Origin: Thioalkalivibrio sulfidiphilus HL-EbGr7
GTDB lineage: Bacteria; Pseudomonadota; Gammaproteobacteria; Ectothiorhodospirales; Ectothiorhodospiraceae
Direction of reading: 5' to 3'
DNA length: 64,000 nt
Assembly (NCBI RefSeq): GCF_000021985.1
Contig: NC_011901.1
Location: 2,108,001 to 2,172,000, forward strand
The notes under the pieces were generated by a model. That model was given only the letters and a program-made list of their open reading frames with translations. It was not told the origin of the DNA and did no database searches. Positions 1-64,000 of the stretch are shown here, piece after piece (within the stretch, counting starts at the first letter, position 1; every line of letters starts with the position of its first letter). Both the position numbers and the translations under genes were made by a program.

Positions 1-2
1 GG

Positions 3-2444
3 CTCTATCCCCTGGTGCTCGGCAGCGAGCCCGGCGAGCTGCGACCCAGCCAGGTGGGACTGCTGGTGGTGCAGGCGGACCTGGGCCGTTTCCAGCAGAT
101 GGCTCGGCACCTGGTGGAACGGCAAACCCTGACCTTCGTGGGTGTACTGCTGCTGGTGGCGCTGCTGGGCTGGTTCCTCAGCCACCGGCTGGTCACCCGC
201 CGCATGGACCGCCTGCTGCAGACCACACGGCGGCTCGGGCAAGGCGATCTGGATGCCCGCACCTGGCTGAGCGGTCGTGACGAACTGGCCCGGCTGGGCC
301 AGGACTTCGACCGCATGGCTGAACAGATCCAGGCCGCGCGCAAGGCCCTAGAGGACAACGCCGAGCGACTGGAGCGGGCCCAGGCCATGGGCCAGATGGG
401 CGACTGGGAATGGGATGTTCAGACCGGCACGCTACACTGGTCACCCCAGCTCTATTGCATCTTCGGGGTGTCACCCGAGAGCTTCACGCCCAGCTATGAC
501 GGCTACCTGGACCTCGTGCACCCCGAGGACCGGCCGGCCCTGCTGGCGACGGTGGAGGCCGCGCGCAGCAGCGGCGAGCCCTACACCCTGGACCACCGCA
601 TCGTGCGACCCGATGGCAGCATCCGGGTAATCCAGTCCCAGGGAGAGGCACTGCGCGATGCCGACGGTCGCATCATCAAGCTGCGCGGCACGGGTCTCGA
701 TGTGACCGAGCGCAAGCAGGCCGAGGCTGCCCTGTTCGAAGCCAAGGAACGGGCCCTGGTGACCCTGCATTCCATCGGCGACGCAGTGATTACCACCGAT
801 GCCCAGGGTATCGTCACGTACCTCAACCCGGTCGCGGAAGGCCTCACCGGCTGGCGCAGCTCAGAGGCCACCGGCCAGCCCCTGACTAAGGTGTTCCGCA
901 TCTTCAACGAGTTCACCCTGCAGCCCACCCAGGACCCGGTGAAGACCTGTCTCGAGGAAGGACGCATCGTGGCCCTGGCCAACCACACGGTGCTCATGAG
1001 CCGGGACGGCGCCACCCGGGCCATCGAGGATTCCGCCGCCCCCATCCGCGACCGCAACGGGCTGATCCTGGGCGTGGTGCTGGTGTTCCACGACGTGAGC
1101 AAGACCCGGCAGATGGCCCGCCAGCTCTCCTGGCAGGCCACCCACGACGCGCTCACCGGCCTGTTCAACCGCTACGAATTCGAGCAGCGTCTTGCCCAGG
1201 CCCTGGCCCAGGCGAGGGATCGTCTGGCCCATCACGCCGTGCTGTACATGGACCTGGACCAGTTCAAGGTGGTCAACGACACCTGCGGCCACAGCGCGGG
1301 CGATGAACTGCTCAAACAGCTCGCCTACCTGCTCATGGGCAAGGTGCGTGAGAGCGACACCCTGGCGCGACTGGGTGGCGATGAGTTCGGTGTGCTGCTG
1401 GAGAACTGTCCCCTGGACAAGGCCCGGGAGATCGCCCAGGAACTGCGTCAGACGGTGCGCGATTTCCGTTTCAGCTGGAAGGGCAAGAGCTTCCAGATCG
1501 GCATCAGCATCGGGCTGGTGATGATCAGCGACGGCAACCTGGATCTTGCCGAGGTCTTGAGCGCCGCCGACATGGCCTGCTATGCGGCCAAGGACCTGGG
1601 GCGCGACCGCATCCACGTCTACCACGCCGAGGACGCCGACCTGCAGCGACGCCACGTGGAGATGCAGGCCATCAACCGCATCACCGATGCCCTCACCCAT
1701 GACCGCTTCGTCCTCTACACCCAGCGCATCGTCGCCACCGGCGCGGCGGGCCCCGACGACGGCGGCGAGCACATGGAGATCCTGCTGCGCATGGTGGACG
1801 AGAAGGGCGACCTGGTGCCGCCCGGTGCCTTCATCCCTGCCGCGGAACGCTACGACCTCATGCCCGCCATCGACCGCTGGGTGATCCGGCGCTTCTTCAG
1901 CACCATGGCACAGCACATCCGTGAAGAATGCGGCGTGGATGGCTCCGGGGGCAGCGCCTCAGGCTGCCTGTATGCCATCAACATCTCCGGCGCCTCCATC
2001 AACGACGAGACCTTCCTGGGATTTGTCACCGAGCAGCTGGAGACGCACCGCATCCCCCCCACGGCCATCTGCTTCGAGATCACCGAAACGGCCGCCATCG
2101 CCAACCTCACCCGCGCCATGAACCTGATCAACGAATTGCGCAAACGGGGCTGTCGCTTCTCCCTGGACGACTTCGGTACCGGCGTGTCCTCGTTCGGCTA
2201 CCTGAAGAACCTGCCGGTGGATTACCTGAAGATCGACGGCAGCCTGGTCAAGGACATCGTTTCGGATCCCATCGACCGGGCCATGGTGGATGCCATCAAC
2301 CGCATCGGCCAGGTGATGGGCATCCACACCGTGGCCGAGTTCGTGGAGAACGACGAGATCCTGGCAAGCCTTCGGGAACTGGGCGTCGATTATGCCCAGG
2401 GATACGGCATCGACCGGCCGAAACCGCTCTTGCGTGAAGGGTGA
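3..2444 (+). CDS. Membrane sensor with HAMP, two PAS, GGDEF and EAL domains (5' end outside window)
   Basis: Cyclic-di-GMP turnover protein anchored in the inner membrane. The reading frame is open to the window edge, so the N-terminal sensor is missing. Counting from a GTG at 15, a transmembrane helix lies near residues 40-58, a HAMP linker near 59-112, and PAS/PAC domains near 125-240 and 245-365. The diguanylate cyclase domain has an intact GGDEF (454-458) and an inhibitory RxxD site (RESD, 445-448). The phosphodiesterase domain keeps most catalytic residues (NISG, EITET, DDFGTG, LKIDG, AEFVE, QGYG), but the signature reads EILLR (588-592) instead of EALLR or EVLLR. Both activities are therefore plausible, as in other dual PAS-GGDEF-EAL proteins. 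The ligand is unknown. It is convergent with the HAD gene, and a short repeat lies between them. Confidence 0.93.
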
Positions 2445-2477
2445 GGCGTGAGGAGTAACACCTCACTTCTCACTTCT
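2433..2477. repeat. Short inverted heptamer-type repeat at convergent gene ends
   Basis: TGAGG/TGAAG-like units on the left face CCTCACTTCTCACTTC on the right, forming a small imperfect hairpin. The element overlaps both flanking stop codons: the sensor ends inside the left arm, and the HAD gene takes its TGA and last codons (RSEK) from the right arm. It is a degenerate member of the stop-codon-associated repeats found elsewhere in the window. Confidence 0.6.
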
Positions 2478-3161
2478 AACCCATCCCTCGACCCACCCCG
2501 GTATCTCCCCCACCCGTCTGACCACCCCATCCGGCCGGCAGCCCTCCGGTGCCGGCAGATCCTGCGGGTTGACCCACAGCGTCCTGAGTCCCACCCGGGC
2601 CGCGCCGATCACATCCCGCTGCGGGTCGTCGCCCACGTGCAGGGCCTCGTGGGCCGCGACGCCGGCCTCGTCGAGCGCCGCCGTGAAGATGGCCGGATGG
2701 GGTTTGGCCACGCCCGCGCCGGCGGCGGTGATGGAGAAGTCGAATAAGTGACCGATGCCGATGTGGTGCACGTCGGCGTTGCCGTTGGTGATGCTGCCGA
2801 GCAGGTAGCGGCCGTGCAGGCGCTCCAGGGTCTCCAGCACGTCGTCGTAGAGACACACCTGGTTGCGCGCCTCCCAGAATACCCGGAAACCGGGTTCCAC
2901 CAGTGATTCGTCATAGCCGTTCTCCCGTGCCAGCACGCTCAGCCAGCGCTTGCGCAGGCGGGTCATGTCATGGTGCAGATCCGGATACCGGCCGAACCAG
3001 TCCTTGCGGTGCTCGATGAGCGCCTGCGGGCTGAACCGTTCAGGGATGCGCGGGTAGTGTTCCGCGAGCCAGTGATAGAAGCGGCTCTCGGCCCCCTCGA
3101 TCACCGGGGCGCAGTCCCAGAGGGTGTCATCGAGGTCGAAGGTGATGCAGCGGATGGTCAT
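2463..3161 (-). CDS. HAD-superfamily phosphatase, YigB-like
   Basis: Soluble haloacid-dehalogenase phosphatase of 232 residues. Motif I is DLDDTLW near the N-terminus (nucleophile and acid/base Asp), motif II is the Thr in SITNGNA, motif III is the Lys in VAKPHPA, and motif IV is HVGDDPQRD. A helical cap domain lies between motifs I and II. The TNGNA and HVGDD forms resemble E. coli YigB, an FMN/sugar-phosphate phosphatase, but the substrate is not proven. I chose the ATG at 3161 (MTIRCITFDLDD), because longer in-frame starts would add residues read from repeat-rich upstream sequence. The last four residues derive from the downstream repeat. Confidence 0.88.
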   Translation of the reverse strand: MTIRCITFDLDDTLWDCAPVIEGAESRFYHWLAEHYPRIPERFSPQALIEHRKDWFGRYPDLHHDMTRLRKRWLSVLARENGYDESLVEPGFRVFWEARNQVCLYDDVLETLERLHGRYLLGSITNGNADVHHIGIGHLFDFSITAAGAGVAKPHPAIFTAALDEAGVAAHEALHVGDDPQRDVIGAARVGLRTLWVNPQDLPAPEGCRPDGVVRRVGEIPGWVEGWVRSEK

Positions 3162-3234
3162 GGTGTTGTGCGTCGGATGATTGATGTAAGGCGTTTTGCC
3201 ACAGAGGGCACAGAGAAGGAAGATAGACAGCAAC

Positions 3235-3303
3235 GTAGGTCGGGCTTCAGCCCGACAGCCGATGCCTCCGTCAGCCGCGCTGTCGGGCTGAAGCCCGACC
3301 TAC
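3235..3303. repeat. REP-like palindrome, GTAGGTCGGGCTTCAGCCCGAC family, paired copy
   Basis: Two inverted copies of a GTAGGTCGGGCTTCAGCCCG unit, itself a small hairpin, flank a roughly 22-nt spacer. A similar paired copy lies at 35483-35553 and a single copy at 9093-9113. It sits between the divergently transcribed HAD and corA genes. Confidence 0.85.
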
Positions 3304-3417
3304 GACCATATGTATCTTCTTCGTAACCTCACTGGCAAACATGGATTCGCCGAAGGCACTGGCATTTTACCCCCCGCGCTCTGTACCTTGTTGAGCACAG
3401 AGTCAGGAGGCTTGTTC

Positions 3418-4500
3418 ATGGTCGATCTGTTTCGCAAGAGCTATCACCCGCCCGGCACGGCCCCCGGCACCCTGGGCCTGCGCCCTGCCGAGGGGGAGGC
3501 CCTGGCGCCGGCGGCGCGCATCACCGCCCTGCGCTACCACGATCACCAGTTCACGGCGATCCCCGAGGAGGACCTGCCCACCTGGTCCGATGCGGCCACC
3601 GACGAGGTGATCTGGGTCCATGTCCAGGGCACGCCTACCCACGACCAGCTGCACCACCTGGGACAGTGCTTCAGTCTGCACCCGCTGGCCCTGGAAGACG
3701 TGGCCAACACAGGCCAGCGTCCCAAGTCCGACGTCTATGAAGATCACGTGGTGGTGATCCTGAGCCATGCCCGCTGGGTCAACGACGAGATCGCCCTCGA
3801 CCAGGTAAACCTGTTCGTCGGCGAGAACTACGTGGTGAGTTTCCATTCCGGTGACGAAGATCCCTTCGACCCGGTGCGCCGCCGCATGCAGGTGCGCAAC
3901 CGAAATTTCATCGAGATGGGCGCCCCCTACCTGGCCTACACCCTCATGGACCTGATCGTGGACCAGGCGTTCCCGCTCATGGAGGACCTGGGCGCGCTGA
4001 TCGAGGAACTGGAGGAGATCGTGCTCGCCTCCGCCGACAAGGAAACCCTGTCGCGCATCCATCACCTGCGCCGCGAGCTGCTGCTCCTGCGCCGCCAGCT
4101 CTGGCCCACCCGGGAGGCCCTGGGCCGTCTGATGCGCGAAGGCACGACCCTGTTCGACGCGGGCACCCTGCCCTATCTGCGCGATGTCTACGATCACACG
4201 GTACACATCATGGACCTGCTGGAGTCCTACCGGGAAATGGCCTCGAGCCTGGTGGACGTGTACATCTCCAGCGTCAACAACCGGCTCAACGAAGTGATGA
4301 AGGTGCTCACCGTGATCGCCACCATCTTCATCCCCCTGACCTTCCTGGTGGGCGTCTACGGTATGAACTTCGAGCACCCGGAAAGCCCCTGGGCCATGCC
4401 CGAGCTGTATGCCTACTACGGCTATCCGGTGGTGTGGCTGATCATGATCCTGGTCGCCGGCGGGATGTTGTATGCGTTCAAGCGGCGGGGGTGGTTCTAA
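3418..4500 (+). CDS. corA: CorA-family magnesium/divalent cation transporter
   Basis: Inner-membrane pentameric Mg2+ (or Co2+/Zn2+) channel of 360 residues. A long acidic and helical cytoplasmic domain is followed by two C-terminal membrane helices. The signature GMN ion-selectivity motif (YGMNFEHP) ends the first helix, and the protein ends in the basic tail KRRGWF typical of the family. The ATG at 3418 is preceded by AGGAGG at good spacing. A longer in-frame start at 3310 falls next to the REP element and is rejected. With the two mgtE genes this is the third Mg2+ transport gene in the window. Confidence 0.95.
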   Translation: MVDLFRKSYHPPGTAPGTLGLRPAEGEALAPAARITALRYHDHQFTAIPEEDLPTWSDAATDEVIWVHVQGTPTHDQLHHLGQCFSLHPLALEDVANTGQRPKSDVYEDHVVVILSHARWVNDEIALDQVNLFVGENYVVSFHSGDEDPFDPVRRRMQVRNRNFIEMGAPYLAYTLMDLIVDQAFPLMEDLGALIEELEEIVLASADKETLSRIHHLRRELLLLRRQLWPTREALGRLMREGTTLFDAGTLPYLRDVYDHTVHIMDLLESYREMASSLVDVYISSVNNRLNEVMKVLTVIATIFIPLTFLVGVYGMNFEHPESPWAMPELYAYYGYPVVWLIMILVAGGMLYAFKRRGWF

Positions 4501-4501
4501 C

Positions 4502-4629
4502 GAAGTACGAAGTGTTAATTGGGAAGTGCGAACGAAAGGCCGTTTCACTTCGCACTTCCCAGTTCACACTTCGTACTTCCTCTCCCACTTCCCACTTCCC
4601 ACTTCCCAATTCACACTTCTTACTTCGAC
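4502..4629. repeat. CACTTCC-type heptamer repeat array with imperfect inverted arms
   Basis: Arms of about 31 bases (4502-4532 and 4549-4579), built from GAAGTG/CACTTC heptamer-like units, are inverted around a short core. A run of CACTTCC units follows to 4629. It starts one base after the corA stop and runs to the end of the convergent AttH-like gene. Confidence 0.88.
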
Positions 4630-4636
4630 TCCAACT

Positions 4637-5878
4637 TCAACGGTATCCCGTCAACTCCACATACCCCCGCCCGATGGGCACACCCGCCTCATACACATCC
4701 ACCGCCCCTTCCCAGTAGCGCACGGTCAGGCGCATCTCCTGGGCCGGCTGCACGGCACGCACCTCGAATACCCGGCCCTCGGGTTTGAGATGCAGGCGCC
4801 AGGCCACGGGATAACGCACGCCGGTCTTCGGGCTGCGCCAGTGATCCAGGACCTCCAGGTCCACGTCCTCACGCCGCACCAGCCGGCTGCTGGCGTCGGT
4901 GTCCACCCACAGGCCCTTGCTGTGGGGATCGGCGCCGCCGTCCTGTTGGCGCATCTGGTAGTACATCAGCTCCCGTCCCTCATCCAGTTGCAGCGCGAAC
5001 CAGTCCCAGCCGGCCTGGTCCTCGGCCAGGGCGCTGGTGCTCCATTCCCGGTCCAGCCAGGCGCTGCCACTCACCCCATGGCGCTGGCCCTGCAGGCCCA
5101 CGTGCCCGACGGCATCGAGCCGGGTCATGGAGTAGTAGTAGGAGGCGTTGCCCTCACCGGCCCCCTTCTGGCTCAGACCAGCATCGCCCTGGAGCACCGG
5201 TGGTTTGCGCGGCGTGAACTCCAGATCCAGGCTGATGCCCGCTTCCTCCAGTTGCAGGCGCCAGGGCAGGTCATTGCCCGCCACGGCCTCCAGTGACCAG
5301 TCCTCCAGCCAGACCCGCAACGGGTCCCGTTGCGCCCCGGCAAGCCCCGCCGCGCCCCGGGCGAAACGCTCGAAGGCATGGTGCTGCCCGGTGCCGGTGT
5401 CGGTCAGCGCGAAGTGCCCCATCCACACATGATCCGTGGCCCAGGCGGAGGGGCTTTCGGGCACGTCCGGCGTGAGCGCTACGCGGAAGAAGGTGATCTG
5501 GAAACCGAAGCGCCGGCCATCCTCGCCCTCCAGGTTCCCGGTGACGTACCACCACTCGTTGCGAAATCCCGGGTGGGGACCGTGATCCTCGGGGAAACGG
5601 AATTCCCGGGGGCTGTCGGCGCGCAGGTAACCGGCGGTGTCGTCGCCGCCCATGGCGATGGCCACATCGAGGGATTCATCGGCGGGTGGGGGTGAACAGG
5701 CAATAAGTGCAGTGGCAAGTAGCAAGTGGCAAGTGGCAAGGAGAACCACCCTCACCCCGGCCCTCTCCCTGAGGGAGAGGGAGAAAGGAAGCCGACTTTG
5801 TTGCCCCCTCTCCCGCTTGCGGGGGAGGGTTGGGGTGGGGGCCCTTGCCACTAGCCACTTGCCACTTGCCACTTTCAT
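4637..5878 (-). CDS. AttH/CrtC-like lipocalin-fold lipoprotein of an ABC exporter
   Basis: Probable outer-membrane or periplasmic lipoprotein with a double lipocalin-like fold of the AttH/hydroxyneurosporene-synthase type. The family motif FRNEWWYVTGNL lies about 50 residues after the lipobox. Its ATG (5878) overlaps the permease stop as ATGA, indicating translational coupling, so it is the third gene of an ATPase-permease-AttH operon. The odd part is the N-terminus. Residues 1-60 are translated from a GGCAAGT-heptamer/REP element, and the hydrophobic signal LLATCHLLLATALIAC is itself read from the heptamers. Alternative GTG starts at 5755 or 5749 would give a normal short lipoprotein signal. 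Substrate and function are unknown; related Vibrio AttH proteins have a structure but no settled role. Confidence 0.82.
   Translation of the reverse strand: MKVASGKWLVARAPTPTLPRKRERGQQSRLPFSLSLRERAGVRVVLLATCHLLLATALIACSPPPADESLDVAIAMGGDDTAGYLRADSPREFRFPEDHGPHPGFRNEWWYVTGNLEGEDGRRFGFQITFFRVALTPDVPESPSAWATDHVWMGHFALTDTGTGQHHAFERFARGAAGLAGAQRDPLRVWLEDWSLEAVAGNDLPWRLQLEEAGISLDLEFTPRKPPVLQGDAGLSQKGAGEGNASYYYSMTRLDAVGHVGLQGQRHGVSGSAWLDREWSTSALAEDQAGWDWFALQLDEGRELMYYQMRQQDGGADPHSKGLWVDTDASSRLVRREDVDLEVLDHWRSPKTGVRYPVAWRLHLKPEGRVFEVRAVQPAQEMRLTVRYWEGAVDVYEAGVPIGRGYVELTGYR
5702..5873. repeat. GGCAAGT heptamers flanking a REP-type double hairpin, inside a coding region
   Basis: Direct GGCAAGT-like units at 5711-5740 and their inverted counterparts at 5844-5873 bracket two GC-rich hairpins (5761-5781, and about 5804-5828) whose outer flanks also pair. 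The whole element lies inside the reading frame of the AttH-like lipoprotein. Confidence 0.85.
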
Positions 5879-8388
5879 TCTTCCCTCAAGGCCTGTGCCG
5901 GCCTGACCCGCCCCATGCGCCACGCAGGACGCAGGCCGGCCAGCAGGGCCGCGATCACCGCCAGCCAGACCGCCTCCACCAGCACACCCGGCGGCACGTG
6001 CTGCTGCATGCTCCAGCCGAAGGAGCGTCGGTTGATCACGTCGATCAGCACGTCCGCCATCATCATGCCCAGGGGGATGGCCAGCAGCCCGGCGGCCAGG
6101 CCCAGCAGCGCGCCCTGGAGGGTCACGAGGCCGGTCACCTGCCCCGGGGTCATGCCCGTGGCGCGCAGCACGGCGTGCTCCCGGGCGCGCTCCAGCTGCA
6201 GGGCCATGAGCGCGCTCAGGATGCCCACGAAGGCCACGCCCACGGTGAGCAGGCGCAGCACGTGGGTGATGGCGAAGGTGCGGTCGAAGATCTCCATGGA
6301 GGCCTCGCGGATCTCGGCGGCGGCAGTCACCAGCACCGGCTCTGGCAGATCCGCCAGGGCGCGGCGCACCGCCTCGACCCCGGCGGATACCTCCACCCCG
6401 GGCGCCAGATAAACCCCCAGGGAACCGACACGGCGTTCCTCCCAGAATTTTTCATACAGATCGCGGGCCATGAGCACCACGCCCTGCTGGGAACCGTAAT
6501 CCTGGTAGATACCGGCCACGGGAAACACCCGCTCGCCTTTTGTGGTGTGGAGCTTCAGTTCATCGCCCACCGATACCCGGTGGTGCCAGGCGAAGGGCTC
6601 GGACACCAGGACCACCTCCCCCGCCTGCCAACGAGGCCAGGCCTGGGCCGGTGAACCGGCACGGAACCGGAAGCCCTCGAAGCTCGCCGGCGCCGGGTCC
6701 ATGACGAAAAGGTCCACATCGCCGTGACTGGAGGCCACCCGGATGCGCCGCCCGGTGCTGAAGGCCGCCACCTCCGGCAGGGACCCGACCCGTTCCATCA
6801 CGCCATCGGGCAGCAGAGAGCCGGCCCGCTCGTCGCCGGGTGCGGGCGAGGTGACGTAAAGCGCGCTTTGCAGGGTATGGCCCAGCCAGCCCTGCACCGT
6901 GGTGCGGAAGCTGTCCACCATGATGCCCACGCCCACCGTCGCCGAGACCGCCACCGTGAGCGCCGCCACCGCCACGCCGGTGCGGCTGAGCGCCGCACCC
7001 AGACCGCGTGCCGCAAGACGACCGGTGATGCCGAACACACCGCCCAGGGGGCGGGCCAGCAGCCGGGACAGCAACCAGACCCCGAGCGGCACCAGCAGGC
7101 TGTAGCCCATGATCATCAGGAACAGGGCGATGAATCCGGCCACCAGCCCCTGGCTGGCCGGCACCAATCCGTAACCGGCCAGGATCAGCACCACGCCCGC
7201 CAGCGCCAGCCAGGGCATGAGCCGGTGGGCGCGCCGCTCCAGGCCCGAGCGTCGCAAGCCTTCCCGGGGACGGGTGCGGGCCGCCTCCCAGGCGGGTGCC
7301 AGGGCGGCGATCCAGGCTGCACCCAGCCCCAGGCCGAGCCCCTTGAGCAACAGCCATGGGGAGACGTGCAGGCCGGTCACCGAGAGCACGAAATAGAGGT
7401 CATTGATGGTGCGCGTCACCAGCTGCACCAGGCCCTGCCCCACCAGCAGTCCGAGCAGCAGCCCGGGCACACCCCCCAGCAGGGCCAGCACCGTGGCCTC
7501 CAGCAGCACCAGCCGGAAGATCTCGGCCCGGGTCACGCCCAGGGTGCGCAGTGCGGCCAGCAGCGGGCGGCGGCGCAGCACCGCGAACATGAGGGTGTTG
7601 TAGATGAGGAAACCGCCCACCAGCAGGGCCAGCAGACTCATGGCGGTGAGGTTGATGTGAAAGGCCCGGGTCAACTGCCGCGCCGAGTCTTCCCGCGCCC
7701 CGGTCTCCAGCACCCGGGCACCCGGCGGCAGGAACCCGGCCAGCAGGGTATCGGGATCGGCGCCCTGCGGCAGGATCAGGTCGATGCGGTCCAGCCTTCC
7801 CACCCGCTCCAGCAGCACCTGGGCGGTGGCGATGTCGGTGAGCATCAGGCCCTCCACCCCGGGCGCCGGGGATTCCAGGATGGCGCCCACGGTGAGCGCC
7901 TGCCGTCCCGAGGCGGCGGTGACCGTAAGACTGTCCCCAGCCTCAAGACCCAGACGCCGGGCGAGTCCGCGGCTGAGCGCCAGGGTGTCGGGCCGCGCAA
8001 CCAGCTCCCGTGCCGCGGGGTCCAGCACCCCGGTCAGATGACTCCGGAACGGGGCCTCGGAGAAGGGCTCCAGGCCGAGCAACGGGAAGGTCTCGCCGTC
8101 CACGCGCACGTGGCCCTCCACCACCGGGGCGCTGGGCCGGATGCCGGCCATGCGCAGGCGGGTGAACAGGGCCTCGTCCAGCCCCCCGGGGCCGGTGGCC
8201 TCGATCCGGTGGGTGGCCTTGCCCGAGACCGCCTCCAGGGACAGACCGAAGGCCCGGGAGGCGCTATGGTTGGCCAGGTCCACGGCCACCACCACCGCCA
8301 CCCCCAGGGCCACGCCCAGCAGCGCCAGGCTCCATTGCCAGGGGTGGCGCCGGGCGTCCCGCCACAGGGCGCGCGAGGTGAGCGTCAC
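5875..8388 (-). CDS. YbbP/FtsX-family ABC transporter permease
   Basis: Inner-membrane permease of 837 residues with two FtsX/MacB-type repeats. An N-terminal helix (LALLGVALGVAVVVAVDLA) and periplasmic domain are followed by a three-helix bundle, a central pair of helices (LALAGVVLILAGYGLV, LFLMIMGYSLLVPLGVWLL), a second periplasmic domain and a C-terminal three-helix bundle. Length and architecture match E. coli YbbP (COG3127), a mechanotransmission-type exporter, not half-size LolC/MacB subunits. GTG start at 8388 overlaps the ATPase stop (GTGA), and its own stop overlaps the AttH-like start. The cargo is probably a lipid, lipoprotein or envelope compound; this is inference. Confidence 0.92.
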   Translation of the reverse strand: MTLTSRALWRDARRHPWQWSLALLGVALGVAVVVAVDLANHSASRAFGLSLEAVSGKATHRIEATGPGGLDEALFTRLRMAGIRPSAPVVEGHVRVDGETFPLLGLEPFSEAPFRSHLTGVLDPAARELVARPDTLALSRGLARRLGLEAGDSLTVTAASGRQALTVGAILESPAPGVEGLMLTDIATAQVLLERVGRLDRIDLILPQGADPDTLLAGFLPPGARVLETGAREDSARQLTRAFHINLTAMSLLALLVGGFLIYNTLMFAVLRRRPLLAALRTLGVTRAEIFRLVLLEATVLALLGGVPGLLLGLLVGQGLVQLVTRTINDLYFVLSVTGLHVSPWLLLKGLGLGLGAAWIAALAPAWEAARTRPREGLRRSGLERRAHRLMPWLALAGVVLILAGYGLVPASQGLVAGFIALFLMIMGYSLLVPLGVWLLSRLLARPLGGVFGITGRLAARGLGAALSRTGVAVAALTVAVSATVGVGIMVDSFRTTVQGWLGHTLQSALYVTSPAPGDERAGSLLPDGVMERVGSLPEVAAFSTGRRIRVASSHGDVDLFVMDPAPASFEGFRFRAGSPAQAWPRWQAGEVVLVSEPFAWHHRVSVGDELKLHTTKGERVFPVAGIYQDYGSQQGVVLMARDLYEKFWEERRVGSLGVYLAPGVEVSAGVEAVRRALADLPEPVLVTAAAEIREASMEIFDRTFAITHVLRLLTVGVAFVGILSALMALQLERAREHAVLRATGMTPGQVTGLVTLQGALLGLAAGLLAIPLGMMMADVLIDVINRRSFGWSMQQHVPPGVLVEAVWLAVIAALLAGLRPAWRMGRVRPAQALREE

Positions 8389-9074
8389 GGGGCCTCGTCC
8401 TGATCGTCGCGGATGTGTCCGTCCGTCAGGCGCCAGACCCGGTCCGCCACGGCCGCCACCTCTGCGCTGTGGGTCACCAGCACCAGGGTCGCCCCCTGCC
8501 CGCGCACCAGGCCCTTGAGCAGGTCCATGACCTGGGCGCCGGTCTCCGCGTCCAGGTTGCCGGTGGGTTCATCGGCCAGGATCACGGAGGGCGCGTGGAT
8601 CAGGGCCCGGGCCAGGGCCACCCGCTGCTGCTCGCCGCCGGAGAGCCGGTCCGGGTCCTCGTCGCCCCGTCCCGCCAGTCCCACCCGGTCGAGCAGCCGC
8701 GCGACCTCGCCCCCGTCGCGCCGCCCCACCAGTTCCAGGGGCAGGGCCACATTCTCGGCCACGGTCAGGGTCGGGATCAGGTTGAAGAACTGGTAGATGA
8801 AGCCGATGCGGTGACGGCGGAACAGGGTACGCTCCCGTTCCGAGAGGCTGGCGATGTCGCGGCCCTCCACCAGCACCCGGCCGCTGTCCGGCAGGTCGAT
8901 GCCCGAGATGAGATTCAGCAGGGTGGACTTGCCGGAGCCACTGCGCCCCAGCAGGGCGACGATCTCGCCGGGCATCACCCGGGCATCCACCCCGTCCAGC
9001 ACCCGGCGCGCCTGCTGACCCTCCCCGTAGCGGCGGGTGACGGCGTGCAGTTCGATGAGTGGGGAATCAGTCAT
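8385..9074 (-). CDS. YbbA/LolD-type ABC transporter ATPase
   Basis: Cytoplasmic ATP-binding subunit of 229 residues. Visible motifs are Walker [10 protein letters not shown] (about 41-49), the Q-loop in [11 protein letters not shown], signature [15 protein letters not shown], Walker [13 protein letters not shown] and the H-loop VTHS. The [16 protein letters not shown] combination is typical of the MacB/LolD/YbbA family that powers FtsX-type permeases. It is the first gene of a three-gene operon with 4-base overlaps throughout. The ATG at 9074 follows a single REP-like copy at 9093-9113. Confidence 0.94.
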
Positions 9075-9092
9075 GGGCGATGATCGTGTGTA

Positions 9093-9113
9093 GGTCGGGC
9101 TTCAGCCCGACAT
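9093..9113. repeat. Single REP-like unit
   Basis: One copy of the GTAGGTCGGGCTTCAGCCCG unit also seen paired at 3235-3303 and 35483-35553. It lies between the divergent ABC operon and the DsrE-like gene, so it could influence either leader, but no function is shown. Confidence 0.8.
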
Positions 9114-9156
9114 TGTCGGCGTGATTGCAGCACGTCGTTCGATGATCGGAGTTGCT

Positions 9157-9738
9157 ATGCTCAGGCGTATGAGCCAATACCGCACAATGTGCCGCGCCGG
9201 ATGGTGGACTCGGCTGCGCCTCTCTGGCATCCCGGTGCTCCAGTCTCTCCTGGTGTGCGCCCTTGCGCTCGGCACGCCCACATGGGCAGACCCGGATCTG
9301 CCCCCGGAGTTCTATCCCGAACATCATCAGGTGGATGCCCTGCTGGAGACAAATCCCCCGCCCCACGGGGTGATGTTCCTGATTCGCAATGAACGGGAGG
9401 ACGTCCTGGTGGAACTGCTGCCCCGGGCCCGCTACTACATCGAACGCCTGCAGGAGCGCCTGCCCGGCACCCACATGGCGGTGATCAGCTATGGCCCGGA
9501 ACTGGTCGCCCTGTCCCATGCCAAGCGCGCCGACTACCCTGGCCTGCAGGACGAGGCCGTGGCCCTGGCGGAGATGGACAACGTGGACCTGCACCTGTGC
9601 GGCGCCTTCGCCGCCGACGTCAACCTGGATGCGGGGGATTTTCCGCCCGAACTGGACGTGGTGCCGTCGAGCACGGCCACCTATCAGGACTACGAGGCCC
9701 TGGGCTACGAGACCATCGTGCTGCAACCTGCCTGGTAG
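9157..9738 (+). CDS. Exported DsrE-family protein
   Basis: Small DsrE/DsrF-fold protein of about 193 residues. The N-terminus is basic, then hydrophobic (GIPVLQSLLVCALALG), with a likely signal-peptidase site after PTWA, so it should be periplasmic. The mature part shows the fold's alternating strands (HGVMFLIRNE, HMAVISYGPE) and one conserved-looking cysteine in VDLHLCGA, the position that carries the reactive Cys in many DsrE-like proteins. Those proteins handle sulfur or persulfide transfer, mostly in the cytoplasm; an exported one is less common. I chose ATG 9157 because GGAG stands five bases upstream; GTG 9121 and ATG 9169 are alternatives. It stands alone between repeats. Confidence 0.72.
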   Translation: MLRRMSQYRTMCRAGWWTRLRLSGIPVLQSLLVCALALGTPTWADPDLPPEFYPEHHQVDALLETNPPPHGVMFLIRNEREDVLVELLPRARYYIERLQERLPGTHMAVISYGPELVALSHAKRADYPGLQDEAVALAEMDNVDLHLCGAFAADVNLDAGDFPPELDVVPSSTATYQDYEALGYETIVLQPAW

Positions 9739-9739
9739 C

Positions 9740-9816
9740 GTAGGAGCGGCGACCTCGCCGCGAAACGCCGTGGCCTCGACTGGCATGTCTGTTCGGCCCG
9801 AAGTCGGGCCTCCTAC
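9740..9816. repeat. GTAGGAG...CTCCTAC repeat with internal hairpins
   Basis: A GTAGGAGCGGCGACCTCGCC unit on the left and an inverted GGCCCGAAGTCGGGCCTCCTAC-like unit on the right, each a small hairpin. The outer GTAGGAG/CTCCTAC ends match those of the 26-base-arm hairpin inside the large element at 33215-33274. It sits directly after the DsrE-like stop. Confidence 0.75.
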
Positions 9817-9879
9817 AGTTCCAACCCAACACAGGAGAGGGGTCACCAAGACGGACAGCAATACCAGCAGATCACACCA

Positions 9880-10788
9880 TCATTGCACCTGAAATCCACT
9901 CGGCGGCGACAGCCTGGACCTGGTGTCATTGGGGTCCAGCAGGCTGGTATCCGACACCGTAAAGCCATCCAGCAACCACACAGTATCCTCGGCGTAGGCC
10001 GGGTTGGACCAGCCCATGATGTAGCCGGCCTGCCAGCCGTTGGGGCCGCTGGCCGGGGCACTGAAATTCTTGCCCGTGGTCTGGCCGATCAGGGTGAATT
10101 CCGATTCATCCTCCCAGCGCCGCCAGATGCGGGACTCGCCATCCATGCTCGTGGCGTCAGTGGACATCTTCGCGTACAACACCACCTGCATCCAGCGCCC
10201 CTGGTCCTCGGGAGAACGGATGAAGAAATCGTAATGAGAATGATGCCCGCCGTCCGGCTGCCCAGTCTCGTTCAGGCTGTAGGTAAAGCGGCTGCTGTCG
10301 GTCTGTCCCTGGCGCCAGAAATTCCACACGATGGTGGGGCCGTCGCCGTGCTGGGAATAGCCGTCCATCCACAGGGCGAAGAACTTATTGTTGGTGGGAC
10401 TGGTGTGCCCGTGACGGAAGTTGCTGGGTACCCGCAGCCAGTAGCGAATCCAGATCTCCGGGTAGGCGCGGCCCAGGCTGAAACGCTGTTCGGACCAGAA
10501 CTCGCCTGCCGGATAGAAGAAGGCCAGGGAATGGGCGCCCTCGATGGCCGACCAGTCGGCACCTTCGGGGCCGGCCACATCACGCAAACCGTTGCGCCAG
10601 ACCTCCCGGGGACTTGGATCCATGGTCACCACGGCGGTGCGGTTGTTACCCGCCCAGCGAAAGCCGTTGCCGTTGGGCGCGGACATATCGGCGGACTCGA
10701 AGGAATCCAGGAAGGTGATCTCGGCCTGAACAACACCTCCAAGCGACAGCAGACCGAGGACGAACAGGCTGGACAGAATGTGTTTCAT
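9880..10788 (-). CDS. Secreted protein, possibly a jelly-roll polysaccharide lyase/lectin fold
   Basis: 302-residue exported protein of unknown function. The signal peptide is clear (MKHILSSLFVLGLLSLGGVVQA, cleavage after VQA). The mature part is rich in aromatic residues and strands (EIWIRYWLRVPSNFRHG, KFFALWMDGY, PTIVWNFWRQG). That pattern resembles concanavalin-like jelly-roll lyases and lectins, with an initial F-x-DSFESADM segment typical of LamG-like secreted domains. I cannot name catalytic residues. It lies 18 bases downstream of a fibronectin-III lipoprotein gene on the same strand, so the two probably form an operon acting at the cell surface or on extracellular polysaccharide. Confidence 0.72.
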   Translation of the reverse strand: MKHILSSLFVLGLLSLGGVVQAEITFLDSFESADMSAPNGNGFRWAGNNRTAVVTMDPSPREVWRNGLRDVAGPEGADWSAIEGAHSLAFFYPAGEFWSEQRFSLGRAYPEIWIRYWLRVPSNFRHGHTSPTNNKFFALWMDGYSQHGDGPTIVWNFWRQGQTDSSRFTYSLNETGQPDGGHHSHYDFFIRSPEDQGRWMQVVLYAKMSTDATSMDGESRIWRRWEDESEFTLIGQTTGKNFSAPASGPNGWQAGYIMGWSNPAYAEDTVWLLDGFTVSDTSLLDPNDTRSRLSPPSGFQVQ

Positions 10789-10806
10789 GGGGTCGCTCCC
10801 TGCGGT

Positions 10807-11163
10807 TCAAAGCCGGTGGGCCAGGGCCTGGGTCTTCATGCCCTCGGTCCCGTCCGTCTCCATGGCGCTGATGCGGAAATAGTAGCTGCCCGTGGGCAGC
10901 TCCAGTTCATGGGTGGTGGTCTCCTGCCCCTCGATCTCCACCACGTGGGGCAGGTGATCCGCTGTCGAGCCGTAGTAAAGCCGGTAACCCGTGATGTCCG
11001 AGAGCGCCACCGCGCTGCCGTCCGCCCGGTGGGTCGGCGCCACCCAGGTCAGGGTCACCGTCGCGGTGCCAACGACCGACTCCCCTCCCCCACCCCCGAC
11101 ACAGCCGCCGAGACTCGATGTCAGCAACACCAACGCCGCGATCCTTGGAATTCGCCACTCCAT
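10807..11163 (-). CDS. Small fibronectin type III lipoprotein
   Basis: 118-residue lipoprotein. The signal peptide ends in lipobox LGGC (Cys21), followed by a glycine-rich linker. One fibronectin-III domain fills the rest (VTLTWVAPTH, ITGYRLYYGS, and SYYFRISAMETDGTEG), with the Trp and Tyr core residues of the fold. It is probably a surface adhesion or carbohydrate-associated accessory protein. It is first in a two-gene unit with the secreted jelly-roll-like protein downstream. Whether it reaches the outer surface cannot be judged from sequence. Confidence 0.82.
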   Translation of the reverse strand: MEWRIPRIAALVLLTSSLGGCVGGGGGESVVGTATVTLTWVAPTHRADGSAVALSDITGYRLYYGSTADHLPHVVEIEGQETTTHELELPTGSYYFRISAMETDGTEGMKTQALAHRL

Positions 11164-11399
11164 GGAATGCCTCCCTGAGATGATGACTCAGGCGATGCTG
11201 CCGGTAGCATCAGGGGCATTCCGTGACGAATGCCAAAGTATCCAGGGTTTCGATGACTCACGCTGGACACGCGGCCGAACAGAACGGATAGGCGGATCCT
11301 AAAGAGGGAAGTGACAATCACTTCGCAGCTCTCAATTCACCCTTCGTACCTCTTGGCCTGTCATCAAACCGCCACATGACATCCCTATGATGGCGGTCC
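11164..11399. other. Divergent intergenic region with hairpins and a degenerate repeat
   Basis: No gene is supported. A hairpin with 7-bp arms (GGCATTC/GAATGCC, about 11214-11233) and a degenerate CACTTCG/AATTCACC repeat (about 11310-11362) lie between the divergent lipoprotein and glycosyltransferase genes. Promoters for both should be here, but no convincing consensus elements are visible. Confidence 0.5.
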
Positions 11400-12611
11400 A
11401 TGGGTGAATCCTTGAAGATCCTGATGATCAGCGATGTGTACTTTCCGCGCATCAACGGGGTCTCCACCTCCATCGCCACCTTCAAGCGGGAACTGGAAAC
11501 CCTGGGCCATCGGGTCACCCTGATCGCCCCGGCCTACCCGGCCGGCACCACGGATGACGAGCACGACATCATCCGCATCCCGTCGCGCTACCTGTTCCTG
11601 GACCCGGAAGACCGGATGATGAAGCGCGGCGCCATCCGCCGTCTGCTGCCGCAGCTGCGCGAGACCGGCTACGATCTGCTGCACATCCAGACCCCCTTCA
11701 TCGCCCACTACCAGGGCCTGTGGCTGGCACGCAAGCTCGGCATCCCGCGCATCGAGTCCTACCACACCTATTTCCAGGAATACCTGTTCCATTACTTCCC
11801 GCTGCTGCCCGACGGGGTGATGCGCGCCATCGCCCGCAGCTTCTCCCGCAGCCAGTGCAATGCCATAGACGCCATCGTGGTGCCCTCGGTGGCCATGTCC
11901 GAGGTGCTCGGCCGCTACGGCGTGAAGACCCATCGCGAGATCGTGCCCACGGGCATTGAGCTGGAGGATTTCAATCACGGCGACGGCGCCGCCTTCCGGG
12001 CAAAACTGGGCATCCCGTCCGAGACGCCGGTGCTGGTGCACGTGGGGCGCATCGCCTTTGAAAAGAACATCGACTTCCTGCTGCGGGTGATGGCGCGGGT
12101 GCGCCAGGTCTTGCCCGAGGCGCAGATGATCGTCGCCGGCGAGGGACCCGCCCTGTCCCATGTGAAACACCTGGCGCGCAAGCTGGGGCTGGCCCGGGCG
12201 GTGCACTTCGTGGGTTACCTGGACCGGCGCAATGCCCTCCTGGACTGCTACCGGGCCGGGGATGCCTTCCTGTTCGCCTCGCGCACCGAGACCCAGGGGC
12301 TGGTGTTGCTGGAGTCCATGGCCCTGGGGGTACCGGTGGTGTCCACGGCGGTCATGGGCACCCGGGACATCGTGGAACCCGAACTGGGCGCGGTGCTGTG
12401 CCCGGAGGACGAGGCCGGTTTCGCCGACCGGACGGTGGCCCTGCTCAACGATGGTGAACGCCGACACAACCTGGGCGTGCAGGCCCGGCACTTCGCCGAA
12501 GGCTGGTCGGCACCCGCCATGGCCGAGAAGATGCAGGCGCTGTATCGGCGCGTACTGAAACAGGCCTCACGGGAGGGCTCCGCCTTGACCGCCAACAGCA
12601 GGTCTATATAA
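11400..12611 (+). CDS. GT4-family glycosyltransferase
   Basis: Cytoplasmic retaining GT-B glycosyltransferase of 403 residues. The N-terminal Rossmann lobe starts LKILMISDVYFPRINGVSTS, with the glycine-rich acceptor loop (INGV) seen in mannosyl- and glucosyl-diacylglycerol synthases and in PimB-like enzymes. The C-terminal donor lobe has VHVGRIAFEKNIDFLL, IVAGEGP and the E-x7-E motif in TETQGLVLLESMALG. Donor and acceptor sugars cannot be read from the sequence. The closest general resemblance is to glycolipid or capsule mannosyltransferases. The mgtE promoter overlaps its 3' end. Confidence 0.9.
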   Translation: MGESLKILMISDVYFPRINGVSTSIATFKRELETLGHRVTLIAPAYPAGTTDDEHDIIRIPSRYLFLDPEDRMMKRGAIRRLLPQLRETGYDLLHIQTPFIAHYQGLWLARKLGIPRIESYHTYFQEYLFHYFPLLPDGVMRAIARSFSRSQCNAIDAIVVPSVAMSEVLGRYGVKTHREIVPTGIELEDFNHGDGAAFRAKLGIPSETPVLVHVGRIAFEKNIDFLLRVMARVRQVLPEAQMIVAGEGPALSHVKHLARKLGLARAVHFVGYLDRRNALLDCYRAGDAFLFASRTETQGLVLLESMALGVPVVSTAVMGTRDIVEPELGAVLCPEDEAGFADRTVALLNDGERRHNLGVQARHFAEGWSAPAMAEKMQALYRRVLKQASREGSALTANSRSI

Positions 12612-12612
12612 T
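12585..12612 (+). promoter_or_regulatory. Consensus sigma-70 promoter for the mgtE pair
   Basis: A -35 box TTGACC (12585-12590) and a perfect -10 box TATAAT (12607-12612) are separated by 16 bases, overlapping the end of the glycosyltransferase gene. Transcription should begin near 12619, which gives a leader of about 287 bases before mgtE. This is the best promoter match I see in the window. Confidence 0.75.
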
Positions 12613-12618
12613 CGGCGA

Positions 12619-12905
12619 TGTCCCAAACGAGAGGTCACGTTACCTTGGAAAGTTCCAGTTGTACCTTAACTGACACCACCCAGCGGTAAGGCCCGCCTCC
12701 CCTCTCGGACACCCAGGCCCCTTCCCGCTGGCAAGCAGACTGGCGGGAACGAAGCACCTGGCGCGCATGCCCTCCCGGGCGCGCATTTTCCTTCGTTTCC
12801 AGTGATCAATTCCGACCGGAACCGGTTGACGACGTCCCCTGGGATGCGTTCCGGTCCCGGTGTCCGCCATGGCTGATGCGCCGGGCGGCCTGCACAGGAT
12901 CGGGC
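12619..12905 (+). promoter_or_regulatory. Long structured 5' leader of mgtE, candidate regulatory RNA
   Basis: No gene is visible in this stretch. A 7-bp closing stem (12628-12634 with 12701-12707) encloses an inner TTACC/GGTAA stem (12640-12644 with 12685-12689). A second 7-bp hairpin (12722-12728 with 12743-12749) follows. A GC-rich hairpin (12761-12766 with 12779-12784) is followed by an AUUUUCCUU tract and could terminate transcription. The layout is aptamer-like domain, then terminator, then Mg2+ channel gene, which suggests a cation-responsive leader. I do not recognise the M-box or yybP-ykoY consensus in it. Confidence 0.45.
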
Positions 12906-14270
12906 ATGGAAACCGAATTCGAGCACTACCTGATCGAGATCCGCGAGCTCCTCGAGCGCGAGGACTGGCCGCGCCTGCGGGAGGTGCTCGACCTGATGCG
13001 CATCCAGGACATCGCGCATGCGCTGATGGAACTGGAGGACGAACAGATCCCCCGGGTCTTCGCCGCCCTGCCCCGGGGCCGCAAGGTGGACGTGTTCTCC
13101 TACCTGGACCCCCACTACCAGTACCCGCTGCTCGCCCACGTCTCCGGCGCCGAGGCCCGGCATCTGCTCTCGGAGATGCTGCCGGACGACCTCACCGCGC
13201 TGCTGGAAGACCTGCCGCCGGAAGAAGTCCGGCGCCTGCTGCGGCTGCTGCCCTTCAGGGCCATCCGCCGCGCCCTGACCCTGCTGGGCTATCCCGAAAG
13301 CAGCGTCGGCCGCCTGATGACCACCGAGTTCGTGGCCGTGCGTCCGGACTGGACCATCACCGACAGCCTGGCCCACATCCGCGAGCACAGCGAGCGGGGC
13401 GAGACGGTCAACGTGATCTTCGTCATCGACGAGGATCGCCACCTGCTGCACGCCCTGCCGCTGAAGCGTTTCGTGCTGGGCCGTCCCACCGACCCGGTGG
13501 AAAAGCTGCCTGCCGGCCCCGTGGTGTCCATCAATGCCCAGGCGGACCAGGCCGAGGCGGTGCGCCTGATCCAGCATTACGACCTGGAAGTGCTGCCGGT
13601 GGTGGACGAGGAGAACGTGCTGCTCGGCATCATCACCGTGGACGACGTGATGGACGTGGTGGAGGAAGAGACCACCGAGGACTTCCACAAGATGGGTTCC
13701 GTGGGCGCGCTCAACCTGAGCCTGCGCGACGCGGGATTTCCCCTGCTGTATCGCAAGCGCATCGGCTGGCTGCTGGTGCTGGTGGCACTCAACCTAGTGG
13801 GCGGCACCATCATCGCCGGTTACGAGGAGGCCATCGAGGCCCTGGTGGTGCTGGTGTTCTTTCTGCCGCTGATCATCGCCAGCGGCGGCAACGCGGGCGC
13901 CCAGTCCTCCACCCTGATGGTGCGCGCCCTGGCCACCGGCGACGTGGAGGCCAAGGACTGGCTGAAACTCTGGGGCCGGGAGCTGTTCGTCTCCGCCGCC
14001 CTGGGCCTGACCATGGGTGTTGCCGTCTCGGCCCTGGGCCTGTGGCGCGGCGGACCCGAGGTGGCCATGCTGGTGGCCATCGCCATGACCCTGGTGGTGG
14101 CCATGGGCAGCCTGGTGGGCATGATGCTGCCCTTCATCCTGGATCGCCTGCGCATGGACCCGGCCACCGCCAGCGTGCCCCTGGTGACCTCCGCCGCAGA
14201 CATCGCCGGGATCCTGATCTACTTCTCCCTGGCCGTGGCCCTGCTCAACCTGCCCACGGGCGGACTCTGA
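12906..14270 (+). CDS. mgtE: MgtE magnesium channel, first copy
   Basis: Dimeric Mg2+ channel of 454 residues. A helical acidic N domain (about 1-130) precedes two CBS domains (about 135-260) that sense Mg2+ in known MgtE. A C-terminal membrane domain of five helices carries the family signature ASGGNAGAQSSTLMVRA and the pore-lining TSAADIAGILIYF. ATG 12906 has AGGA upstream; the in-frame ATG at 12876 lacks a ribosome site. A paralogue follows 13 bases downstream, so the two are co-transcribed from the consensus promoter at 12585. Confidence 0.96.
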   Translation: METEFEHYLIEIRELLEREDWPRLREVLDLMRIQDIAHALMELEDEQIPRVFAALPRGRKVDVFSYLDPHYQYPLLAHVSGAEARHLLSEMLPDDLTALLEDLPPEEVRRLLRLLPFRAIRRALTLLGYPESSVGRLMTTEFVAVRPDWTITDSLAHIREHSERGETVNVIFVIDEDRHLLHALPLKRFVLGRPTDPVEKLPAGPVVSINAQADQAEAVRLIQHYDLEVLPVVDEENVLLGIITVDDVMDVVEEETTEDFHKMGSVGALNLSLRDAGFPLLYRKRIGWLLVLVALNLVGGTIIAGYEEAIEALVVLVFFLPLIIASGGNAGAQSSTLMVRALATGDVEAKDWLKLWGRELFVSAALGLTMGVAVSALGLWRGGPEVAMLVAIAMTLVVAMGSLVGMMLPFILDRLRMDPATASVPLVTSAADIAGILIYFSLAVALLNLPTGGL

Positions 14271-14283
14271 CGAAGCCGATTTC

Positions 14284-15627
14284 ATGAGCGAAACCGATGT
14301 CATCGAGAACCTGCCGGAACTGATCGCCACCCGCGACTGGGATGCCCTGCGTGGCATCCTGGGGCAACTGGCCGACCAGGACATCGCCCGCGCCACCCCG
14401 GATCTCGCCCCACAGGACCGTGAACGCCTGTTCGCCCACCTGCTGAGCCCCGAGCGGGCCTCCAACGTATTCTCCTACCTGAGCACCGAGCAGCAGACCG
14501 AGGTGCTCGACGCCCTGGAGGACGAGGACAAGGCGCGGCTGATCGGCGAGCTGCATTACGACGATGCCGCGGCCCTGCTGGACGAGCTGCCGGACGAGCA
14601 CACCGAGCTGCTCATGGAGATGCTCCCGGTGGAGGACCAGCAGGTCCTGCAGGCCCTGCTCACCTACCCCGAGGACAGCGCCGGCCGCTTGATGAACCCG
14701 GAGTTCATCACCGTGCGCCCCGACTGGAGCGTGGGCCAGGCCCTGGATCACGTGCGCGAGCAGCATGACGTGGGCGAGAACGTGAACATGGTGTTCGTCA
14801 CCAGCGCGCAGGGGCAGGTGCTGGGCACCCTGCGTCTGCGCGACCTGCTGCTGGCACGTCCGAGCACCAAGGTCCACGACATCGGCCATGGGGACGTGAT
14901 CAGCATCGGCACCGACGAGGACCAGGAAGAGGCGGCGCGCGTCATCCGCCACTACGACCTGGAGGTGCTGCCCGTGGTCGATGACCAGGGCGTGATGCGC
15001 GGCATCATCACCCTGGACGACATCCTGGACGTGGTGGAGGAAGAGACCACGGAGGACTTTCAGAAGATGGGTTCCGTGGGCGTGGTGGGCCTGAGCCTGA
15101 AGGAGGCCAGTGCGAGCCTGCTCTATCGCAAGCGCATCGGCTGGCTGGTGATCCTGGTGGTGGTGAACATCTTCAGCGGCATGGCCATCGCCCTGTTCGA
15201 GGCGGCCATCGAGACCGTGGTGGCCCTGGTGTTCTTCCTGCCCCTGGTCATCGCCAGCGGCGGCAACGCCGGCGCCCAGTCATCGACGCTCATGGTGCGC
15301 GCCCTGGCCACCGGCGACGTGCAGACCCGGGACTGGCTCAAGCTCTGGGGCAAGGAACTGCTGGTCTCCGCGGCCCTGGGCGCCACCATGGGCCTGGCGG
15401 TGTGGGGTGCCGGCATCTGGCTGGGCGGCGTGGACGTGGGCCTGGCGGTGGCCATCTCCATGGTGCTGGTGGTGGTCATGGCCAGCATGTTCGGCATGGT
15501 GCTGCCCTTCGCCCTCAACCGCTTCGGCCTGGACCCGGCATCGGCCAGCGCGCCGCTGATCACCTCCGTGGCGGACGTGTTCGGCATCCTGATCTATTTT
15601 TCGGTGGCAACGGCGGTGCTTTTGTAG
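14284..15627 (+). CDS. mgtE: MgtE magnesium channel, second copy
   Basis: 447-residue paralogue of the preceding gene with the same N, CBS-CBS and five-helix architecture. Blocks such as EEETTEDF-KMGSVG, LLYRKRIGWL and SGGNAGAQSSTLMVRALATGDV are nearly identical between copies, showing a tandem duplication. The N domain has diverged most. MgtE normally forms homodimers; two co-expressed paralogues could form heterodimers or differ in Mg2+ threshold (inference). A complex repeat begins four bases after its stop. Confidence 0.96.
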   Translation: MSETDVIENLPELIATRDWDALRGILGQLADQDIARATPDLAPQDRERLFAHLLSPERASNVFSYLSTEQQTEVLDALEDEDKARLIGELHYDDAAALLDELPDEHTELLMEMLPVEDQQVLQALLTYPEDSAGRLMNPEFITVRPDWSVGQALDHVREQHDVGENVNMVFVTSAQGQVLGTLRLRDLLLARPSTKVHDIGHGDVISIGTDEDQEEAARVIRHYDLEVLPVVDDQGVMRGIITLDDILDVVEEETTEDFQKMGSVGVVGLSLKEASASLLYRKRIGWLVILVVVNIFSGMAIALFEAAIETVVALVFFLPLVIASGGNAGAQSSTLMVRALATGDVQTRDWLKLWGKELLVSAALGATMGLAVWGAGIWLGGVDVGLAVAISMVLVVVMASMFGMVLPFALNRFGLDPASASAPLITSVADVFGILIYFSVATAVLL

Positions 15628-15631
15628 GGAC

Positions 15632-15844
15632 GAAGTGTGAATTGGGAAGTGGGAAAGAAACCACCCTCACCCCAACCCTCTATTCCGGGCGTCCTGCCCT
15701 TCACCCTTCGTGCCAGCCTGTCGGCTGTTCAAATCCGCTCCGTGCGGATTTGTCCCTGAGGGAGAGGGAACAGGTTTTACTTCGCACTTCCCAATTCCCA
15801 CTTCCAACTTCCTTTCCCACTTCCAAATTCCCACTTCCTACTTC
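15632..15844. repeat. Composite repeat: CACTTCC heptamers around a REP-type core
   Basis: GAAGTG units on the left and a longer series of CACTTCC units on the right (15779-15844) bracket a GC-rich core that begins CCACCCTCACCCCAACCCTC, like the core at 5747. It also includes an AAATCCGC/GCGGATTT hairpin near 15727-15749. The right end supplies the rarA stop codon. Confidence 0.85.
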
Positions 15845-17181
15845 TTTTTTCCTGCTTCCTCGTCCCGGCGGCGCAACTCCTCCAGCTTCTCCGCGATGCG
15901 GATCTCCAGCCCCCGGTTCACGGGCCGGTAGTAGTGCCGCTCACCCATCTCATCGGGGAAATAGCGCTCACCGGCGGCGTAGCCATCCTGCTCGTCGTGG
16001 GCGTAGCGGTAGCCCTTGCCGTAGTCCAGGGACTTCATGAGCTTGGTGGGCGCGTTGCGCAGGTGCATCGGCACCTCCAGGGTGCCCGTCTCGCGCACCT
16101 CGGCCATGGCCTGGTTGTAGGCCATGTACACGGCGTTGCTCTTGGGCGCGCAGGCCAGGTAGACCACCGCCTGCGCCAGGGCCAGCTCCCCTTCCGGCGA
16201 GCCCAGACGCTCGTACACGTCCCAGGCCTCCAGGGCCAGGGTCAGACCCCGGGGGTCGGCGTTGCCGATGTCCTCGCTGGCCATGCGCACGATGCGCCGG
16301 GACAGATACACCAGATCGCAGCCGCCGTCGATCATGCGGCACAGCCAGTACAAGGCGGCGTCCGGATTGGAGCCGCGCACGGACTTGTGCAGGGCGGAGA
16401 TCTGGTCGTAGAACAGTTCGCCGCCCTTGTCGAAGCGGCGCAGGCCCTGGCTGGTGACCTCGTCCAGGGTCGCCTCGGTGATCTCGGCGCCTTGCGGCCC
16501 CTCCTGCGCCAGGTCGGCGGCGATCTCGAGCAGATTGAGCGCCCGGCGCGCGTCGCCGTCGGCGGCCCTGGCCAGCCGGTCACGCAACTCGTCCGCCATG
16601 TGCAGATGACGACCACCCAGGCCCCGTTCCTCGTCCGCCAGGGCCCGGTCGATGATGGCGCGGATGTCGCCGTCCGTGAGCGCCTTGAGCACGTAGGTGC
16701 GCACCCGGGACAGCAGCGCGTTGTTGAGCTCGAAGGACGGGTTTTCCGTGGTGGCGCCCACGAAGGCGATGGTGCCGTCCTCCACGTGGGGCAGGAAGGC
16801 ATCCTGCTGGGACTTGTTGAAGCGGTGCACCTCGTCCACGAACAGCACCGTGGGCTTGCCGTGCATGCGCCGGTATTCCCGGGCCTGCTCGACGGCGGCG
16901 CGGATGTCCTTCACCCCGGAGAGCACGGCGGACAGGGTCAGGAACTGGGCGCCGCAGTAGTGGGCGATCATGCGCGCCAGGGTGGTCTTGCCGGTGCCCG
17001 GCGGCCCCCAGAACAGCATGGAGTGCAGGCGGTCCTCTTCGATGGCCCGGCGCAGCGGCTTGCCCGGCGCCAGCAGGTGCGACTGACCCGCGTACTCGTC
17101 CAGATTTCGCGGCCGCATCCTGTCCGCCAGGGGGCGGCCGGTCTCGTTTACAGGTGAGGCATCAAAAAGGTCGTCGGTCAC
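15838..17181 (-). CDS. rarA: Replication-associated recombination protein A
   Basis: Cytoplasmic AAA+ ATPase of 447 residues (RarA/MgsA, WRNIP1 family) acting at stalled replication forks with RecA and SSB. The AAA core has Walker [10 protein letters not shown], Walker [11 protein letters not shown] and sensor 1 [12 protein letters not shown]. The C-terminal MgsA tetramerisation region ends with [22 protein letters not shown] start (17181). It is third in an ftsK-lolA-rarA series, the same order seen in many gammaproteobacteria. Its stop codon falls in the downstream heptamer repeat. Confidence 0.96.
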
Positions 17182-17206
17182 GGATTCGTGTGCTTATCCA
17201 GTGTTG

Positions 17207-17298
17207 AAAAGCGGACCGCCAAGGTCGCTAAGGGATGCGCAAAGGTCGCAAAGTTGAAAAAACGTGTAGTGATCCTAGCGCCCTTCGCGGTTCGCTTC
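17207..17298. repeat. CGCAAAG-family inverted repeat
   Basis: AAAAGCGGACCGCCAAGGTCGC on the left faces a CCCTTCGCGGTTCGCTT-type arm on the right, with GCGCAAAGGTCGCAAAG units between. It matches elements at 26961-27080 and 40003-40193. It lies between lolA and rarA. Confidence 0.75.
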
Positions 17299-17302
17299 TC
17301 CG

Positions 17303-17334
17303 ACTTCCCACTTCTCAATTCACACTTCTCAATG
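17303..17334. repeat. CACTTCC-type heptamer block at the lolA stop
   Basis: About four units related to CACTTCC run up to and include the stop codon of lolA, which lies on the minus strand. It adjoins the CGCAAAG-family element. Confidence 0.8.
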
Positions 17335-17946
17335 CCTGATCACATCCACCCCCGGCGGCGCCTCGAAACGGAAGGTGGCGGCGGGGATGCTGGGATTGAT
17401 GCGCATGTTGGAGAAGCGGATGCGGGTCTGCTGGCCGAACTGGTCATAGAGCACCATCATGCCCACCCGGTCACCGTCCATGCCGATGAGGATGCGAGTG
17501 AAGTCCGCATCGCGATCCCTGGGGGTCAGCTCCACCCAGTTCAGTTCGCCGCGCTCGCCCACCACGCTCACCTCGAAGTCCTGCTCCAGGGGGCGGGGTT
17601 CGGAGAGCAGCATGATGGGGGCGCCGGCCAGCACCCGTTCCATGGGCTGGGCGGTGGCCTGGGCCAGCTCCTCGTCGTAGGTCCACAGGAACTGGCCGTC
17701 GGCGATGATCAGCTGGCGGAAGGGCTGCTCGTAATCCCAGCGGAACCGGCCCGGACGCTGCAGTTGCACGCGGCCCTCGGAGGCCTGCAGGACCTCGTCC
17801 TGCTCGTTGATCACCAGCTGCTCGAAGCGGGCATCAAAGCGGCTCACCTCACTGAAGAAGCGCTCCAGGCTCTGGCGGGCGTCGGCGGCGAAGGCCGGGG
17901 TGGCGAGCGTAAGCGCCAGCAGGGATGCGAGCAGGTATCGGAACAT
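17329..17946 (-). CDS. lolA: Outer-membrane lipoprotein carrier LolA
   Basis: Periplasmic chaperone of 205 residues that carries lipoproteins from LolCDE to LolB. The signal peptide MFRYLLASLLALTLATPAFA is cleaved before ADA. The mature part has the open beta-barrel pattern of the family (RVQLQRPGRFRWDYEQPFRQ, ADGQFLWTYDEEL, WVELTPRD) and ends FEAPPGVDVIRH. It lies between ftsK and rarA, a classical gammaproteobacterial order. Lipoprotein substrates in this window include the AttH-like, Fn3 and parvulin proteins. Confidence 0.95.
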   Translation of the reverse strand: MFRYLLASLLALTLATPAFAADARQSLERFFSEVSRFDARFEQLVINEQDEVLQASEGRVQLQRPGRFRWDYEQPFRQLIIADGQFLWTYDEELAQATAQPMERVLAGAPIMLLSEPRPLEQDFEVSVVGERGELNWVELTPRDRDADFTRILIGMDGDRVGMMVLYDQFGQQTRIRFSNMRINPSIPAATFRFEAPPGVDVIRH

Positions 17947-18003
17947 GGGTCTCTCGTCTGACGGGATTCGATGGATTGGACAGGCAATCGGGGAAAAGGT
18001 CCC

Positions 18004-20313
18004 TCAGTCCTTGGGGCCCCCGGGGGCCAGGACTTCACGATTGCCGTTGGACTGCAGGGCACTGACCAGGCCCGCCGCCTCCATGTCCTCGATCATGCGC
18101 GCGGCGCGGTTGTAGCCGATCTTCAGGCGCCGCTGCACGTAGGAGATGGAGGCCTTGCGGGACTCCAGCACGATGGCCACCGCCTGGTCGTAGAGGGGAT
18201 CGCTCTCGGGATCGCCCTCGCCCATGGGCTCCAGGCCGGGAATGAAGGCGGCGCCGGCCTCGGGCTCTTCCAGCACCCCCTCCAGGTAGTCGGGCTCGCC
18301 CAGGGACTTGAGGTAATCCACCACCTGGTGCACCTCGTGGTCGGCCACGAAGGCGCCGTGCACGCGCACCGGATGGGCCGTGCCCGGCGGCAGGTACAGC
18401 ATGTCGCCGTGGCCCAGCAGCTGCTCGGCACCCATCTGGTCCAGGATGGTGCGGGAATCCACCCGGGAGGAGACCTGGAAGGCCACACGGGTGGGGATGT
18501 TGGCCTTGATCAGGCCGGTGATCACGTCCACTGAGGGCCGCTGGGTGGCCAGGATCAGGTGGATGCCGGCGGCGCGGGCCTTCTGGGCCAGGCGGGCGAT
18601 CAGTTCTTCCACCTTCTTGCCCACCACCATGATCAGGTCGGCGAACTCGTCCACCACGATGACGATGTACGGCAGGGTCTTGAGTTCCGGCGCCGGGGCC
18701 TGGTCGTCGAATTCCAGCTGGGGCTTGTGGAAGGGATCGCGCAGGGGCTCGCCCTTGTCGGCGGCCTCCTTCACCTTGCGGTTGAAGCCGGCCAGGTTGC
18801 GCACGCCCATGTGGGACATGAGCCGGTAGCGGCGCTCCATCTCCGCCACGCCCCAGCGCAGGGCGTTGGAGGCATCCTTCATGTCCGTGACCACCGGCGC
18901 CAGCAGGTGCGGGATGCCCTCGTAGACGGACAGCTCCAGCATCTTGGGATCGATGAGGATCAGGCGCACCTCCTCGGGGCGCGCCTTGTAGAGCAGGGAC
19001 AGCAGCATGGCGTTGATGGCCACGGACTTGCCCGAGCCGGTGGTGCCGGCCACCAGCAGGTGCGGCATGCGCGCCAGGTCCGCCACCATGGGCACGCCGC
19101 CGATGTCCTTGCCGAGCGCCAGGGTCAGGGGGGAGCCGGCGCCGTCGAAGACCTTGGACTGCAGGATCTCCGAGAGCACCACCAGCTCACGCTGCTCGTT
19201 GGGGATCTCCAGGCCCACCGTGGACTTGCCCGGGATCACCTCCACGATGCGCACGCTGATCACGGACAGCGCCCGGGCCAGGTCCTTGGCCAGGGCGCTG
19301 ATGCGGCTCACCTTCACGCCCGCGGCGGGCTGCAGCTCGAAGCGGGTGATCACCGGCCCCGGGTGCACGGCCACCACCTCCACCTCCACGCCGAAGTCCT
19401 TGAGCTTGATCTCCACCTGGCGGGACATGGCCTCCAGGCTCGCCTCGGAGTAGCCGCCCTCGTGGGGTCGGGCGGCGTCCAGCAGGGCCAGGGGCGGCGG
19501 GGCATCGGCGCGCGGCTCGCCCGTGAACAGCGGGATCTGCTTCTCCTTCTGCACCCGCTCGCTCACCTCCGGCTTGGTCACCACCGGTTCGATGCGCGGC
19601 TTGGGCCGTGCGCGCACCTTCTCGGTCTCGGTGCGCACCACCACCTCCCGGGCCTCCCGGGCCTTGCGACCGGCGCGCCGCTCCAGGGCCTCGTCGATGC
19701 GCGCCCGGACCCAGTCGATGAACAGCAGGGTGTAGCGTCCCACCCCGTCCATGACCGCGAACCAGGAAAGCCCCGTGAACAGGGTCACGCCCGCCAGGAA
19801 CAGGGCCAGCAGCAGCAGGGTGGTGCCCACCATGCCGAAACCGGAGATCAGCAGGGTGCTCAGCACCTGGCCGAGGATGCCGCCGGCGTTCAAGGGCAGG
19901 CTGCCGGGGGCGAAGTGCATGGTGGCCAGGCCGCAACCGGCAGCGAGCGTGGTGACGAAGCCGGCCCAGCGGATGCCCAGGGTGCGCAGGTCCAGCTCGC
20001 CGGTGTCGGTGCGGCCCCGGTACAGCAGCCAGCCGCTGTAGCCCACGATCACCGGGGCCAGGTAGGCCAGGTAGCCGAACAGGTAGAAGAACACGTCGGC
20101 GAACCAGGCCCCCACCCGTCCGCCCAGATTGCTGGCGCGCAGCCCGCTGCCGGTGTGGGACCAGCCCGGGTCCGCCGGATTAAAGCTCGCCAGGGCGATG
20201 AGCAGGTACACGGCCGCCGCGCCCAGCACCAGCAGGGCGCCCTCGCGCAGCCCGCGTCCCACGTGGGCGCTGAGCGGCTTGCCGTCGGTTTTCTTCTGGG
20301 TTGCCTGGGCCAA
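18004..20313 (-). CDS. ftsK: DNA translocase FtsK
   Basis: Septal membrane ATPase of about 769 residues that pumps chromosome termini and activates XerCD. The N-terminus has four to five membrane helices, with only a short linker before the motor domain. The motor has Walker [13 protein letters not shown] and Walker [13 protein letters not shown]. The C-terminal gamma winged helix ([23 protein letters not shown]) binds KOPS. I chose TTG 20313 ([25 protein letters not shown]), since the family starts MAQA-K; the ATG at 20397 lies in repeat-derived sequence. No strong ribosome site is visible, so the start is uncertain. Confidence 0.93.
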
Positions 20314-20360
20314 TATCAGTATCGTCTTTAGGATTTTTTTGTAATTGTATGATTCACAAT

Positions 20361-20420
20361 GTGAAGTTGGAAGTGTGAATTGGGAAATGGGAATCAAGGC
20401 CAGTTCACACTTCCCACTTC
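20361..20420. repeat. CACTTCC-type inverted heptamer repeat
   Basis: GTGAAGTTGGAAGTGTGAATT-type units on the left face TTCACACTTCCCACTTC on the right. It occupies the ftsK upstream region and its right end supplies the stop codon of ald, so promoter elements of ftsK must be within or close to it. Confidence 0.85.
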
Positions 20421-21486
20421 AGTTCTCCATCTCCGCCTTCACCGCCGCATTCACATACGCGCCCGCCCGCACGTTCACCCCCTCCATGAGGGCCATGTCC
20501 TCCTCCCAGTCGGGCTGCGCCAGGCGCAGCACGTGGGGGATCAGGCTCGCGGACAGGGCCTGGGACGAGGTGCGGGGCACGGCGCCGGGCATGTTGGTGA
20601 CGCAGAAGTGGGTGACCCCCTCCTCCACGTAGGTGGGCGCCTCGTAGGTGGTGGCCCGGGTGGTCTCCAGACAGCCGCCCTGGTCCACGGAGATGTCCAC
20701 CGCCACGCTGCCGGGGGCCATGGCGCGCAGCATCTCCCGGGTCACCAGGTGGGGTGCCCGGCGGCCGGGCAGGAGCACGGCGCCGATGAGCAGGTCGGCG
20801 TCGGCCAGAGTCTCGCCGATGGCCTGCTGGTAGGCGTAGAGGGCGGTCACATTACCGCCCACCCGGCGCATGGCGTCCATGCGTTCGGCGCAGATGTCGA
20901 AGACCGTGACCCGGGCCCCCAGGGCGGCTGCGGCCTCCACCGCAGCGCTGCCGGCCACCCCGGCCCCGAGCACCACCACGTGCCCCCGGCTGGCGGCGGG
21001 CAGACCGCCCAGCAGCAGGCCCTTGCCGCCCTGGGGCTGGTGCAGCAGGTGGGCGCCCACCTGCACCGCCAGACGCCCGGCGATCTCGCTCATGGGCGCC
21101 AGCAGGGGCAGTGAACGGCCCACCCGCACGGTCTCGAAGGCCACGGCGGTGAGCCCCAGGGCGCGCAGGCGCTCCGCCAGGTCCCGGTTGGCGGCCAGGT
21201 GCAGGTAGCAGAACAGGATGTGGTCGGGGCGCAGGTGGGCCAGGTCCCCGTCCAGGGGCTCCTTGACCTTGACGATGAGTCCGGCCTCGCCGTACAGGCC
21301 GGCCGCATCGGGCACCACCCGGGCGCCGGCGGCCGTATAGTCGCCGTCAGCGTAGCCGCTGCGGGCACCGGCGCCCGCCTGCACCAGCACCTCGTGGCCG
21401 TGGCGCACCAGCTCCGCGCAGGCGGCGGGCACCAGGCCCACCCGGCCTTCCAGGGCTTTGATCTCGGTAGGGATGCCGATCTTCAT
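20419..21486 (-). CDS. ald: Alanine dehydrogenase
   Basis: Cytoplasmic NAD-dependent enzyme (355 residues) interconverting L-alanine with pyruvate and ammonia. It begins with the family hallmark MKIGIPTEIKALEGRVGLVP. The catalytic Lys is in KVKEPL and His in FCYLHLA, followed by MSEIAGRLAVQ and the NAD-binding VVVLGAGVAGSAAVEAAAALGA. The C-terminal part carries CVTNMPGAVPRTSSQAL. It is slightly shorter than the usual 370 residues. It is divergent from trxB, and the stop codon overlaps the repeat downstream. Confidence 0.95.
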   Translation of the reverse strand: MKIGIPTEIKALEGRVGLVPAACAELVRHGHEVLVQAGAGARSGYADGDYTAAGARVVPDAAGLYGEAGLIVKVKEPLDGDLAHLRPDHILFCYLHLAANRDLAERLRALGLTAVAFETVRVGRSLPLLAPMSEIAGRLAVQVGAHLLHQPQGGKGLLLGGLPAASRGHVVVLGAGVAGSAAVEAAAALGARVTVFDICAERMDAMRRVGGNVTALYAYQQAIGETLADADLLIGAVLLPGRRAPHLVTREMLRAMAPGSVAVDISVDQGGCLETTRATTYEAPTYVEEGVTHFCVTNMPGAVPRTSSQALSASLIPHVLRLAQPDWEEDMALMEGVNVRAGAYVNAAVKAEMEN

Positions 21487-21634
21487 GGGGTCGTACCTGA
21501 TGTCCTGGCCTGATGTCCTTGTCCGGCTTCCGGCGGGTGACTTGAGGGGGGGCTATCCGGATAATACGGCCTTCGCGTTGCGGTGCCCTCCCCCTTTGCC
21601 GCCGGAAGAACCCTGCCCGGCCCGCCCTGTCTGA

Positions 21635-22663
<1,029 letters not shown>

Positions 22664-22695
22664 GCGCGGATCTCCCGAACCCGCTTCCCGCCCCC

Positions 22696-23874
22696 GTGCG
22701 GCTGCGCATCGTCGAGCAACTCGACGCCGTGGACGCCGGGGCCTGGGACGCCCTGGGCGGGCATGAAAACCCGCTCATCAGCCATGCCTTCCTGGCGGGG
22801 CTGGAACGCTACGGCTGCCTCGGCAGTCAGTACGGCTGGTTCCCCCGACACCTGCTCATCGAGGACGAGGCCGGCCGGCTGCTGGCTGCCATGCCCCTGT
22901 ACGCCAAGACCAACGGCTACGGCGAGTTCGTGTTCGACTGGTCCTGGGAATCCGCCTGGGAGCGTTCCGGGCTTCGCTACTACCCGAAGCTGGTGGTCTC
23001 GGTCCCCTACACCCCCGCCACCGGCCCCCGCCTGCTGATCCATCCGGATGCCGACGGCCCCGTGCTGCGCCGCCTGCTCATCCAGCAGGGCCTGGCCTTC
23101 GCCCGGGAGCACCAGGTCTCGGGCCTGCACTGGCTGTTCCCGGACGCCGAGGACCTGGAGGCCCTGCGCGCCGAGGGCCTGAACCTGCGCATGGGTTGCC
23201 AGTACCACTGGCGCAACGATGGCTACCGGGACTTCGACGATTTCCTGTCACGCTTTGCCTCGAAGAAACGCAAGAACGTGCGCCAGGAGCGGCGCAAAGT
23301 GGCCGACCAGGGCGTGAGCCTGCGCATCCTGCACGGCGATGAGGTGAGCGATGTCCTCTGGGCCACCTTCCACGGCTTCTACGTGGACACCTTCGAGAAG
23401 AAGATGGGCATCCCCACCCTGAGCCTTGAGTTCTTCCGCGAGACCGGACGCGCCCTGGGCCGGGGCGTGGTCATGGTGCTGGCGGAGCACGAGGGCGAGC
23501 CGGTGGCGGCGGCGCTCTGCTATCGCAGCCACGACACCCTCTACGGCCGCTACTGGGGCTGCGCCCGGGACTACGACGGCCTGCACTTCGAGGCCTGCTA
23601 CTACCAGGGCATCGAGTACTGCATCCGCGAGGGGCTGAGCCGCTACGAGCCCGGTGCCCAGGGGGAGCACAAGATCCCCCGGGGCTTCCTGCCCACCCCC
23701 ACCTGGTCCGCCCACTGGCTTGCCAACCAGGACCTGGGCCAGGCGGTGGCGGATTTCTGCCTGCGGGAACAGCAGGTGATGCAGCGCCACTGCCGGCAGC
23801 TCATGGGCCTCTCGCCGTTTCGCGAAGGCGCCGCCCCGGGCGGCGATGCCGCGCCCGACCCTGGCGAGGCCTGA
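22696..23874 (+). CDS. FemAB/GNAT-like acyltransferase (COG3146-type)
   Basis: 392-residue protein with the double GNAT fold of FemAB-like peptidoglycan/aminoacyl transferases. Recognisable segments are HENPLISHAFLAGLE near the N-terminus, the basic FASKKRKNVRQERRKV in the middle, and YWGCARDYDGLHFEACYYQGIEYCI plus FEPGAQGEHKIPRG-like sequence (YEPGAQGEHKIPRG) in the C-terminal lobe. This protein type is often encoded next to aat, as here, with three bases between them. The association with aminoacyl-tRNA-dependent transfer is suggestive, but its substrate is unknown. GTG start. Confidence 0.85.
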   Translation: MRLRIVEQLDAVDAGAWDALGGHENPLISHAFLAGLERYGCLGSQYGWFPRHLLIEDEAGRLLAAMPLYAKTNGYGEFVFDWSWESAWERSGLRYYPKLVVSVPYTPATGPRLLIHPDADGPVLRRLLIQQGLAFAREHQVSGLHWLFPDAEDLEALRAEGLNLRMGCQYHWRNDGYRDFDDFLSRFASKKRKNVRQERRKVADQGVSLRILHGDEVSDVLWATFHGFYVDTFEKKMGIPTLSLEFFRETGRALGRGVVMVLAEHEGEPVAAALCYRSHDTLYGRYWGCARDYDGLHFEACYYQGIEYCIREGLSRYEPGAQGEHKIPRGFLPTPTWSAHWLANQDLGQAVADFCLREQQVMQRHCRQLMGLSPFREGAAPGGDAAPDPGEA

Positions 23875-23877
23875 GCC

Positions 23878-24588
23878 ATGCACCCCCTCACCTGGCTGCA
23901 TCCCGGACAGGCGGACGAGCCCTTTCCCCACCCGGACCGGGCGCTCACCGAACCCAACGGCCTGCTCGCCGCCGGTGGCGATCTCAGCCTGCCCCGGCTG
24001 CTGCGCGCCTATCGGGCGGGGATCTTTCCCTGGTACGAGGCCGGGCAGCCCATCCTGTGGTGGTCACCGGACCCGCGCACGGTGCTGTTCAGTGCCGAGG
24101 TCAAGGTGAGCCGCAGCCTGCGCAAGACACTCAGAAGCGGCCGCTTCCGGGTGAGCTTCGACGAGGCCTTTGAGCAGGTCATCAAGGGCTGCGCCGAGCC
24201 CCGGGGCGGCGTGCACGGCACCTGGATCACCTACGGCATGCAGCAGGCATTCATCCACATGCACCAGGCAGGCTTCGCCCACTCCGTGGAGGTCTGGCAG
24301 GAGGACCAACTGGTGGGCGGGCTGTACGGGGTGTCCCTCGGCCGCATGTTCTACGGCGAATCCATGTTCAGCCGGGTGAGCGACGCCTCCAAGGTGGCCC
24401 TGGTCACCCTGTGCCGACACCTGGAGCACTGGGGCTACCCGCTGATCGACAGCCAGACCCCTTCGGCCCACCTGGCGCGCATGGGCGCCCGGCCCATGCC
24501 CCGCAATGAATTCCGCCAGTGGCTGGACCGGCTGTGCGATCAGCCGCCCCACCCCGAGCCCTGGCAGGTGGAACCCGAATTGAAGTAG
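23878..24588 (+). CDS. aat: Leucyl/phenylalanyl-tRNA-protein transferase
   Basis: 236-residue enzyme that adds Leu or Phe to N-terminal Arg or Lys of proteins, making them ClpS/ClpAP substrates. Family motifs: FPHPDRALTEPNGLLAAGGDL, GIFPWYEAGQPILWWSPDPR, AEPRGGVHGTWIT, and YGVSLGRMFYGESMFSRVSDASK, followed by DSQTPSAHLARMGA. It begins four bases after the acyltransferase stop, so the two genes are probably translated from one message. The TAG stop lies inside the downstream repeat. Confidence 0.97.
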   Translation: MHPLTWLHPGQADEPFPHPDRALTEPNGLLAAGGDLSLPRLLRAYRAGIFPWYEAGQPILWWSPDPRTVLFSAEVKVSRSLRKTLRSGRFRVSFDEAFEQVIKGCAEPRGGVHGTWITYGMQQAFIHMHQAGFAHSVEVWQEDQLVGGLYGVSLGRMFYGESMFSRVSDASKVALVTLCRHLEHWGYPLIDSQTPSAHLARMGARPMPRNEFRQWLDRLCDQPPHPEPWQVEPELK

Positions 24589-24682
24589 GAAGTGGGAATT
24601 GCGAAGTGCGAAGTGCAGATTCCCACTTCCCAATTCCCACCTCTTACTTCATGTCCCACTTCCAAATTCACACTTCGTACTT
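24582..24682. repeat. CACTTCC-type inverted repeat spanning two convergent gene ends
   Basis: GAAGTAGGAAGTGGGAATTG and related units on the left face CACTTCC/CACTTCG units on the right. The left end holds the aat stop; the right end encodes the last eight residues of the convergent DNA glycosylase-like gene. Confidence 0.88.
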
Positions 24683-25302
24683 AAAACGCATTGCTCACAG
24701 CGCGGCTTCGGCCTGCACACGTCCTTGCCATGGGCGACGATCAGGGCGTGGTATTCGTTATACAGTCGTTCGTCCTGCCCCAGTGTCGATTCCAGTGACA
24801 TCCTGAAATCGTCGTAGGCTGCCTGCGCATGGGGATGACCCAGCCGGCCGAGCAGCCGGCGCGTGTAGGCATCGATGACGAACACGGGACGATCGAAGGC
24901 GTAGAGCAGGATATCGTCGGCGGTCTCGGGGCCGATGCCATGCACCGACAGCAGGGATGCCCGCAGCTTCTCCGTGGGCCAGTGGCGCAGGCGCCGCCGT
25001 CCGCCGTGGTCCAGGTACCAGCGGCACAGGGCCTTGAGCCGGCGGGCCTTGACGTTGAAGTAACCGGAAGGACGGATAAGCCGGGCCAGCTCGGCATCGG
25101 AGAGGTCCAGCATGGCCTCGGGCGAGAGTGCATTCGCTGCCTTCAGCGCGGCGATGGCCCGTTCCACGTTGCGCCAGGCGGTGTTCTGGGTCAGCACCGC
25201 CCCGACCATCACCTCGAAGCCACTGTTCGCCGGCCACCAGTGTTGGGGGCCGTGGGCCTCAAACAACAACTGGTACACCTTGCGCAATCGCTGACCGTTC
25301 AC
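24649..25302 (-). CDS. Endonuclease III-family HhH-GPD DNA glycosylase (COG2231/MagIII-like)
   Basis: 217-residue base-excision repair protein. The HhH motif reads VHGIGPETADDILLYA and the catalytic Asp is in VIDAYTRR. The endonuclease III lyase Lys is replaced by Glu (GPETA), as in MagIII-type 3-methyladenine glycosylases, so a monofunctional glycosylase is likelier than a bifunctional nuclease. A C-terminal Fe-S motif has spacing C-x5-C-x2-C-x5-C. The fourth Cys and everything after it (KCEFGSGT) is translated from the heptamer repeat downstream. The original C-terminus may have been replaced. Confidence 0.88.
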   Translation of the reverse strand: MNGQRLRKVYQLLFEAHGPQHWWPANSGFEVMVGAVLTQNTAWRNVERAIAALKAANALSPEAMLDLSDAELARLIRPSGYFNVKARRLKALCRWYLDHGGRRRLRHWPTEKLRASLLSVHGIGPETADDILLYAFDRPVFVIDAYTRRLLGRLGHPHAQAAYDDFRMSLESTLGQDERLYNEYHALIVAHGKDVCRPKPRCEQCVLSTKCEFGSGT

Positions 25303-25327
25303 TGGAAGATTGTGCGTTCGAGAATCA

Positions 25328-25409
25328 CTGACAGGATGAACATGATTAACGTGATTTCAAAACGACCCGATCATGTTAATCATGTTCATCCTGTCAGCTT
25401 TTTTCTTTT
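25328..25409. repeat. Perfect 23-base inverted repeat with following T-tract
   Basis: Arms 25328-25350 and 25375-25397 are perfect inverted copies around 24 bases. A T-rich tract (CTTTTTTCTTTT) follows on the plus strand. AT-rich sequence and lack of a plus-strand gene upstream argue against a normal terminator; it resembles the ACAGGATGAACATGATT-type repeats scattered in many proteobacteria (recalled, not checked). Confidence 0.8.
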
Positions 25410-25454
25410 GCGGTCGATCCTGATAACCCGGTTCATTCCAGTACCGACGAAACC

Positions 25455-26261
25455 TCAGCGTTTCGGACGGCGGGCGGTGCGCGGTGGCTTGGGCGGACGG
25501 CGGTCCTCGCGGCGGATCTTCGGCGGCGTCCAGGGCAGACCCGCAACTGCATAGAGGGCACCCATCTCGCCGGGCTCGAGATCCCGCCAGCGCCCGGCGC
25601 GCAGGTCGCGGCCCAGGCTGATGGGTCCGTAGCGCACCCGGGTGAGCCGGCTCACGGTCAGGCCCACCGCTTCCCAGAGGCGGCGCACCTCGCGGTTGCG
25701 GCCCTCGCGCAGGGTCACGTGGTACCAGCGGTTGGCGCCGGTGCCGCCGGCCTCCCTGAGGGTCTCGAAACGGGCGGGGCCGTCTTCCAGTTCCACACCG
25801 GTGGTGAGCTGCTTCAGGGCGTCCGGAGAGACCTCGCCCAGGATGCGCACGGCGTACTCGCGCTCCACCTCGCCGGAGGGATGCATGAGCTTTGCCGCCA
25901 GTTCGCCGTCGGTGGTGAACAGCAGCAGCCCCGAGGTGTTGTAGTCCAGTCTCCCCACGGCGATCCAGCGGCCGTTGCGCAGTCGCGGCAGATGCTCGAA
26001 CACCGTGGGACGGCCTTCCGGGTCCTTGCGGGTAGTCAGCTCCCCATCGGGCTTGTGGTAGGCGATGACCCGGGGCTTGGGCGCCACATCCAGGGGCACC
26101 ACCCGGCCACGAATGGCCACCTTGTCATCGGGGCCGGCCTGGTCGCCCAGGCTGGCCACCTTGCCATTCACCGTGACGAGGCCTTCCTCGATCCAGCGTT
26201 CGATCTCCCGTCGGGAGCCGTGACCCAGACGGGCCAGAAGTTTTTGCAGTCGTTCAGTCAT
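25455..26261 (-). CDS. rluB: 23S rRNA pseudouridine synthase RluB
   Basis: 268-residue RsuA-family enzyme that makes pseudouridine 2605 in 23S rRNA. The N-terminal S4 RNA-binding domain is MTERLQKLLARLGHGSRREIERWI. The catalytic domain has YHKPDGELTTRKDPEGRPTVF and the active-site Asp in GRLDYNTSGLLLFTTDGELA, then EGRNREVRRLWEAVG. A basic Pro/Arg tail (DRRPPKPPRTARRPKR) is usual for RluB. I chose ATG 26261; the longer ORF start at 26306 lies in ATTCAAA repeats. Confidence 0.95.
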   Translation of the reverse strand: MTERLQKLLARLGHGSRREIERWIEEGLVTVNGKVASLGDQAGPDDKVAIRGRVVPLDVAPKPRVIAYHKPDGELTTRKDPEGRPTVFEHLPRLRNGRWIAVGRLDYNTSGLLLFTTDGELAAKLMHPSGEVEREYAVRILGEVSPDALKQLTTGVELEDGPARFETLREAGGTGANRWYHVTLREGRNREVRRLWEAVGLTVSRLTRVRYGPISLGRDLRAGRWRDLEPGEMGALYAVAGLPWTPPKIRREDRRPPKPPRTARRPKR

Positions 26262-26293
26262 GATGATTCGCCTCCCGGCGATTCGAAGGTGGG

Positions 26294-26391
26294 ATTCAAC
26301 ATTCAAAATTCAAAATTCAAAATTCAAAATTCAAAATTCAAAGGGGATTATGGGCCAGATTCCCTTGAATTTTGAATTTTGAATATTGAAT
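26294..26391. repeat. ATTCAAA heptamer repeat, inverted
   Basis: Six ATTCAAA-like units on the left (26294-26341) and four TTTGAAT-type inverted units on the right (26363-26391) flank a short core. It fills the gap between divergent rluB and moaB. A second copy lies at 45114-45225. Confidence 0.9.
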
Positions 26392-26434
26392 GGTAGTTAT
26401 AATTGCCGCCCATCAGTCCATTCTGGAGCCTTCC

Positions 26435-26956
26435 ATGTCCGACACCCGCGCCTTCATCCCCATCAACATCGCGGTACTCACCGTCTCCGACAGCCGCACC
26501 GAGGCCGACGACACCTCCGGCGGCTACCTGGTGAAAGCGGTGCAGGAGAGCGGACACCGGGTGGCAGAGAAGCGCATCGTGCCCGACGACATCTACCAGA
26601 TCCGTGCGGTGGTGTCCGGCTGGATCGCGGACCCGGCGGTGAACGCGGTGATCACCACCGGCGGCACCGGCATCACCGGCCGGGATGGCACCCCGGAGGC
26701 GGTGGCGCCGCTGCTGGACAAGGAGATCGAGGGCTTCGGCGAGTTGTTCCGTGCCATCTCCTACCAGCAGATCCGCACCTCCAGCCTGCAGTCCCGAGCC
26801 ATCGCCGGGGTGGCCAACGCCACCTTCATCTTCTGCCTGCCCGGCTCCACCGGCGCCTGTCGCACCGGCTGGGAAGACCTGATCAGGGAGCAGCTGGACA
26901 ACCGCCACATGCCCTGCAACCTGGTGATGCTGATGCCGCGGCTTTCCGAAAAGTGA
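26435..26956 (+). CDS. moaB: Molybdenum cofactor biosynthesis protein B
   Basis: 173-residue MogA/MoaB-family protein for molybdopterin adenylation or a related step. The conserved MPT-binding loop is ITTGGTGITGRDGTPEAV, and the FRAISYQQIRTSSLQSRAIAGV and FCLPGSTGACRTGWEDLI segments complete the family pattern. The ATG at 26435 has GGAG upstream; the in-frame start at 26390 is within repeat-adjacent sequence. No other moa gene is in the window. Confidence 0.95.
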   Translation: MSDTRAFIPINIAVLTVSDSRTEADDTSGGYLVKAVQESGHRVAEKRIVPDDIYQIRAVVSGWIADPAVNAVITTGGTGITGRDGTPEAVAPLLDKEIEGFGELFRAISYQQIRTSSLQSRAIAGVANATFIFCLPGSTGACRTGWEDLIREQLDNRHMPCNLVMLMPRLSEK

Positions 26957-26960
26957 AAGT

Positions 26961-27080
26961 CAAAAGCCGGAACGCAAAGGGCGCAAAGGTTTCGCGAAGG
27001 ACGCAAAGAAAAACCTTTTGAATTGAAAAAACCTTCGCGGGCCTGGCGCATACCTTCGGGCCCTTCGCGGTTCGCTTTTG
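26961..27080. repeat. CGCAAAG-family inverted repeat
   Basis: CAAAAGCCGGAACGCAAAGG plus further CGCAAAG units on the left face CCCTTCGCGGTTCGCTTTTG on the right. It lies between convergent moaB and scpB and resembles 17207-17298 and 40003-40193. Confidence 0.85.
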
Positions 27081-27106
27081 ATCTGACCTTTCAGAAAAAT
27101 TCAGCC

Positions 27107-27817
<711 letters not shown>

Positions 27818-27879
27818 AAATTCAGGTACAAGGTCCAAAAATAAAAGTACAAGGGAAAACCTGAGGCATCGACGCTATC

Positions 27880-27909
27880 TTCCCACTTCCCAATTCACAC
27901 TTCGCACCT
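27880..27909. repeat. CACTTCC-type heptamer block
   Basis: Four units (CTTCCCACTTCCCAATTCAC and CACTTCG) in the short gap between scpA and scpB, directly downstream of the scpA stop. The block lacks the opposite inverted arm, so it is either a half-element or degraded. Confidence 0.75.
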
Positions 27910-27912
27910 ATC

Positions 27913-28740
27913 CTATTCCTGCGCCTTGCCCGCCAGGCTCAGGTAGATCGGCGCATAGGGTTCCCGCTGCACCAGGTCGATGAGATGCCCCTTGAGCATC
28001 TCCAGGATGGCCAGGAAGGTCACCACCACGCCGCGGCGCCCCTCCTCCACGGTGAACAGCTTGTGGAACTCCACGAAGGGCGCGGCGTTGAGCGCCTCGA
28101 GCACCCGTGACATGCGCTCGCGCACCGACAGCGGTTCACGCTGGATGTGGTGGTGGGTGAACATGTCCGCCCGGGACAGCACCTCCCGGAAGGCCAGCAG
28201 CAGCTCTTTCAGTTCCACGTCGGGCAGGCGCGGCGCGCGCTCCATGGGCGGCGGCTCGGCGGACACCGGGAAGATTTCCCGCTCCACCCGGGGCAGCGCG
28301 TCGATGTCCTCGGCGGCCTTCTTGAAACGCTCGTATTCCTGCAGCCGGCGGATGAGCTCGGCCCGCGGGTCATCCTCGTCCTCGGTGATGCCCGGCCGGG
28401 GCAGCAGCATACGCGACTTGATCTCGGCCAGCATGGCGGCCATCACCAGGTATTCCGCCGCCAGTTCCAGGCGCATATCCTTCATGAGCTCGATGTAGCT
28501 CATGTACTGACGGGTGATCTCGGCGATGGGGATGTCGAGGATATCCAGGTTCTGACGCTTGATGAGATACAGCAACAGATCCAGCGGACCCTCGAAGGCC
28601 TCCAGGAATACCTCCAGGGCGTCCGGAGGGATGTACAGGTCCTTGGGCGGGGTGCTCAGGGGTTCGCCGCGCACGATGGCGAAGGGCATCTCCTCCTGAC
28701 TCGCGCCGCCCACGTGGGGGCCGTGGATCTCGATGCTCAT
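27913..28740 (-). CDS. scpA: Segregation and condensation protein ScpA (kleisin)
   Basis: 275-residue kleisin subunit of SMC-ScpAB. Conserved N-terminal region: FLEAFEGPLDLLLYLIKRQNLDILDIPIAEITRQYMSY, then EYLVMAAMLAEIKSRMLLP. The C-terminal winged helix carries VVTFLAILEMLKGHLIDLVQ. Start ATG 28740 overlaps the trpS stop (ATGA), so translation is probably coupled. A repeat block separates it from scpB. Confidence 0.95.
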   Translation of the reverse strand: MSIEIHGPHVGGASQEEMPFAIVRGEPLSTPPKDLYIPPDALEVFLEAFEGPLDLLLYLIKRQNLDILDIPIAEITRQYMSYIELMKDMRLELAAEYLVMAAMLAEIKSRMLLPRPGITEDEDDPRAELIRRLQEYERFKKAAEDIDALPRVEREIFPVSAEPPPMERAPRLPDVELKELLLAFREVLSRADMFTHHHIQREPLSVRERMSRVLEALNAAPFVEFHKLFTVEEGRRGVVVTFLAILEMLKGHLIDLVQREPYAPIYLSLAGKAQE

Positions 28741-29954
28741 CGGTAGGAGAGCCCCATGGCGCGACGCACCTCGTCGAGGGTGTCGCGGGCCATGTCCCGG
28801 GCCGCCTCGCAGCCCTCGTTGATGATGGTGCGCACGGCCGCGGGGTCGGCCTCGTAGTCCTTGGCGCGTTCCTGGATGGGGCGCAGCTCGGCACGCACCG
28901 CATCGATCACCGGCTGCTTGCACTCCAGGCAGCCGATGCCCGCGCTGCGACAGCCTTCCTGCACCCACTGGCAGGTGGCTTCGTCGGAGTAGACCTGGTG
29001 CAGGGCCCACACCGGACACTTCTCCGGCTCGCCGGGATCGGTACGGCGCACCCGGGCCGGGTCCGTGGGCATGGTGCGGATCTTCTTCTCCACTTCCGCC
29101 GGATCTTCCCGCAGGGAGATGGTGTTGTTGTAGGACTTGGACATCTTCTGCCCGTCCAGGCCCGGCATCTTGGAGGTCCGGGTCAGCAGCGCCTGGGGCT
29201 CGGGCAGGATGATCTTGCCGGAGCCTTCCAGGTAGCCGAACAGCCGCTCCCGGTCGCCCAGGGAGATGTTCTGCTGGGTCTCCAGCATGGCCCGGGCCAC
29301 GTCCAGGGCCTGGTCGTCGCCCTGCTCCTGGTAGCGGCGGCGCAGGTCCCGGTACAGCTTGGCGTTCTTCTTGCCCATCTTGTCCACGGCGGCCTCGGCC
29401 TTCTCTTCGAAGCCCGGCTCACGGCCGTAGAGGTGGTTGAAGCGCCGCGCCACCTCCCGGGTGATCTCGATGTGGGCCACCTGATCCTCGCCCACGGGCA
29501 CCAGGCCTGCCTTGTAGATCAGCACGTCGGCGCTCTGCAGCAGCGGATAGCCTAGGAAGCCGTAGGTGGCCAGGTCCTTCTCGCGCAGCTTCTCCTGCTG
29601 GTCCTTGTAGGTGGGCACGCGCTCCAGCCAGCCGAGCGGCGTCATCATGGACAGCAGCAGGTGCAGCTCGGCGTGTTCCGGCACCCGGGACTGGATGAAG
29701 ATCTTCGCCGCGCCCGGGCTCACGCCCGCGGCCAGCCAGTCCACCACCATGTCCCAGACGCTCTCGGAGAGGATGCGGGGGTCCTCGTAGTGGGTGGTCA
29801 GAGCATGCCAGTCGGCCACGAAGAACAGGCACTCGTAGGCATGCTGGAGTTCGATCCAGTTTTTCAGGACGCCGTGATAGTGGCCCAGATGAAGCCGGCC
29901 CGTGGGCCGCATGCCGGAGACCACGCGCTGGTTTTGCGCAGGAAGGGAACTCAA
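28737..29954 (-). CDS. trpS: Tryptophanyl-tRNA synthetase
   Basis: Class I synthetase of 405 residues that charges tRNA-Trp. The HIGH motif appears as HLGH in GMRPTGRLHLGHYHGVL and the KMSKS loop is intact in DGQKMSKSYNN. An insertion after the Rossmann half makes it longer than the 334-residue E. coli enzyme, as in many proteobacterial long forms. It starts with TTG (29954), supported by GAGGAG nine bases upstream. First gene of the trpS-scpA-scpB operon. Confidence 0.96.
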   Translation of the reverse strand: MSSLPAQNQRVVSGMRPTGRLHLGHYHGVLKNWIELQHAYECLFFVADWHALTTHYEDPRILSESVWDMVVDWLAAGVSPGAAKIFIQSRVPEHAELHLLLSMMTPLGWLERVPTYKDQQEKLREKDLATYGFLGYPLLQSADVLIYKAGLVPVGEDQVAHIEITREVARRFNHLYGREPGFEEKAEAAVDKMGKKNAKLYRDLRRRYQEQGDDQALDVARAMLETQQNISLGDRERLFGYLEGSGKIILPEPQALLTRTSKMPGLDGQKMSKSYNNTISLREDPAEVEKKIRTMPTDPARVRRTDPGEPEKCPVWALHQVYSDEATCQWVQEGCRSAGIGCLECKQPVIDAVRAELRPIQERAKDYEADPAAVRTIINEGCEAARDMARDTLDEVRRAMGLSYR

Positions 29955-30032
29955 GGTCGCTCCTCGGTTTTATGCAATGCGTTTATGCAATGCTCTGATC
30001 GGGATGGGGCTCATTATCGGCGCTCCGGGGGC

Positions 30033-31409
30033 TCAGTTGAACCCACCGGAGGCAAACAGGCCCATGAGCAGCAGGTACAGCCACTGGCTCTGGTCCTGGC
30101 CGTTGAGGGTCAGGCGGCTGTCGCGAAGCTCCAGTTCCGCCCGGTAGGCGTCCTCCCCGGCCACCATGTAACCCTGCTCCACCAGGCCCTCCATGACCCC
30201 CCGGCCCAGGGAACGGGTCAGCATCTCGCGCAGCGCCGGATCCATGGGGGTGCCTTCCTCGTCCTCCATGGAACGCAGGCTGATCTCCCCGGCCAGCCCC
30301 TCCAGCAGGGCCTTGCCCCCCTGGAAGCGGCCGTCCAGACCCAGGCGCGGCAGGTAGTCCACGGTGTTGGGGTCGAAACCCTCACCGTCGAAGCGCGCGC
30401 TGAGCTTAAGTTCCAGCTCGCCCTCGGGCATGCGCAGGCGCAGGGTCTCCAGGTTCAGTGCCGGCGAGTGCACCAGCATGTACGGCAGGCTCTGCAGCAG
30501 GATCAGGCCCGCCATCTCACCGGCCTGGACCTCGTCCAGCTCGTTGAGCCCCTCCAGGCGCTCCAGGAACAGGTCATAGACCTCACCGTGCAGCGGCCCC
30601 AGCCGCAGCCGCATGTCCCCTCCGGTGGACTCCCAGTCGGCGACGCGCAGGGCGCCGAAGCCCAGGTCGAAGTGCAGGTGCAGGAACTCGCCCTGCCGAT
30701 TCTGGCCGGAGCGCAGGCGCAGGCGCTCCAGGTGCAGCGGCCCCTGCTGGTCGTGGCCCTCCAGGTCCAGAACGTCCACGCGATACTCGAACCAGCCATC
30801 CGCCAGGCGGTTTCCCGGGTCCGTCAGGTCCAGGTCCAGACGCTGACCGCGCAGGCGCACATGGCTGTCCGCATCCCGCATCTCCAGCTCAGGCAGCTCG
30901 AGGCCGCCCACGAGCCGCTGCCGATTCCACTGGAACACACCCTCCATGCCTGCGGAACGCAGCCAGGATCCCGGCTCCTCGGGCAGTTCCGTCTCGAAGG
31001 CGGGGGATGTGATGCGCAACTCGGCGGAATCGGTGATGGGATCGATCACGGTGTGCAGGCTCAGGGGCACCCGGTCACCGAACACCGCGCGCAGGCGCTC
31101 GGCCACGTCATCCGGATAGACCGGCTCGGATTCCAGGGTCAGCGCGCCATAGCCATGGCGTATCCGGTGGCGCATGGCGAAGTCCACCGGTTCCCCCTGC
31201 ACCACCAGGTGCAGCTGGCTGGTGGCACTGGAGGTGAACCAGCCGCGCTCGAAGACCTCCAGTCGATGGTCCACGCGCATGTCGCCCAGGTTGCCTCCCT
31301 GCCAGTTGTCCAGGTGGCGCTGGGCCTGACCGCCCAGCCAGATGGGCCAGGCGAGGATCAGGGCAGCCAGAAGCAGCAGCGGGAGCAGCAGGAGACGTTT
31401 GGCCGTCAT
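30033..31409 (-). CDS. YdgA-family (DUF945) protein
   Basis: 458-residue envelope protein of unknown function. The N-terminal hydrophobic segment (LLLLPLLLLAALILAWPIWLGG) is a signal anchor. The rest is a repetitive beta-rich domain with the family-typical early motif RVDHRLEVFERGWFTSSATSQL. DUF945 proteins occur widely in gammaproteobacteria; some have been linked to motility or envelope functions, but no activity is established. It may share a transcript with the site-2 protease gene upstream, 24 bases away. Confidence 0.85.
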   Translation of the reverse strand: MTAKRLLLLPLLLLAALILAWPIWLGGQAQRHLDNWQGGNLGDMRVDHRLEVFERGWFTSSATSQLHLVVQGEPVDFAMRHRIRHGYGALTLESEPVYPDDVAERLRAVFGDRVPLSLHTVIDPITDSAELRITSPAFETELPEEPGSWLRSAGMEGVFQWNRQRLVGGLELPELEMRDADSHVRLRGQRLDLDLTDPGNRLADGWFEYRVDVLDLEGHDQQGPLHLERLRLRSGQNRQGEFLHLHFDLGFGALRVADWESTGGDMRLRLGPLHGEVYDLFLERLEGLNELDEVQAGEMAGLILLQSLPYMLVHSPALNLETLRLRMPEGELELKLSARFDGEGFDPNTVDYLPRLGLDGRFQGGKALLEGLAGEISLRSMEDEEGTPMDPALREMLTRSLGRGVMEGLVEQGYMVAGEDAYRAELELRDSRLTLNGQDQSQWLYLLLMGLFASGGFN

Positions 31410-31433
31410 GGCATGGATTCCTTTGGGGATGGA

Positions 31434-32117
31434 TCAGCGAAGCTTGTGGAAGGGCAGCCCGAAGAGACTCTCGATGAGTTCCACGAAGAAGCCGTAGAAG
31501 GGCCCGATGATGGCGCCCAGCATCCCAGTGGCCAGCAGGCCCAGGACGATGAACAGGCCGAAGGGCTCGATGCGGTCGTAGGTGGCGGCCATGCGCGGCG
31601 GCAGGAAACCGGACACCACCCGCCCGCCGTCCAGGGGCGGCACGGGCAGCAGGTTGAGCACCATGAGCAGGATGTTGATGGCGATGCCGGCGATGCCCAT
31701 GTAGACCAGGGGCACCGCCACCCAGTCGAAGCTGCCCATGAGGCTGAAGCCGAGCTTGATCATCAGCGCCCAGAACAGGGCCATGATGAGATTGGCCATG
31801 GGCCCGGCCGCCGCCACGATCGCCATGTCCCGCTGGGGCCGGGACAGGTTGCGGCTGTTCACCGGCACCGGCTTGGCCCAGCCGAACACGAACGGCGGCC
31901 CCGGGGTCATGGCGGAGAAGATCAAAAGCCCCACGGGCACCAGCACCGTGCCCACCGGGTCGATGTGTTTCAAGGGATTGACCGTGAGCCGCCCGAGCAT
32001 CTGGGCGGTGGTGTCGCCCAGCAGCTTGGCGACCCAGCCATGGGCCACCTCGTGGAGGGTGATGGCGAACAGCACGGGAATCGCCCAGATGGCGATGGTC
32101 TGGATGATGTTATCCAT
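31434..32117 (-). CDS. Site-2 protease family (M50) membrane metalloprotease
   Basis: 227-residue polytopic membrane protein. The zinc-binding HEVAHG motif (HEVAH, residues 22-26) sits in the first membrane helix, and the third ligand is supplied by NLLPVPPLDGGRV in a later helix. Several additional hydrophobic segments lie between and after. No PDZ domain is present, so it belongs to the small FtsH-independent S2P group also found next to trpS and sua5-like genes, not to RseP. The substrate is unknown. Confidence 0.93.
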   Translation of the reverse strand: MDNIIQTIAIWAIPVLFAITLHEVAHGWVAKLLGDTTAQMLGRLTVNPLKHIDPVGTVLVPVGLLIFSAMTPGPPFVFGWAKPVPVNSRNLSRPQRDMAIVAAAGPMANLIMALFWALMIKLGFSLMGSFDWVAVPLVYMGIAGIAINILLMVLNLLPVPPLDGGRVVSGFLPPRMAATYDRIEPFGLFIVLGLLATGMLGAIIGPFYGFFVELIESLFGLPFHKLR

Positions 32118-32173
32118 AGAGACGGCGATTATACCGCCAAACCCCAGCCCCAGGCGAAAGCCCTAATGGTTTT

Positions 32174-32210
32174 CCTTGCCACTGGCCACTTGAGACCTGC
32201 CACTGCCTTC
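32174..32210. repeat. GGCAAGT-type heptamer block
   Basis: Three inverted GGCAAGT-like units (CTTGCCACTGGCCACTTG and following), running into the stop codon of the YciO-family gene. Same family as the element at 5702-5873. Confidence 0.7.
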
Positions 32211-32826
32211 AAAGCCAGTCCACCGCCCCGCGTCCCTGGCGCACCACCTCCGGCACCTCCCCCACCAGGTCTACCACCGTGGTGGGCTCCACACCGCAGG
32301 ACCCGGCGAGCAGGATCAGGTCCACGTGGGCGGAGAGGCGTTCCTCGATGTCGTAGGGGTCGGACAGGGGCAGATGGTCCCCTGGCAGTTGCAGGGTGGT
32401 GCTCATGAGCGGCTCGCCCAGCTCCGCCAGCAGGGCCTGGGTGATGGCGTGATCCGGCACCCGCAGGCCGATGGTCTTGCGCTTGGCGTGCTGCAGGCGC
32501 CGGGGCACCTCGTGGGTGGCCTTGAGCAGGAAGGTGTATGGCCCCGGGGTGAGGTTCTTCAGCAGCCGGTAGGCGGTGTTGTCCACCTTGGCGTAGGTGG
32601 CGATCTCGGACAGGTCCCGGCACACCAGGGTGAAATGGTGGTTGTCGTCCAGCTGACGGATGCGACGAATACGTTCCATGCCGGTCTTGTTGCCGATGCC
32701 GCAGCCCAGTGCGTAGCAGGAATCCGTCGGGTAGACGATCACGCCCCCGTCCCGGATCACGTCCACCGCCTGCCGGATCAGGCGGGCCTGGGGGTTGTCG
32801 GGGTGGATTTCGATTCTGCGGGTCAC
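32209..32826 (-). CDS. YciO/Sua5-family protein (threonylcarbamoyl-AMP synthase fold)
   Basis: 205-residue protein with the YrdC/Sua5 fold. The nucleotide/threonine-binding strand is GGVIVYPTDSCYALGC, followed by the KR-containing HFTLVCRDLSEIATYA and GPYTFLLKATHEVPRRLQHAKRKTIGLRVPDH. The form SEIATYAKVDN and length fit the YciO subfamily, whose role in t6A synthesis is less certain than TsaC or Sua5. GTG start with AAGGA upstream. It reads toward the site-2 protease gene, a common pairing. Confidence 0.92.
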   Translation of the reverse strand: MTRRIEIHPDNPQARLIRQAVDVIRDGGVIVYPTDSCYALGCGIGNKTGMERIRRIRQLDDNHHFTLVCRDLSEIATYAKVDNTAYRLLKNLTPGPYTFLLKATHEVPRRLQHAKRKTIGLRVPDHAITQALLAELGEPLMSTTLQLPGDHLPLSDPYDIEERLSAHVDLILLAGSCGVEPTTVVDLVGEVPEVVRQGRGAVDWL

Positions 32827-32932
32827 GGGGGGCGTTCCTTCGGGTTTGGGGAGGGGGATTTTAGCGCGGGACGGGGGTGAGGGTTAATTTGGTGTGGATG
32901 GTTCGATTTCCCGCTTCTACCAATATCAAAGT

Positions 32933-33566
32933 CAAAGGCTTCCGATCCCCGTTGCACGGGGCTCGGGTTACTTTTCTTGCTTGTCCAAGAAAAGTAACCA
33001 AAAGAAGGACACCCCAATGCCGCACCCGCTATTCGCGGGTGCCCTGCGTTGCTCGGCTTCGAGGGGGTCGCCTGACAGGCCGTCCCTGGCCTGGCAGGCG
33101 ACGCGCCGCGTCCTGCGGCGCCCCTTCGGGCTTTTTCCCTCGAAGCCTGCGCTACTCGGTGCGGCAAAAGGGGGGAGAGGTCAAAACCGCTTCGATCTGC
33201 CCTTGGTTTCCCTCGTAGGAGCCCCGACCCCGGGGCGAATGGTGGGGAATTCGCCCCGGGGTCGGGGCTCCTACAAAACCAGGCAAGACAACCCACCTTG
33301 TGGGGGTTGCTGCCTTTGATGTCCCCCCCGTTTTTCTCGCCGAGCACGGGGGTGTTCCGGGGTCAAAGCCCGATAGGGGCGCCGCAGGGAGGCGGCGCGT
33401 CGGCTGCCAGGCCAGGGACGGCCTGTCAGCCGACCTCCCCGGAACACCCCCGCGCGCAGGGCACCCCGCAGGGGCGAGAAACCCGGGTGTCTTTTCTTTG
33501 GTTACTTTCTTTGGACAAGCAAAGAAAGTAACCCGAGCCCCGTGCAACGGGGATCGGAAGCCTTTG
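32933..33566. repeat. 634-base palindromic repeat element with 42-base inverted ends
   Basis: Terminal arms 32933-32974 and 33525-33566 are inverted copies beginning CAAAGGCTTCCGATCCCCGT. Just inside each end is a hairpin of GGTTACTTT...AAAGTAACC type. The centre holds a perfect hairpin with 26-base arms (33215-33240 and 33249-33274). The interior also has inverted blocks such as GGCCTGGCAGG/CCAGGCCAGGGACGG-like sequences. No transposase is encoded. Similar GTAACC-hairpin-bounded sequences exist in other proteobacteria from memory. Confidence 0.85.
33215..33274. repeat. Perfect hairpin with 26-base arms
   Basis: GTAGGAGCCCCGACCCCGGG and continuing is exactly inverted after an 8-base loop. 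The outer GTAGGAG/CTCCTAC ends match the repeat at 9740-9816, so this may be an independent REP-type element nested in the larger one. Confidence 0.9.
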
Positions 33567-33690
33567 ATCTTGGTTTTGCTTTAAGACCGTAATTCCAAGC
33601 CGGATCGGAAGCCTTTGACCTTGATCCAATCAAATCCAAACCCAAACACACCTTTGCACCCACCCCACAAAACCCGCCAAACTACCCCCC

Positions 33691-34329
33691 ATGAAACTCC
33701 TCTATGACCTCCTCCCGGTCATCCTCTTCTTCCTCGCCTACAAGTTTTACGGCGCCCTCCCCCCTGAATGGATCCTGGCCGTAGGCGTCTGGCTGCCGGT
33801 GGCGCTGGAACCGGACAACCCGGGACACGCCATCTACCTGGCCACAGCCGTGGCCATGGTCGTGATGGCGGTGCAACTGGCCCTGGGACTCGCTATCAAG
33901 CGACGGCTCGAAACCATGCCCCTGCTCACGGCGGCGGTGATCCTGGTGCTGGGCGGCGCGACCCTGTGGCTGCACGACCCGGTGTTCATCCTCTGGAAGC
34001 CCACCCTGGTCAACTGGCTGTTCGCCCTGGTGTTCATGGCCCCTCCCCTGTTCGGACGCCGCACGCTGGTGGAAACCCTCATGGGGCACGCCCTGAGCGT
34101 ACCCAGGGCCATCTGGAGCCGGGTCAACCTCGCCTGGGTGGTATTCTTCCTGGTTTCAGGGCTTGCCAACCTGTTCGTGGCCTACACCTTCAGCGAGGCG
34201 GTGTGGGTGGATTTCAAACTCTTCGGTATGCTTGGCATGACCTTCGTCTTCGTGATCGGTCAGGCGGTCTATCTGGGACTGCACCACCGCGAGGACGACC
34301 CGCACACCACCAAGGGAGACCCATCCTGA
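33691..34329 (+). CDS. yciB: Inner-membrane-spanning protein YciB (septation protein A family)
   Basis: 212-residue polytopic membrane protein, about five to six helices. Family features: [18 protein letters not shown] at the start, [19 protein letters not shown] and the C-terminal [20 protein letters not shown]. YciB/IspZ is linked to cell-envelope synthesis and septation. Its stop overlaps the yciI start (TGATG), so the pair is translationally coupled, an arrangement shared with enterobacteria. Confidence 0.95.
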
Positions 34330-34628
34330 TGCTCTACACCATCATGGCCCAGGACAGCGACAACAGCCTGGAGAAACGCCTGCAGACACGACCCGCGCAC
34401 CTGGCCCGCCTGGAGGCCCTGCGCGACGAAGGGCGACTGGTACTGGCAGGTCCTCTGCCGGCCATCGACAGCCCGGACCCGGGTCCGGCGGGCTTCACCG
34501 GCAGCCTGGTGGTGGCGGAGTTCGATTCCCTGGAGGACGCCCAGGCCTGGGCAGACGCCGATCCCTACCGGGCGGCCGGCGTGTATGCCAGCGTCGTCGT
34601 CAAACCCTTTCGCAAGGTGCTGCCCTGA
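34329..34628 (+). CDS. yciI: YciI-like protein
   Basis: 99-residue ferredoxin-like (dimeric alpha-beta barrel) protein. It begins [17 protein letters not shown]. The conserved His is in [11 protein letters not shown] and the conserved acidic residues in [21 protein letters not shown] are at expected positions. The His-Asp pair is proposed to be catalytic in this family, but the reaction is not known. Start overlaps yciB stop by one base. Confidence 0.94.
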
Positions 34629-34657
34629 GCAGCCGGCTTAAACTCAAGGAAACCCCC

Positions 34658-35470
34658 ATGACTCTGCGCATTCATCACATCCTGGTCACCGGCCTGCTGA
34701 CCGTCACCCTCATCACCGGCTGTGGCCGCGGCGAGGCACCACAGGCCGAGATCAGCGGCGAGGCGGTCGCCATGGTCAACGGCGTGGCCATCAGCGAAGC
34801 GGATTTCCAGGACTTCCTCAACCTGCAGCGCATGACCCGACCCGGAGAGAATCTGCTGCCGGACGAGGTGCTGGACGAGATGATCAACATGGAACTGCTG
34901 CGCCAGGCCGCGCTGCAGCAGGGGCTGGACAGGGATCCCGACATCCAGCGCCAGGTGGAGCGGGCTCGCACCAACCTGATGGTCGGCGCGCTCATCGACC
35001 AGCGTCTTAACCAGGACTACACCGAGGAGCAGCTGCGCGCGGAATACGATCGTCAGATCCAGGCCATCGATCGCACCGAGTACAAGGCCCGGCATATTCT
35101 CCTGGACAGCGAGGCCGATGCCCGCGAGGTGATCGCCGCGCTGGAGGCCGGCGGAGACTTCCAGGAACTGGCCCGTGAGCATTCCACCGGCCCCTCCGGC
35201 CCCATGGGCGGGGATCTGGGCTGGTTCACCGCCGACGCCATGGTGCCCGCCTTCTCCGAGGCGGTGCAGGCCATGGAAAAGGGCAGTTACAGCAATGAGC
35301 CGGTACAGACCGAATTCGGCTGGCACGTGATCCTGCTGGAAGACACCCGCCGCTCCGAACCCCCGCCCTTCGAGGCGGTGCGCGACCGGGTCGCACAGAT
35401 CCTCGACAACCGCGCCCTGCAGGATTACATCGGTGATCTGCGCACCGCTGCGAAGATCGAAGTGAAGTGA
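34658..35470 (+). CDS. Parvulin-type peptidyl-prolyl isomerase lipoprotein
   Basis: 270-residue periplasmic folding factor. The lipobox LITGC gives lipidation at Cys22. An N-terminal SurA-like helical chaperone region (about 35-130) is followed by one parvulin domain (about 140-240) with YKARHILLDSEADAREVI, GPMGGDLGWF and FGWHVILLED. Resembles PrsA/PpiC/EpsD-type isomerases with one rotamase domain. It starts 29 bases after yciI and probably belongs to the same transcript. The +2 Gly after Cys gives no inner-membrane retention signal. Confidence 0.93.
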   Translation: MTLRIHHILVTGLLTVTLITGCGRGEAPQAEISGEAVAMVNGVAISEADFQDFLNLQRMTRPGENLLPDEVLDEMINMELLRQAALQQGLDRDPDIQRQVERARTNLMVGALIDQRLNQDYTEEQLRAEYDRQIQAIDRTEYKARHILLDSEADAREVIAALEAGGDFQELAREHSTGPSGPMGGDLGWFTADAMVPAFSEAVQAMEKGSYSNEPVQTEFGWHVILLEDTRRSEPPPFEAVRDRVAQILDNRALQDYIGDLRTAAKIEVK

Positions 35471-35482
35471 GGCGTGCGGCCC

Positions 35483-35553
35483 GTAGGTCGGGCTTCAGCC
35501 CGACAGCGGTGCCTCTCGAAGCATCGGCTGTCTCGGGCTGAAGCCCGACCTAC
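35483..35553. repeat. REP-like palindrome, paired copy
   Basis: Two inverted GTAGGTCGGGCTTCAGCCCG units around a roughly 24-base spacer, the same family as 3235-3303. It lies between convergent genes, just after the parvulin stop, where it may serve as a bidirectional end-of-transcript structure. Confidence 0.85.
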
Positions 35554-35560
35554 GGGGTAC

Positions 35561-36166
35561 TCATGTCTTGCGCCACACCAAGGTGAAGTTGTTCACCGGC
35601 ATCACCACGTCATCCACCCGCTCGAGCCCCGCGGCGCGGGCGAGTGCATCCAGGTCCGCCTTGTCGCGGATGCCCATGCCGGGATCGCGCAGGCGCAGGC
35701 TCATGTCGAAGCGGGCGTTGCTCTCGCTGGTGAACATGCCGTTCTCGTTGAACGGACCATAGAGACAGAAATATCCGCCCGGACGCAGCACACGACCCAC
35801 GCCCGCGAACATGGCCTGTACCATGGGCCAGTGCATGATGTGCGTGGTGTTGGCGGAATACACGCCGTCCACATGACTCACCGGCCAGGGCTCGTCGCGC
35901 ACATCCAGCACCAGGGGTTCGGCCACGTTGTCGAGTGCGGCCTCCCCCAGCCACAAACGAATGCCCGGCAGGTGCTCGGCCACGTCCGAGGGTTGCCAGC
36001 GCAGGTGCGCCATGGCGGCGCCGAAATACACCGAGTGCTGTCCCGTGCCGCTGCCGATCTCGAGGATCGTGCCCGGCTCGGTGAAATAGCGTTTCAGCAC
36101 CGCGAGAATCGGATCCCTGTTCTGCTCGCAGGCCTCGGAAAAGGGCTTCGGGTAGTAGGCTTGCAT
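35561..36166 (-). CDS. DUF938 SAM-dependent methyltransferase
   Basis: 201-residue class I methyltransferase-like protein. The SAM-binding GxGxG is in ILEIGSGTGQHSVYFG, followed by QPSDVAEHLPGI (acidic strand 2 end), VDGVYSANTTHIMHW and YFCLYGPFNENGMFTSESNARFD, all typical of DUF938. The substrate is unknown. ATG 36166 (MQAYYPKPFSEACEQNRDPI) fits the family start; the in-frame start at 36208 would overlap motB. The last codons read TLVWRKT. Confidence 0.92.
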   Translation of the reverse strand: MQAYYPKPFSEACEQNRDPILAVLKRYFTEPGTILEIGSGTGQHSVYFGAAMAHLRWQPSDVAEHLPGIRLWLGEAALDNVAEPLVLDVRDEPWPVSHVDGVYSANTTHIMHWPMVQAMFAGVGRVLRPGGYFCLYGPFNENGMFTSESNARFDMSLRLRDPGMGIRDKADLDALARAAGLERVDDVVMPVNNFTLVWRKT

Positions 36167-36197
36167 GTTTTTCCGGCTTGATCCTGATTGAAAAAAT

Positions 36198-37073
36198 TCA
36201 ACGCACACCCGTCTGGATCACCAGCGACACGCGCCGGTTCTCGGCGCGGCCTTCGGCGGTGTCGTTGCCGGCCACGGGTCGGGTGTCGGCGAAGCCCACC
36301 GCCTGCAGGCGTTCTGGGGCAAGTCCCAGGGCGATGAGCTGGCGCACCACGCCACTGGCCCGCGCCGCGGACAGCTCCCAGTTGGACGGGAAGATGGGCG
36401 TGAAGATGGGCACGTTGTCGGTGTGTCCCTCCACGGTGATCTGTCCCTCGGCGGCATTGAGTACGGGCATCAGGCTTGAGAGCAGCGCGCGCCCGTCGCT
36501 GCGCAGTTCCGCGCTGCCGCTGGCGAACAGGATGCCCTCCTTGATACGCAGCTCCACCTGACCCGGGGTGGTGAACACCTCCACCCCCTCCAGTCCGCCC
36601 TGGCGGGCCAGGGCCTGCTCCAGGGCGGACTCGGCGGCGGGTGCCTCCTCCCGCGCCAGGGGCTCGGCCAGAGGCTGCTCGCCGGGATAGGTGGCGGGTG
36701 CTTCCTCAAACAGGGGCGGCACGATGGACTGGCGGTGGGGATGGCCCAGCTCGATGCCGAAGCCCTCCACCCAGCGCAGGGCCTGATCCTCCTCCGGCCT
36801 TGTATAGGCCAGCAGCACCACGAACAGCACCAGCACCAGGGTGAGCATGTCCAGGTAGGTGAGGATCCAGGCGTGTTCGTCCTCGCGCAGGGCGTCGCCG
36901 CTCGGCTGCGGCGGCGGCGCGGCCCAGGGCGGCGGGTAATGGGGTGCGGCGGCCATCTCGGCGCGCAGGGCCTCCGCCTGGCCGTTGCCCTGGTCGATGG
37001 CGGACTGGGCGGCGGACTCAGCGCCGGCCGGTGCGCTTGCTGCCGGCGGCGGGCTTTTCGGCTCCGTTGCCAT
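36198..37073 (-). CDS. motB: MotB-like flagellar stator protein
   Basis: 291-residue stator subunit. A 60-residue Pro/Ala-rich cytoplasmic tail precedes one membrane helix (WILTYLDMLTLVLVLFVVLLAYT) with the proton-carrying Asp in YLDM. A linker of about 80 residues leads to an OmpA-like peptidoglycan-binding domain (VEGHTDNVPI, NWELSAARASGVVRQLI, GRAENRRVSLVI). The gene overlaps motA by 56 bases if ATG 37073 is correct; ATG 36956 would remove the overlap and shorten the tail. Paired with motA. Confidence 0.93.
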   Translation of the reverse strand: MATEPKSPPPAASAPAGAESAAQSAIDQGNGQAEALRAEMAAAPHYPPPWAAPPPQPSGDALREDEHAWILTYLDMLTLVLVLFVVLLAYTRPEEDQALRWVEGFGIELGHPHRQSIVPPLFEEAPATYPGEQPLAEPLAREEAPAAESALEQALARQGGLEGVEVFTTPGQVELRIKEGILFASGSAELRSDGRALLSSLMPVLNAAEGQITVEGHTDNVPIFTPIFPSNWELSAARASGVVRQLIALGLAPERLQAVGFADTRPVAGNDTAEGRAENRRVSLVIQTGVR

Positions 37074-37851
37074 TGGGCATCTCCTGGCGGATCTCGTCCC
37101 GGTGGTGCTCCATGAAGGATTTGAGCGTCTCGCGGATGTAGGCCGGCGAGCGGCCCTTACGCATCAGGGTCACGCCCTCCAGCACCATGTTCATGAGCAT
37201 CACGCGTTCCTCGGTGCGCCGCTCCAGCTTGGTGGCGATGGGACGGAACACCAGGTTGGCCAGCACGATGCCGTAGAAGGTGGTGATCAGCGCCACGCCC
37301 AGGTTCACGGCGATCACCGCGAAGTCATTGGTCTGGGTGGCGAACAGCATGTTGATCAGGCCGATCAGGGTGCCCAGCATGCCGAAGGCCGGCGCGTAGG
37401 TGGCCATGGTGCGAAACACCTGCGCCTCGGCGTGTTCACGCGCACGCAGCCGCGCCAGGCGCCATTGCAGCAGGTCGCTGATGTCCTCCATGGGCGTGTC
37501 GTCGATGACCAGCTGAACGCCGGTGCGCAGGTAGGGATTGCGGATGGTCTCGAGGCGCCGCTGCACCGCGGCCAGGTTACCGTTGAACCACAGCTTGGAG
37601 ACCTCCACGATCTCGTCCATGTCCTCGCGGAAGTAGTAGCGCTCGTTGCGCAGCACCACGATGAACACCCGCCACACGTGCAACACCTCGTGCAGCGGAT
37701 AGCTGAGCAGGGTCGCGGCCAGGGTACCGCCCAACACGATGCCGAGCCCCGGCAGATTGATGAACACCCCCAGGTCCTGGGAGGTGAAGGCAATCACGCT
37801 CACCAGGATGAGCACGCCGCCGATCATGCCGAGCGCGGTGGAGGGGTTCAT
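37018..37851 (-). CDS. motA: MotA-like flagellar stator protein
   Basis: 277-residue stator subunit with four membrane helices. Helix 1 is LGMIGGVLILVSVIAFT, and helices 3-4 are in PAFGMLGTLIGLINMLF and LGVALITTFYGIVLANLVF, the usual MotA/PomA/ExbB-type proline and threonine motif. The cytoplasmic loop between helices 2 and 3 carries charged residues (RNERYYFREDMDE) used in rotor contact. No flagellar structural genes are in the window, so this is a stand-alone pair as for MotCD. Ion specificity (H+ or Na+) is not determined. Confidence 0.93.
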   Translation of the reverse strand: MNPSTALGMIGGVLILVSVIAFTSQDLGVFINLPGLGIVLGGTLAATLLSYPLHEVLHVWRVFIVVLRNERYYFREDMDEIVEVSKLWFNGNLAAVQRRLETIRNPYLRTGVQLVIDDTPMEDISDLLQWRLARLRAREHAEAQVFRTMATYAPAFGMLGTLIGLINMLFATQTNDFAVIAVNLGVALITTFYGIVLANLVFRPIATKLERRTEERVMLMNMVLEGVTLMRKGRSPAYIRETLKSFMEHHRDEIRQEMPNGNGAEKPAAGSKRTGRR

Positions 37852-37870
37852 CGGGGCAGTGTAACGCCTG

Positions 37871-37948
37871 GAAAGTGCGAAGTGTGAATCGGGAAGTAGG
37901 AAGTGGAAAGCCTTGACTTCGCACTTCCCAATTCACACTTCCAACTTC
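37871..37948. repeat. CACTTCC-type inverted heptamer repeat
   Basis: GAAAGTGCGAAGTGTGAATC plus GGAAGTAGG units on the left face TTCGCACTTCCCAATTCACA on the right. It fills the gap between ligA and motA, both on the minus strand, so it lies in the motA upstream region and near the ligA stop. Confidence 0.88.
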
Positions 37949-37950
37949 AG

Positions 37951-40193
<2,243 letters not shown>

Positions 40194-40200
40194 CAAACAA

Positions 40201-41004
40201 TCAACGCCGCCCCGCCACCCGGGCCTTGAGCGACCAGGCGCGGATACCTTCGCGGATGTGTTCGATGCCCTGGGGCGTGAGGGTGCTGCGGGAGGCGTCC
40301 AGCACCTGGCCGCCAAGACGTGCGGCAAGGGACTCGGCGCAGGCCAGCATGGTCTCGAAGGACTCCATGCCCTCCCGGGGGCCCGGCAGCTGCAGGAACA
40401 GGGACACGCCGGGGGTGGAGAAATCATCCATGGCGGCAGGATCGAAGGTGCCGGGATTGAGCATATTGGCCACGCTGAACAGGGGCGTGCGGCCCTGCTC
40501 GGTGCTCACCATGCGGTGATAGATCTCCATGAAGCCGAACTCCAGGCCGTCGGCCTCCAGGGCGGCCTTGAGCTGCACGCCCAGGATGTGCCCCGAGGGG
40601 CCGGCCGCCACGTGCAGCACGATGAGCTTGTCCGGCAGGGTCGGTGCCGGCTCCGCGGCGGGTGCGGGCGCCTTCTCCGCACGAGGCGCCTCGACGGGAC
40701 GCGGCTCGGAGACGGGCATCGGCGCGGCGGGAACCACGGGCCGCTCCCGGGCCTCTTCCACCACCCGGGCCTTGAGATTCTCCAGGTCGTTGAGCGCGTC
40801 CAGGTCGTCGTGCGCCGCGTGGATGGAAGGCGCCTTGCGCTCGCTGTCGGCGCGGATGTGGATCTGCTCCAGGCTCTCCCGCTCCACCGCCTCGTCCATC
40901 AGGTCGCGGGGACGGCGCCGGCCGGCGCGCATTCGCCCGGCCAGGTAGATGCCGGCCAGCACCACCAGGGCAAGTATCAGCAGGATCCAGCGCAACGCAT
41001 CCAT
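40201..41004 (-). CDS. zipA: Cell division protein ZipA
   Basis: 267-residue FtsZ-anchoring protein of the divisome. The N-terminus is a single membrane anchor facing in (MDALRWILLILALVVLAGIYLAG) followed by basic residues. A Pro/Ala/Glu-rich unstructured linker (about 80-125) leads to the C-terminal FtsZ-binding domain (LIVLHVAAGPSGHILGVQL, FGFMEIYHRM, LFSVANMLNPGTFDPAAMDDF). ZipA is a marker for Gammaproteobacteria. It lies between smc and ligA, the order also seen in Pseudomonas. Confidence 0.96.
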   Translation of the reverse strand: MDALRWILLILALVVLAGIYLAGRMRAGRRRPRDLMDEAVERESLEQIHIRADSERKAPSIHAAHDDLDALNDLENLKARVVEEARERPVVPAAPMPVSEPRPVEAPRAEKAPAPAAEPAPTLPDKLIVLHVAAGPSGHILGVQLKAALEADGLEFGFMEIYHRMVSTEQGRTPLFSVANMLNPGTFDPAAMDDFSTPGVSLFLQLPGPREGMESFETMLACAESLAARLGGQVLDASRSTLTPQGIEHIREGIRAWSLKARVAGRR

Positions 41005-41017
41005 CTCCTGTTCTCCG

Positions 41018-44000
41018 TCATGCGGTGGCCATCTGGGCGGCTTCGTCCACGTCCACGGCCACCAGGCGGGACACGCCGGGCTCGCGCATGGTCACGCCCA
41101 CCAGCTGGTCGGCCAGCTCCATGGTGGTCTTGTTGTGGGTGATGAAGATGAACTGCACCCGCTCGGACATCTCCTTCACCAGGCTGCAGAAGCGGCCCAC
41201 GTTGGCCTCGTCGAGCGGCGCGTCCACCTCGTCCAGCATGCAGAAGGGCGCCGGGTTCAGCTCGAAGATGGCGAACACCAGGGCCACGGCGGTGAGCGCC
41301 TTCTCACCGCCGGACATGAGGTGGATGGTGGACAGCCGCTTGCCCGGGGGGCGGGCCATCACCGCCACACCGGTGGACAGCAGGTCGTCGCCGGTCATCT
41401 CCAGGTGCGCCTGGCCGCCGCCGAACAGGCGCGGGAACATCTCCTGCAGGCGCGCGTTGACCCGCTCGAAGGTGTCACGGAAACGCTGGCGGGTCTCCCG
41501 GTCGATCTTCTGGATGGCGTTCTCCAGGGTCTCCAGGGCCTCCATCAGGTCGGCGTGCTGGGCGTCCAGGTATTCCTTGCGCTGGCTCTGTTCCTTGAAC
41601 TCGTCGATGGCCGCCAGGTTGATGGGGCCCAGGCGCTGGATGCGCTGGGCCAGCTGTTCCACCTTCTCCTGCCAGGCGGACACGCCGGCGCCCTCCTCCA
41701 GGGCCTGCAGCAGTTCCTCGGCGGAGAACGGCGTCTCCGCCAGCTGCTCGCGCAGGGTCTGGCGGCGCACCTGGATCTCCTGCCAGGCCATGCGCAGGTT
41801 GTCCAGCTTGCCGCGGATCTCCTCGGCCTGGCGTTCCACGGCGATGCGCCGCTGGTCGTGCTCGCGCATCTGGGCCTCGATGGACTGCACCCGGGTGCGG
41901 GCCTCGCCGAGGGCGCGCTCTACTTCGACACGTTTCGCCAGCAGGCCGTCCAGTTCCGTGGTCAGTTCCTTGATGGGCGCGTCGCCGTCCTGCATGGCGG
42001 CGCGCAGGGCCTCCAGGCGCTCATCGAACTGCCCGGCCTGGCTCTCCATGCGCGACAGGCCCTGGGCGGTGGACTCGCGGGTGGACTTGAGGGACTGCAT
42101 GCGCAGGTCGATCTGGTGCAGGGCATCGCGCCGGGCCTGGGCCTCGCGGCGGGCGGCATCCAGCTTCTCCCGCAGGCCGTCCCGCTCGGCGGACAGGCGC
42201 TCGCGCTCCTGGGCCAGGGTCTCCATGCGGGACACCGCCTCGTTGCGCCGGTTGGTGGCCTGCTGCAGGGCCTCCGCGTCGCGCTGGTGGGCCGCCTCGA
42301 TCTCGGCGATCTCCTCGTTGATGCGCGCGAAGCGGCCTTCCACCTGCTCCAGGCGGGTGCGGCGGTTGCTCAGCTGGGCATTGAGATCCGCGGCGCCCCG
42401 GTGGGCGCGGTTGACCTGCACCTGCAGATCCTCGCGCCGGGCCTCCAGCTCGCGCACGCGCTCCCGCTCGGCCTCCAGGGCCTGCTGCAAGCGCTCCTGT
42501 TCGGTGTTCAGCCCGGCCAGTTCCGCCTGCAGGGCCTTGATCTCCTGCTCCCGGGCCAGCACGCCGGCATGCTCGTCGGCATCCCGGGCCACCCGCAGCC
42601 AGGCACGGCCCAGCCAGATGCCCTCGGGGGTGATGACCGATTCGCCGGCCGCCAGACGGCCGCGCAGGGCCAGGGCCTCGGGCAGACTGCCCGCCGTGCG
42701 CACGCCGCGCAGCAGGTCATTAAGCGGTTTCGGACCCTTGACCCGGTCCAGCAGCCAGGGCGCGTCGCCGCCGGCAGCCGCCTCGCCGGCCTGGGTGTCC
42801 AGCACCAGCAGGTCGCCGTGGCTGAGGCTGTCCAGCACCCCGGCGACGCCGTCCAGATCCTCGACGCACACCGCCTCCAGGTACTGGCCCAGCACCGCCT
42901 CCACGGCCCGCTCCCAGCCGGCCTCCACGCTCAGCTGTTCGGCCAGACGGGGCGCATCGGCCAGGCCCTGACCGGCCAGCCACTGCACCACGGACTGCTC
43001 GCCCTTGCCGAGCGCCGCCTGCTGCAGGGCCTCGAGCGAGGAGAGCCGGCCCGCCTGGGTCTGGATGCGCCGGCGCAGCTCGTCCAGCTGCGCGGTGCGT
43101 TCCCGGCTGGATTCCCGGGCGCCCTGGATGGCGTCCAGGGTCTCGGTGAGACTGCCCTGAAGTTGTTCAGCGGCCTGGGCGGCCTCGGCGGCCTGGGTGC
43201 CCAGCTGTTGCATCTCGGCGCGCAGGGCGTCCCCGGAGAGCTGGCCGCGCTCCTGCTGCAGGCGTTCCAGGCGGGACTGGTGCTGCTGGATCTGACGCTC
43301 CAGGCCCTCCATGCGGGTGCGTTCCACCTGGGCGGTCTGGGCCGGCTCCACGGCGCGCTGGTTGAAGTCCTCCCAGCGGCCCTGCCACTCGCTCATGGCC
43401 TGCTCGGCCACGGTCAGGCCCTCGTTGGCCTGTTCCCGGGCCTGCATGCCGGCCTGGTGCTGGGGCGCCAGAGTTTCCAGTTCCCGGTCCAGTTCCCGCA
43501 GGCGCGCCTGGTCCAGTTCGATGTGTTCACGGGTCTCACGCAGGCCGGCCTCGGCCTGGCGCAGTTCCTGGCCCTGTCGCTCGCGCAGTTCCCGGGCGTG
43601 CTGGATGGACTGCTCCACCCGCGAGATGTCGCTGCCCAGACCGTAGAAACGCCCCTGCACCTCACTGAAGGCCTCATTGGCCTCCGCGTGGCGCTCGCGG
43701 TTCTTCTCCAGGGTGGATTCCAGGTGACGCAGCTCGGAGATCACCCCCTCCAGGCGGGTCTCCTCCTCGCGCAGGCCCTTTTCCCGCTGGCCGGCATCAC
43801 CGTCCATGTCCCGCAGGCGCAGGGCCAGCAGTTCCGCCTTGGTGCGGCGTTCCTCTTCCTTGAGGGCCTTGTAGCGCTCGGCGGTGTTGGCCTGGCGCTG
43901 CAGGTGGTTGATCTGCTTCTCGATCTCGTCGCGCAGGTCGTTGAGACGGTCGATGTTCTCCCGGGTGTGGCGGATGCGGGTCTCGGTCTCGCGGCGGCGC

Positions 44001-44524
44001 TCCTTGTACTTGGAGATGCCGGCGGCCTCCTCCAGGTAGACGCGCAGTTCCTCGGGCTTGGCCTCGATGAGCCGGGAGATCATGCCCTGCTCGATGATGG
44101 CGTAGCTGCGCGGGCCGAGGCCGGTGCCCAGGAAGATGTCGGTGATGTCCTTGCGTCGGCACTTGGAGCCGTTCAGGTAGTAATGGGACTGGCCGTCCCG
44201 GGTCACCTGGCGCTTGACGGAGATCTCGCTGTACTCGGCGTACTGGCCGCCCAGGGTGCCGTCGCTGTTGTCGAACACCAGCTCGATGGAGGCCTGGCCC
44301 ACGGGCTTGCGGCTGGAGGAGCCGTTGAAGATCACGTCCTCCATGGAATCCCCGCGCAGGTGCTTGGCGGAGGACTCGCCCATCACCCAGCGCACCGCGT
44401 CGATGGTATTGGACTTGCCGCAGCCGTTGGGGCCGACGATGCCCACCAGGTTACTGGGCAGGTCGATGGTGGTGGGGTCCACGAAGGACTTGAATCCGGC
44501 CAGTTTGATCTTGCTCAGTCGCAT
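41018..44524 (-). CDS. smc: Chromosome partition protein SMC
   Basis: 1168-residue ATPase of the SMC-ScpAB condensin. Walker A is GPNGCGKSN near residue 32; the C-terminal half of the head has the LMSGGEKALTAVALVFA signature and FCMLDEVDAPLDEANVGRF Walker B. Two long heptad-rich coiled coils flank a hinge (about residues 510-650, GQGLADAPRLAEQL through GVRTAGSLPEALALRG). ATG 44524 (MRLSKIKLAGFKSF) is canonical; 44569 would add an unusual tail. Its partners scpA and scpB lie 12 kb away. Confidence 0.98.
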   Translation of the reverse strand: MRLSKIKLAGFKSFVDPTTIDLPSNLVGIVGPNGCGKSNTIDAVRWVMGESSAKHLRGDSMEDVIFNGSSSRKPVGQASIELVFDNSDGTLGGQYAEYSEISVKRQVTRDGQSHYYLNGSKCRRKDITDIFLGTGLGPRSYAIIEQGMISRLIEAKPEELRVYLEEAAGISKYKERRRETETRIRHTRENIDRLNDLRDEIEKQINHLQRQANTAERYKALKEEERRTKAELLALRLRDMDGDAGQREKGLREEETRLEGVISELRHLESTLEKNRERHAEANEAFSEVQGRFYGLGSDISRVEQSIQHARELRERQGQELRQAEAGLRETREHIELDQARLRELDRELETLAPQHQAGMQAREQANEGLTVAEQAMSEWQGRWEDFNQRAVEPAQTAQVERTRMEGLERQIQQHQSRLERLQQERGQLSGDALRAEMQQLGTQAAEAAQAAEQLQGSLTETLDAIQGARESSRERTAQLDELRRRIQTQAGRLSSLEALQQAALGKGEQSVVQWLAGQGLADAPRLAEQLSVEAGWERAVEAVLGQYLEAVCVEDLDGVAGVLDSLSHGDLLVLDTQAGEAAAGGDAPWLLDRVKGPKPLNDLLRGVRTAGSLPEALALRGRLAAGESVITPEGIWLGRAWLRVARDADEHAGVLAREQEIKALQAELAGLNTEQERLQQALEAERERVRELEARREDLQVQVNRAHRGAADLNAQLSNRRTRLEQVEGRFARINEEIAEIEAAHQRDAEALQQATNRRNEAVSRMETLAQERERLSAERDGLREKLDAARREAQARRDALHQIDLRMQSLKSTRESTAQGLSRMESQAGQFDERLEALRAAMQDGDAPIKELTTELDGLLAKRVEVERALGEARTRVQSIEAQMREHDQRRIAVERQAEEIRGKLDNLRMAWQEIQVRRQTLREQLAETPFSAEELLQALEEGAGVSAWQEKVEQLAQRIQRLGPINLAAIDEFKEQSQRKEYLDAQHADLMEALETLENAIQKIDRETRQRFRDTFERVNARLQEMFPRLFGGGQAHLEMTGDDLLSTGVAVMARPPGKRLSTIHLMSGGEKALTAVALVFAIFELNPAPFCMLDEVDAPLDEANVGRFCSLVKEMSERVQFIFITHNKTTMELADQLVGVTMREPGVSRLVAVDVDEAAQMATA

Positions 44525-44625
44525 CGGGACCTGCGGATGTCTGATGGTGGTAATAAAGGTTGTGGCCACGGAGAGGGTCTTCCATGGCCTTGGGCGGCGC
44601 TCATTATTACAATAATGCCGCCCTT

Positions 44626-44686
44626 AGGGGGGAGCCGATCAAGTCCCGTGTGGAACCTGTCCCGTTTTCAGGGTTCCAACCCCCCT
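44626..44686 (+). promoter_or_regulatory. Structured queF leader, candidate regulatory hairpin
   Basis: A 7-bp AGGGGGG/CCCCCCT stem (44626-44632 with 44680-44686) encloses a TGGAACC/GGTTCCA stem (44651-44657 with 44672-44678). It lies 22 bases before queF. PreQ1 riboswitches often precede queF, but I do not recognise a preQ1 class I or II core here. Confidence 0.35.
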
Positions 44687-44708
44687 CACAAACCGAGACA
44701 AGCACACC

Positions 44709-45098
44709 ATGTCGAGCCAGCCCAGCAAAGACCTCGAAACATTCGAAAACCCCCAGCCGGGGCGCGATTATACCATCCGCATCCGCGTCCCGGAGTTCAC
44801 CTGCCTGTGCCCCAAGACGGGCCAGCCGGACTTCGCCACCCTCTTCCTGGACTACGTGCCCCGGGCGCGCTGCGTGGAACTGAAATCCCTCAAGCTCTAC
44901 GTCTGGGCCTTCCGCGATCAGGGCGCCTTCCACGAGAAGGTGACCAACGAGATCCTCAACGACCTGGTGGCCGCCACCGACCCCAACTTCATGCGCCTGA
45001 CCGCCGAGTTCAACGTGCGCGGCGGCGTGTACACCACCGTGGTGGCCGAACACCGCCACCCGGACTGGCAGCCGCCGGTGCCGGTGACCTTGCCTTGA
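44709..45098 (+). CDS. queF: NADPH-dependent 7-cyano-7-deazaguanine reductase
   Basis: 129-residue unimodular QueF (type I) that reduces preQ0 to preQ1 in queuosine synthesis. The catalytic Cys is in [15 protein letters not shown] and the QueF signature is [13 protein letters not shown]. The C-terminal [15 protein letters not shown] is also typical of the T-fold enzyme. ATG 44709 follows a GAGAC/AAGC region without a strong ribosome site. It is divergent from smc, and a structured leader precedes it. Confidence 0.96.
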
Positions 45099-45113
45099 AG
45101 AGCAATTGAAACC

Positions 45114-45225
45114 ATTCAAAATTCAAGATTTAAAATTCAAAGGGGGCGTGTCCTGCAGCTACGAGAGCGCGCTGGCCACGGACTTCCCTTTGAATCTTGA
45201 ATTTTGAATTTTGAATGTTGAATTC
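45114..45225. repeat. ATTCAAA heptamer repeat, inverted, with start codon of next gene
   Basis: ATTCAAA/ATTCAAG/ATTTAAA units (45114-45142) face TTTGAATCTTGAATTTTGAA and onward (45189-45225). The ATG of the FGGY kinase lies in the right arm. It starts 16 bases after the queF stop. Confidence 0.88.
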
Positions 45226-46513
45226 GCTTTTCATCGGTATCGACATGGGCACCTCCGGGTGCCGGGCCATCGCCATCGACGCCGATGGCGTGGAGATCGC
45301 CCGGTGCAGTGTTGCCCTGGCCGAACCCCGCCGCGACGGACCCCGGGTGGAACAGGACCCGGGGCTGTGGTGGACGGCCCTGTGCCAGGTCACACGTGCG
45401 CTCATGGCGGACCTGCCCTGCCCTCCCACGGCCCTGGCCATCGACGGCACCTCCGGCACCCTGGTGGTCACCGACGCTCACGGCACGCCCCTGGGCCCGG
45501 GGCTCCTGTACAACGATGCACGGGCGGTGGACGCGGCCGCGCGCATCGCGGCCATCGCCCCCCGGGAGAGCGGCGCCCACGGCGCCAGTTCGAGCCTGGC
45601 CAAGCTCTGCTGGTGGCTGGACCACCACGACCCCCGGGCGGCCCGCCACGCCCTGCACCAGGCGGACTGGCTGGCGGCTCAACTCACCGGCCGCTACGGC
45701 ATCAGCGACGAGAACAACGCCCTCAAGCTCGGCTACGACCCGGTGGCCCGGGACTGGCCGGCGTGGCTGGAGGGACTGGGCCTGCCCGCGGGGCTGCTGC
45801 CCCGGGTGCTGCCGCCGGGGGATCGGCTGGGTACGGTCACGCCCAGAGCCGCCGCGGACTCCGGGCTGCCCGAAGGCCTGCCCGTGCTGGCCGGGACCAC
45901 CGACAGCGTGGCGGCCTTTCTTGCCACCGGCGCCTCGCAGCCAGGCGAGGCGGTCACCTCCCTGGGCAGCACCCTGGTGCTCAAGATCGTCTCGCCCCGG
46001 CCGGTGTTCGCCCCCGAATTCGGGGTCTACAGCCACCGGCTCTGGGACCGCTGGCTGGCGGGCGGGGCCTCCAACAGCGGCGGCGCGGTGCTCAAGCAGT
46101 TCTTCAGCCCCGAGGCCATGGCAGCCCTGAGCTCGCGGCTCGAACCCGAACGCACCACCGGGCTCGACTACTACCCCCTGCCCGCCCTCGGCGAGCGCTT
46201 CCCGGTCTGCGACCCCGGGCTTGCACCGCGCCTGACGCCCCGCCCCGACGATGACGCCCGCTTCTTCCAGGGACTGCTGGAAGGCATCGCCGCCATCGAG
46301 GCCCTGGGCTACCGGCGCCTGGTGCAACTGGGCGCCCCCGCCCCCACCCGCGTGCGCACCGTGGGCGGCGGCAGCATCAATCCCGCCTGGACACGCATCC
46401 GTGAGCGACTGCTGGGCGTGCCCCTGGTGCAGGCCACCCACACCGATGCCGCCTATGGTGCGGCGCTGATCGCGCGTAAGGGCTTCGGCGAAAGCGAAAC
46501 TCGCGGATCCTGA
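45215..46513 (+). CDS. FGGY-family sugar kinase, D-ribulose-kinase-like
   Basis: 432-residue cytoplasmic kinase. The pattern closely matches the small cyanobacterial/plant-type FGGY kinases that act on D-ribulose (Synechococcus SePSK, Arabidopsis XK-1): IGIDMGTSGCRAIAID, LAIDGTSGTLVVTD, NALKLGYDPVARD, and GTTDSVAAFLATGASQPGEAVTSLGSTLVLK with GLDYYPLPALGERFPVCDP. This is closer than to xylulokinase. The first three codons (MLN) are translated from the ATTCAAA repeat and no ribosome-binding site is apparent, so initiation may be weak or the true start may lie a few codons inside. Stop is followed by a degenerate REP. Confidence 0.88.
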   Translation: MLNSLFIGIDMGTSGCRAIAIDADGVEIARCSVALAEPRRDGPRVEQDPGLWWTALCQVTRALMADLPCPPTALAIDGTSGTLVVTDAHGTPLGPGLLYNDARAVDAAARIAAIAPRESGAHGASSSLAKLCWWLDHHDPRAARHALHQADWLAAQLTGRYGISDENNALKLGYDPVARDWPAWLEGLGLPAGLLPRVLPPGDRLGTVTPRAAADSGLPEGLPVLAGTTDSVAAFLATGASQPGEAVTSLGSTLVLKIVSPRPVFAPEFGVYSHRLWDRWLAGGASNSGGAVLKQFFSPEAMAALSSRLEPERTTGLDYYPLPALGERFPVCDPGLAPRLTPRPDDDARFFQGLLEGIAAIEALGYRRLVQLGAPAPTRVRTVGGGSINPAWTRIRERLLGVPLVQATHTDAAYGAALIARKGFGESETRGS

Positions 46514-46560
46514 AGCGTCGTAGGCCCGGTTCTAACCCGACAGCGGCGGCAGTCGGCGCA

Positions 46561-47391
46561 TTACGGCAGTTCTCTGAACACGTGTTCTTCGAGGAAGTCG
46601 CCCAGGCCGCGCACGTAACGCTGCCCGGTGCGCAGGAAACCGTCATTGTGCCCGCCCTCCATCTCCAGCAGCACGGCACCGTCGTGGGCCACGTCCATGA
46701 GCCGTCGGGCATGGTCGAAGGAGACGATCTCGTCCTGACGGCTGTGGGCGATCAGGGTCGGCACGCGCACCTGGGGCAGCGACTCGATCACCTCGTGGCG
46801 GTGACGCAACAGCCGGTCCACCGGGAGCCAGGGGTAGACCTCGGCGCCCAGATCCGCGGCGCTGGTGAAGGCTGACTCCAGGATCAGTGCGCCGGGAGGG
46901 TGTTCGCTGGCCAGATCGACGGCCACCGCGGCACCCAGGGAGCGGCCGAACACCACGATCTCCCGGGCCGGTATCTCTCGCGTCTCGCGCAACCACGCCC
47001 AGGCCGCACGGGCGTCCCGACGCAGCCCGGCCTCGCTGGGCCGTCCCTCGCTTTGCCCATAACCCCGGTAGTCGATGATGAACACCGACAGGCCCAGCTC
47101 GCGGAAGATGCGGATGGAGGCCATGCGGTGGGAGATGTTGCCCGCGTTGCCGTGGAAGAACAGCAGCACGCCCCGCGGCTCGGGGGCCGGCACGAACCAG
47201 CCGTGCAGGCGCACCCCGTCATCGGTGGTGAGATAGACGTCCTCGTAGTCCATGCCGTGCTCGGTCGGCGTGGTGACGAGCGTGGACAGGGGCAGGTAGA
47301 TGAGACCGTCCTGCTTGAAATAGACCAGGCCCACGAGCACCCCGTAGGCGCCCGCCGCCACCAGGCAGAGATGGATCAGGGCTTTGATCAT
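46561..47391 (-). CDS. Alpha/beta hydrolase (BEM46/ABHD13-like)
   Basis: 276-residue hydrolase anchored by an N-terminal hydrophobic segment (HLCLVAAGAYGVLVGLVYF). The oxyanion-loop HGNAGNISHR, the nucleophile elbow GRSLGAA (Ser), and catalytic Asp and His in HSRQDEIVSF and GGHNDGF complete the triad. This arrangement is typical of BEM46/ABHD13-like membrane hydrolases, which are probably lipases or thioesterases; the substrate is not known. It is divergent from cysZ, with 39 bases between the starts. Confidence 0.92.
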   Translation of the reverse strand: MIKALIHLCLVAAGAYGVLVGLVYFKQDGLIYLPLSTLVTTPTEHGMDYEDVYLTTDDGVRLHGWFVPAPEPRGVLLFFHGNAGNISHRMASIRIFRELGLSVFIIDYRGYGQSEGRPSEAGLRRDARAAWAWLRETREIPAREIVVFGRSLGAAVAVDLASEHPPGALILESAFTSAADLGAEVYPWLPVDRLLRHRHEVIESLPQVRVPTLIAHSRQDEIVSFDHARRLMDVAHDGAVLLEMEGGHNDGFLRTGQRYVRGLGDFLEEHVFRELP

Positions 47392-47430
47392 GGCCGCACG
47401 TCTCCCGTGGGCTCAGGGTATGCTAACGGG

Positions 47431-48153
47431 ATGCTCAACGACTACCTCGCAGGCCTGCGTTATCCCTTCCGCGGTCTGTCCCTGATCCGGCGCCGGGGCA
47501 TCCGTCCCCTGGTGATCATCCCGCTTGGCCTCAACATCCTGCTGTTCGCCCTGGGCATCTTCCTGGCCGTGCATTACCTGGGCGCCGGGCTGGATCGGCT
47601 GCTGCCCGAGTGGCTGGACTGGCTGCGCTGGCTGCTCTGGCCCCTGTTCGTGATCGGCGTACTGGCGGTGGTGTTCTTCGGCTTTACCCTGGTCGCCAAC
47701 CTGCTGGGCGCACCTTTCAACGGCCCCCTGGCCGCCCGGGTGGAGTCACAGCTCACCCGGGGCCCCGCCCCGGACTCGGGACTCACCTGGTACCGGGAGG
47801 CTGCGGTGGCCGTGCTCAACGAGCTGCGCAAGCTGCTGTACTTCCTGCTGCGCGCCCTGCCCCTGCTGCTGCTGTTCCTGATCCCCGGGGTGAACCTGCT
47901 GGCGCCCCTGCTGTGGCTGGCCTTCGGCGCCTGGATGCTGGCCCTGGAATATGCCGACGCGCCCATGGGCAACCATGGACTGGGCTTCAGGGATGCCCGG
48001 CAACGGCTCGGGGAAAATCTGCCCCTTGCCCTGGGTTTCGGCACCGGCATGCTCATCCTCACCCTGGTGCCGGTGCTCAACTTCGTCGCCATGCCGGCGG
48101 GGGTGGCGGGTGCCACGGCCCTGTGGGTCGATCGCATGCGGCCGCGCGACTGA
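47431..48153 (+). CDS. cysZ: Sulfate transporter CysZ / EI24-family membrane protein
   Basis: 240-residue inner-membrane protein of the CysZ/EI24 fold. It begins MLNDYLAGLRYPFRGLSLIRRRGIRPLVIIPL, the conserved family start. The hydrophobic helices are separated by GFTLVANLLGAPFNGPLAARVE and ALEYADAPMGNHGLGF, the conserved gate regions. CysZ mediates low-affinity sulfate uptake for cysteine synthesis. ATG 47431 is strongly favoured; upstream in-frame sequence overlaps the hydrolase gene on the other strand. No cys genes lie next to it. Confidence 0.93.
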   Translation: MLNDYLAGLRYPFRGLSLIRRRGIRPLVIIPLGLNILLFALGIFLAVHYLGAGLDRLLPEWLDWLRWLLWPLFVIGVLAVVFFGFTLVANLLGAPFNGPLAARVESQLTRGPAPDSGLTWYREAAVAVLNELRKLLYFLLRALPLLLLFLIPGVNLLAPLLWLAFGAWMLALEYADAPMGNHGLGFRDARQRLGENLPLALGFGTGMLILTLVPVLNFVAMPAGVAGATALWVDRMRPRD

Positions 48154-48321
48154 AATCCGCTCACTGCGGGTGGTCGCAGGCGCCAAGACAGGGCCATCGG
48201 TTCTGCGAACCGTCAAGGGGACACGGATCGACTATAAGTTGTCATGACCGTGAAGCTCTCTCGACCCACCGACCCGGCACGGGTCTGCCTGTCCCGGCGC
48301 TCTCCGTCGGCCGGCAGCGGC
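48154..48321. other. Convergent gap between cysZ and iclR
   Basis: 168 bases with no supported gene, repeat or clear terminator. Small GC-rich inverted pieces occur but none has a T-tract. It separates two unrelated convergent genes. Confidence 0.5.
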
Positions 48322-49107
48322 TCAAGCCGTGTCGGGCGGGGCCTCGGCACGATAGCCGAGGCGCTCCGAGATGCGCGTGGCGGCCGCCACCAGCAGGGGC
48401 ACCCATTCATCACGGCGTCGTTCGATGGGCGCCGAGACCGACAGACCCGCGATGGCGGTACCGCTGCCGTCGCGCACCAGGGCACCGATACACCCCACGC
48501 CCGTTTCCGCCTCCTCATTGTCAAAGGCGAAGCCATCCTTCACCGCACGCTCGGCCACCACCAGCAGGCGTTGCGGGTCGTTGATGGTGCGCGGCGTGTA
48601 GGCCGGCAGGCCGGTGCGCCGGGCATAGGCCAGCGTCTCCTCGGGGCCGGCATCACCGAGCATGATCTTGCCCACGGCCGTGACGTGCAGCGGCGCACGG
48701 CTGCCGATGAGCTGCTCGACACGCATCATGCGATTGGGCAGCGCGCGCTCCACGTAGATCACCTCGTCACCCTCCCGAACCGTCAGATTGACCGTCTCGC
48801 CGATGCTCCCCAGCAGCCGTTCCATCTCCGGCCGGGCCACGGCGCGCAGATCCAGGTCGGCCCGTACCCGGGCGGCGTACTTGAGAAACCGGGGGCCGAG
48901 CCGATAAGTGCCCCCCTCATCACGGACCACGAAGTCATGTTCCACCAGGGAGGCGAGGATGCGAAATGCGGTGGACGGGTGCAGGCCCGTCTCGGCGGCC
49001 AGCACCTTCAGGCTCACCGACTGGGTGTAGCGTGCGATGGCCTCGAGCAGATCGGAGGCCCGGTCGATGACTTGAATGGAACCAGCGGGACGATCGTGGG
49101 TTTTCAT
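48322..49107 (-). CDS. IclR-family transcriptional regulator
   Basis: 261-residue regulator. An N-terminal winged helix-turn-helix (RASDLLEAIARYTQSVSLKVLAAETGLHPSTAFRILASL) is followed by the IclR effector domain (HVTAVGKIMLGDAG, GCIGALVRDGSGTAIAGLSVSAPI). It is divergent from the TRAP transporter; the two palindromes at 49116-49132 and 52953-52969 are likely targets, suggesting that it controls the whole cluster and itself. The effector is probably the substrate or an intermediate, unidentified. ATG 49107 (MKTHDRPAG) is chosen; 49152 would run into the operator. Confidence 0.92.
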   Translation of the reverse strand: MKTHDRPAGSIQVIDRASDLLEAIARYTQSVSLKVLAAETGLHPSTAFRILASLVEHDFVVRDEGGTYRLGPRFLKYAARVRADLDLRAVARPEMERLLGSIGETVNLTVREGDEVIYVERALPNRMMRVEQLIGSRAPLHVTAVGKIMLGDAGPEETLAYARRTGLPAYTPRTINDPQRLLVVAERAVKDGFAFDNEEAETGVGCIGALVRDGSGTAIAGLSVSAPIERRRDEWVPLLVAAATRISERLGYRAEAPPDTA

Positions 49108-49115
49108 CGGGTCGC

Positions 49116-49132
49116 ATTTCGCATCGTGGAAT
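49116..49132. promoter_or_regulatory. Candidate IclR operator, TRAP promoter copy
   Basis: ATTTCGCATCGTGGAAT, an imperfect palindrome between iclR and the dctP-like gene, closely matching the site at 52953-52969. A second inverted pair (CCGTTGA/TCAACGG, about 49133-49159, with an ATTGTAAACAAT centre) lies just beyond. Assignment to this IclR is inference. Confidence 0.55.
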
Positions 49133-49326
49133 CCGTTGACCATTGTAAACAATCAACGGGGTGCTAGCTTCATTCCATGCCCTCTGACAGTTCACCGCAG
49201 CTGCGCCGATGGCATGAACCGAAAAAGAGGCCCAAATGGCCCCGACATAACCCCGACAAGGGGAGCACGACCGGGCAGCAGACCCGGCACAACCAACCAA
49301 AGCGCACCAACTTGGAGGAGATTCAC

Positions 49327-50487
49327 ATGTCAACAAAAGACGATAACGGAACCGGAATTGTCACCGGGGCCGCGCAGGAGGGTTCCCAGACCACATCCCG
49401 GCGCGGTTTTCTCAAGGCCAGCGCGGCACTGGGCGCCGGCGCCATTCTCGGTGCGCCCTACATCGGCAACGCCCAGACCGCCCGCGGCGTGCGCTGGCGC
49501 ATGCAGAGCGCCTGGCAGCCGGGCACCATCGGCTACCGCACCTTCGAGACCTGGTGCCGTTCCATCCAGGAACTGACCAGCGGCGAATTGTCCATCGAAC
49601 CGTTCCCGGCCGGCGCCGTGGCCGGCACCTTCGAGATGGCCGACGCGGTGCGCAGCGGCGTGCTGGACGGCATGAACTGGTTCACCGTGTACTGGCCCGG
49701 CAAGATGCCGGCGGGCGTGTTCATGAGCGCCTACCCCATGGCACTGAGCCTGCCCCACCACTGGGACATGATGTTCGATTCCTTCGGCGGTCGGCAGATC
49801 GTGGATGAACTCTATGACCGCCAGGGCCTGGTGTTCCTGGGCCACGTGCAGCACGACCTGAACCTGATTCACTCCAAGGTGCCCCTGCGCAGCTTCGATG
49901 ACTTCCGCGGCAAGCGCATCCGCTTCCCCGGTGGCATCATCGCCGAGACCTTCGCCAAGGTGGGCGTGCGCACGACCCTGCTGCCCGGCGGTGACGTCTA
50001 CCCGGCCCTGGAGCGCGGCACCATCGACGCGGCCGACTTCGTGGGTCCGGCGGTGAACTACGACCTGGGTTTCCACCAGGTGGCCGACTACATCATCATG
50101 GGTCCGCCCTCCACCCCCTGCCTGCACCAGCCGGTGGACCTGATGGACATCTCCGTCAACAAGCGCTCCTGGAGCCGCATCTCAGAGCACACCCAGAAGC
50201 TCATGTACAAGTTCGTCAAGGCCTACTCGGCGGAGCACTTTGCCGCCATCCAGAAGGCCAACCACGAGGCCTGGCCCAAGTACAAGGAGGCCGGCGTGGA
50301 GGTCATCCACCTCTCCGAGGAAGACGCCGCGCGCTTTCGCGAGGCCGCCATCCCCCTGTGGTTCGAATGGGCCAACAAGGACCGGGATGCCGCGCGCCTG
50401 TTCAAGGTCCACCTGGAGGTCATGCAGGATCCCAGCGTCGCCGTCATCACCCCGGACGACATCAAGGACTACAAGCTGAACTTCTAG
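49327..50487 (+). CDS. TRAP transporter solute-binding protein, DctP/TakP-type
   Basis: 386-residue periplasmic receptor. A twin-arginine signal (TSRRGFLKASAALGAGAIL) indicates Tat export. The mature part has the DctP fold and resembles the 2-oxo-acid/mannitol-chloroaromatic subgroup (TakP-like): VRWRMQSAWQPG, FRGKRIRFPGG and the conserved LLPGGDVYPALERGTIDAADFVGP. The ligand is not clear; TakP binds 2-oxo acids, so a hydroxy or oxo acid is reasonable. The ATG at 49327 follows GGAGGAG. First gene of the transport unit, 116 bases before the permease. Confidence 0.94.
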   Translation: MSTKDDNGTGIVTGAAQEGSQTTSRRGFLKASAALGAGAILGAPYIGNAQTARGVRWRMQSAWQPGTIGYRTFETWCRSIQELTSGELSIEPFPAGAVAGTFEMADAVRSGVLDGMNWFTVYWPGKMPAGVFMSAYPMALSLPHHWDMMFDSFGGRQIVDELYDRQGLVFLGHVQHDLNLIHSKVPLRSFDDFRGKRIRFPGGIIAETFAKVGVRTTLLPGGDVYPALERGTIDAADFVGPAVNYDLGFHQVADYIIMGPPSTPCLHQPVDLMDISVNKRSWSRISEHTQKLMYKFVKAYSAEHFAAIQKANHEAWPKYKEAGVEVIHLSEEDAARFREAAIPLWFEWANKDRDAARLFKVHLEVMQDPSVAVITPDDIKDYKLNF

Positions 50488-50500
50488 CCGCTCGCGACCG

Positions 50501-50526
50501 CCACCCCTTCCCCCGGGAAGGGGTGG
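50501..50526 (+). terminator. Intercistronic hairpin between TRAP receptor and permease
   Basis: Perfect 12-bp arms (CCACCCCTTCCC/GGGAAGGGGTGG) around a 2-base centre, 13 bases after the dctP-like stop. No T-tract follows, so it is more likely a 3'-end stabiliser or partial terminator that keeps receptor mRNA above permease mRNA, as in other binding-protein operons. Confidence 0.55.
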
Positions 50527-50603
50527 CCAGGGGTGGCCGAGGGCAGGCCACAGTCCGCGCGATCCACTTGTCCGCCGGCCACGGGGCCGGTTCAGGGTGA
50601 ACC

Positions 50604-52802
50604 ATGAACCTGGAACTGAATTTCGTCCTGCCGCACTGGCTGTACTGGTCGGTGCTCCTGTTTCTGCCCCCCATCATGATGCTCATGGTCTGGCGCTCCC
50701 GACGCCGGGGCGCAAGACCCACCCAGAGCGCCGAGATCTTCGCCCATGGCGAAGAGGCCCTGGCCGGCACTCCGAGCAACCCGGTGCTGCGCGCGGTGGA
50801 AGGCCTGTCCACCTTCACCGGCACCTTCGTCGGCTACTGGTCCCTGGTGGCGGTGGTGGTCTACACCTACGAGGTCATCGCCCGCTACGCCTTCAACTCG
50901 CCCACCAACTGGGCGCACGAGTCCATGTTCCTGATGTTCGGCATGCAGTACCTCATCGCCGGCGCCTACTGCCTGCGGGTGGACGGTCACGTGCGCGTGG
51001 ACGTGCTGTATTCCCGTTTCGGGCCCGCCGTCACCGCGGCCCTGGACATCCTCACCTCGGTGATCTTCTACCTGTTCCTGCTGGTGCTGACGCTCACCGC
51101 CTGGACCTTCTTCGCCCAGTCCCTGTCCCAGGAGCAGTTCTTCTTCGCCACCGGCTGGAGCAACGAGGTCTCGTTCACCGAGTGGCGCATCCAGTACTAC
51201 CCGGTCAAGGGCGCCATGGTGCTGGGCGGCGTGCTGCTGCTGTTGCAGGGCACGGTGCGGCTGGTGAAGGACATCCAGGCCTTCCGCGTCGCCATCCGCC
51301 GGCACACCGGGGCCCGCTGGCCCCTGTGGGGCATGGTGGGCGCCGCCGTGATCCTGGGCCTGGTGATCCTGCTGGAGATGGTCAACGTGATCGTCTTCGG
51401 TGACAGCCCCGAGCACCTGCTGTTCACCCTGGAAGGCTCCCTGGAGGACATCGGCATCGGCACCCTGACCCTGGTCATGACCGGTGCCCTGCTGGTGGTG
51501 CTGCTGGCGGGCCTGCCGCTGGCCTTCGTCACCGGCGGGCTGGGCGTGCTGTTCATCTACCTGGTGGGCAACCACTACATGCTGAACATCATCCCCTCGC
51601 GCATCTTCCCGCTGATGACCGACTACCAGCTCTCGGCCATCCCGCTGTTCATCTTCATGGCGGCCATGCTGGAAAAGGCCGGGCTGATCGAGGACCTGTT
51701 CGACGTGGTCTACCACTGGATCGGCGCCCTGCGCGGCGGTCTCGCCGTGGCCACCATCCTGGCCTCCACCCTGCTGGCGGCCATGGTGGGCGTGATCGGC
51801 GCGGCGGTGGTAACCATGGGCATCATCGCCCTGCCCGCCATGCTCAAGCGCGGCTACGACCCCAAGATCGCCCTGGGCGCCATCATGGCCGGCGGCACCC
51901 TGGGCATCCTCATCCCGCCCTCCATCCTGGCCATCATCTACGCCGTGGTGGCCGGCCAGTCCGTGGGCGAACTCTACCTGGGCGCCCTGCTGCCCGGCCT
52001 GCTGCTCTCCGGTCTGTACATGGGCTACGTGGCCCTGCGTGCCGGCTTCAACCCGAAGCTGGGCCCGGCGATGCCCCGGGAAGAGCGCGTCGACCTGCCC
52101 CAGCGCCTGCGCATGCTGCGCAACATGCTGGCGCCCATCAGCCTGGTGGTGCTGGTACTGGGCGCCATCTTCACCGGCATGGCCACCCCGGTGGAGGCCG
52201 CCGGCATCGGCACCTTCGGCGCCCTGGTGGTGGCCGCCCTGCACGGGCGCCTCACCTGGGTGAACGTGCACGACGCCTGCATGATGACGCTGAAGGCCAC
52301 GGCCATGGTGCTGTGGATCATCTTCGGCGCCACGGTATTCGTGGGCTTCTACATCCTCCAGGGCGGCCAGCAGTTCGTGCAGGAACTGATCGTCGGCACC
52401 GGCCTCGGCCCCTATGGCATCCTGATCCTCATCATGCTGGTGCTGGTGCTGCTGGGCATGTTCCTGGACTGGGTGGGCATCCTGCTGCTGGCGGTGCCCA
52501 TCTTCGTGCCCCTGATCGCGGGGCTGGCCTTCGAGGGGGTGTTCGGCCTGCCCGGGGTACCACCGGAGAAGGTGGCCCTGTGGTTCGGCGTGCTCTACCT
52601 GGTGAACATGCAGATGAGCTTCCTCAGTCCGCCCTTCGGCTACGCCCTGTTCTACCTGCGGGGTGTCGCGCCGCCGCACATCAGCATGGGCACCACCTAC
52701 AAGTCCTCGCTGCCGTTCCTGGGCCTGCAGACCCTGGGCCTGATCCTGTGCATCCTGTTCCCGGGCATCATCCTGTGGCTGCCGGGACTGGCCTACGGCT
52801 GA
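50604..52802 (+). CDS. Fused TRAP transporter permease, DctQ-DctM
   Basis: 732-residue inner-membrane protein. The N-terminal part (about 1-240) is a DctQ small subunit with four helices (YWSVLLFLPPIMMLMVW, and others) including the typical YRYAFN-like IARYAFNSPTNW. The C-terminal part (about 270-732) is DctM with about 12 helices, with AAMLEKAGLIEDLFDV, MGIIALPAMLKRGYD and GGTLGILIPPSILAIIYAV. Fusion of Q and M is common in TRAP systems of the SiaM/TakM types. It works with the upstream DctP-like receptor using the Na+ or H+ gradient. Confidence 0.95.
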   Translation: MNLELNFVLPHWLYWSVLLFLPPIMMLMVWRSRRRGARPTQSAEIFAHGEEALAGTPSNPVLRAVEGLSTFTGTFVGYWSLVAVVVYTYEVIARYAFNSPTNWAHESMFLMFGMQYLIAGAYCLRVDGHVRVDVLYSRFGPAVTAALDILTSVIFYLFLLVLTLTAWTFFAQSLSQEQFFFATGWSNEVSFTEWRIQYYPVKGAMVLGGVLLLLQGTVRLVKDIQAFRVAIRRHTGARWPLWGMVGAAVILGLVILLEMVNVIVFGDSPEHLLFTLEGSLEDIGIGTLTLVMTGALLVVLLAGLPLAFVTGGLGVLFIYLVGNHYMLNIIPSRIFPLMTDYQLSAIPLFIFMAAMLEKAGLIEDLFDVVYHWIGALRGGLAVATILASTLLAAMVGVIGAAVVTMGIIALPAMLKRGYDPKIALGAIMAGGTLGILIPPSILAIIYAVVAGQSVGELYLGALLPGLLLSGLYMGYVALRAGFNPKLGPAMPREERVDLPQRLRMLRNMLAPISLVVLVLGAIFTGMATPVEAAGIGTFGALVVAALHGRLTWVNVHDACMMTLKATAMVLWIIFGATVFVGFYILQGGQQFVQELIVGTGLGPYGILILIMLVLVLLGMFLDWVGILLLAVPIFVPLIAGLAFEGVFGLPGVPPEKVALWFGVLYLVNMQMSFLSPPFGYALFYLRGVAPPHISMGTTYKSSLPFLGLQTLGLILCILFPGIILWLPGLAYG

Positions 52803-52855
52803 GCCGACCGATCAGACACCGGGAAGCCGGAACGACAAGCGGTGCAGACAGACAA

Positions 52856-52889
52856 GGCCGTTGCGGTGATGACCGCAACGGCCTTTTTT
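52856..52889 (+). terminator. Rho-independent terminator after TRAP genes
   Basis: Perfect 12-bp stem (GGCCGTTGCGGT/ACCGCAACGGCC) with GATG loop and a TTTTTT tail, preceded by AA. It ends the TRAP unit, so the ThDP enzyme gene downstream needs its own promoter; the second candidate operator follows within 65 bases. Confidence 0.93.
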
Positions 52890-52952
52890 CTGGGTACGGC
52901 AACCCCGGGACAGGATCCCTGGCCTCGTGCTCCGCGTGCCGAAGGGATGGAT

Positions 52953-52969
52953 ATTTCGCATAGTGAAAT
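52953..52969. promoter_or_regulatory. Candidate IclR operator, ThDP enzyme promoter copy
   Basis: ATTTCGCATAGTGAAAT, the better of the two palindromes, with flanks ATATTTCGCATAGTGAAATC and TGTTATGTATTG similar to those at 49116. It lies 88 bases before the 53057 start, in an AT-rich stretch that should hold the promoter. Confidence 0.6.
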
Positions 52970-53056
52970 CTGTTATGTATTGTGAAATACCTGGGTCGCG
53001 ACTAGTGTTTGGATCAAGCCCCGACACCCATGGCATGCCCAGCCAGGAGAACGTCC

Positions 53057-55282
53057 ATGAACAGCATCGCTCAGCCCATCGCCCCTGACGCCGCCATCCC
53101 CGCCTTCTGCGAGGGCATCGAGCACTTCGCGTCCCCCTTGCCCGAGTTCGACCGACTCGGCGCCGTGCCGCTGATCGCCGAGGGCAGCACCGCCATTGCC
53201 GACCCCACAGCTCCCGCCGCCGCGTACCAGACCCTGCTGGGGGCCGATGCCCTGCGCTACCTGACCCTGCAGGTCACCGGTGCCAAGGGCTCCGGTCATC
53301 CGGGCGGTTTCGCCTCCAGCGCCGAGGCCTATGCCTCCCTGGTGATGCTGGGCCACACCAACATCGTCACCGAGGTGGGTCACCACGCCCCCGGCTTCTA
53401 CAGCGCCATGTTCATCGACGGCTCCCTGGAGGAGATGGGCATCCACACGGTGATGCAGATGCGCACCCGCTTCCGCGAGCGCCATGGCCTGCTGGGCCAC
53501 CTCTCCGGGGCCATTCCCGGCATCCTCGCCCCGGCCGGCCCTCTGGGCCAGGGCCAGCACTTCGCCATGGCCGGCGCCCTGCTTCACCCGGGCACCCTGT
53601 TCCCGGTGACCATCGGTGACGGCGGCATGGGCGAGCCCTACGTGCTCAATGCCATGATGCACTTCCACACCGCCTATCCCCAGGTGACCAACTTCCTGCC
53701 GGTGCTGATCTGGAACGGCTACAGCCAGGAGCACCACGCCATGTGCTCCACCTGGGGCAACCAGGAGATGATCGCCTACTGGAAGGGCCACGGCTTCGAG
53801 GAAGTGATCCTGGTGGACGCCAGGGACTTCGACGACTCCGGCCAGGACAGCGCCTACGCCGACAGCACCTACTTCTCCCTGGAGAAGCGACTGGCCTTCG
53901 CGGGCGCCGTGCTGAGCGGCATGGACCGGGCGGCCCGCGCCGCCCTGGGCGGCCGGCTCACCGCCTTCATCGTCAAGCAGATGAAGGGCGCCGGCGTGCA
54001 CACCGTGGGCTCCAAGTCCCACAACCTCTATCCCAAGGACACCCTGGACCAGCCCCACATCATCGAGGGGCTGAAGCGCCGCGCCCTGAATCCCGAGGCC
54101 TGGGAGACCGTGCGCGCCAACTTCAGCCGCGCCGGCGGTGGCCCGGCGGCGAAGACCGTGGTCACCGAACGTGAACGGGAACTGCCCGAACTGGGCCGGC
54201 TGCCGATGCAGGAATTCCCCGTGGGCGAGAAGGCCGTGCCCGCCACCGCCATGGGTGCCCTGGTGGCCGCCGTGGGCAAGGCCGACCCCCGCTACGTGGT
54301 GAGCAATGCCGATGGCAACGAGGCCTCGGCCATGAAGAACATCAACGACGCCCTGAAGATCCGCCACCCCACGGTGGACCCGCTCTACAACCAGGAACCC
54401 ACCGGTCAGGTCTACGAACCGCTCAACGAAGACGCCTGCGCGGGGCTGGCCGCGGGGCTTGCCCTGTTCGGCTCGCGCGCCCTGTGGCTCTCCTACGAGA
54501 GCTTTGCCATCAACGGCTGGCCCATTGTGCAGACCGTCACCCAGGCCATGGCGGAACTGCGCCGGCGCACCCCGGCGATGGTGTGCATGTTCACCGCCGG
54601 TGCCCTGGAACAGGGCCGCAACGGCTGGACCCACCAGCGCCCGGAGATCGAGAACTACTTCGCCGCCATGATGCGCAACGGCAACGTGTTCCCGCTGTTC
54701 CCCTGCGATGCCAACCAGATCCAGGTGGCCTACGAGTGGGCCACCCAGGCCAGCAACAAGGGCATGGTGATCATCGCCTCCAAGAGCCCCCTGCCCGTGC
54801 ACACCACCCTGGCGCAGGCCCGGGAGGGCATCGAGAAAGGGGCCATCAGCCTCTATGAGAGTGCCAATGGCGACGGCGTCCAGGTGGTGTTCGCGGTCAC
54901 CGGCGACATGGTCCTGCTGCCGGTGTTCCAAGCCAGGGACACCTTGGAAGCGGCGGGTTTCCGCGTGCGCATCGTGAGCGTGGCCAACCCGCGCCGCCTG
55001 TACCGGCCCACGGACGTGGCCTGGGACAGCGTCTCCCAGCCCGACAACCTGTTCATGGATGATGATCACTTCAATGCCCTGTTCGACGGCGACATCCTGA
55101 TCGGCGTCACCGGCGGCGCCAGCGGCTCCCTGGAGCCGGTCATGCTGCGCACCCGCGCCGCCCGGCGCGACGTGTTCGCCTGGAAGCGCGGCGAGACCAC
55201 CGCCTCCCCGGATGAACTGTTCCAGGTCAACGCCATGACCGGCGAGGACATCGCCGCACGGGTGAAGGATCTGGCGCGATAA
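53057..55282 (+). CDS. Transketolase/phosphoketolase-like ThDP enzyme
   Basis: 741-residue thiamine-diphosphate enzyme. Transketolase-like features: GSGHPGGF (around 78-85), GPLGQGQHFA (161-170), and the ThDP-binding GDG (187-189) with Asn 220. The C-terminal half looks more like phosphoketolase: TGQVYEPLNEDACAGLAAGL (with the conserved Glu), WLSYESFAING and NGWTHQRPEIENYFAA. Homologues are sometimes called transketolase or xylulose-5-phosphate 3-epimerase (from memory, unchecked). It is too short for XFP phosphoketolase (about 790-825) and does not carry that family's GDGEAETGP. ATG 53057 has AGGAGA upstream. The reaction is unknown. Confidence 0.85.
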   Translation: MNSIAQPIAPDAAIPAFCEGIEHFASPLPEFDRLGAVPLIAEGSTAIADPTAPAAAYQTLLGADALRYLTLQVTGAKGSGHPGGFASSAEAYASLVMLGHTNIVTEVGHHAPGFYSAMFIDGSLEEMGIHTVMQMRTRFRERHGLLGHLSGAIPGILAPAGPLGQGQHFAMAGALLHPGTLFPVTIGDGGMGEPYVLNAMMHFHTAYPQVTNFLPVLIWNGYSQEHHAMCSTWGNQEMIAYWKGHGFEEVILVDARDFDDSGQDSAYADSTYFSLEKRLAFAGAVLSGMDRAARAALGGRLTAFIVKQMKGAGVHTVGSKSHNLYPKDTLDQPHIIEGLKRRALNPEAWETVRANFSRAGGGPAAKTVVTERERELPELGRLPMQEFPVGEKAVPATAMGALVAAVGKADPRYVVSNADGNEASAMKNINDALKIRHPTVDPLYNQEPTGQVYEPLNEDACAGLAAGLALFGSRALWLSYESFAINGWPIVQTVTQAMAELRRRTPAMVCMFTAGALEQGRNGWTHQRPEIENYFAAMMRNGNVFPLFPCDANQIQVAYEWATQASNKGMVIIASKSPLPVHTTLAQAREGIEKGAISLYESANGDGVQVVFAVTGDMVLLPVFQARDTLEAAGFRVRIVSVANPRRLYRPTDVAWDSVSQPDNLFMDDDHFNALFDGDILIGVTGGASGSLEPVMLRTRAARRDVFAWKRGETTASPDELFQVNAMTGEDIAARVKDLAR

Positions 55283-55294
55283 ATGACGACCGGC

Positions 55295-55322
55295 CATCCC
55301 GGGTGCCCGGGCACCCGGGATG
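55295..55322. promoter_or_regulatory. 28-base perfect palindrome between ThDP enzyme and kinase
   Basis: Perfect inverted repeat with 14-base arms (CATCCCGGGTGCCC and its complement), 12 bases after the ThDP enzyme stop and 40 before the kinase start. There is no T-tract. It could be an mRNA processing or stability hairpin. Confidence 0.7.
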
Positions 55323-55362
55323 TGTTGCGACTCGGCACACCGCTCGCGGAGACCCTCACGGC

Positions 55363-56712
55363 ATGAGCGACACCAAGATCATCGCCCTGGACGACGACCC
55401 CACCGGTTCTCAGACGGTGCACAGCTGCCTGCTGCTGACCCGCTGGGACGTGGCCACCCTGCGCCAGGCGCTGCGGGACGCCTCGCCCATCTTCTTCGTG
55501 CTGACCAACACCCGGGGCATGGACGCCCATCGGGCGGCACAGATCACCCGCGAGGTCTGCGCCAATCTCAGGCAGGCACTGGCCGAGGAGGCCGCCGCCG
55601 GACACCCGGTCAACCCGGTGATGGTGAGCCGCTCCGATTCCACCCTGCGGGGTCACTACCCGGTGGAGACCGACGTGATCGCCGAGGCCATGGGCCCGTT
55701 CGATGCCCACTTCCTGGTGCCCGCATTCATCGAGGCCGGACGCATCACCCGGGACTCGGTGCACTACGTGGTCCAGGCCGGCAAGCCCGTCCCTGCCCAC
55801 GAGACGGAATTCGCCCGGGACTCGGTGTTCGCCTATCGCCACAGCTACCTGCCCGACTACGTGGCGGAGAAGACCCGCGGACGCATCCCCGCCGAGACCG
55901 TGCAGCGTTTCACCCTCGCCGACCTGCGCGGCGACGTGACCGACCGGCTCATGGCCCTGGAAGGCAACGCCTGCGCCGCGGTGGACGCGCAGACCCAGGC
56001 GGATCTCGAGCGCTTCGCCGATGCCGTGCTGACGGCGGCGGCACGAGGCAAACGCTTCCTGTTCCGCAGCGCCGCCAGCCTGCTCACCGCCCTGGCCAGG
56101 CTGCCCGCCCAGCCCGTGCCCGCCGAGGCCATGTCCCGCTACGTGCGTGGCGGCCGCCCTGGCGCGGTCATCGTCGGCTCCCATGTGAAAAAGACCACCC
56201 AGCAGCTGCACCGCCTGCTGGAGACACCGGGCACGGCGGGCGTGGAGATCGACGTCAACCGGCTGCCCGGGGAACGGGACGCCGTGCTGCGCGAGACCCT
56301 GGCGGCCATCCAGGCGATCCACGAGCGGGGCGACACCCCCGTGGTCTACACCAGCCGCGCCGAGCGCCAGTTCCCGGACCAGCAGACCCGGCTTGCCTTC
56401 GGCGAACAGGTCTCGGCCCTGCTCATGGACGTGGTGCGCGGCCTGCCCGCGGACATCGGCTACCTGATCAGCAAGGGCGGCATCACCTCCAACGACACCC
56501 TGAGCACCGGGCTGGCCCTGGCCACCTCGCGGGTGCTGGGCCAGATCCTCACCGGCTGCTCCGTGGTGCGCTGCCCCGACGACCATCCCCGCTTCCCGGG
56601 CCTGCCGGTGGTGATCTTCCCGGGCAACGTGGGCGACGAACACGCCCTGGCCGAGGCCTACCGTAGACTCGCCCTGCCGGGCGACGGTCACCGGCATCAA
56701 GCGGCCGGCTGA
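55363..56712 (+). CDS. DUF1537 four-carbon acid sugar kinase family
   Basis: 449-residue kinase of the OtnK/DtnK/YgbK family. The N-terminal acid-sugar-binding domain starts KIIALDDDPTGSQTVHSC, with LTNTRGMDAHRAAQI, SRSDSTLRGHYPVETDVI and VPAFIEAGRITRDSVHYV. The C-terminal nucleotide-binding domain has AVIVGSHVKKTTQQL and GYLISKGGITSNDTLSTGL. The family phosphorylates 3-oxo-tetronates, threonate or 3-oxo-isoapionate. No PdxA2, OtnC aldolase or RuBisCO-like partner is present here, so none of the described pathways fits. ATG 55363 is 80 bases from the ThDP enzyme stop. Confidence 0.92.
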   Translation: MSDTKIIALDDDPTGSQTVHSCLLLTRWDVATLRQALRDASPIFFVLTNTRGMDAHRAAQITREVCANLRQALAEEAAAGHPVNPVMVSRSDSTLRGHYPVETDVIAEAMGPFDAHFLVPAFIEAGRITRDSVHYVVQAGKPVPAHETEFARDSVFAYRHSYLPDYVAEKTRGRIPAETVQRFTLADLRGDVTDRLMALEGNACAAVDAQTQADLERFADAVLTAAARGKRFLFRSAASLLTALARLPAQPVPAEAMSRYVRGGRPGAVIVGSHVKKTTQQLHRLLETPGTAGVEIDVNRLPGERDAVLRETLAAIQAIHERGDTPVVYTSRAERQFPDQQTRLAFGEQVSALLMDVVRGLPADIGYLISKGGITSNDTLSTGLALATSRVLGQILTGCSVVRCPDDHPRFPGLPVVIFPGNVGDEHALAEAYRRLALPGDGHRHQAAG

Positions 56713-56733
56713 GGACACTGGAGAGAGCGGACC

Positions 56734-56901
56734 ATGATTGATCTATGCCAGTACTGCGGACACTACGGCTATCTGCGGCCTCTCGGCCGTGTCTATCTGT
56801 GCGGCCAATGCCATCGCAGACACGCCTGCACCGACGCGCCGGGCACACACCAGGCATTGCAGGAGACGCAAGATAGCAAGGTGCGCCCCGAAGCGCGCTG
56901 A
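56734..56901 (+). CDS. Small zinc-ribbon protein, 55 residues
   Basis: Short frame MIDLCQYCGH... with two CxxC pairs (CQYC, residues 5-8, and CGQC, 23-26) separated by 14 residues, typical of a zinc knuckle or ribbon. His10, His27, His30 and Cys32 could add ligands. The last 25 residues are polar. A GGAGAGAG site lies about seven bases upstream, and the gene fits a 400-base gap between kinase and glcD in the same direction. Homology is unknown. It may bind RNA, DNA or an enzyme of the cluster, or be a metal carrier. It could also be non-coding; coding signal is modest. Confidence 0.55.
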   Translation: MIDLCQYCGHYGYLRPLGRVYLCGQCHRRHACTDAPGTHQALQETQDSKVRPEAR

Positions 56902-57064
56902 TCTCGCCAGCATGGTTTTCTGGCTTTCGAGGACGCGCCTGCCGATGTCTGGTTGCGCTACCATTGGCGAACAGATCGCGCTGCAACGTCATGCAGCGCC
57001 ATACAGCCTCACCGCCTTGAGCCCGCGGGTCACCGATGCCAGCGGGCCGATAAACCCATAACGA

Positions 57065-57084
57065 CGGCGTCCCAAGAGACGCCG
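57065..57084 (+). promoter_or_regulatory. Hairpin before glcD
   Basis: CGGCGTC and GACGCCG form a 7-bp stem with a 6-base loop, ending 14 bases before the glcD start codon and just upstream of the GGAGGAG ribosome site. It could protect the processed 5' end or modulate initiation. Confidence 0.45.
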
Positions 57085-57098
57085 ACCGGAGGAGTCCC

Positions 57099-58610
57099 AT
57101 GTCCGCCGATGCCCTGAGGCCGGCCAACCTGGAAGAGCCCCGCGCGGTCAGCGCCCGGGAGCGTGACGCCCTGATCCGTGAACTGCTCGGCGTGGTGCCG
57201 TCCCAGGGCGTGCTCCACGACGACGAGGACCTGCGCCCCTACGAATGCGACGGGCTGTCCGCCTACCGTCGCAAACCCATGCTGGTGGTGCTGCCCGAGA
57301 CCATCGAACAGGTGCAGCAGGTGCTGCGCCTGTGCCAGGCACACCAGGTGCCCGTGGTGGCCCGGGGTGCCGGCACCGGGCTCTCCGGCGGGGCCTTCCC
57401 CCTGGCCAACGGCGTGCTGCTCGGCCTGGCGAAGTTCAACCGCATCCTGGCCATCGACCCGGACAACCGCTGCGCCCGCGTGCAGCCGGGCGTGCGCAAC
57501 CTGGCCATCTCCGAGGCCGCCGCCGCTCACGGTCTCTATTACGCCCCCGACCCCTCCTCCCAGATCGCCTGCTCCATCGGCGGCAACGTGGCGGAGAATG
57601 CCGGCGGCGTGCACTGCCTGAAGTACGGTCTCACGGTGCACAACATCCTGGAACTGAAAGTGGTCACCATCGATGGCGAACTGATCACCCTCGGCGGCCA
57701 GTCCCTGGATTCGCCCGGCTACGACCTGCTGGCGCTGATGACCGGATCCGAGGGCATGCTCGGGGTGATCGTGGAGATCACCGTCAAGCTGCTGCCCAGG
57801 CCCGAGCGGGCCCAGGTGCTGCTGGCCGCCTTCGACAACGTGGAGCGGGCCGGCGAGGCTGTGGCCGCCATCATCGGCTCCGGAATCATCCCCGCGGGTC
57901 TCGAGATGATGGACAACAACTCCATCCGTGCCGCCGAGGACTTCGTGCACGCCGGCTACCCGGTGGAGGCCGAGGCCATCCTGCTGTGCGAGTTGGACGG
58001 CACCAATGCCGAGGTCTCGGAAGACATCATGCAGGTGCGCGAACTGCTCATCGCCCAGGGTGCCACCGAGGTGCGCACGGCGGGCGACGACCAGGAACGG
58101 TTGCGCTTCTGGGCCGGACGCAAGGCCGCCTTCCCTGCCGTGGGCCGGCTGTCGCCGGACTACTACTGCATGGACGGCACCATCCCGCGCAAGAACCTGG
58201 GACAGGTCCTGCGACGCATCGGCGAGATGTCCGATGAGTTCGGACTGCGGGTGGCCAATGTGTTCCACGCCGGCGACGGCAACCTGCACCCCCTGATCCT
58301 GTACGATGCCGACACCCCCGGGCAGCTGGAACGGACCGAGGACTTCGGCGGCAGGATCCTGGAACTGTGCGTGGAGTACGGCGGCACGATCACCGGCGAA
58401 CATGGCGTGGGCATCGAAAAGCTCAACCAGATGTGCACCCAGTTCACGCCGGACGCGCTGACCCAGTTCCACGCGGTGAAGGCCGCCTTCGATCCCCGGG
58501 GGCTGCTCAACCCGGGCAAGGCCGTGCCGACCCTGCACCGCTGCGCGGAATTCGGCGCCATGCATGTGCACCACGGACAGCTGCCCCACCCGGACATCCC
58601 GAGGTTCTGA
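57099..58610 (+). CDS. glcD: Glycolate oxidase subunit GlcD
   Basis: 503-residue FAD-linked (PCMH-type) subunit of glycolate dehydrogenase. FAD-binding domain: PVVARGAGTGLSGGAFPL, ACSIGGNVAENAGGVHCLKYG. The C-terminal substrate cap ends with YGGTITGEHGVGIEKL and RGLLNPGK-like sequence (PRGLLNPGKAVPTL). It forms a membrane-associated complex with GlcE and GlcF that oxidises glycolate (or D-lactate) to 2-oxo acids and feeds quinone. ATG 57099 has GGAGGAG upstream; the stop overlaps the glcE start. Confidence 0.96.
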   Translation: MSADALRPANLEEPRAVSARERDALIRELLGVVPSQGVLHDDEDLRPYECDGLSAYRRKPMLVVLPETIEQVQQVLRLCQAHQVPVVARGAGTGLSGGAFPLANGVLLGLAKFNRILAIDPDNRCARVQPGVRNLAISEAAAAHGLYYAPDPSSQIACSIGGNVAENAGGVHCLKYGLTVHNILELKVVTIDGELITLGGQSLDSPGYDLLALMTGSEGMLGVIVEITVKLLPRPERAQVLLAAFDNVERAGEAVAAIIGSGIIPAGLEMMDNNSIRAAEDFVHAGYPVEAEAILLCELDGTNAEVSEDIMQVRELLIAQGATEVRTAGDDQERLRFWAGRKAAFPAVGRLSPDYYCMDGTIPRKNLGQVLRRIGEMSDEFGLRVANVFHAGDGNLHPLILYDADTPGQLERTEDFGGRILELCVEYGGTITGEHGVGIEKLNQMCTQFTPDALTQFHAVKAAFDPRGLLNPGKAVPTLHRCAEFGAMHVHHGQLPHPDIPRF

Positions 58611-59671
58611 TGCACGACGCCGATCTGAGCCAGGCCCTGGCCGAACAGGTGCGGGTCGCCGCCGAATCCGGCACGCCACTGCTGATCCGCGGCGGTGGCA
58701 CCAAGGACTTCTACGGCCTGCGCAGCGAGGGCGAGCCCCTGTCCATGATCGGGCACCGCGGCATCGTCAGCTACGAACCCACCGAACTGGTGATCACGGC
58801 ACGCGCGGGCACGCCGCTCGCGGAATTGGAACAGCGCCTGCGCGACCATGGCCAGCAACTGCCCTTCGAGCCCCCCGCCTTCGGCGCGGCCGCCACCATC
58901 GGCGGGGCTGTGGCCAGTGGCCTGTCCGGGCCGCGCCGCGCCTTCTCCGGTGCCGTGCGCGACAACCTGTTGGGGGTCAAGCTGATCAACGGGCGCGGGC
59001 AGATCCTGTCGTTCGGCGGCCAGGTGATGAAGAACGTGGCCGGCTATGATCTCAGCCGCATCAACGCCGGCGCCCTGGGCACCCTGGGCGTGCTGCTGGA
59101 GGTTTCCCTCAAGGTCCTGCCCAGGCCCGCCTTCGAACGCACGGCCGTGTTCGAGATGGACGAGGCCACCGCCCTCGCCCGGCTCACCGCCCTGGGACGC
59201 ACCTCCCTGTCCATCACCGCCACCGCTCACGACGGCGAGCGCCTGTACGTGCGCGTGTGCGGTGGCGAACGCTCACTGGAGGCCGCCGAGCAGGTCCTGG
59301 ACGGACAGACACTGCCGGAGTCCCGGGACTTCTGGCACTCGGTACGCGAGCACAGCCACCCGTTCTTCGACCGGCCCGGCCCCCTGTGGCGTCTGTCGCT
59401 GCCGCCCGCGGCCCCGTCCCTGGGGCTGGGGGAGACCTTCATCGAATGGGGCGGCGCGCAGCGCTGGCTATGCAGCGACGCACCCGCCGAGGTCCTGCGC
59501 GCTAGGGCCGCCGCCCTGGGTGGCCACGCCACCCTGTTCCGGGGACACGGCGGCACCGGCGAGGTCTTCCATCCCCTGACGCCCGCGCTGCTGCGCCTGC
59601 ACCGCAATCTCAAGCAGGCGATGGACCCCGCCGGCATCTTCAACCGCCATCGCATGTACCCCGACTTCTGA
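58610..59671 (+). CDS. glcE: Glycolate oxidase subunit GlcE
   Basis: 353-residue FAD-binding partner of GlcD. Key motifs: TPLLIRGGGTKDFYG, EPPAFGAAATIGGAVASGLSGPRR and VKLINGRGQILSFGGQVMKNVAGYDLSR, all typical of GlcE. It is shorter than GlcD because the C-terminal cap is reduced. Its ATG at 58610 overlaps the glcD stop (TGATG). Translation is therefore coupled, giving similar amounts of both subunits. Confidence 0.95.
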   Translation: MHDADLSQALAEQVRVAAESGTPLLIRGGGTKDFYGLRSEGEPLSMIGHRGIVSYEPTELVITARAGTPLAELEQRLRDHGQQLPFEPPAFGAAATIGGAVASGLSGPRRAFSGAVRDNLLGVKLINGRGQILSFGGQVMKNVAGYDLSRINAGALGTLGVLLEVSLKVLPRPAFERTAVFEMDEATALARLTALGRTSLSITATAHDGERLYVRVCGGERSLEAAEQVLDGQTLPESRDFWHSVREHSHPFFDRPGPLWRLSLPPAAPSLGLGETFIEWGGAQRWLCSDAPAEVLRARAAALGGHATLFRGHGGTGEVFHPLTPALLRLHRNLKQAMDPAGIFNRHRMYPDF

Positions 59672-59677
59672 TCTCCC

Positions 59678-60886
59678 ATGCAGACTCAGCTTGCCGATTT
59701 CATCAAGGACACCCACCAGGGCCGCGAGGCCGAGCAGATCCTGCGCGCCTGCGTGCACTGCGGCTTCTGCAATGCCACCTGTCCCACCTACCAGCTGCTG
59801 GGCGATGAACTCGACGGTCCGCGCGGCCGCATCTACCTGATGAAGCAGATGCTGGAAGGCCACACACCCACCGGCAAGACCCTGAGCCACCTGGACCGCT
59901 GCCTCAGCTGTCGCAACTGCGAGACCACCTGCCCCTCGGGTGTGCGCTATGGCCGCCTGGTGGAGATCGGCCGCGAGGTGATCGAGCAGCAGGTGCAACG
60001 CTCCCTGAGCGAGCGCCTGCTGCGCGGCGCCCTGCGGCGCTTCCTGCGCTCGCCGCTGTTCGGCGTGAGCCTCGCCCTGGGCCGCCTGGCGCGTCCGGTG
60101 CTGCCCGCGTCCCTGCGCCGCCGTGTCCCCGAATCCCGGCCCGCGCCCCGGCGCCCGGGCCGGCAGCACGCCCGGCGCATGCTGTTGCTGGAGGGCTGCG
60201 TGCAGCCCGCCCTGTCCCCGGACATCAACGCCTCGGCCGCCCGGGTGCTGGACCGCCTGGGTATCGAACTGGTGAGTGTCCCGGCCGCCGGCTGCTGCGG
60301 CGCCATCGACCAGCACCTGGGGGCCTTCGAGGCGGCCCGCGCACAGATCCGACGCAACATCGACGCCTGGTGGCCCCAGGTGCAGGCCGGCGCCGAGGCC
60401 ATCGTGATGACCGCCAGCGGCTGCGGCGCGCAGGTCAAGGACTACGGCGCCCTGCTGGCCGACGATCCCGCGTATGCGGAAAAGGCGGCGCACATCGCGG
60501 CCCTGACCCGGGATCTGAGCCAGGTGCTGGCCGAGGCCGACCTGTCCGGTTTCCGGGTGTCCCGGCGGCGCATCGCCTTCCATCCGCCCTGCACCCTCCA
60601 GCACGGCCAGAAGCTGCGCGGCGTGGTGGAGGGCATCCTGACACGCCTCGGTTTCGAACTCTTGCCGGTGGCGGACAGCCACCTGTGCTGCGGCTCTGCC
60701 GGCACCTATTCGATCCTGCAGGGCGACATCGCGGGGCGCCTGCGCGAGGACAAGCTCCACAAGCTGCAGGCCAACGGCCCCGAACTCATCGCCACCGCCA
60801 ACATCGGCTGTCAGACCCACCTGGCCTCGGGGAGCGACGTCCCCGTGGTGCACTGGATCACGCTGCTTGACCCACCGGCGAACTGA
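59678..60886 (+). CDS. glcF: Glycolate oxidase iron-sulfur subunit GlcF
   Basis: 402-residue Fe-S and CCG-domain subunit. Two 4Fe-4S ferredoxin motifs, CVHCGFCNATCP and CLSCRNCETTCP, lie near residues 25-90. Two cysteine-rich CCG repeats follow: VPAAGCCGAID and DSHLCCGSAG, with upstream LEGCVQP and FHPPCTLQHG. It transfers electrons from GlcDE to quinone. Start six bases after glcE stop. Confidence 0.96.
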   Translation: MQTQLADFIKDTHQGREAEQILRACVHCGFCNATCPTYQLLGDELDGPRGRIYLMKQMLEGHTPTGKTLSHLDRCLSCRNCETTCPSGVRYGRLVEIGREVIEQQVQRSLSERLLRGALRRFLRSPLFGVSLALGRLARPVLPASLRRRVPESRPAPRRPGRQHARRMLLLEGCVQPALSPDINASAARVLDRLGIELVSVPAAGCCGAIDQHLGAFEAARAQIRRNIDAWWPQVQAGAEAIVMTASGCGAQVKDYGALLADDPAYAEKAAHIAALTRDLSQVLAEADLSGFRVSRRRIAFHPPCTLQHGQKLRGVVEGILTRLGFELLPVADSHLCCGSAGTYSILQGDIAGRLREDKLHKLQANGPELIATANIGCQTHLASGSDVPVVHWITLLDPPAN

Positions 60887-60934
60887 TCCGCATGCGGGCG
60901 GCCATGCCGCGCCGCTCTCCCTGGCACGCCGAAT

Positions 60935-61810
60935 ATGAACCTGATCCCCGTCCTCAACACCGTCCTGCCGGTCTTCCTGATCGTAGCCCTGGGTTTCCTC
61001 TACGGCCGTCGATTCCCCACCGACATCGACACCGCCAACCGGCTCAACATGGAGATCTTCACCCCCGCGCTGATCTTCAGCGCCCTGTCGGCCCAGGGCT
61101 TCCAGATCGCCGACTACTCCCAGCTGGCCCTGGCGGCCACCCTGGTGGTGCTGGGGTCCGGCCTGGTGGTGCTGCCCTTCGTGCGCCTGCTCAGGGTGGA
61201 CTGGAAGACCTTCGTGCCGCCCATGATGTTCACCAACAGCGGCAACATGGGCATCCCCATCCTGCTGCTGGCCTTCGGCGAGGCCGCCCTGCCCGCCGCC
61301 ATCGTGCTGTTCCTGGTGGAGAACACCCTGCACTTCACGGCGGGCATGTACATGGTCAACCACAGGGCAAACCTCTGGAACGTGCTGCGCACGCCCATGA
61401 TCCTGGCCAGCATCGCCGGCATCGCGGTGAGCCTGTCGGGTTTCGTGGTGCCATCGGTGGCGGCGGTGCCCATCGAGATGATGGGGCAGATCGCCATCCC
61501 GCTGATGTTGTTCACCCTGGGGGTGCGCATGGTGGATGCGGATTTCAGCGACTGGCGCCTGGGCCTGTGGGGCGCGGTGCTGGCGCCGGTCAGTGGCCTG
61601 GTGATCGCCGGGCTGCTCTACCCCTGGCTCACCCTGAGCCCGGAGCAGATGGCCTACCTGTTCATCTTCGCCGCCCTGCCGCCGGCGGTGCTCAACTACA
61701 TGGTGGCCGAGAAGTTCCAGCAGGAGCCCAAGCGGGTGGCCTCCATCGTGTTCATCGCCAACCTGCTGAGCATCTTCAGCCTGTCCGCCGTACTCGCCTG
61801 GGTGCTGTAG
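60935..61810 (+). CDS. AEC-family (auxin efflux carrier-like) permease
   Basis: 291-residue inner-membrane carrier with about ten helices in two inverted halves. Family motifs include FLIVALGFLYGRRF, TPALIFSALS, FTNSGNMGIPILLLAFGEAA near helix 4 and PAVLNYMVAEKF near the end. Bacterial AEC members move malonate, malate, lactate or similar acids, with direction unknown. Placed last in the GlcDEF block, it probably handles an organic acid, either the second uptake route or product export. A REP-type repeat begins at its stop. Confidence 0.92.
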   Translation: MNLIPVLNTVLPVFLIVALGFLYGRRFPTDIDTANRLNMEIFTPALIFSALSAQGFQIADYSQLALAATLVVLGSGLVVLPFVRLLRVDWKTFVPPMMFTNSGNMGIPILLLAFGEAALPAAIVLFLVENTLHFTAGMYMVNHRANLWNVLRTPMILASIAGIAVSLSGFVVPSVAAVPIEMMGQIAIPLMLFTLGVRMVDADFSDWRLGLWGAVLAPVSGLVIAGLLYPWLTLSPEQMAYLFIFAALPPAVLNYMVAEKFQQEPKRVASIVFIANLLSIFSLSAVLAWVL

Positions 61811-61837
61811 GCCGGATAAAGCGCAGCCGCATCCGGC
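61806..61837. repeat. E. coli-like REP unit
   Basis: GTAGGCCGGATAAAGCGCAG followed by CCGCATCCGGCA. Its reverse complement is close to the classic E. coli palindromic unit TGCCGGATGCGGC...TTATCCGGCCTAC. The TAG stop of the AEC permease lies in its first bases. Confidence 0.85.
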
Positions 61838-61900
61838 ACCCCACCGGAAGCAGCGACGCATGCGCTTTCCTTGCTCGCCCCGCGAGGCCACCGGCCTGCA

Positions 61901-61964
61901 TAGGGCGGCCCGTGGCCGCCTCTCGACGGCGGGTGCGCCCTCCGGCGGGCATGGCCCGCCCTAC
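61901..61964. repeat. TAGGGCGG...CCGCCCTA repeat
   Basis: Outer TAGGGCGG (61901) and CCGCCCTA (61957) are inverted; a GGCGGGCATGGCCCGCC-type hairpin lies in the right half. This is another REP-like class between the AEC and tspO genes. Confidence 0.7.
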
Positions 61965-62021
61965 GGATAGACTGCTACTGGATAGCGACCACCATCAATC
62001 GCAATCCCTTCATGCAACATC

Positions 62022-62051
62022 CGGGCGGGTGTTCCTGACAGGACGCCCGGC
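62022..62051. promoter_or_regulatory. Hairpin downstream of tspO
   Basis: CCGGGC and GCCCGG arms around a TTCCTGACAGGA inner stem, directly after the tspO stop on the minus strand. There is no T-tract; possibly a 3'-end structure. Confidence 0.45.
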
Positions 62052-62053
62052 CC

Positions 62054-62542
62054 TTATCCCAGCAACGCTGGATTGAGCCGCCAGATCGTATAACTGAGCG
62101 CCGTGGCAAAGCTGACCCAGGCCAGGTAAGGCACCAGCAGCAGACCCGCCAGCGGACGAACCCGCCAGAAGACGATCAGCGTCGCCAGCACCAGGCACCA
62201 GAGCACCAGGATCTCCAGGAAGGCGAGCAGACCCAGACGCCAGACGAAGAACAGCCAGGTCCAGAGCACGTTGGCGCCCAGCTGCACCAGGAACAGGATC
62301 AGCGCCTGGTTGCCCAGGGCATCCCGCCGCTGCCACACCAGCCAGGCGGCAACGCCCATCATCAGGTACAGCAGCGTCCACACCGGCCCGAACAGCCAGC
62401 CCGGCGGCGCCCAGGCGGGGCGCTGGAGTTGCTGGTAGAAGCTCCCGGCATCGGCGGAGGCCAAGCCCGCCAGGGCGGCGGCCGCGAAGCTGACCAGCAG
62501 CCATGCCATCAGGCCGAGACCATTGCGCCAGGTGGCAGTCAT
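62054..62542 (-). CDS. tspO: TspO/MBR family tryptophan-rich sensory protein
   Basis: 162-residue membrane protein with five helices. Family hallmarks: FYQQLQRPAWAPPGWLFGPVWTLLYLMMGVAAWLVW, ANVLWTWLFFVWRLG, and LVPYLAWVSFATALSYTIWRLN. TspO binds porphyrins and other ligands and is associated with tetrapyrrole regulation or stress in photosynthetic and other bacteria. The mscL terminator separates it from mscL. The ATG is at 62542. Confidence 0.95.
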   Translation of the reverse strand: MTATWRNGLGLMAWLLVSFAAAALAGLASADAGSFYQQLQRPAWAPPGWLFGPVWTLLYLMMGVAAWLVWQRRDALGNQALILFLVQLGANVLWTWLFFVWRLGLLAFLEILVLWCLVLATLIVFWRVRPLAGLLLVPYLAWVSFATALSYTIWRLNPALLG

Positions 62543-62569
62543 GGGATGTCCGTTGACAGGTCGAAAGGA

Positions 62570-62596
62570 AAAAAGCCCGGAGCAGGCTCCGGGCTT
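62570..62596 (-). terminator. Rho-independent terminator of mscL
   Basis: Perfect 11-bp stem AAGCCCGGAGC/GCTCCGGGCTT (62573-62596) with a 2-base centre. Reading on the minus strand, the stem is followed by TTTTTTCC. It lies 11 bases beyond the mscL stop. Confidence 0.9.
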
Positions 62597-62606
62597 CCGG
62601 TCAGGA

Positions 62607-63011
62607 TCACTTCTGCTTGAGCAGGTCGCGGATCTCGGCGAGCAGCTTCTCCTCGCTGGAAGGCTCGGGCGGGGCCGGCGGCGGGGCCGCCTCTTCCTTC
62701 TTCTTCAGGGTATTGATGGCCTTGACCGCAATGAAGATGGCGAAGGCGATGATGATGAAATCGAAGATCGCCTGCAGGAACACGCCGTAGCGCAGCGTCA
62801 CCTCCGCCACCCCTTCCCCGGCATGCTGGAGCGTGATGGCCAGATCACTGAAATCCACCCCGCCGATCAGCAGGCCCAGCGGCGGCATGATCACGTCGGA
62901 CACGAATGATGACACGATCTTGCCGAACGCCACGCCGATGATGATACCCACCGCCATGTCCACCACATTGCCCTTGACCGCAAACTCTTTGAACTCCTTC
63001 AACATGCCCAT
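62607..63011 (-). CDS. mscL: Large-conductance mechanosensitive channel
   Basis: 134-residue pentameric channel that releases solutes on osmotic downshock. It starts [37 protein letters not shown] (helix 1), and helix 2 is [18 protein letters not shown]. The C-terminal part is charged with a PPPAPPEPS linker and ends in a short helical bundle ([15 protein letters not shown]). ATG 63011 with AGGGGAG upstream; 63086 is in-frame but lacks support. Confidence 0.97.
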
Positions 63012-63157
63012 TGGACACACTCCCCTTGAGAGATTGAACACCCGTTCGGCCCGCAGACTGACAGGACAAACTTGCCGTGGAACCACTAGAAGCGTAGTTC
63101 AAGAATCAGGGACAGGGAGGCACTCAAGGAACAGCAGGAGGCGATGCCGATGTCGCT

Positions 63158-64000
63158 TCACCCCAGGGCCCGTCGCAGGCGCGCCACCGCCTCCTCCAGC
63201 ACGGCAACCTCCCGCGTATAGGCAAAGCGCACATGGGCCTCGGGCCGGTGATGGCCGAAGTCCAGCCCCGGGGTGATGGCCACACCCGCCTGATCCAGCA
63301 GGCGCTCCGCCAGGCGCTGGCTGTCGGTGTCGAAGGCGCTGCTGTCGGCGTAGATGTAGAAGGCACCCTCGGGCGTCAGCGGGATGCCGAAGCCCAGTGC
63401 ACGCAGCGCGGGCAGCAGAAAATCGCGGCGTTCACGGAAGGCCTCGCGACGGGCCTCCAGGATCTCCAGTGTCTCGGGGCGGAAGGCGGCGAGCGCGGCG
63501 TGCTGGGCCGGGGTGGGCGCGGCCAGGAACAGGTTCTGGGCCAGCTTGTCGATGGGGCGCACGTAGTCTTCGGGTGCCACGATCCAGCCCAGCCGCCAGC
63601 CGGTCATGCCGAAGTACTTGGAGAAGCTGTTGATGACGAACACGTCGTCGGAGATCGACAGGGCCGTGGCGGCGGGCTCGCCGTAGACCAGGCCGTGGTA
63701 GATCTCGTCCACGATCAGGCGCCCGTCGCGCCTGGCGACCAAATCGGCCATGCGCTCAAGCTCCGCGCGGGGCACCAGGGTCCCGGTAGGGTTGGCGGGC
63801 GAGGCCACCAGGGCCGCCACAGTGCGCTCGCCCCAATGTGCTTCCAGGTGTCCGGCATTGAGCTGGTAGGCGGTCTCCGGACCCACCGGCACGGACACCG
63901 GCTCGCCCTCGAAGGTACGCACGAAATGGCGGTTGCAGGGATAACCGGGATCGGCCATGAGCACCTGGTCGCCCGGGTCCAGCAGCACGGCCATGACCAG
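63158..64000 (-). CDS. Pyridoxal-phosphate aminotransferase class I/II (5' end outside window)
   Basis: At least 281 residues of a fold-type I aminotransferase; the coding frame runs off the window edge, so the N-terminal part is missing. Motifs: PGYPCNRHFVRTF, ASPANPTGTLVPRAEL, LIVDEIYHGLVYG and the PLP Lys in INSFSKYFGMTGWRLGW; the C-terminal Arg lies in HVRFAYTR. The SFSKYFGMTGWR form resembles the aspartate/tyrosine or YbdL-like branch. No specific substrate is assignable. Confidence 0.93.
   Translation of the reverse strand: MVMAVLLDPGDQVLMADPGYPCNRHFVRTFEGEPVSVPVGPETAYQLNAGHLEAHWGERTVAALVASPANPTGTLVPRAELERMADLVARRDGRLIVDEIYHGLVYGEPAATALSISDDVFVINSFSKYFGMTGWRLGWIVAPEDYVRPIDKLAQNLFLAAPTPAQHAALAAFRPETLEILEARREAFRERRDFLLPALRALGFGIPLTPEGAFYIYADSSAFDTDSQRLAERLLDQAGVAITPGLDFGHHRPEAHVRFAYTREVAVLEEAVARLRRALG

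Follow-up and report, generated by a model that had tools for sequence, protein, structure and literature searches.

What decides whether the first of two tandem mgtE genes in Thioalkalivibrio sulfidiphilus HL-EbGr7 is transcribed: an RNA that binds a metal ion, or a ribosome that translates a short open reading frame in the leader? The question arises from a 64,000-nucleotide stretch of this genome (hereafter the window; NC_011901.1, positions 2,108,001 to 2,172,000), in which an initial annotation had placed a transcription-attenuating riboswitch ahead of a Mg2+ channel gene. In its general sense, as a conserved and structured regulatory leader before such a gene, this proposal is borne out by the promoter, by a short upstream open reading frame (uORF) and by the covariation of one helix, P2. 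As a riboswitch it is not the best reading, since the 3' end of a conserved, translated-looking ORF serves as one arm of the switch helix and the leader has no intrinsic terminator that is conserved. We therefore read the leader as a putative ribosome-coupled attenuator before mgtE, to which we give a probability of roughly two in three: the ribosome on the leader peptide, and not a metal-binding RNA pocket, probably decides mgtE expression. The features on which the argument draws, in window coordinates, are as follows.

12585 to 12612, + strand: promoter, TTGACC-16-TATAAT
12628 to 12634, + strand: CGAGAGG, Shine-Dalgarno sequence of the uORF and left arm of helix P1
12645 to 12689, + strand: leader ORF (uORF), TTG start, MESSSCTLTDTTQR, stop TAA at 12687-12689
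12680 to 12691, + strand: left arm of P2, made up of the final uORF codons and the stop
12701 to 12707, + strand: CCTCTCG, right arm of P1, an anti-Shine-Dalgarno sequence
12720 to 12731, + strand: shared arm, used on the right side of P2 or the left side of P3
12740 to 12751, + strand: right arm of P3 (CTGGCGGGAACG), pairing in the predicted fold and in the ensembles
12760 to 12784, + strand: GC-rich hairpin followed by ATTTTCC, a doubtful terminator
12906 to 14270, + strand: mgtE, first of the tandem pair
14284 to 15627, + strand: second mgtE

The frame of this locus is well defined. A scan of positions 12000-14600 found one promoter-like site where 0.2 were expected, so that the consensus promoter claimed earlier is the only one in these 2.6 kb. 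Both hexamers and their 16-nt spacing are identical in all five genomes of the genus (L001-L005), with variable letters in the spacer, and in each of the five the uORF starts 32 nt past the −10 box; a distance of 28-35 nt between the end of the best promoter match and the uORF start is found in 11 of 13 further leaders, with 20 nt in L021 and 62 nt in L197 as the exceptions. The transcript would begin shortly after 12612. The promoter sits inside the 3' end of an upstream glycosyltransferase gene (ORF 11400-12611), whose TAA stop codon is contained in the overlapping TATAAT box (window 12600-12612). Downstream, the gene called a Mg2+ channel is indeed mgtE, with Pfam domains MgtE_N, CBS and MgtE and a start set by alignment with relatives, and the second mgtE was likewise identified by Pfam. 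A close mgtE is present in all 38 searched genomes of the order, with two or more matches in 37.

The best-conserved part of the leader is an element absent from the initial annotation, namely a uORF of 14 codons that opens on TTG behind CGAGAGG and is kept in all five genus genomes as well as in other lineages. The 45 nt around its start are identical in the four distinct aligned leaders of the genus. An alternative start, an in-frame ATG near 12618, occurs in L091 and L092, is absent from L093 and L094 and was not taken. Outside the genus, uORFs before mgtE read MDSSSCRDNRMLTATARPA (L012), MDSSSSYPPRFLR (L013), MESSPSKDPAFPGSA (L014), MDTHSRRPTHELGASLR (L018), MDIPSSPACGLDCTVQR (L019), MDSSSCRRQFARQPTAVRAAG (L024), MEPGSCHLNSNVISFGR (L197), MEPSSSRSNRMAQ (L200), MDSCSCRSNNLDVLVQPGR (L223) and MDSHSPSDSHLIRAFGG (L225). 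All 16 listed uORFs start with TTG and carry Asp or Glu as residue 2, a pattern that is partly built in, as most were retrieved by a search for TTGGA; codon 5 is AGT (Ser) in 14 of the 16. The stop codons interchange among leaders between TAA, TGA and TAG.

Is it the peptide or the nucleotide sequence that is under selection here? L012 and L024 share the N-terminus MDSSSC and encode its serines by AGT-TCC-AGT and TCC-AGC-AGT, respectively, and the retention of the residues despite swapped codons points to selection on the peptide. A codon-linkage test, in which BLOSUM62 scores summed over codons 2-6 were compared with those obtained after shuffling each nucleotide column among sequences (retaining column composition and breaking codons), was applied to 12 lineages, with the basic sister form and L236 left out. 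Frame 0 scored 592 against 457 ± 37, a value reached by none of 1,000 shuffles, compared with 673/1000 in frame 1 and 12/1000 in frame 2, which supports the frame of the putative uORF. The invariant AGT at codon 5 may also reflect a constraint at the level of RNA. As for codon usage, the leader ORFs contain the rare codons TTA, TGT, ACT and AGT (0.2, 1.3, 1.4 and 2.2 per 1,000, respectively); this content stands out against the full set of gene windows (190 of 17,229), and to a lesser degree against gene starts (8 of 44).

The uORF recurs beyond the genus in a patchy manner. All four genus members searched in the order, and all 23 genomes of the sister genus g3, have a TTG (or ATG) uORF ahead of their first mgtE. 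In g3 its sequence is MKRNRRCRSSHALR, MKRRSRSRSICASR or similar; ATG replaces TTG in the sister leaders L122 and L123, and L126 carries a 12-nt in-frame duplication. The sister-genus peptide is basic (MKRRSRSRS...) and has no acidic residue, so that one peptide-based sensor does not explain all members. The leader uORF was seen in none of ten g5 genomes, whose upstream regions were partly read by eye, and not in the one g4 genome. Three g5 genomes (L095, L096 and L097) have an unrelated ATG uORF (MPMAPSSVPLTRIA, MPMAPSSVPATRIA or MPMAPSPVPVTRIA, each followed by a stop) 100-135 nt ahead of mgtE, close behind a TATAAT; it is a candidate proline-rich leader peptide. Upstream DNA was read for 24 (L011-L034) of 80 loci, and a TTG uORF was present in ten of them. 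In the order of G410, mgtE was found at E 1e-120 in 26 of 54 genomes, and the leader is present in seven of them (G409, G410, G411, G412, G414, G423 and G424, the last with its 5' end off the contig).

Model searches give a similar picture of a restricted distribution. Model R3, built from eight leaders, found six untrained leaders before mgtE-type genes, namely L012, L197, L205, L223 and L225 (E 2e-6 to 0.024) and L236 (E 0.0049); a match at L152 (E 0.064) was not recognised as a leader, and one at L237 (E 0.049) was put down to chance, as there is no mgtE in its vicinity. Across 369 genomes of the class, R3 returned two at E 0.01, the window's own genome and G118, so the leader is uncommon in the class. 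The mixed model R1 matched 12 of the 369 at E 0.1, of which only two (the own genome and G006) adjoin mgtE; its match at L195 (E 0.0028) likewise lacks a neighbouring mgtE and was not accepted. A DNA search of 58 relatives gave matches in ten genomes, five of them from the genus and five with matches of 22-37 nt that we took as chance. When models of the window form and the sister form were run against each other, the hits fell in the right place and were not significant (L091, 11.6 bits, E 0.68; L119-L121, 12.9 bits, E 0.18), so that the proposed homology of the two forms rests on position and layout.

Several of these loci show additional elements. The L236 leader, whose uORF reads MDSSSCRCQSNVERTLLAR before its stop, precedes a divergent mgtE (31% identity) without an N domain, and roughly 400 nt past the TTG uORF, ahead of the gene, this reverse-strand locus has another short ORF, which begins MDDPSSRMPSLG and has an acidic residue and a proline as in MgtL. 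Free-standing MgtE_N-like ORFs lie between leader and mgtE in L197 (1213-1458, 82 aa) and L225 (671-892, 74 aa), with Pfam scores of 25.3 and 24.8 bits, just below the cut-off of 25.9. About 270 nt before the mgtE of L210, a TTG frame beginning MDADTGLPG follows GAGG and TATAAT and lacks the AGT codon; it is a possible further leader peptide. Finally, L013 contains a TwoAYGGAY RNA (RF01731, 57.2 bits, positions 1045-1208) in the same locus as a leader.

We then turn to the structure of the leader. The enclosing 7-bp stem proposed earlier exists as P1, formed by CGAGAGG and CCTCTCG, and its left arm doubles as the Shine-Dalgarno sequence of the uORF. Covariation, which had been named as the check on the stems, is strong in a different helix. 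On an alignment of 27 leaders, P2 pairs in 85.3% of cells and shows 29 double changes against 9.7 after shuffling (0/500), with at most 11 when the partner arm is slid; one of its column pairs is U-A, A-U or G-C depending on the sequence. The signal is also obtained from the 19 sister-form sequences by themselves (12 double changes vs 6.1, 0/500) and from 13 sequences of the other lineages (10 vs 4.4, 0/500), and it weakens with only eight sequences (5 vs 2.9, 45/500). The main alignment excluded L012, L014, L017 and L024, in which the end of P3 could not be placed, together with the near-duplicates L093, L106, L118, L120 and L126; that of the other lineages excluded L012, L014, L017, L024 and L200. 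P1 pairs in 64.0% of cells against 59.6% (2/500), has no excess of double changes (14 vs 11.9, 135/500) and shows no significant column-wise covariation. A test in which swaps were made between clades gave 103/5000 for P2 and 601/5000 for P1. As a whole, the leader folds little better than shuffled sequences do (z −1.67, 13/200 as good). Thermodynamic tests on individual sequences were weak in this GC-rich DNA.

The positions of the helices suggest how they might be coupled to translation. P2 and P3 are mutually exclusive because both use the arm 12720-12731, and the end of the uORF overlaps P2, one of these two exclusive stems, which is the layout of uORF-coupled Mg2+ transporter leaders. Among 19 leaders, the shared arm was predicted to pair more upstream than downstream in two when a 31-nt ribosome footprint was placed on the last codon, and in 11 when it was placed on codon 5. 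The shift exceeded 0.2 in ten of the 19 leaders and fell short of this in nine. In the window's leader, no shift was seen for a transcript cut after P3. When the transcript was ended at 12751, 12800 or 12905, the P2 side reached 0.51, 0.82 and 0.88, respectively, with the ribosome at codon 5, and the P3 side 0.82, 0.87 and 0.72 with the ribosome at the last codon. As the window's leader shifts with some transcript ends and not with others, the predicted switch depends on the ends chosen.

The leader lacks the hallmark of a classical attenuator, a GC-rich hairpin with a U-tract before the gene, and no intrinsic terminator is conserved in it. The hairpin and U-tract that had been taken for one at 12760-12790 were not scored as a terminator, and the T run is present in two of the five genus genomes (L001 and L002) and absent from L003-L005; no terminator-like site was found anywhere in 12000-14600. 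The C-over-G bubble at 12664 lies at the 99th percentile of the window; this C-rich stretch is only suggestive of Rho-dependent termination.

Taken together, the comparison supports the promoter, a uORF conserved at the level of its peptide, the helix P2 and its overlap with P3; translation in the cell, the direction of the switch, the Mg2+ signal and the role of Rho are what we infer around them. A ribosome would load at the TTG of the leader ORF and, on finishing it, would cover the left arm of P2, so that the shared arm pairs forward into P3; this would leave the C-rich leader RNA open to termination before mgtE, probably by Rho. If the ribosome instead stalled or dropped off early, in the M-[DE]-x-x-S stretch with its rare codons, P2 would form, P3 would not and transcription would enter mgtE. 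P3 would thus be the off state and P2 the on state. If the analogy to mgtL and corL holds, the leader would respond to low Mg2+ in the cytoplasm, a condition that would weaken the ribosome on such N-termini.

This layout resembles that of known leaders, as far as the available parts of the respective papers describe them. The window's leader, mgtL, mgtP and corL have in common a 5' uORF whose last codons lie in the arm of a switch helix and the lack of a conserved intrinsic terminator. In mgtL and corL, efficient translation of the uORF represses the Mg2+ transporter and poor translation raises it, for mgtL at low Mg2+ (PMC11282234, PMC11552253). The corL leader of corA likewise has a UUG-started uORF, a Shine-Dalgarno sequence in a stem, two exclusive structures and a Mg2+ transporter downstream; however, its transporter and peptide are different, and Rho and Mg2+ have been demonstrated for corL, where for the window's leader they are putative (PMC11552253). 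The mgtL leader of mgtA shares the acidic residue 2 and a short uORF whose translation sets transcription of a Mg2+ transporter, but MgtL carries an EPDP motif in place of M-[DE]-x-x-S, and MEP occurs in only 2 of the 16 uORFs (L197 and L200) (PMC11282234). In the mgtP leader of mgtCBR, too, the uORF ends in codons that make up the left arm of one of two alternative stems, and an intrinsic terminator is lacking, although mgtP responds to proline and has two tandem attenuators (PMC3641672). We liken the window's leader to mgtL and corL by layout and do not claim homology.

Was the leader undescribed, as had been suspected? The sister form is the "mgtE ncRNA motif" of Rfam, RF04316 (L114, 295.8 bits; L122, 231.2 bits; L113 and L104 only 22 and 19 bits), yet the model misses the window, with no match in 12500-13000 up to E 10 and none for L091 or L092. 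Its gathering score of 200 bits is passed by 15 of 47 genomes of the order and by none in the window's genus. RF04316 is also an mgtE leader in related genomes; its junction stem corresponds to P1 and its long hairpin to P3, in the same order relative to the uORF, and the matched stretch of L114 contains an Arg-rich TTG uORF. The motif was described from 32 representatives, in Thioalkalivibrio only, as a strong riboswitch candidate, in a survey most of whose candidates are untested (PMC11109978). In the accessible portion of that paper's main text, no uORF is given for the mgtE motif, the term "leader peptide" is absent and the passages on uORFs do not name mgtE. No title or abstract opening in the open-access literature gives the mgtE studied here a leader peptide. 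A promoter-like TTGATT-16-TAGAAT lies in the 5' part of the L114 match (1197-1290, roughly the first 90 positions of the model); the model's first hairpin and its conserved block may hence represent promoter DNA and not RNA.

Could the leader nevertheless be a true riboswitch for a metal ion or small molecule, as proposed for RF04316, with the letters around the TTG forming the aptamer and the short ORF being secondary? The candidate's standing in the available text of PMC11109978 speaks for it, as does the fact that letters are kept as well as residues, both in the 45 identical nucleotides of the genus and in the fixed AGT. Nevertheless, the Ser codons switch between AGY and TCN with the residue kept, the coding test is frame specific, and no compact junction with covariation was seen other than P2, whose left arm contains the stop codon; we consider this reading unlikely. 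No known metal riboswitch was found either: the 64-kb window has no Rfam match at gathering score, and neither M-box nor yybP-ykoY, which the initial annotation had not recognised either, turned up even when matches with E values of up to 10 were admitted.

It is somewhat less probable still that the leader affects translation or stability of the mgtE mRNA, or that the uORF is constitutive, with no Mg2+ sensing at all; the leader might, for example, sense Ser or Arg supply through rare codons. The Ser-rich and Arg-rich peptides with their TTA, TGT, ACT and AGT codons would fit such a sensor, but chance matches aside, the downstream gene is always of mgtE type or belongs to its operon in the leaders read, which argues for Mg2+ and not an amino acid. 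The peptide-level conservation of the N-terminus could also be expected of a small protein acting in trans; with peptides of 13 to 21 residues, an unconserved C-terminal half and a 3' end that doubles as a helix arm, we regard this as very improbable. The ribosome-coupled attenuator thus remains our preferred reading.

Several leader carriers come from soda lakes, as judged by record titles, and the CSSed and T3Sed MAGs are presumably soda-lake samples as well. Tight control of Mg2+ uptake makes sense in such lakes, which are described, in the accessible part of PMC4766312, as lacking major divalent cations. It is tempting to speculate, at somewhat less than even odds, that the leader belongs to a new class of Mg2+-sensing leader peptides (M-[DE]-x-x-S, TTG start, fixed AGT) that control MgtE by early ribosome drop-off and arose independently of mgtL and corL, with RF04316 as their Arg-rich branch. 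If so, all three bacterial classes of Mg2+ transporter, CorA, MgtA and MgtE, would have uORF-coupled leaders, the orphan riboswitch candidate RF04316 would become a testable leader-peptide attenuator, and the class would reach past Thioalkalivibrio to acidic, Ser-rich forms that are invisible to the Rfam model.
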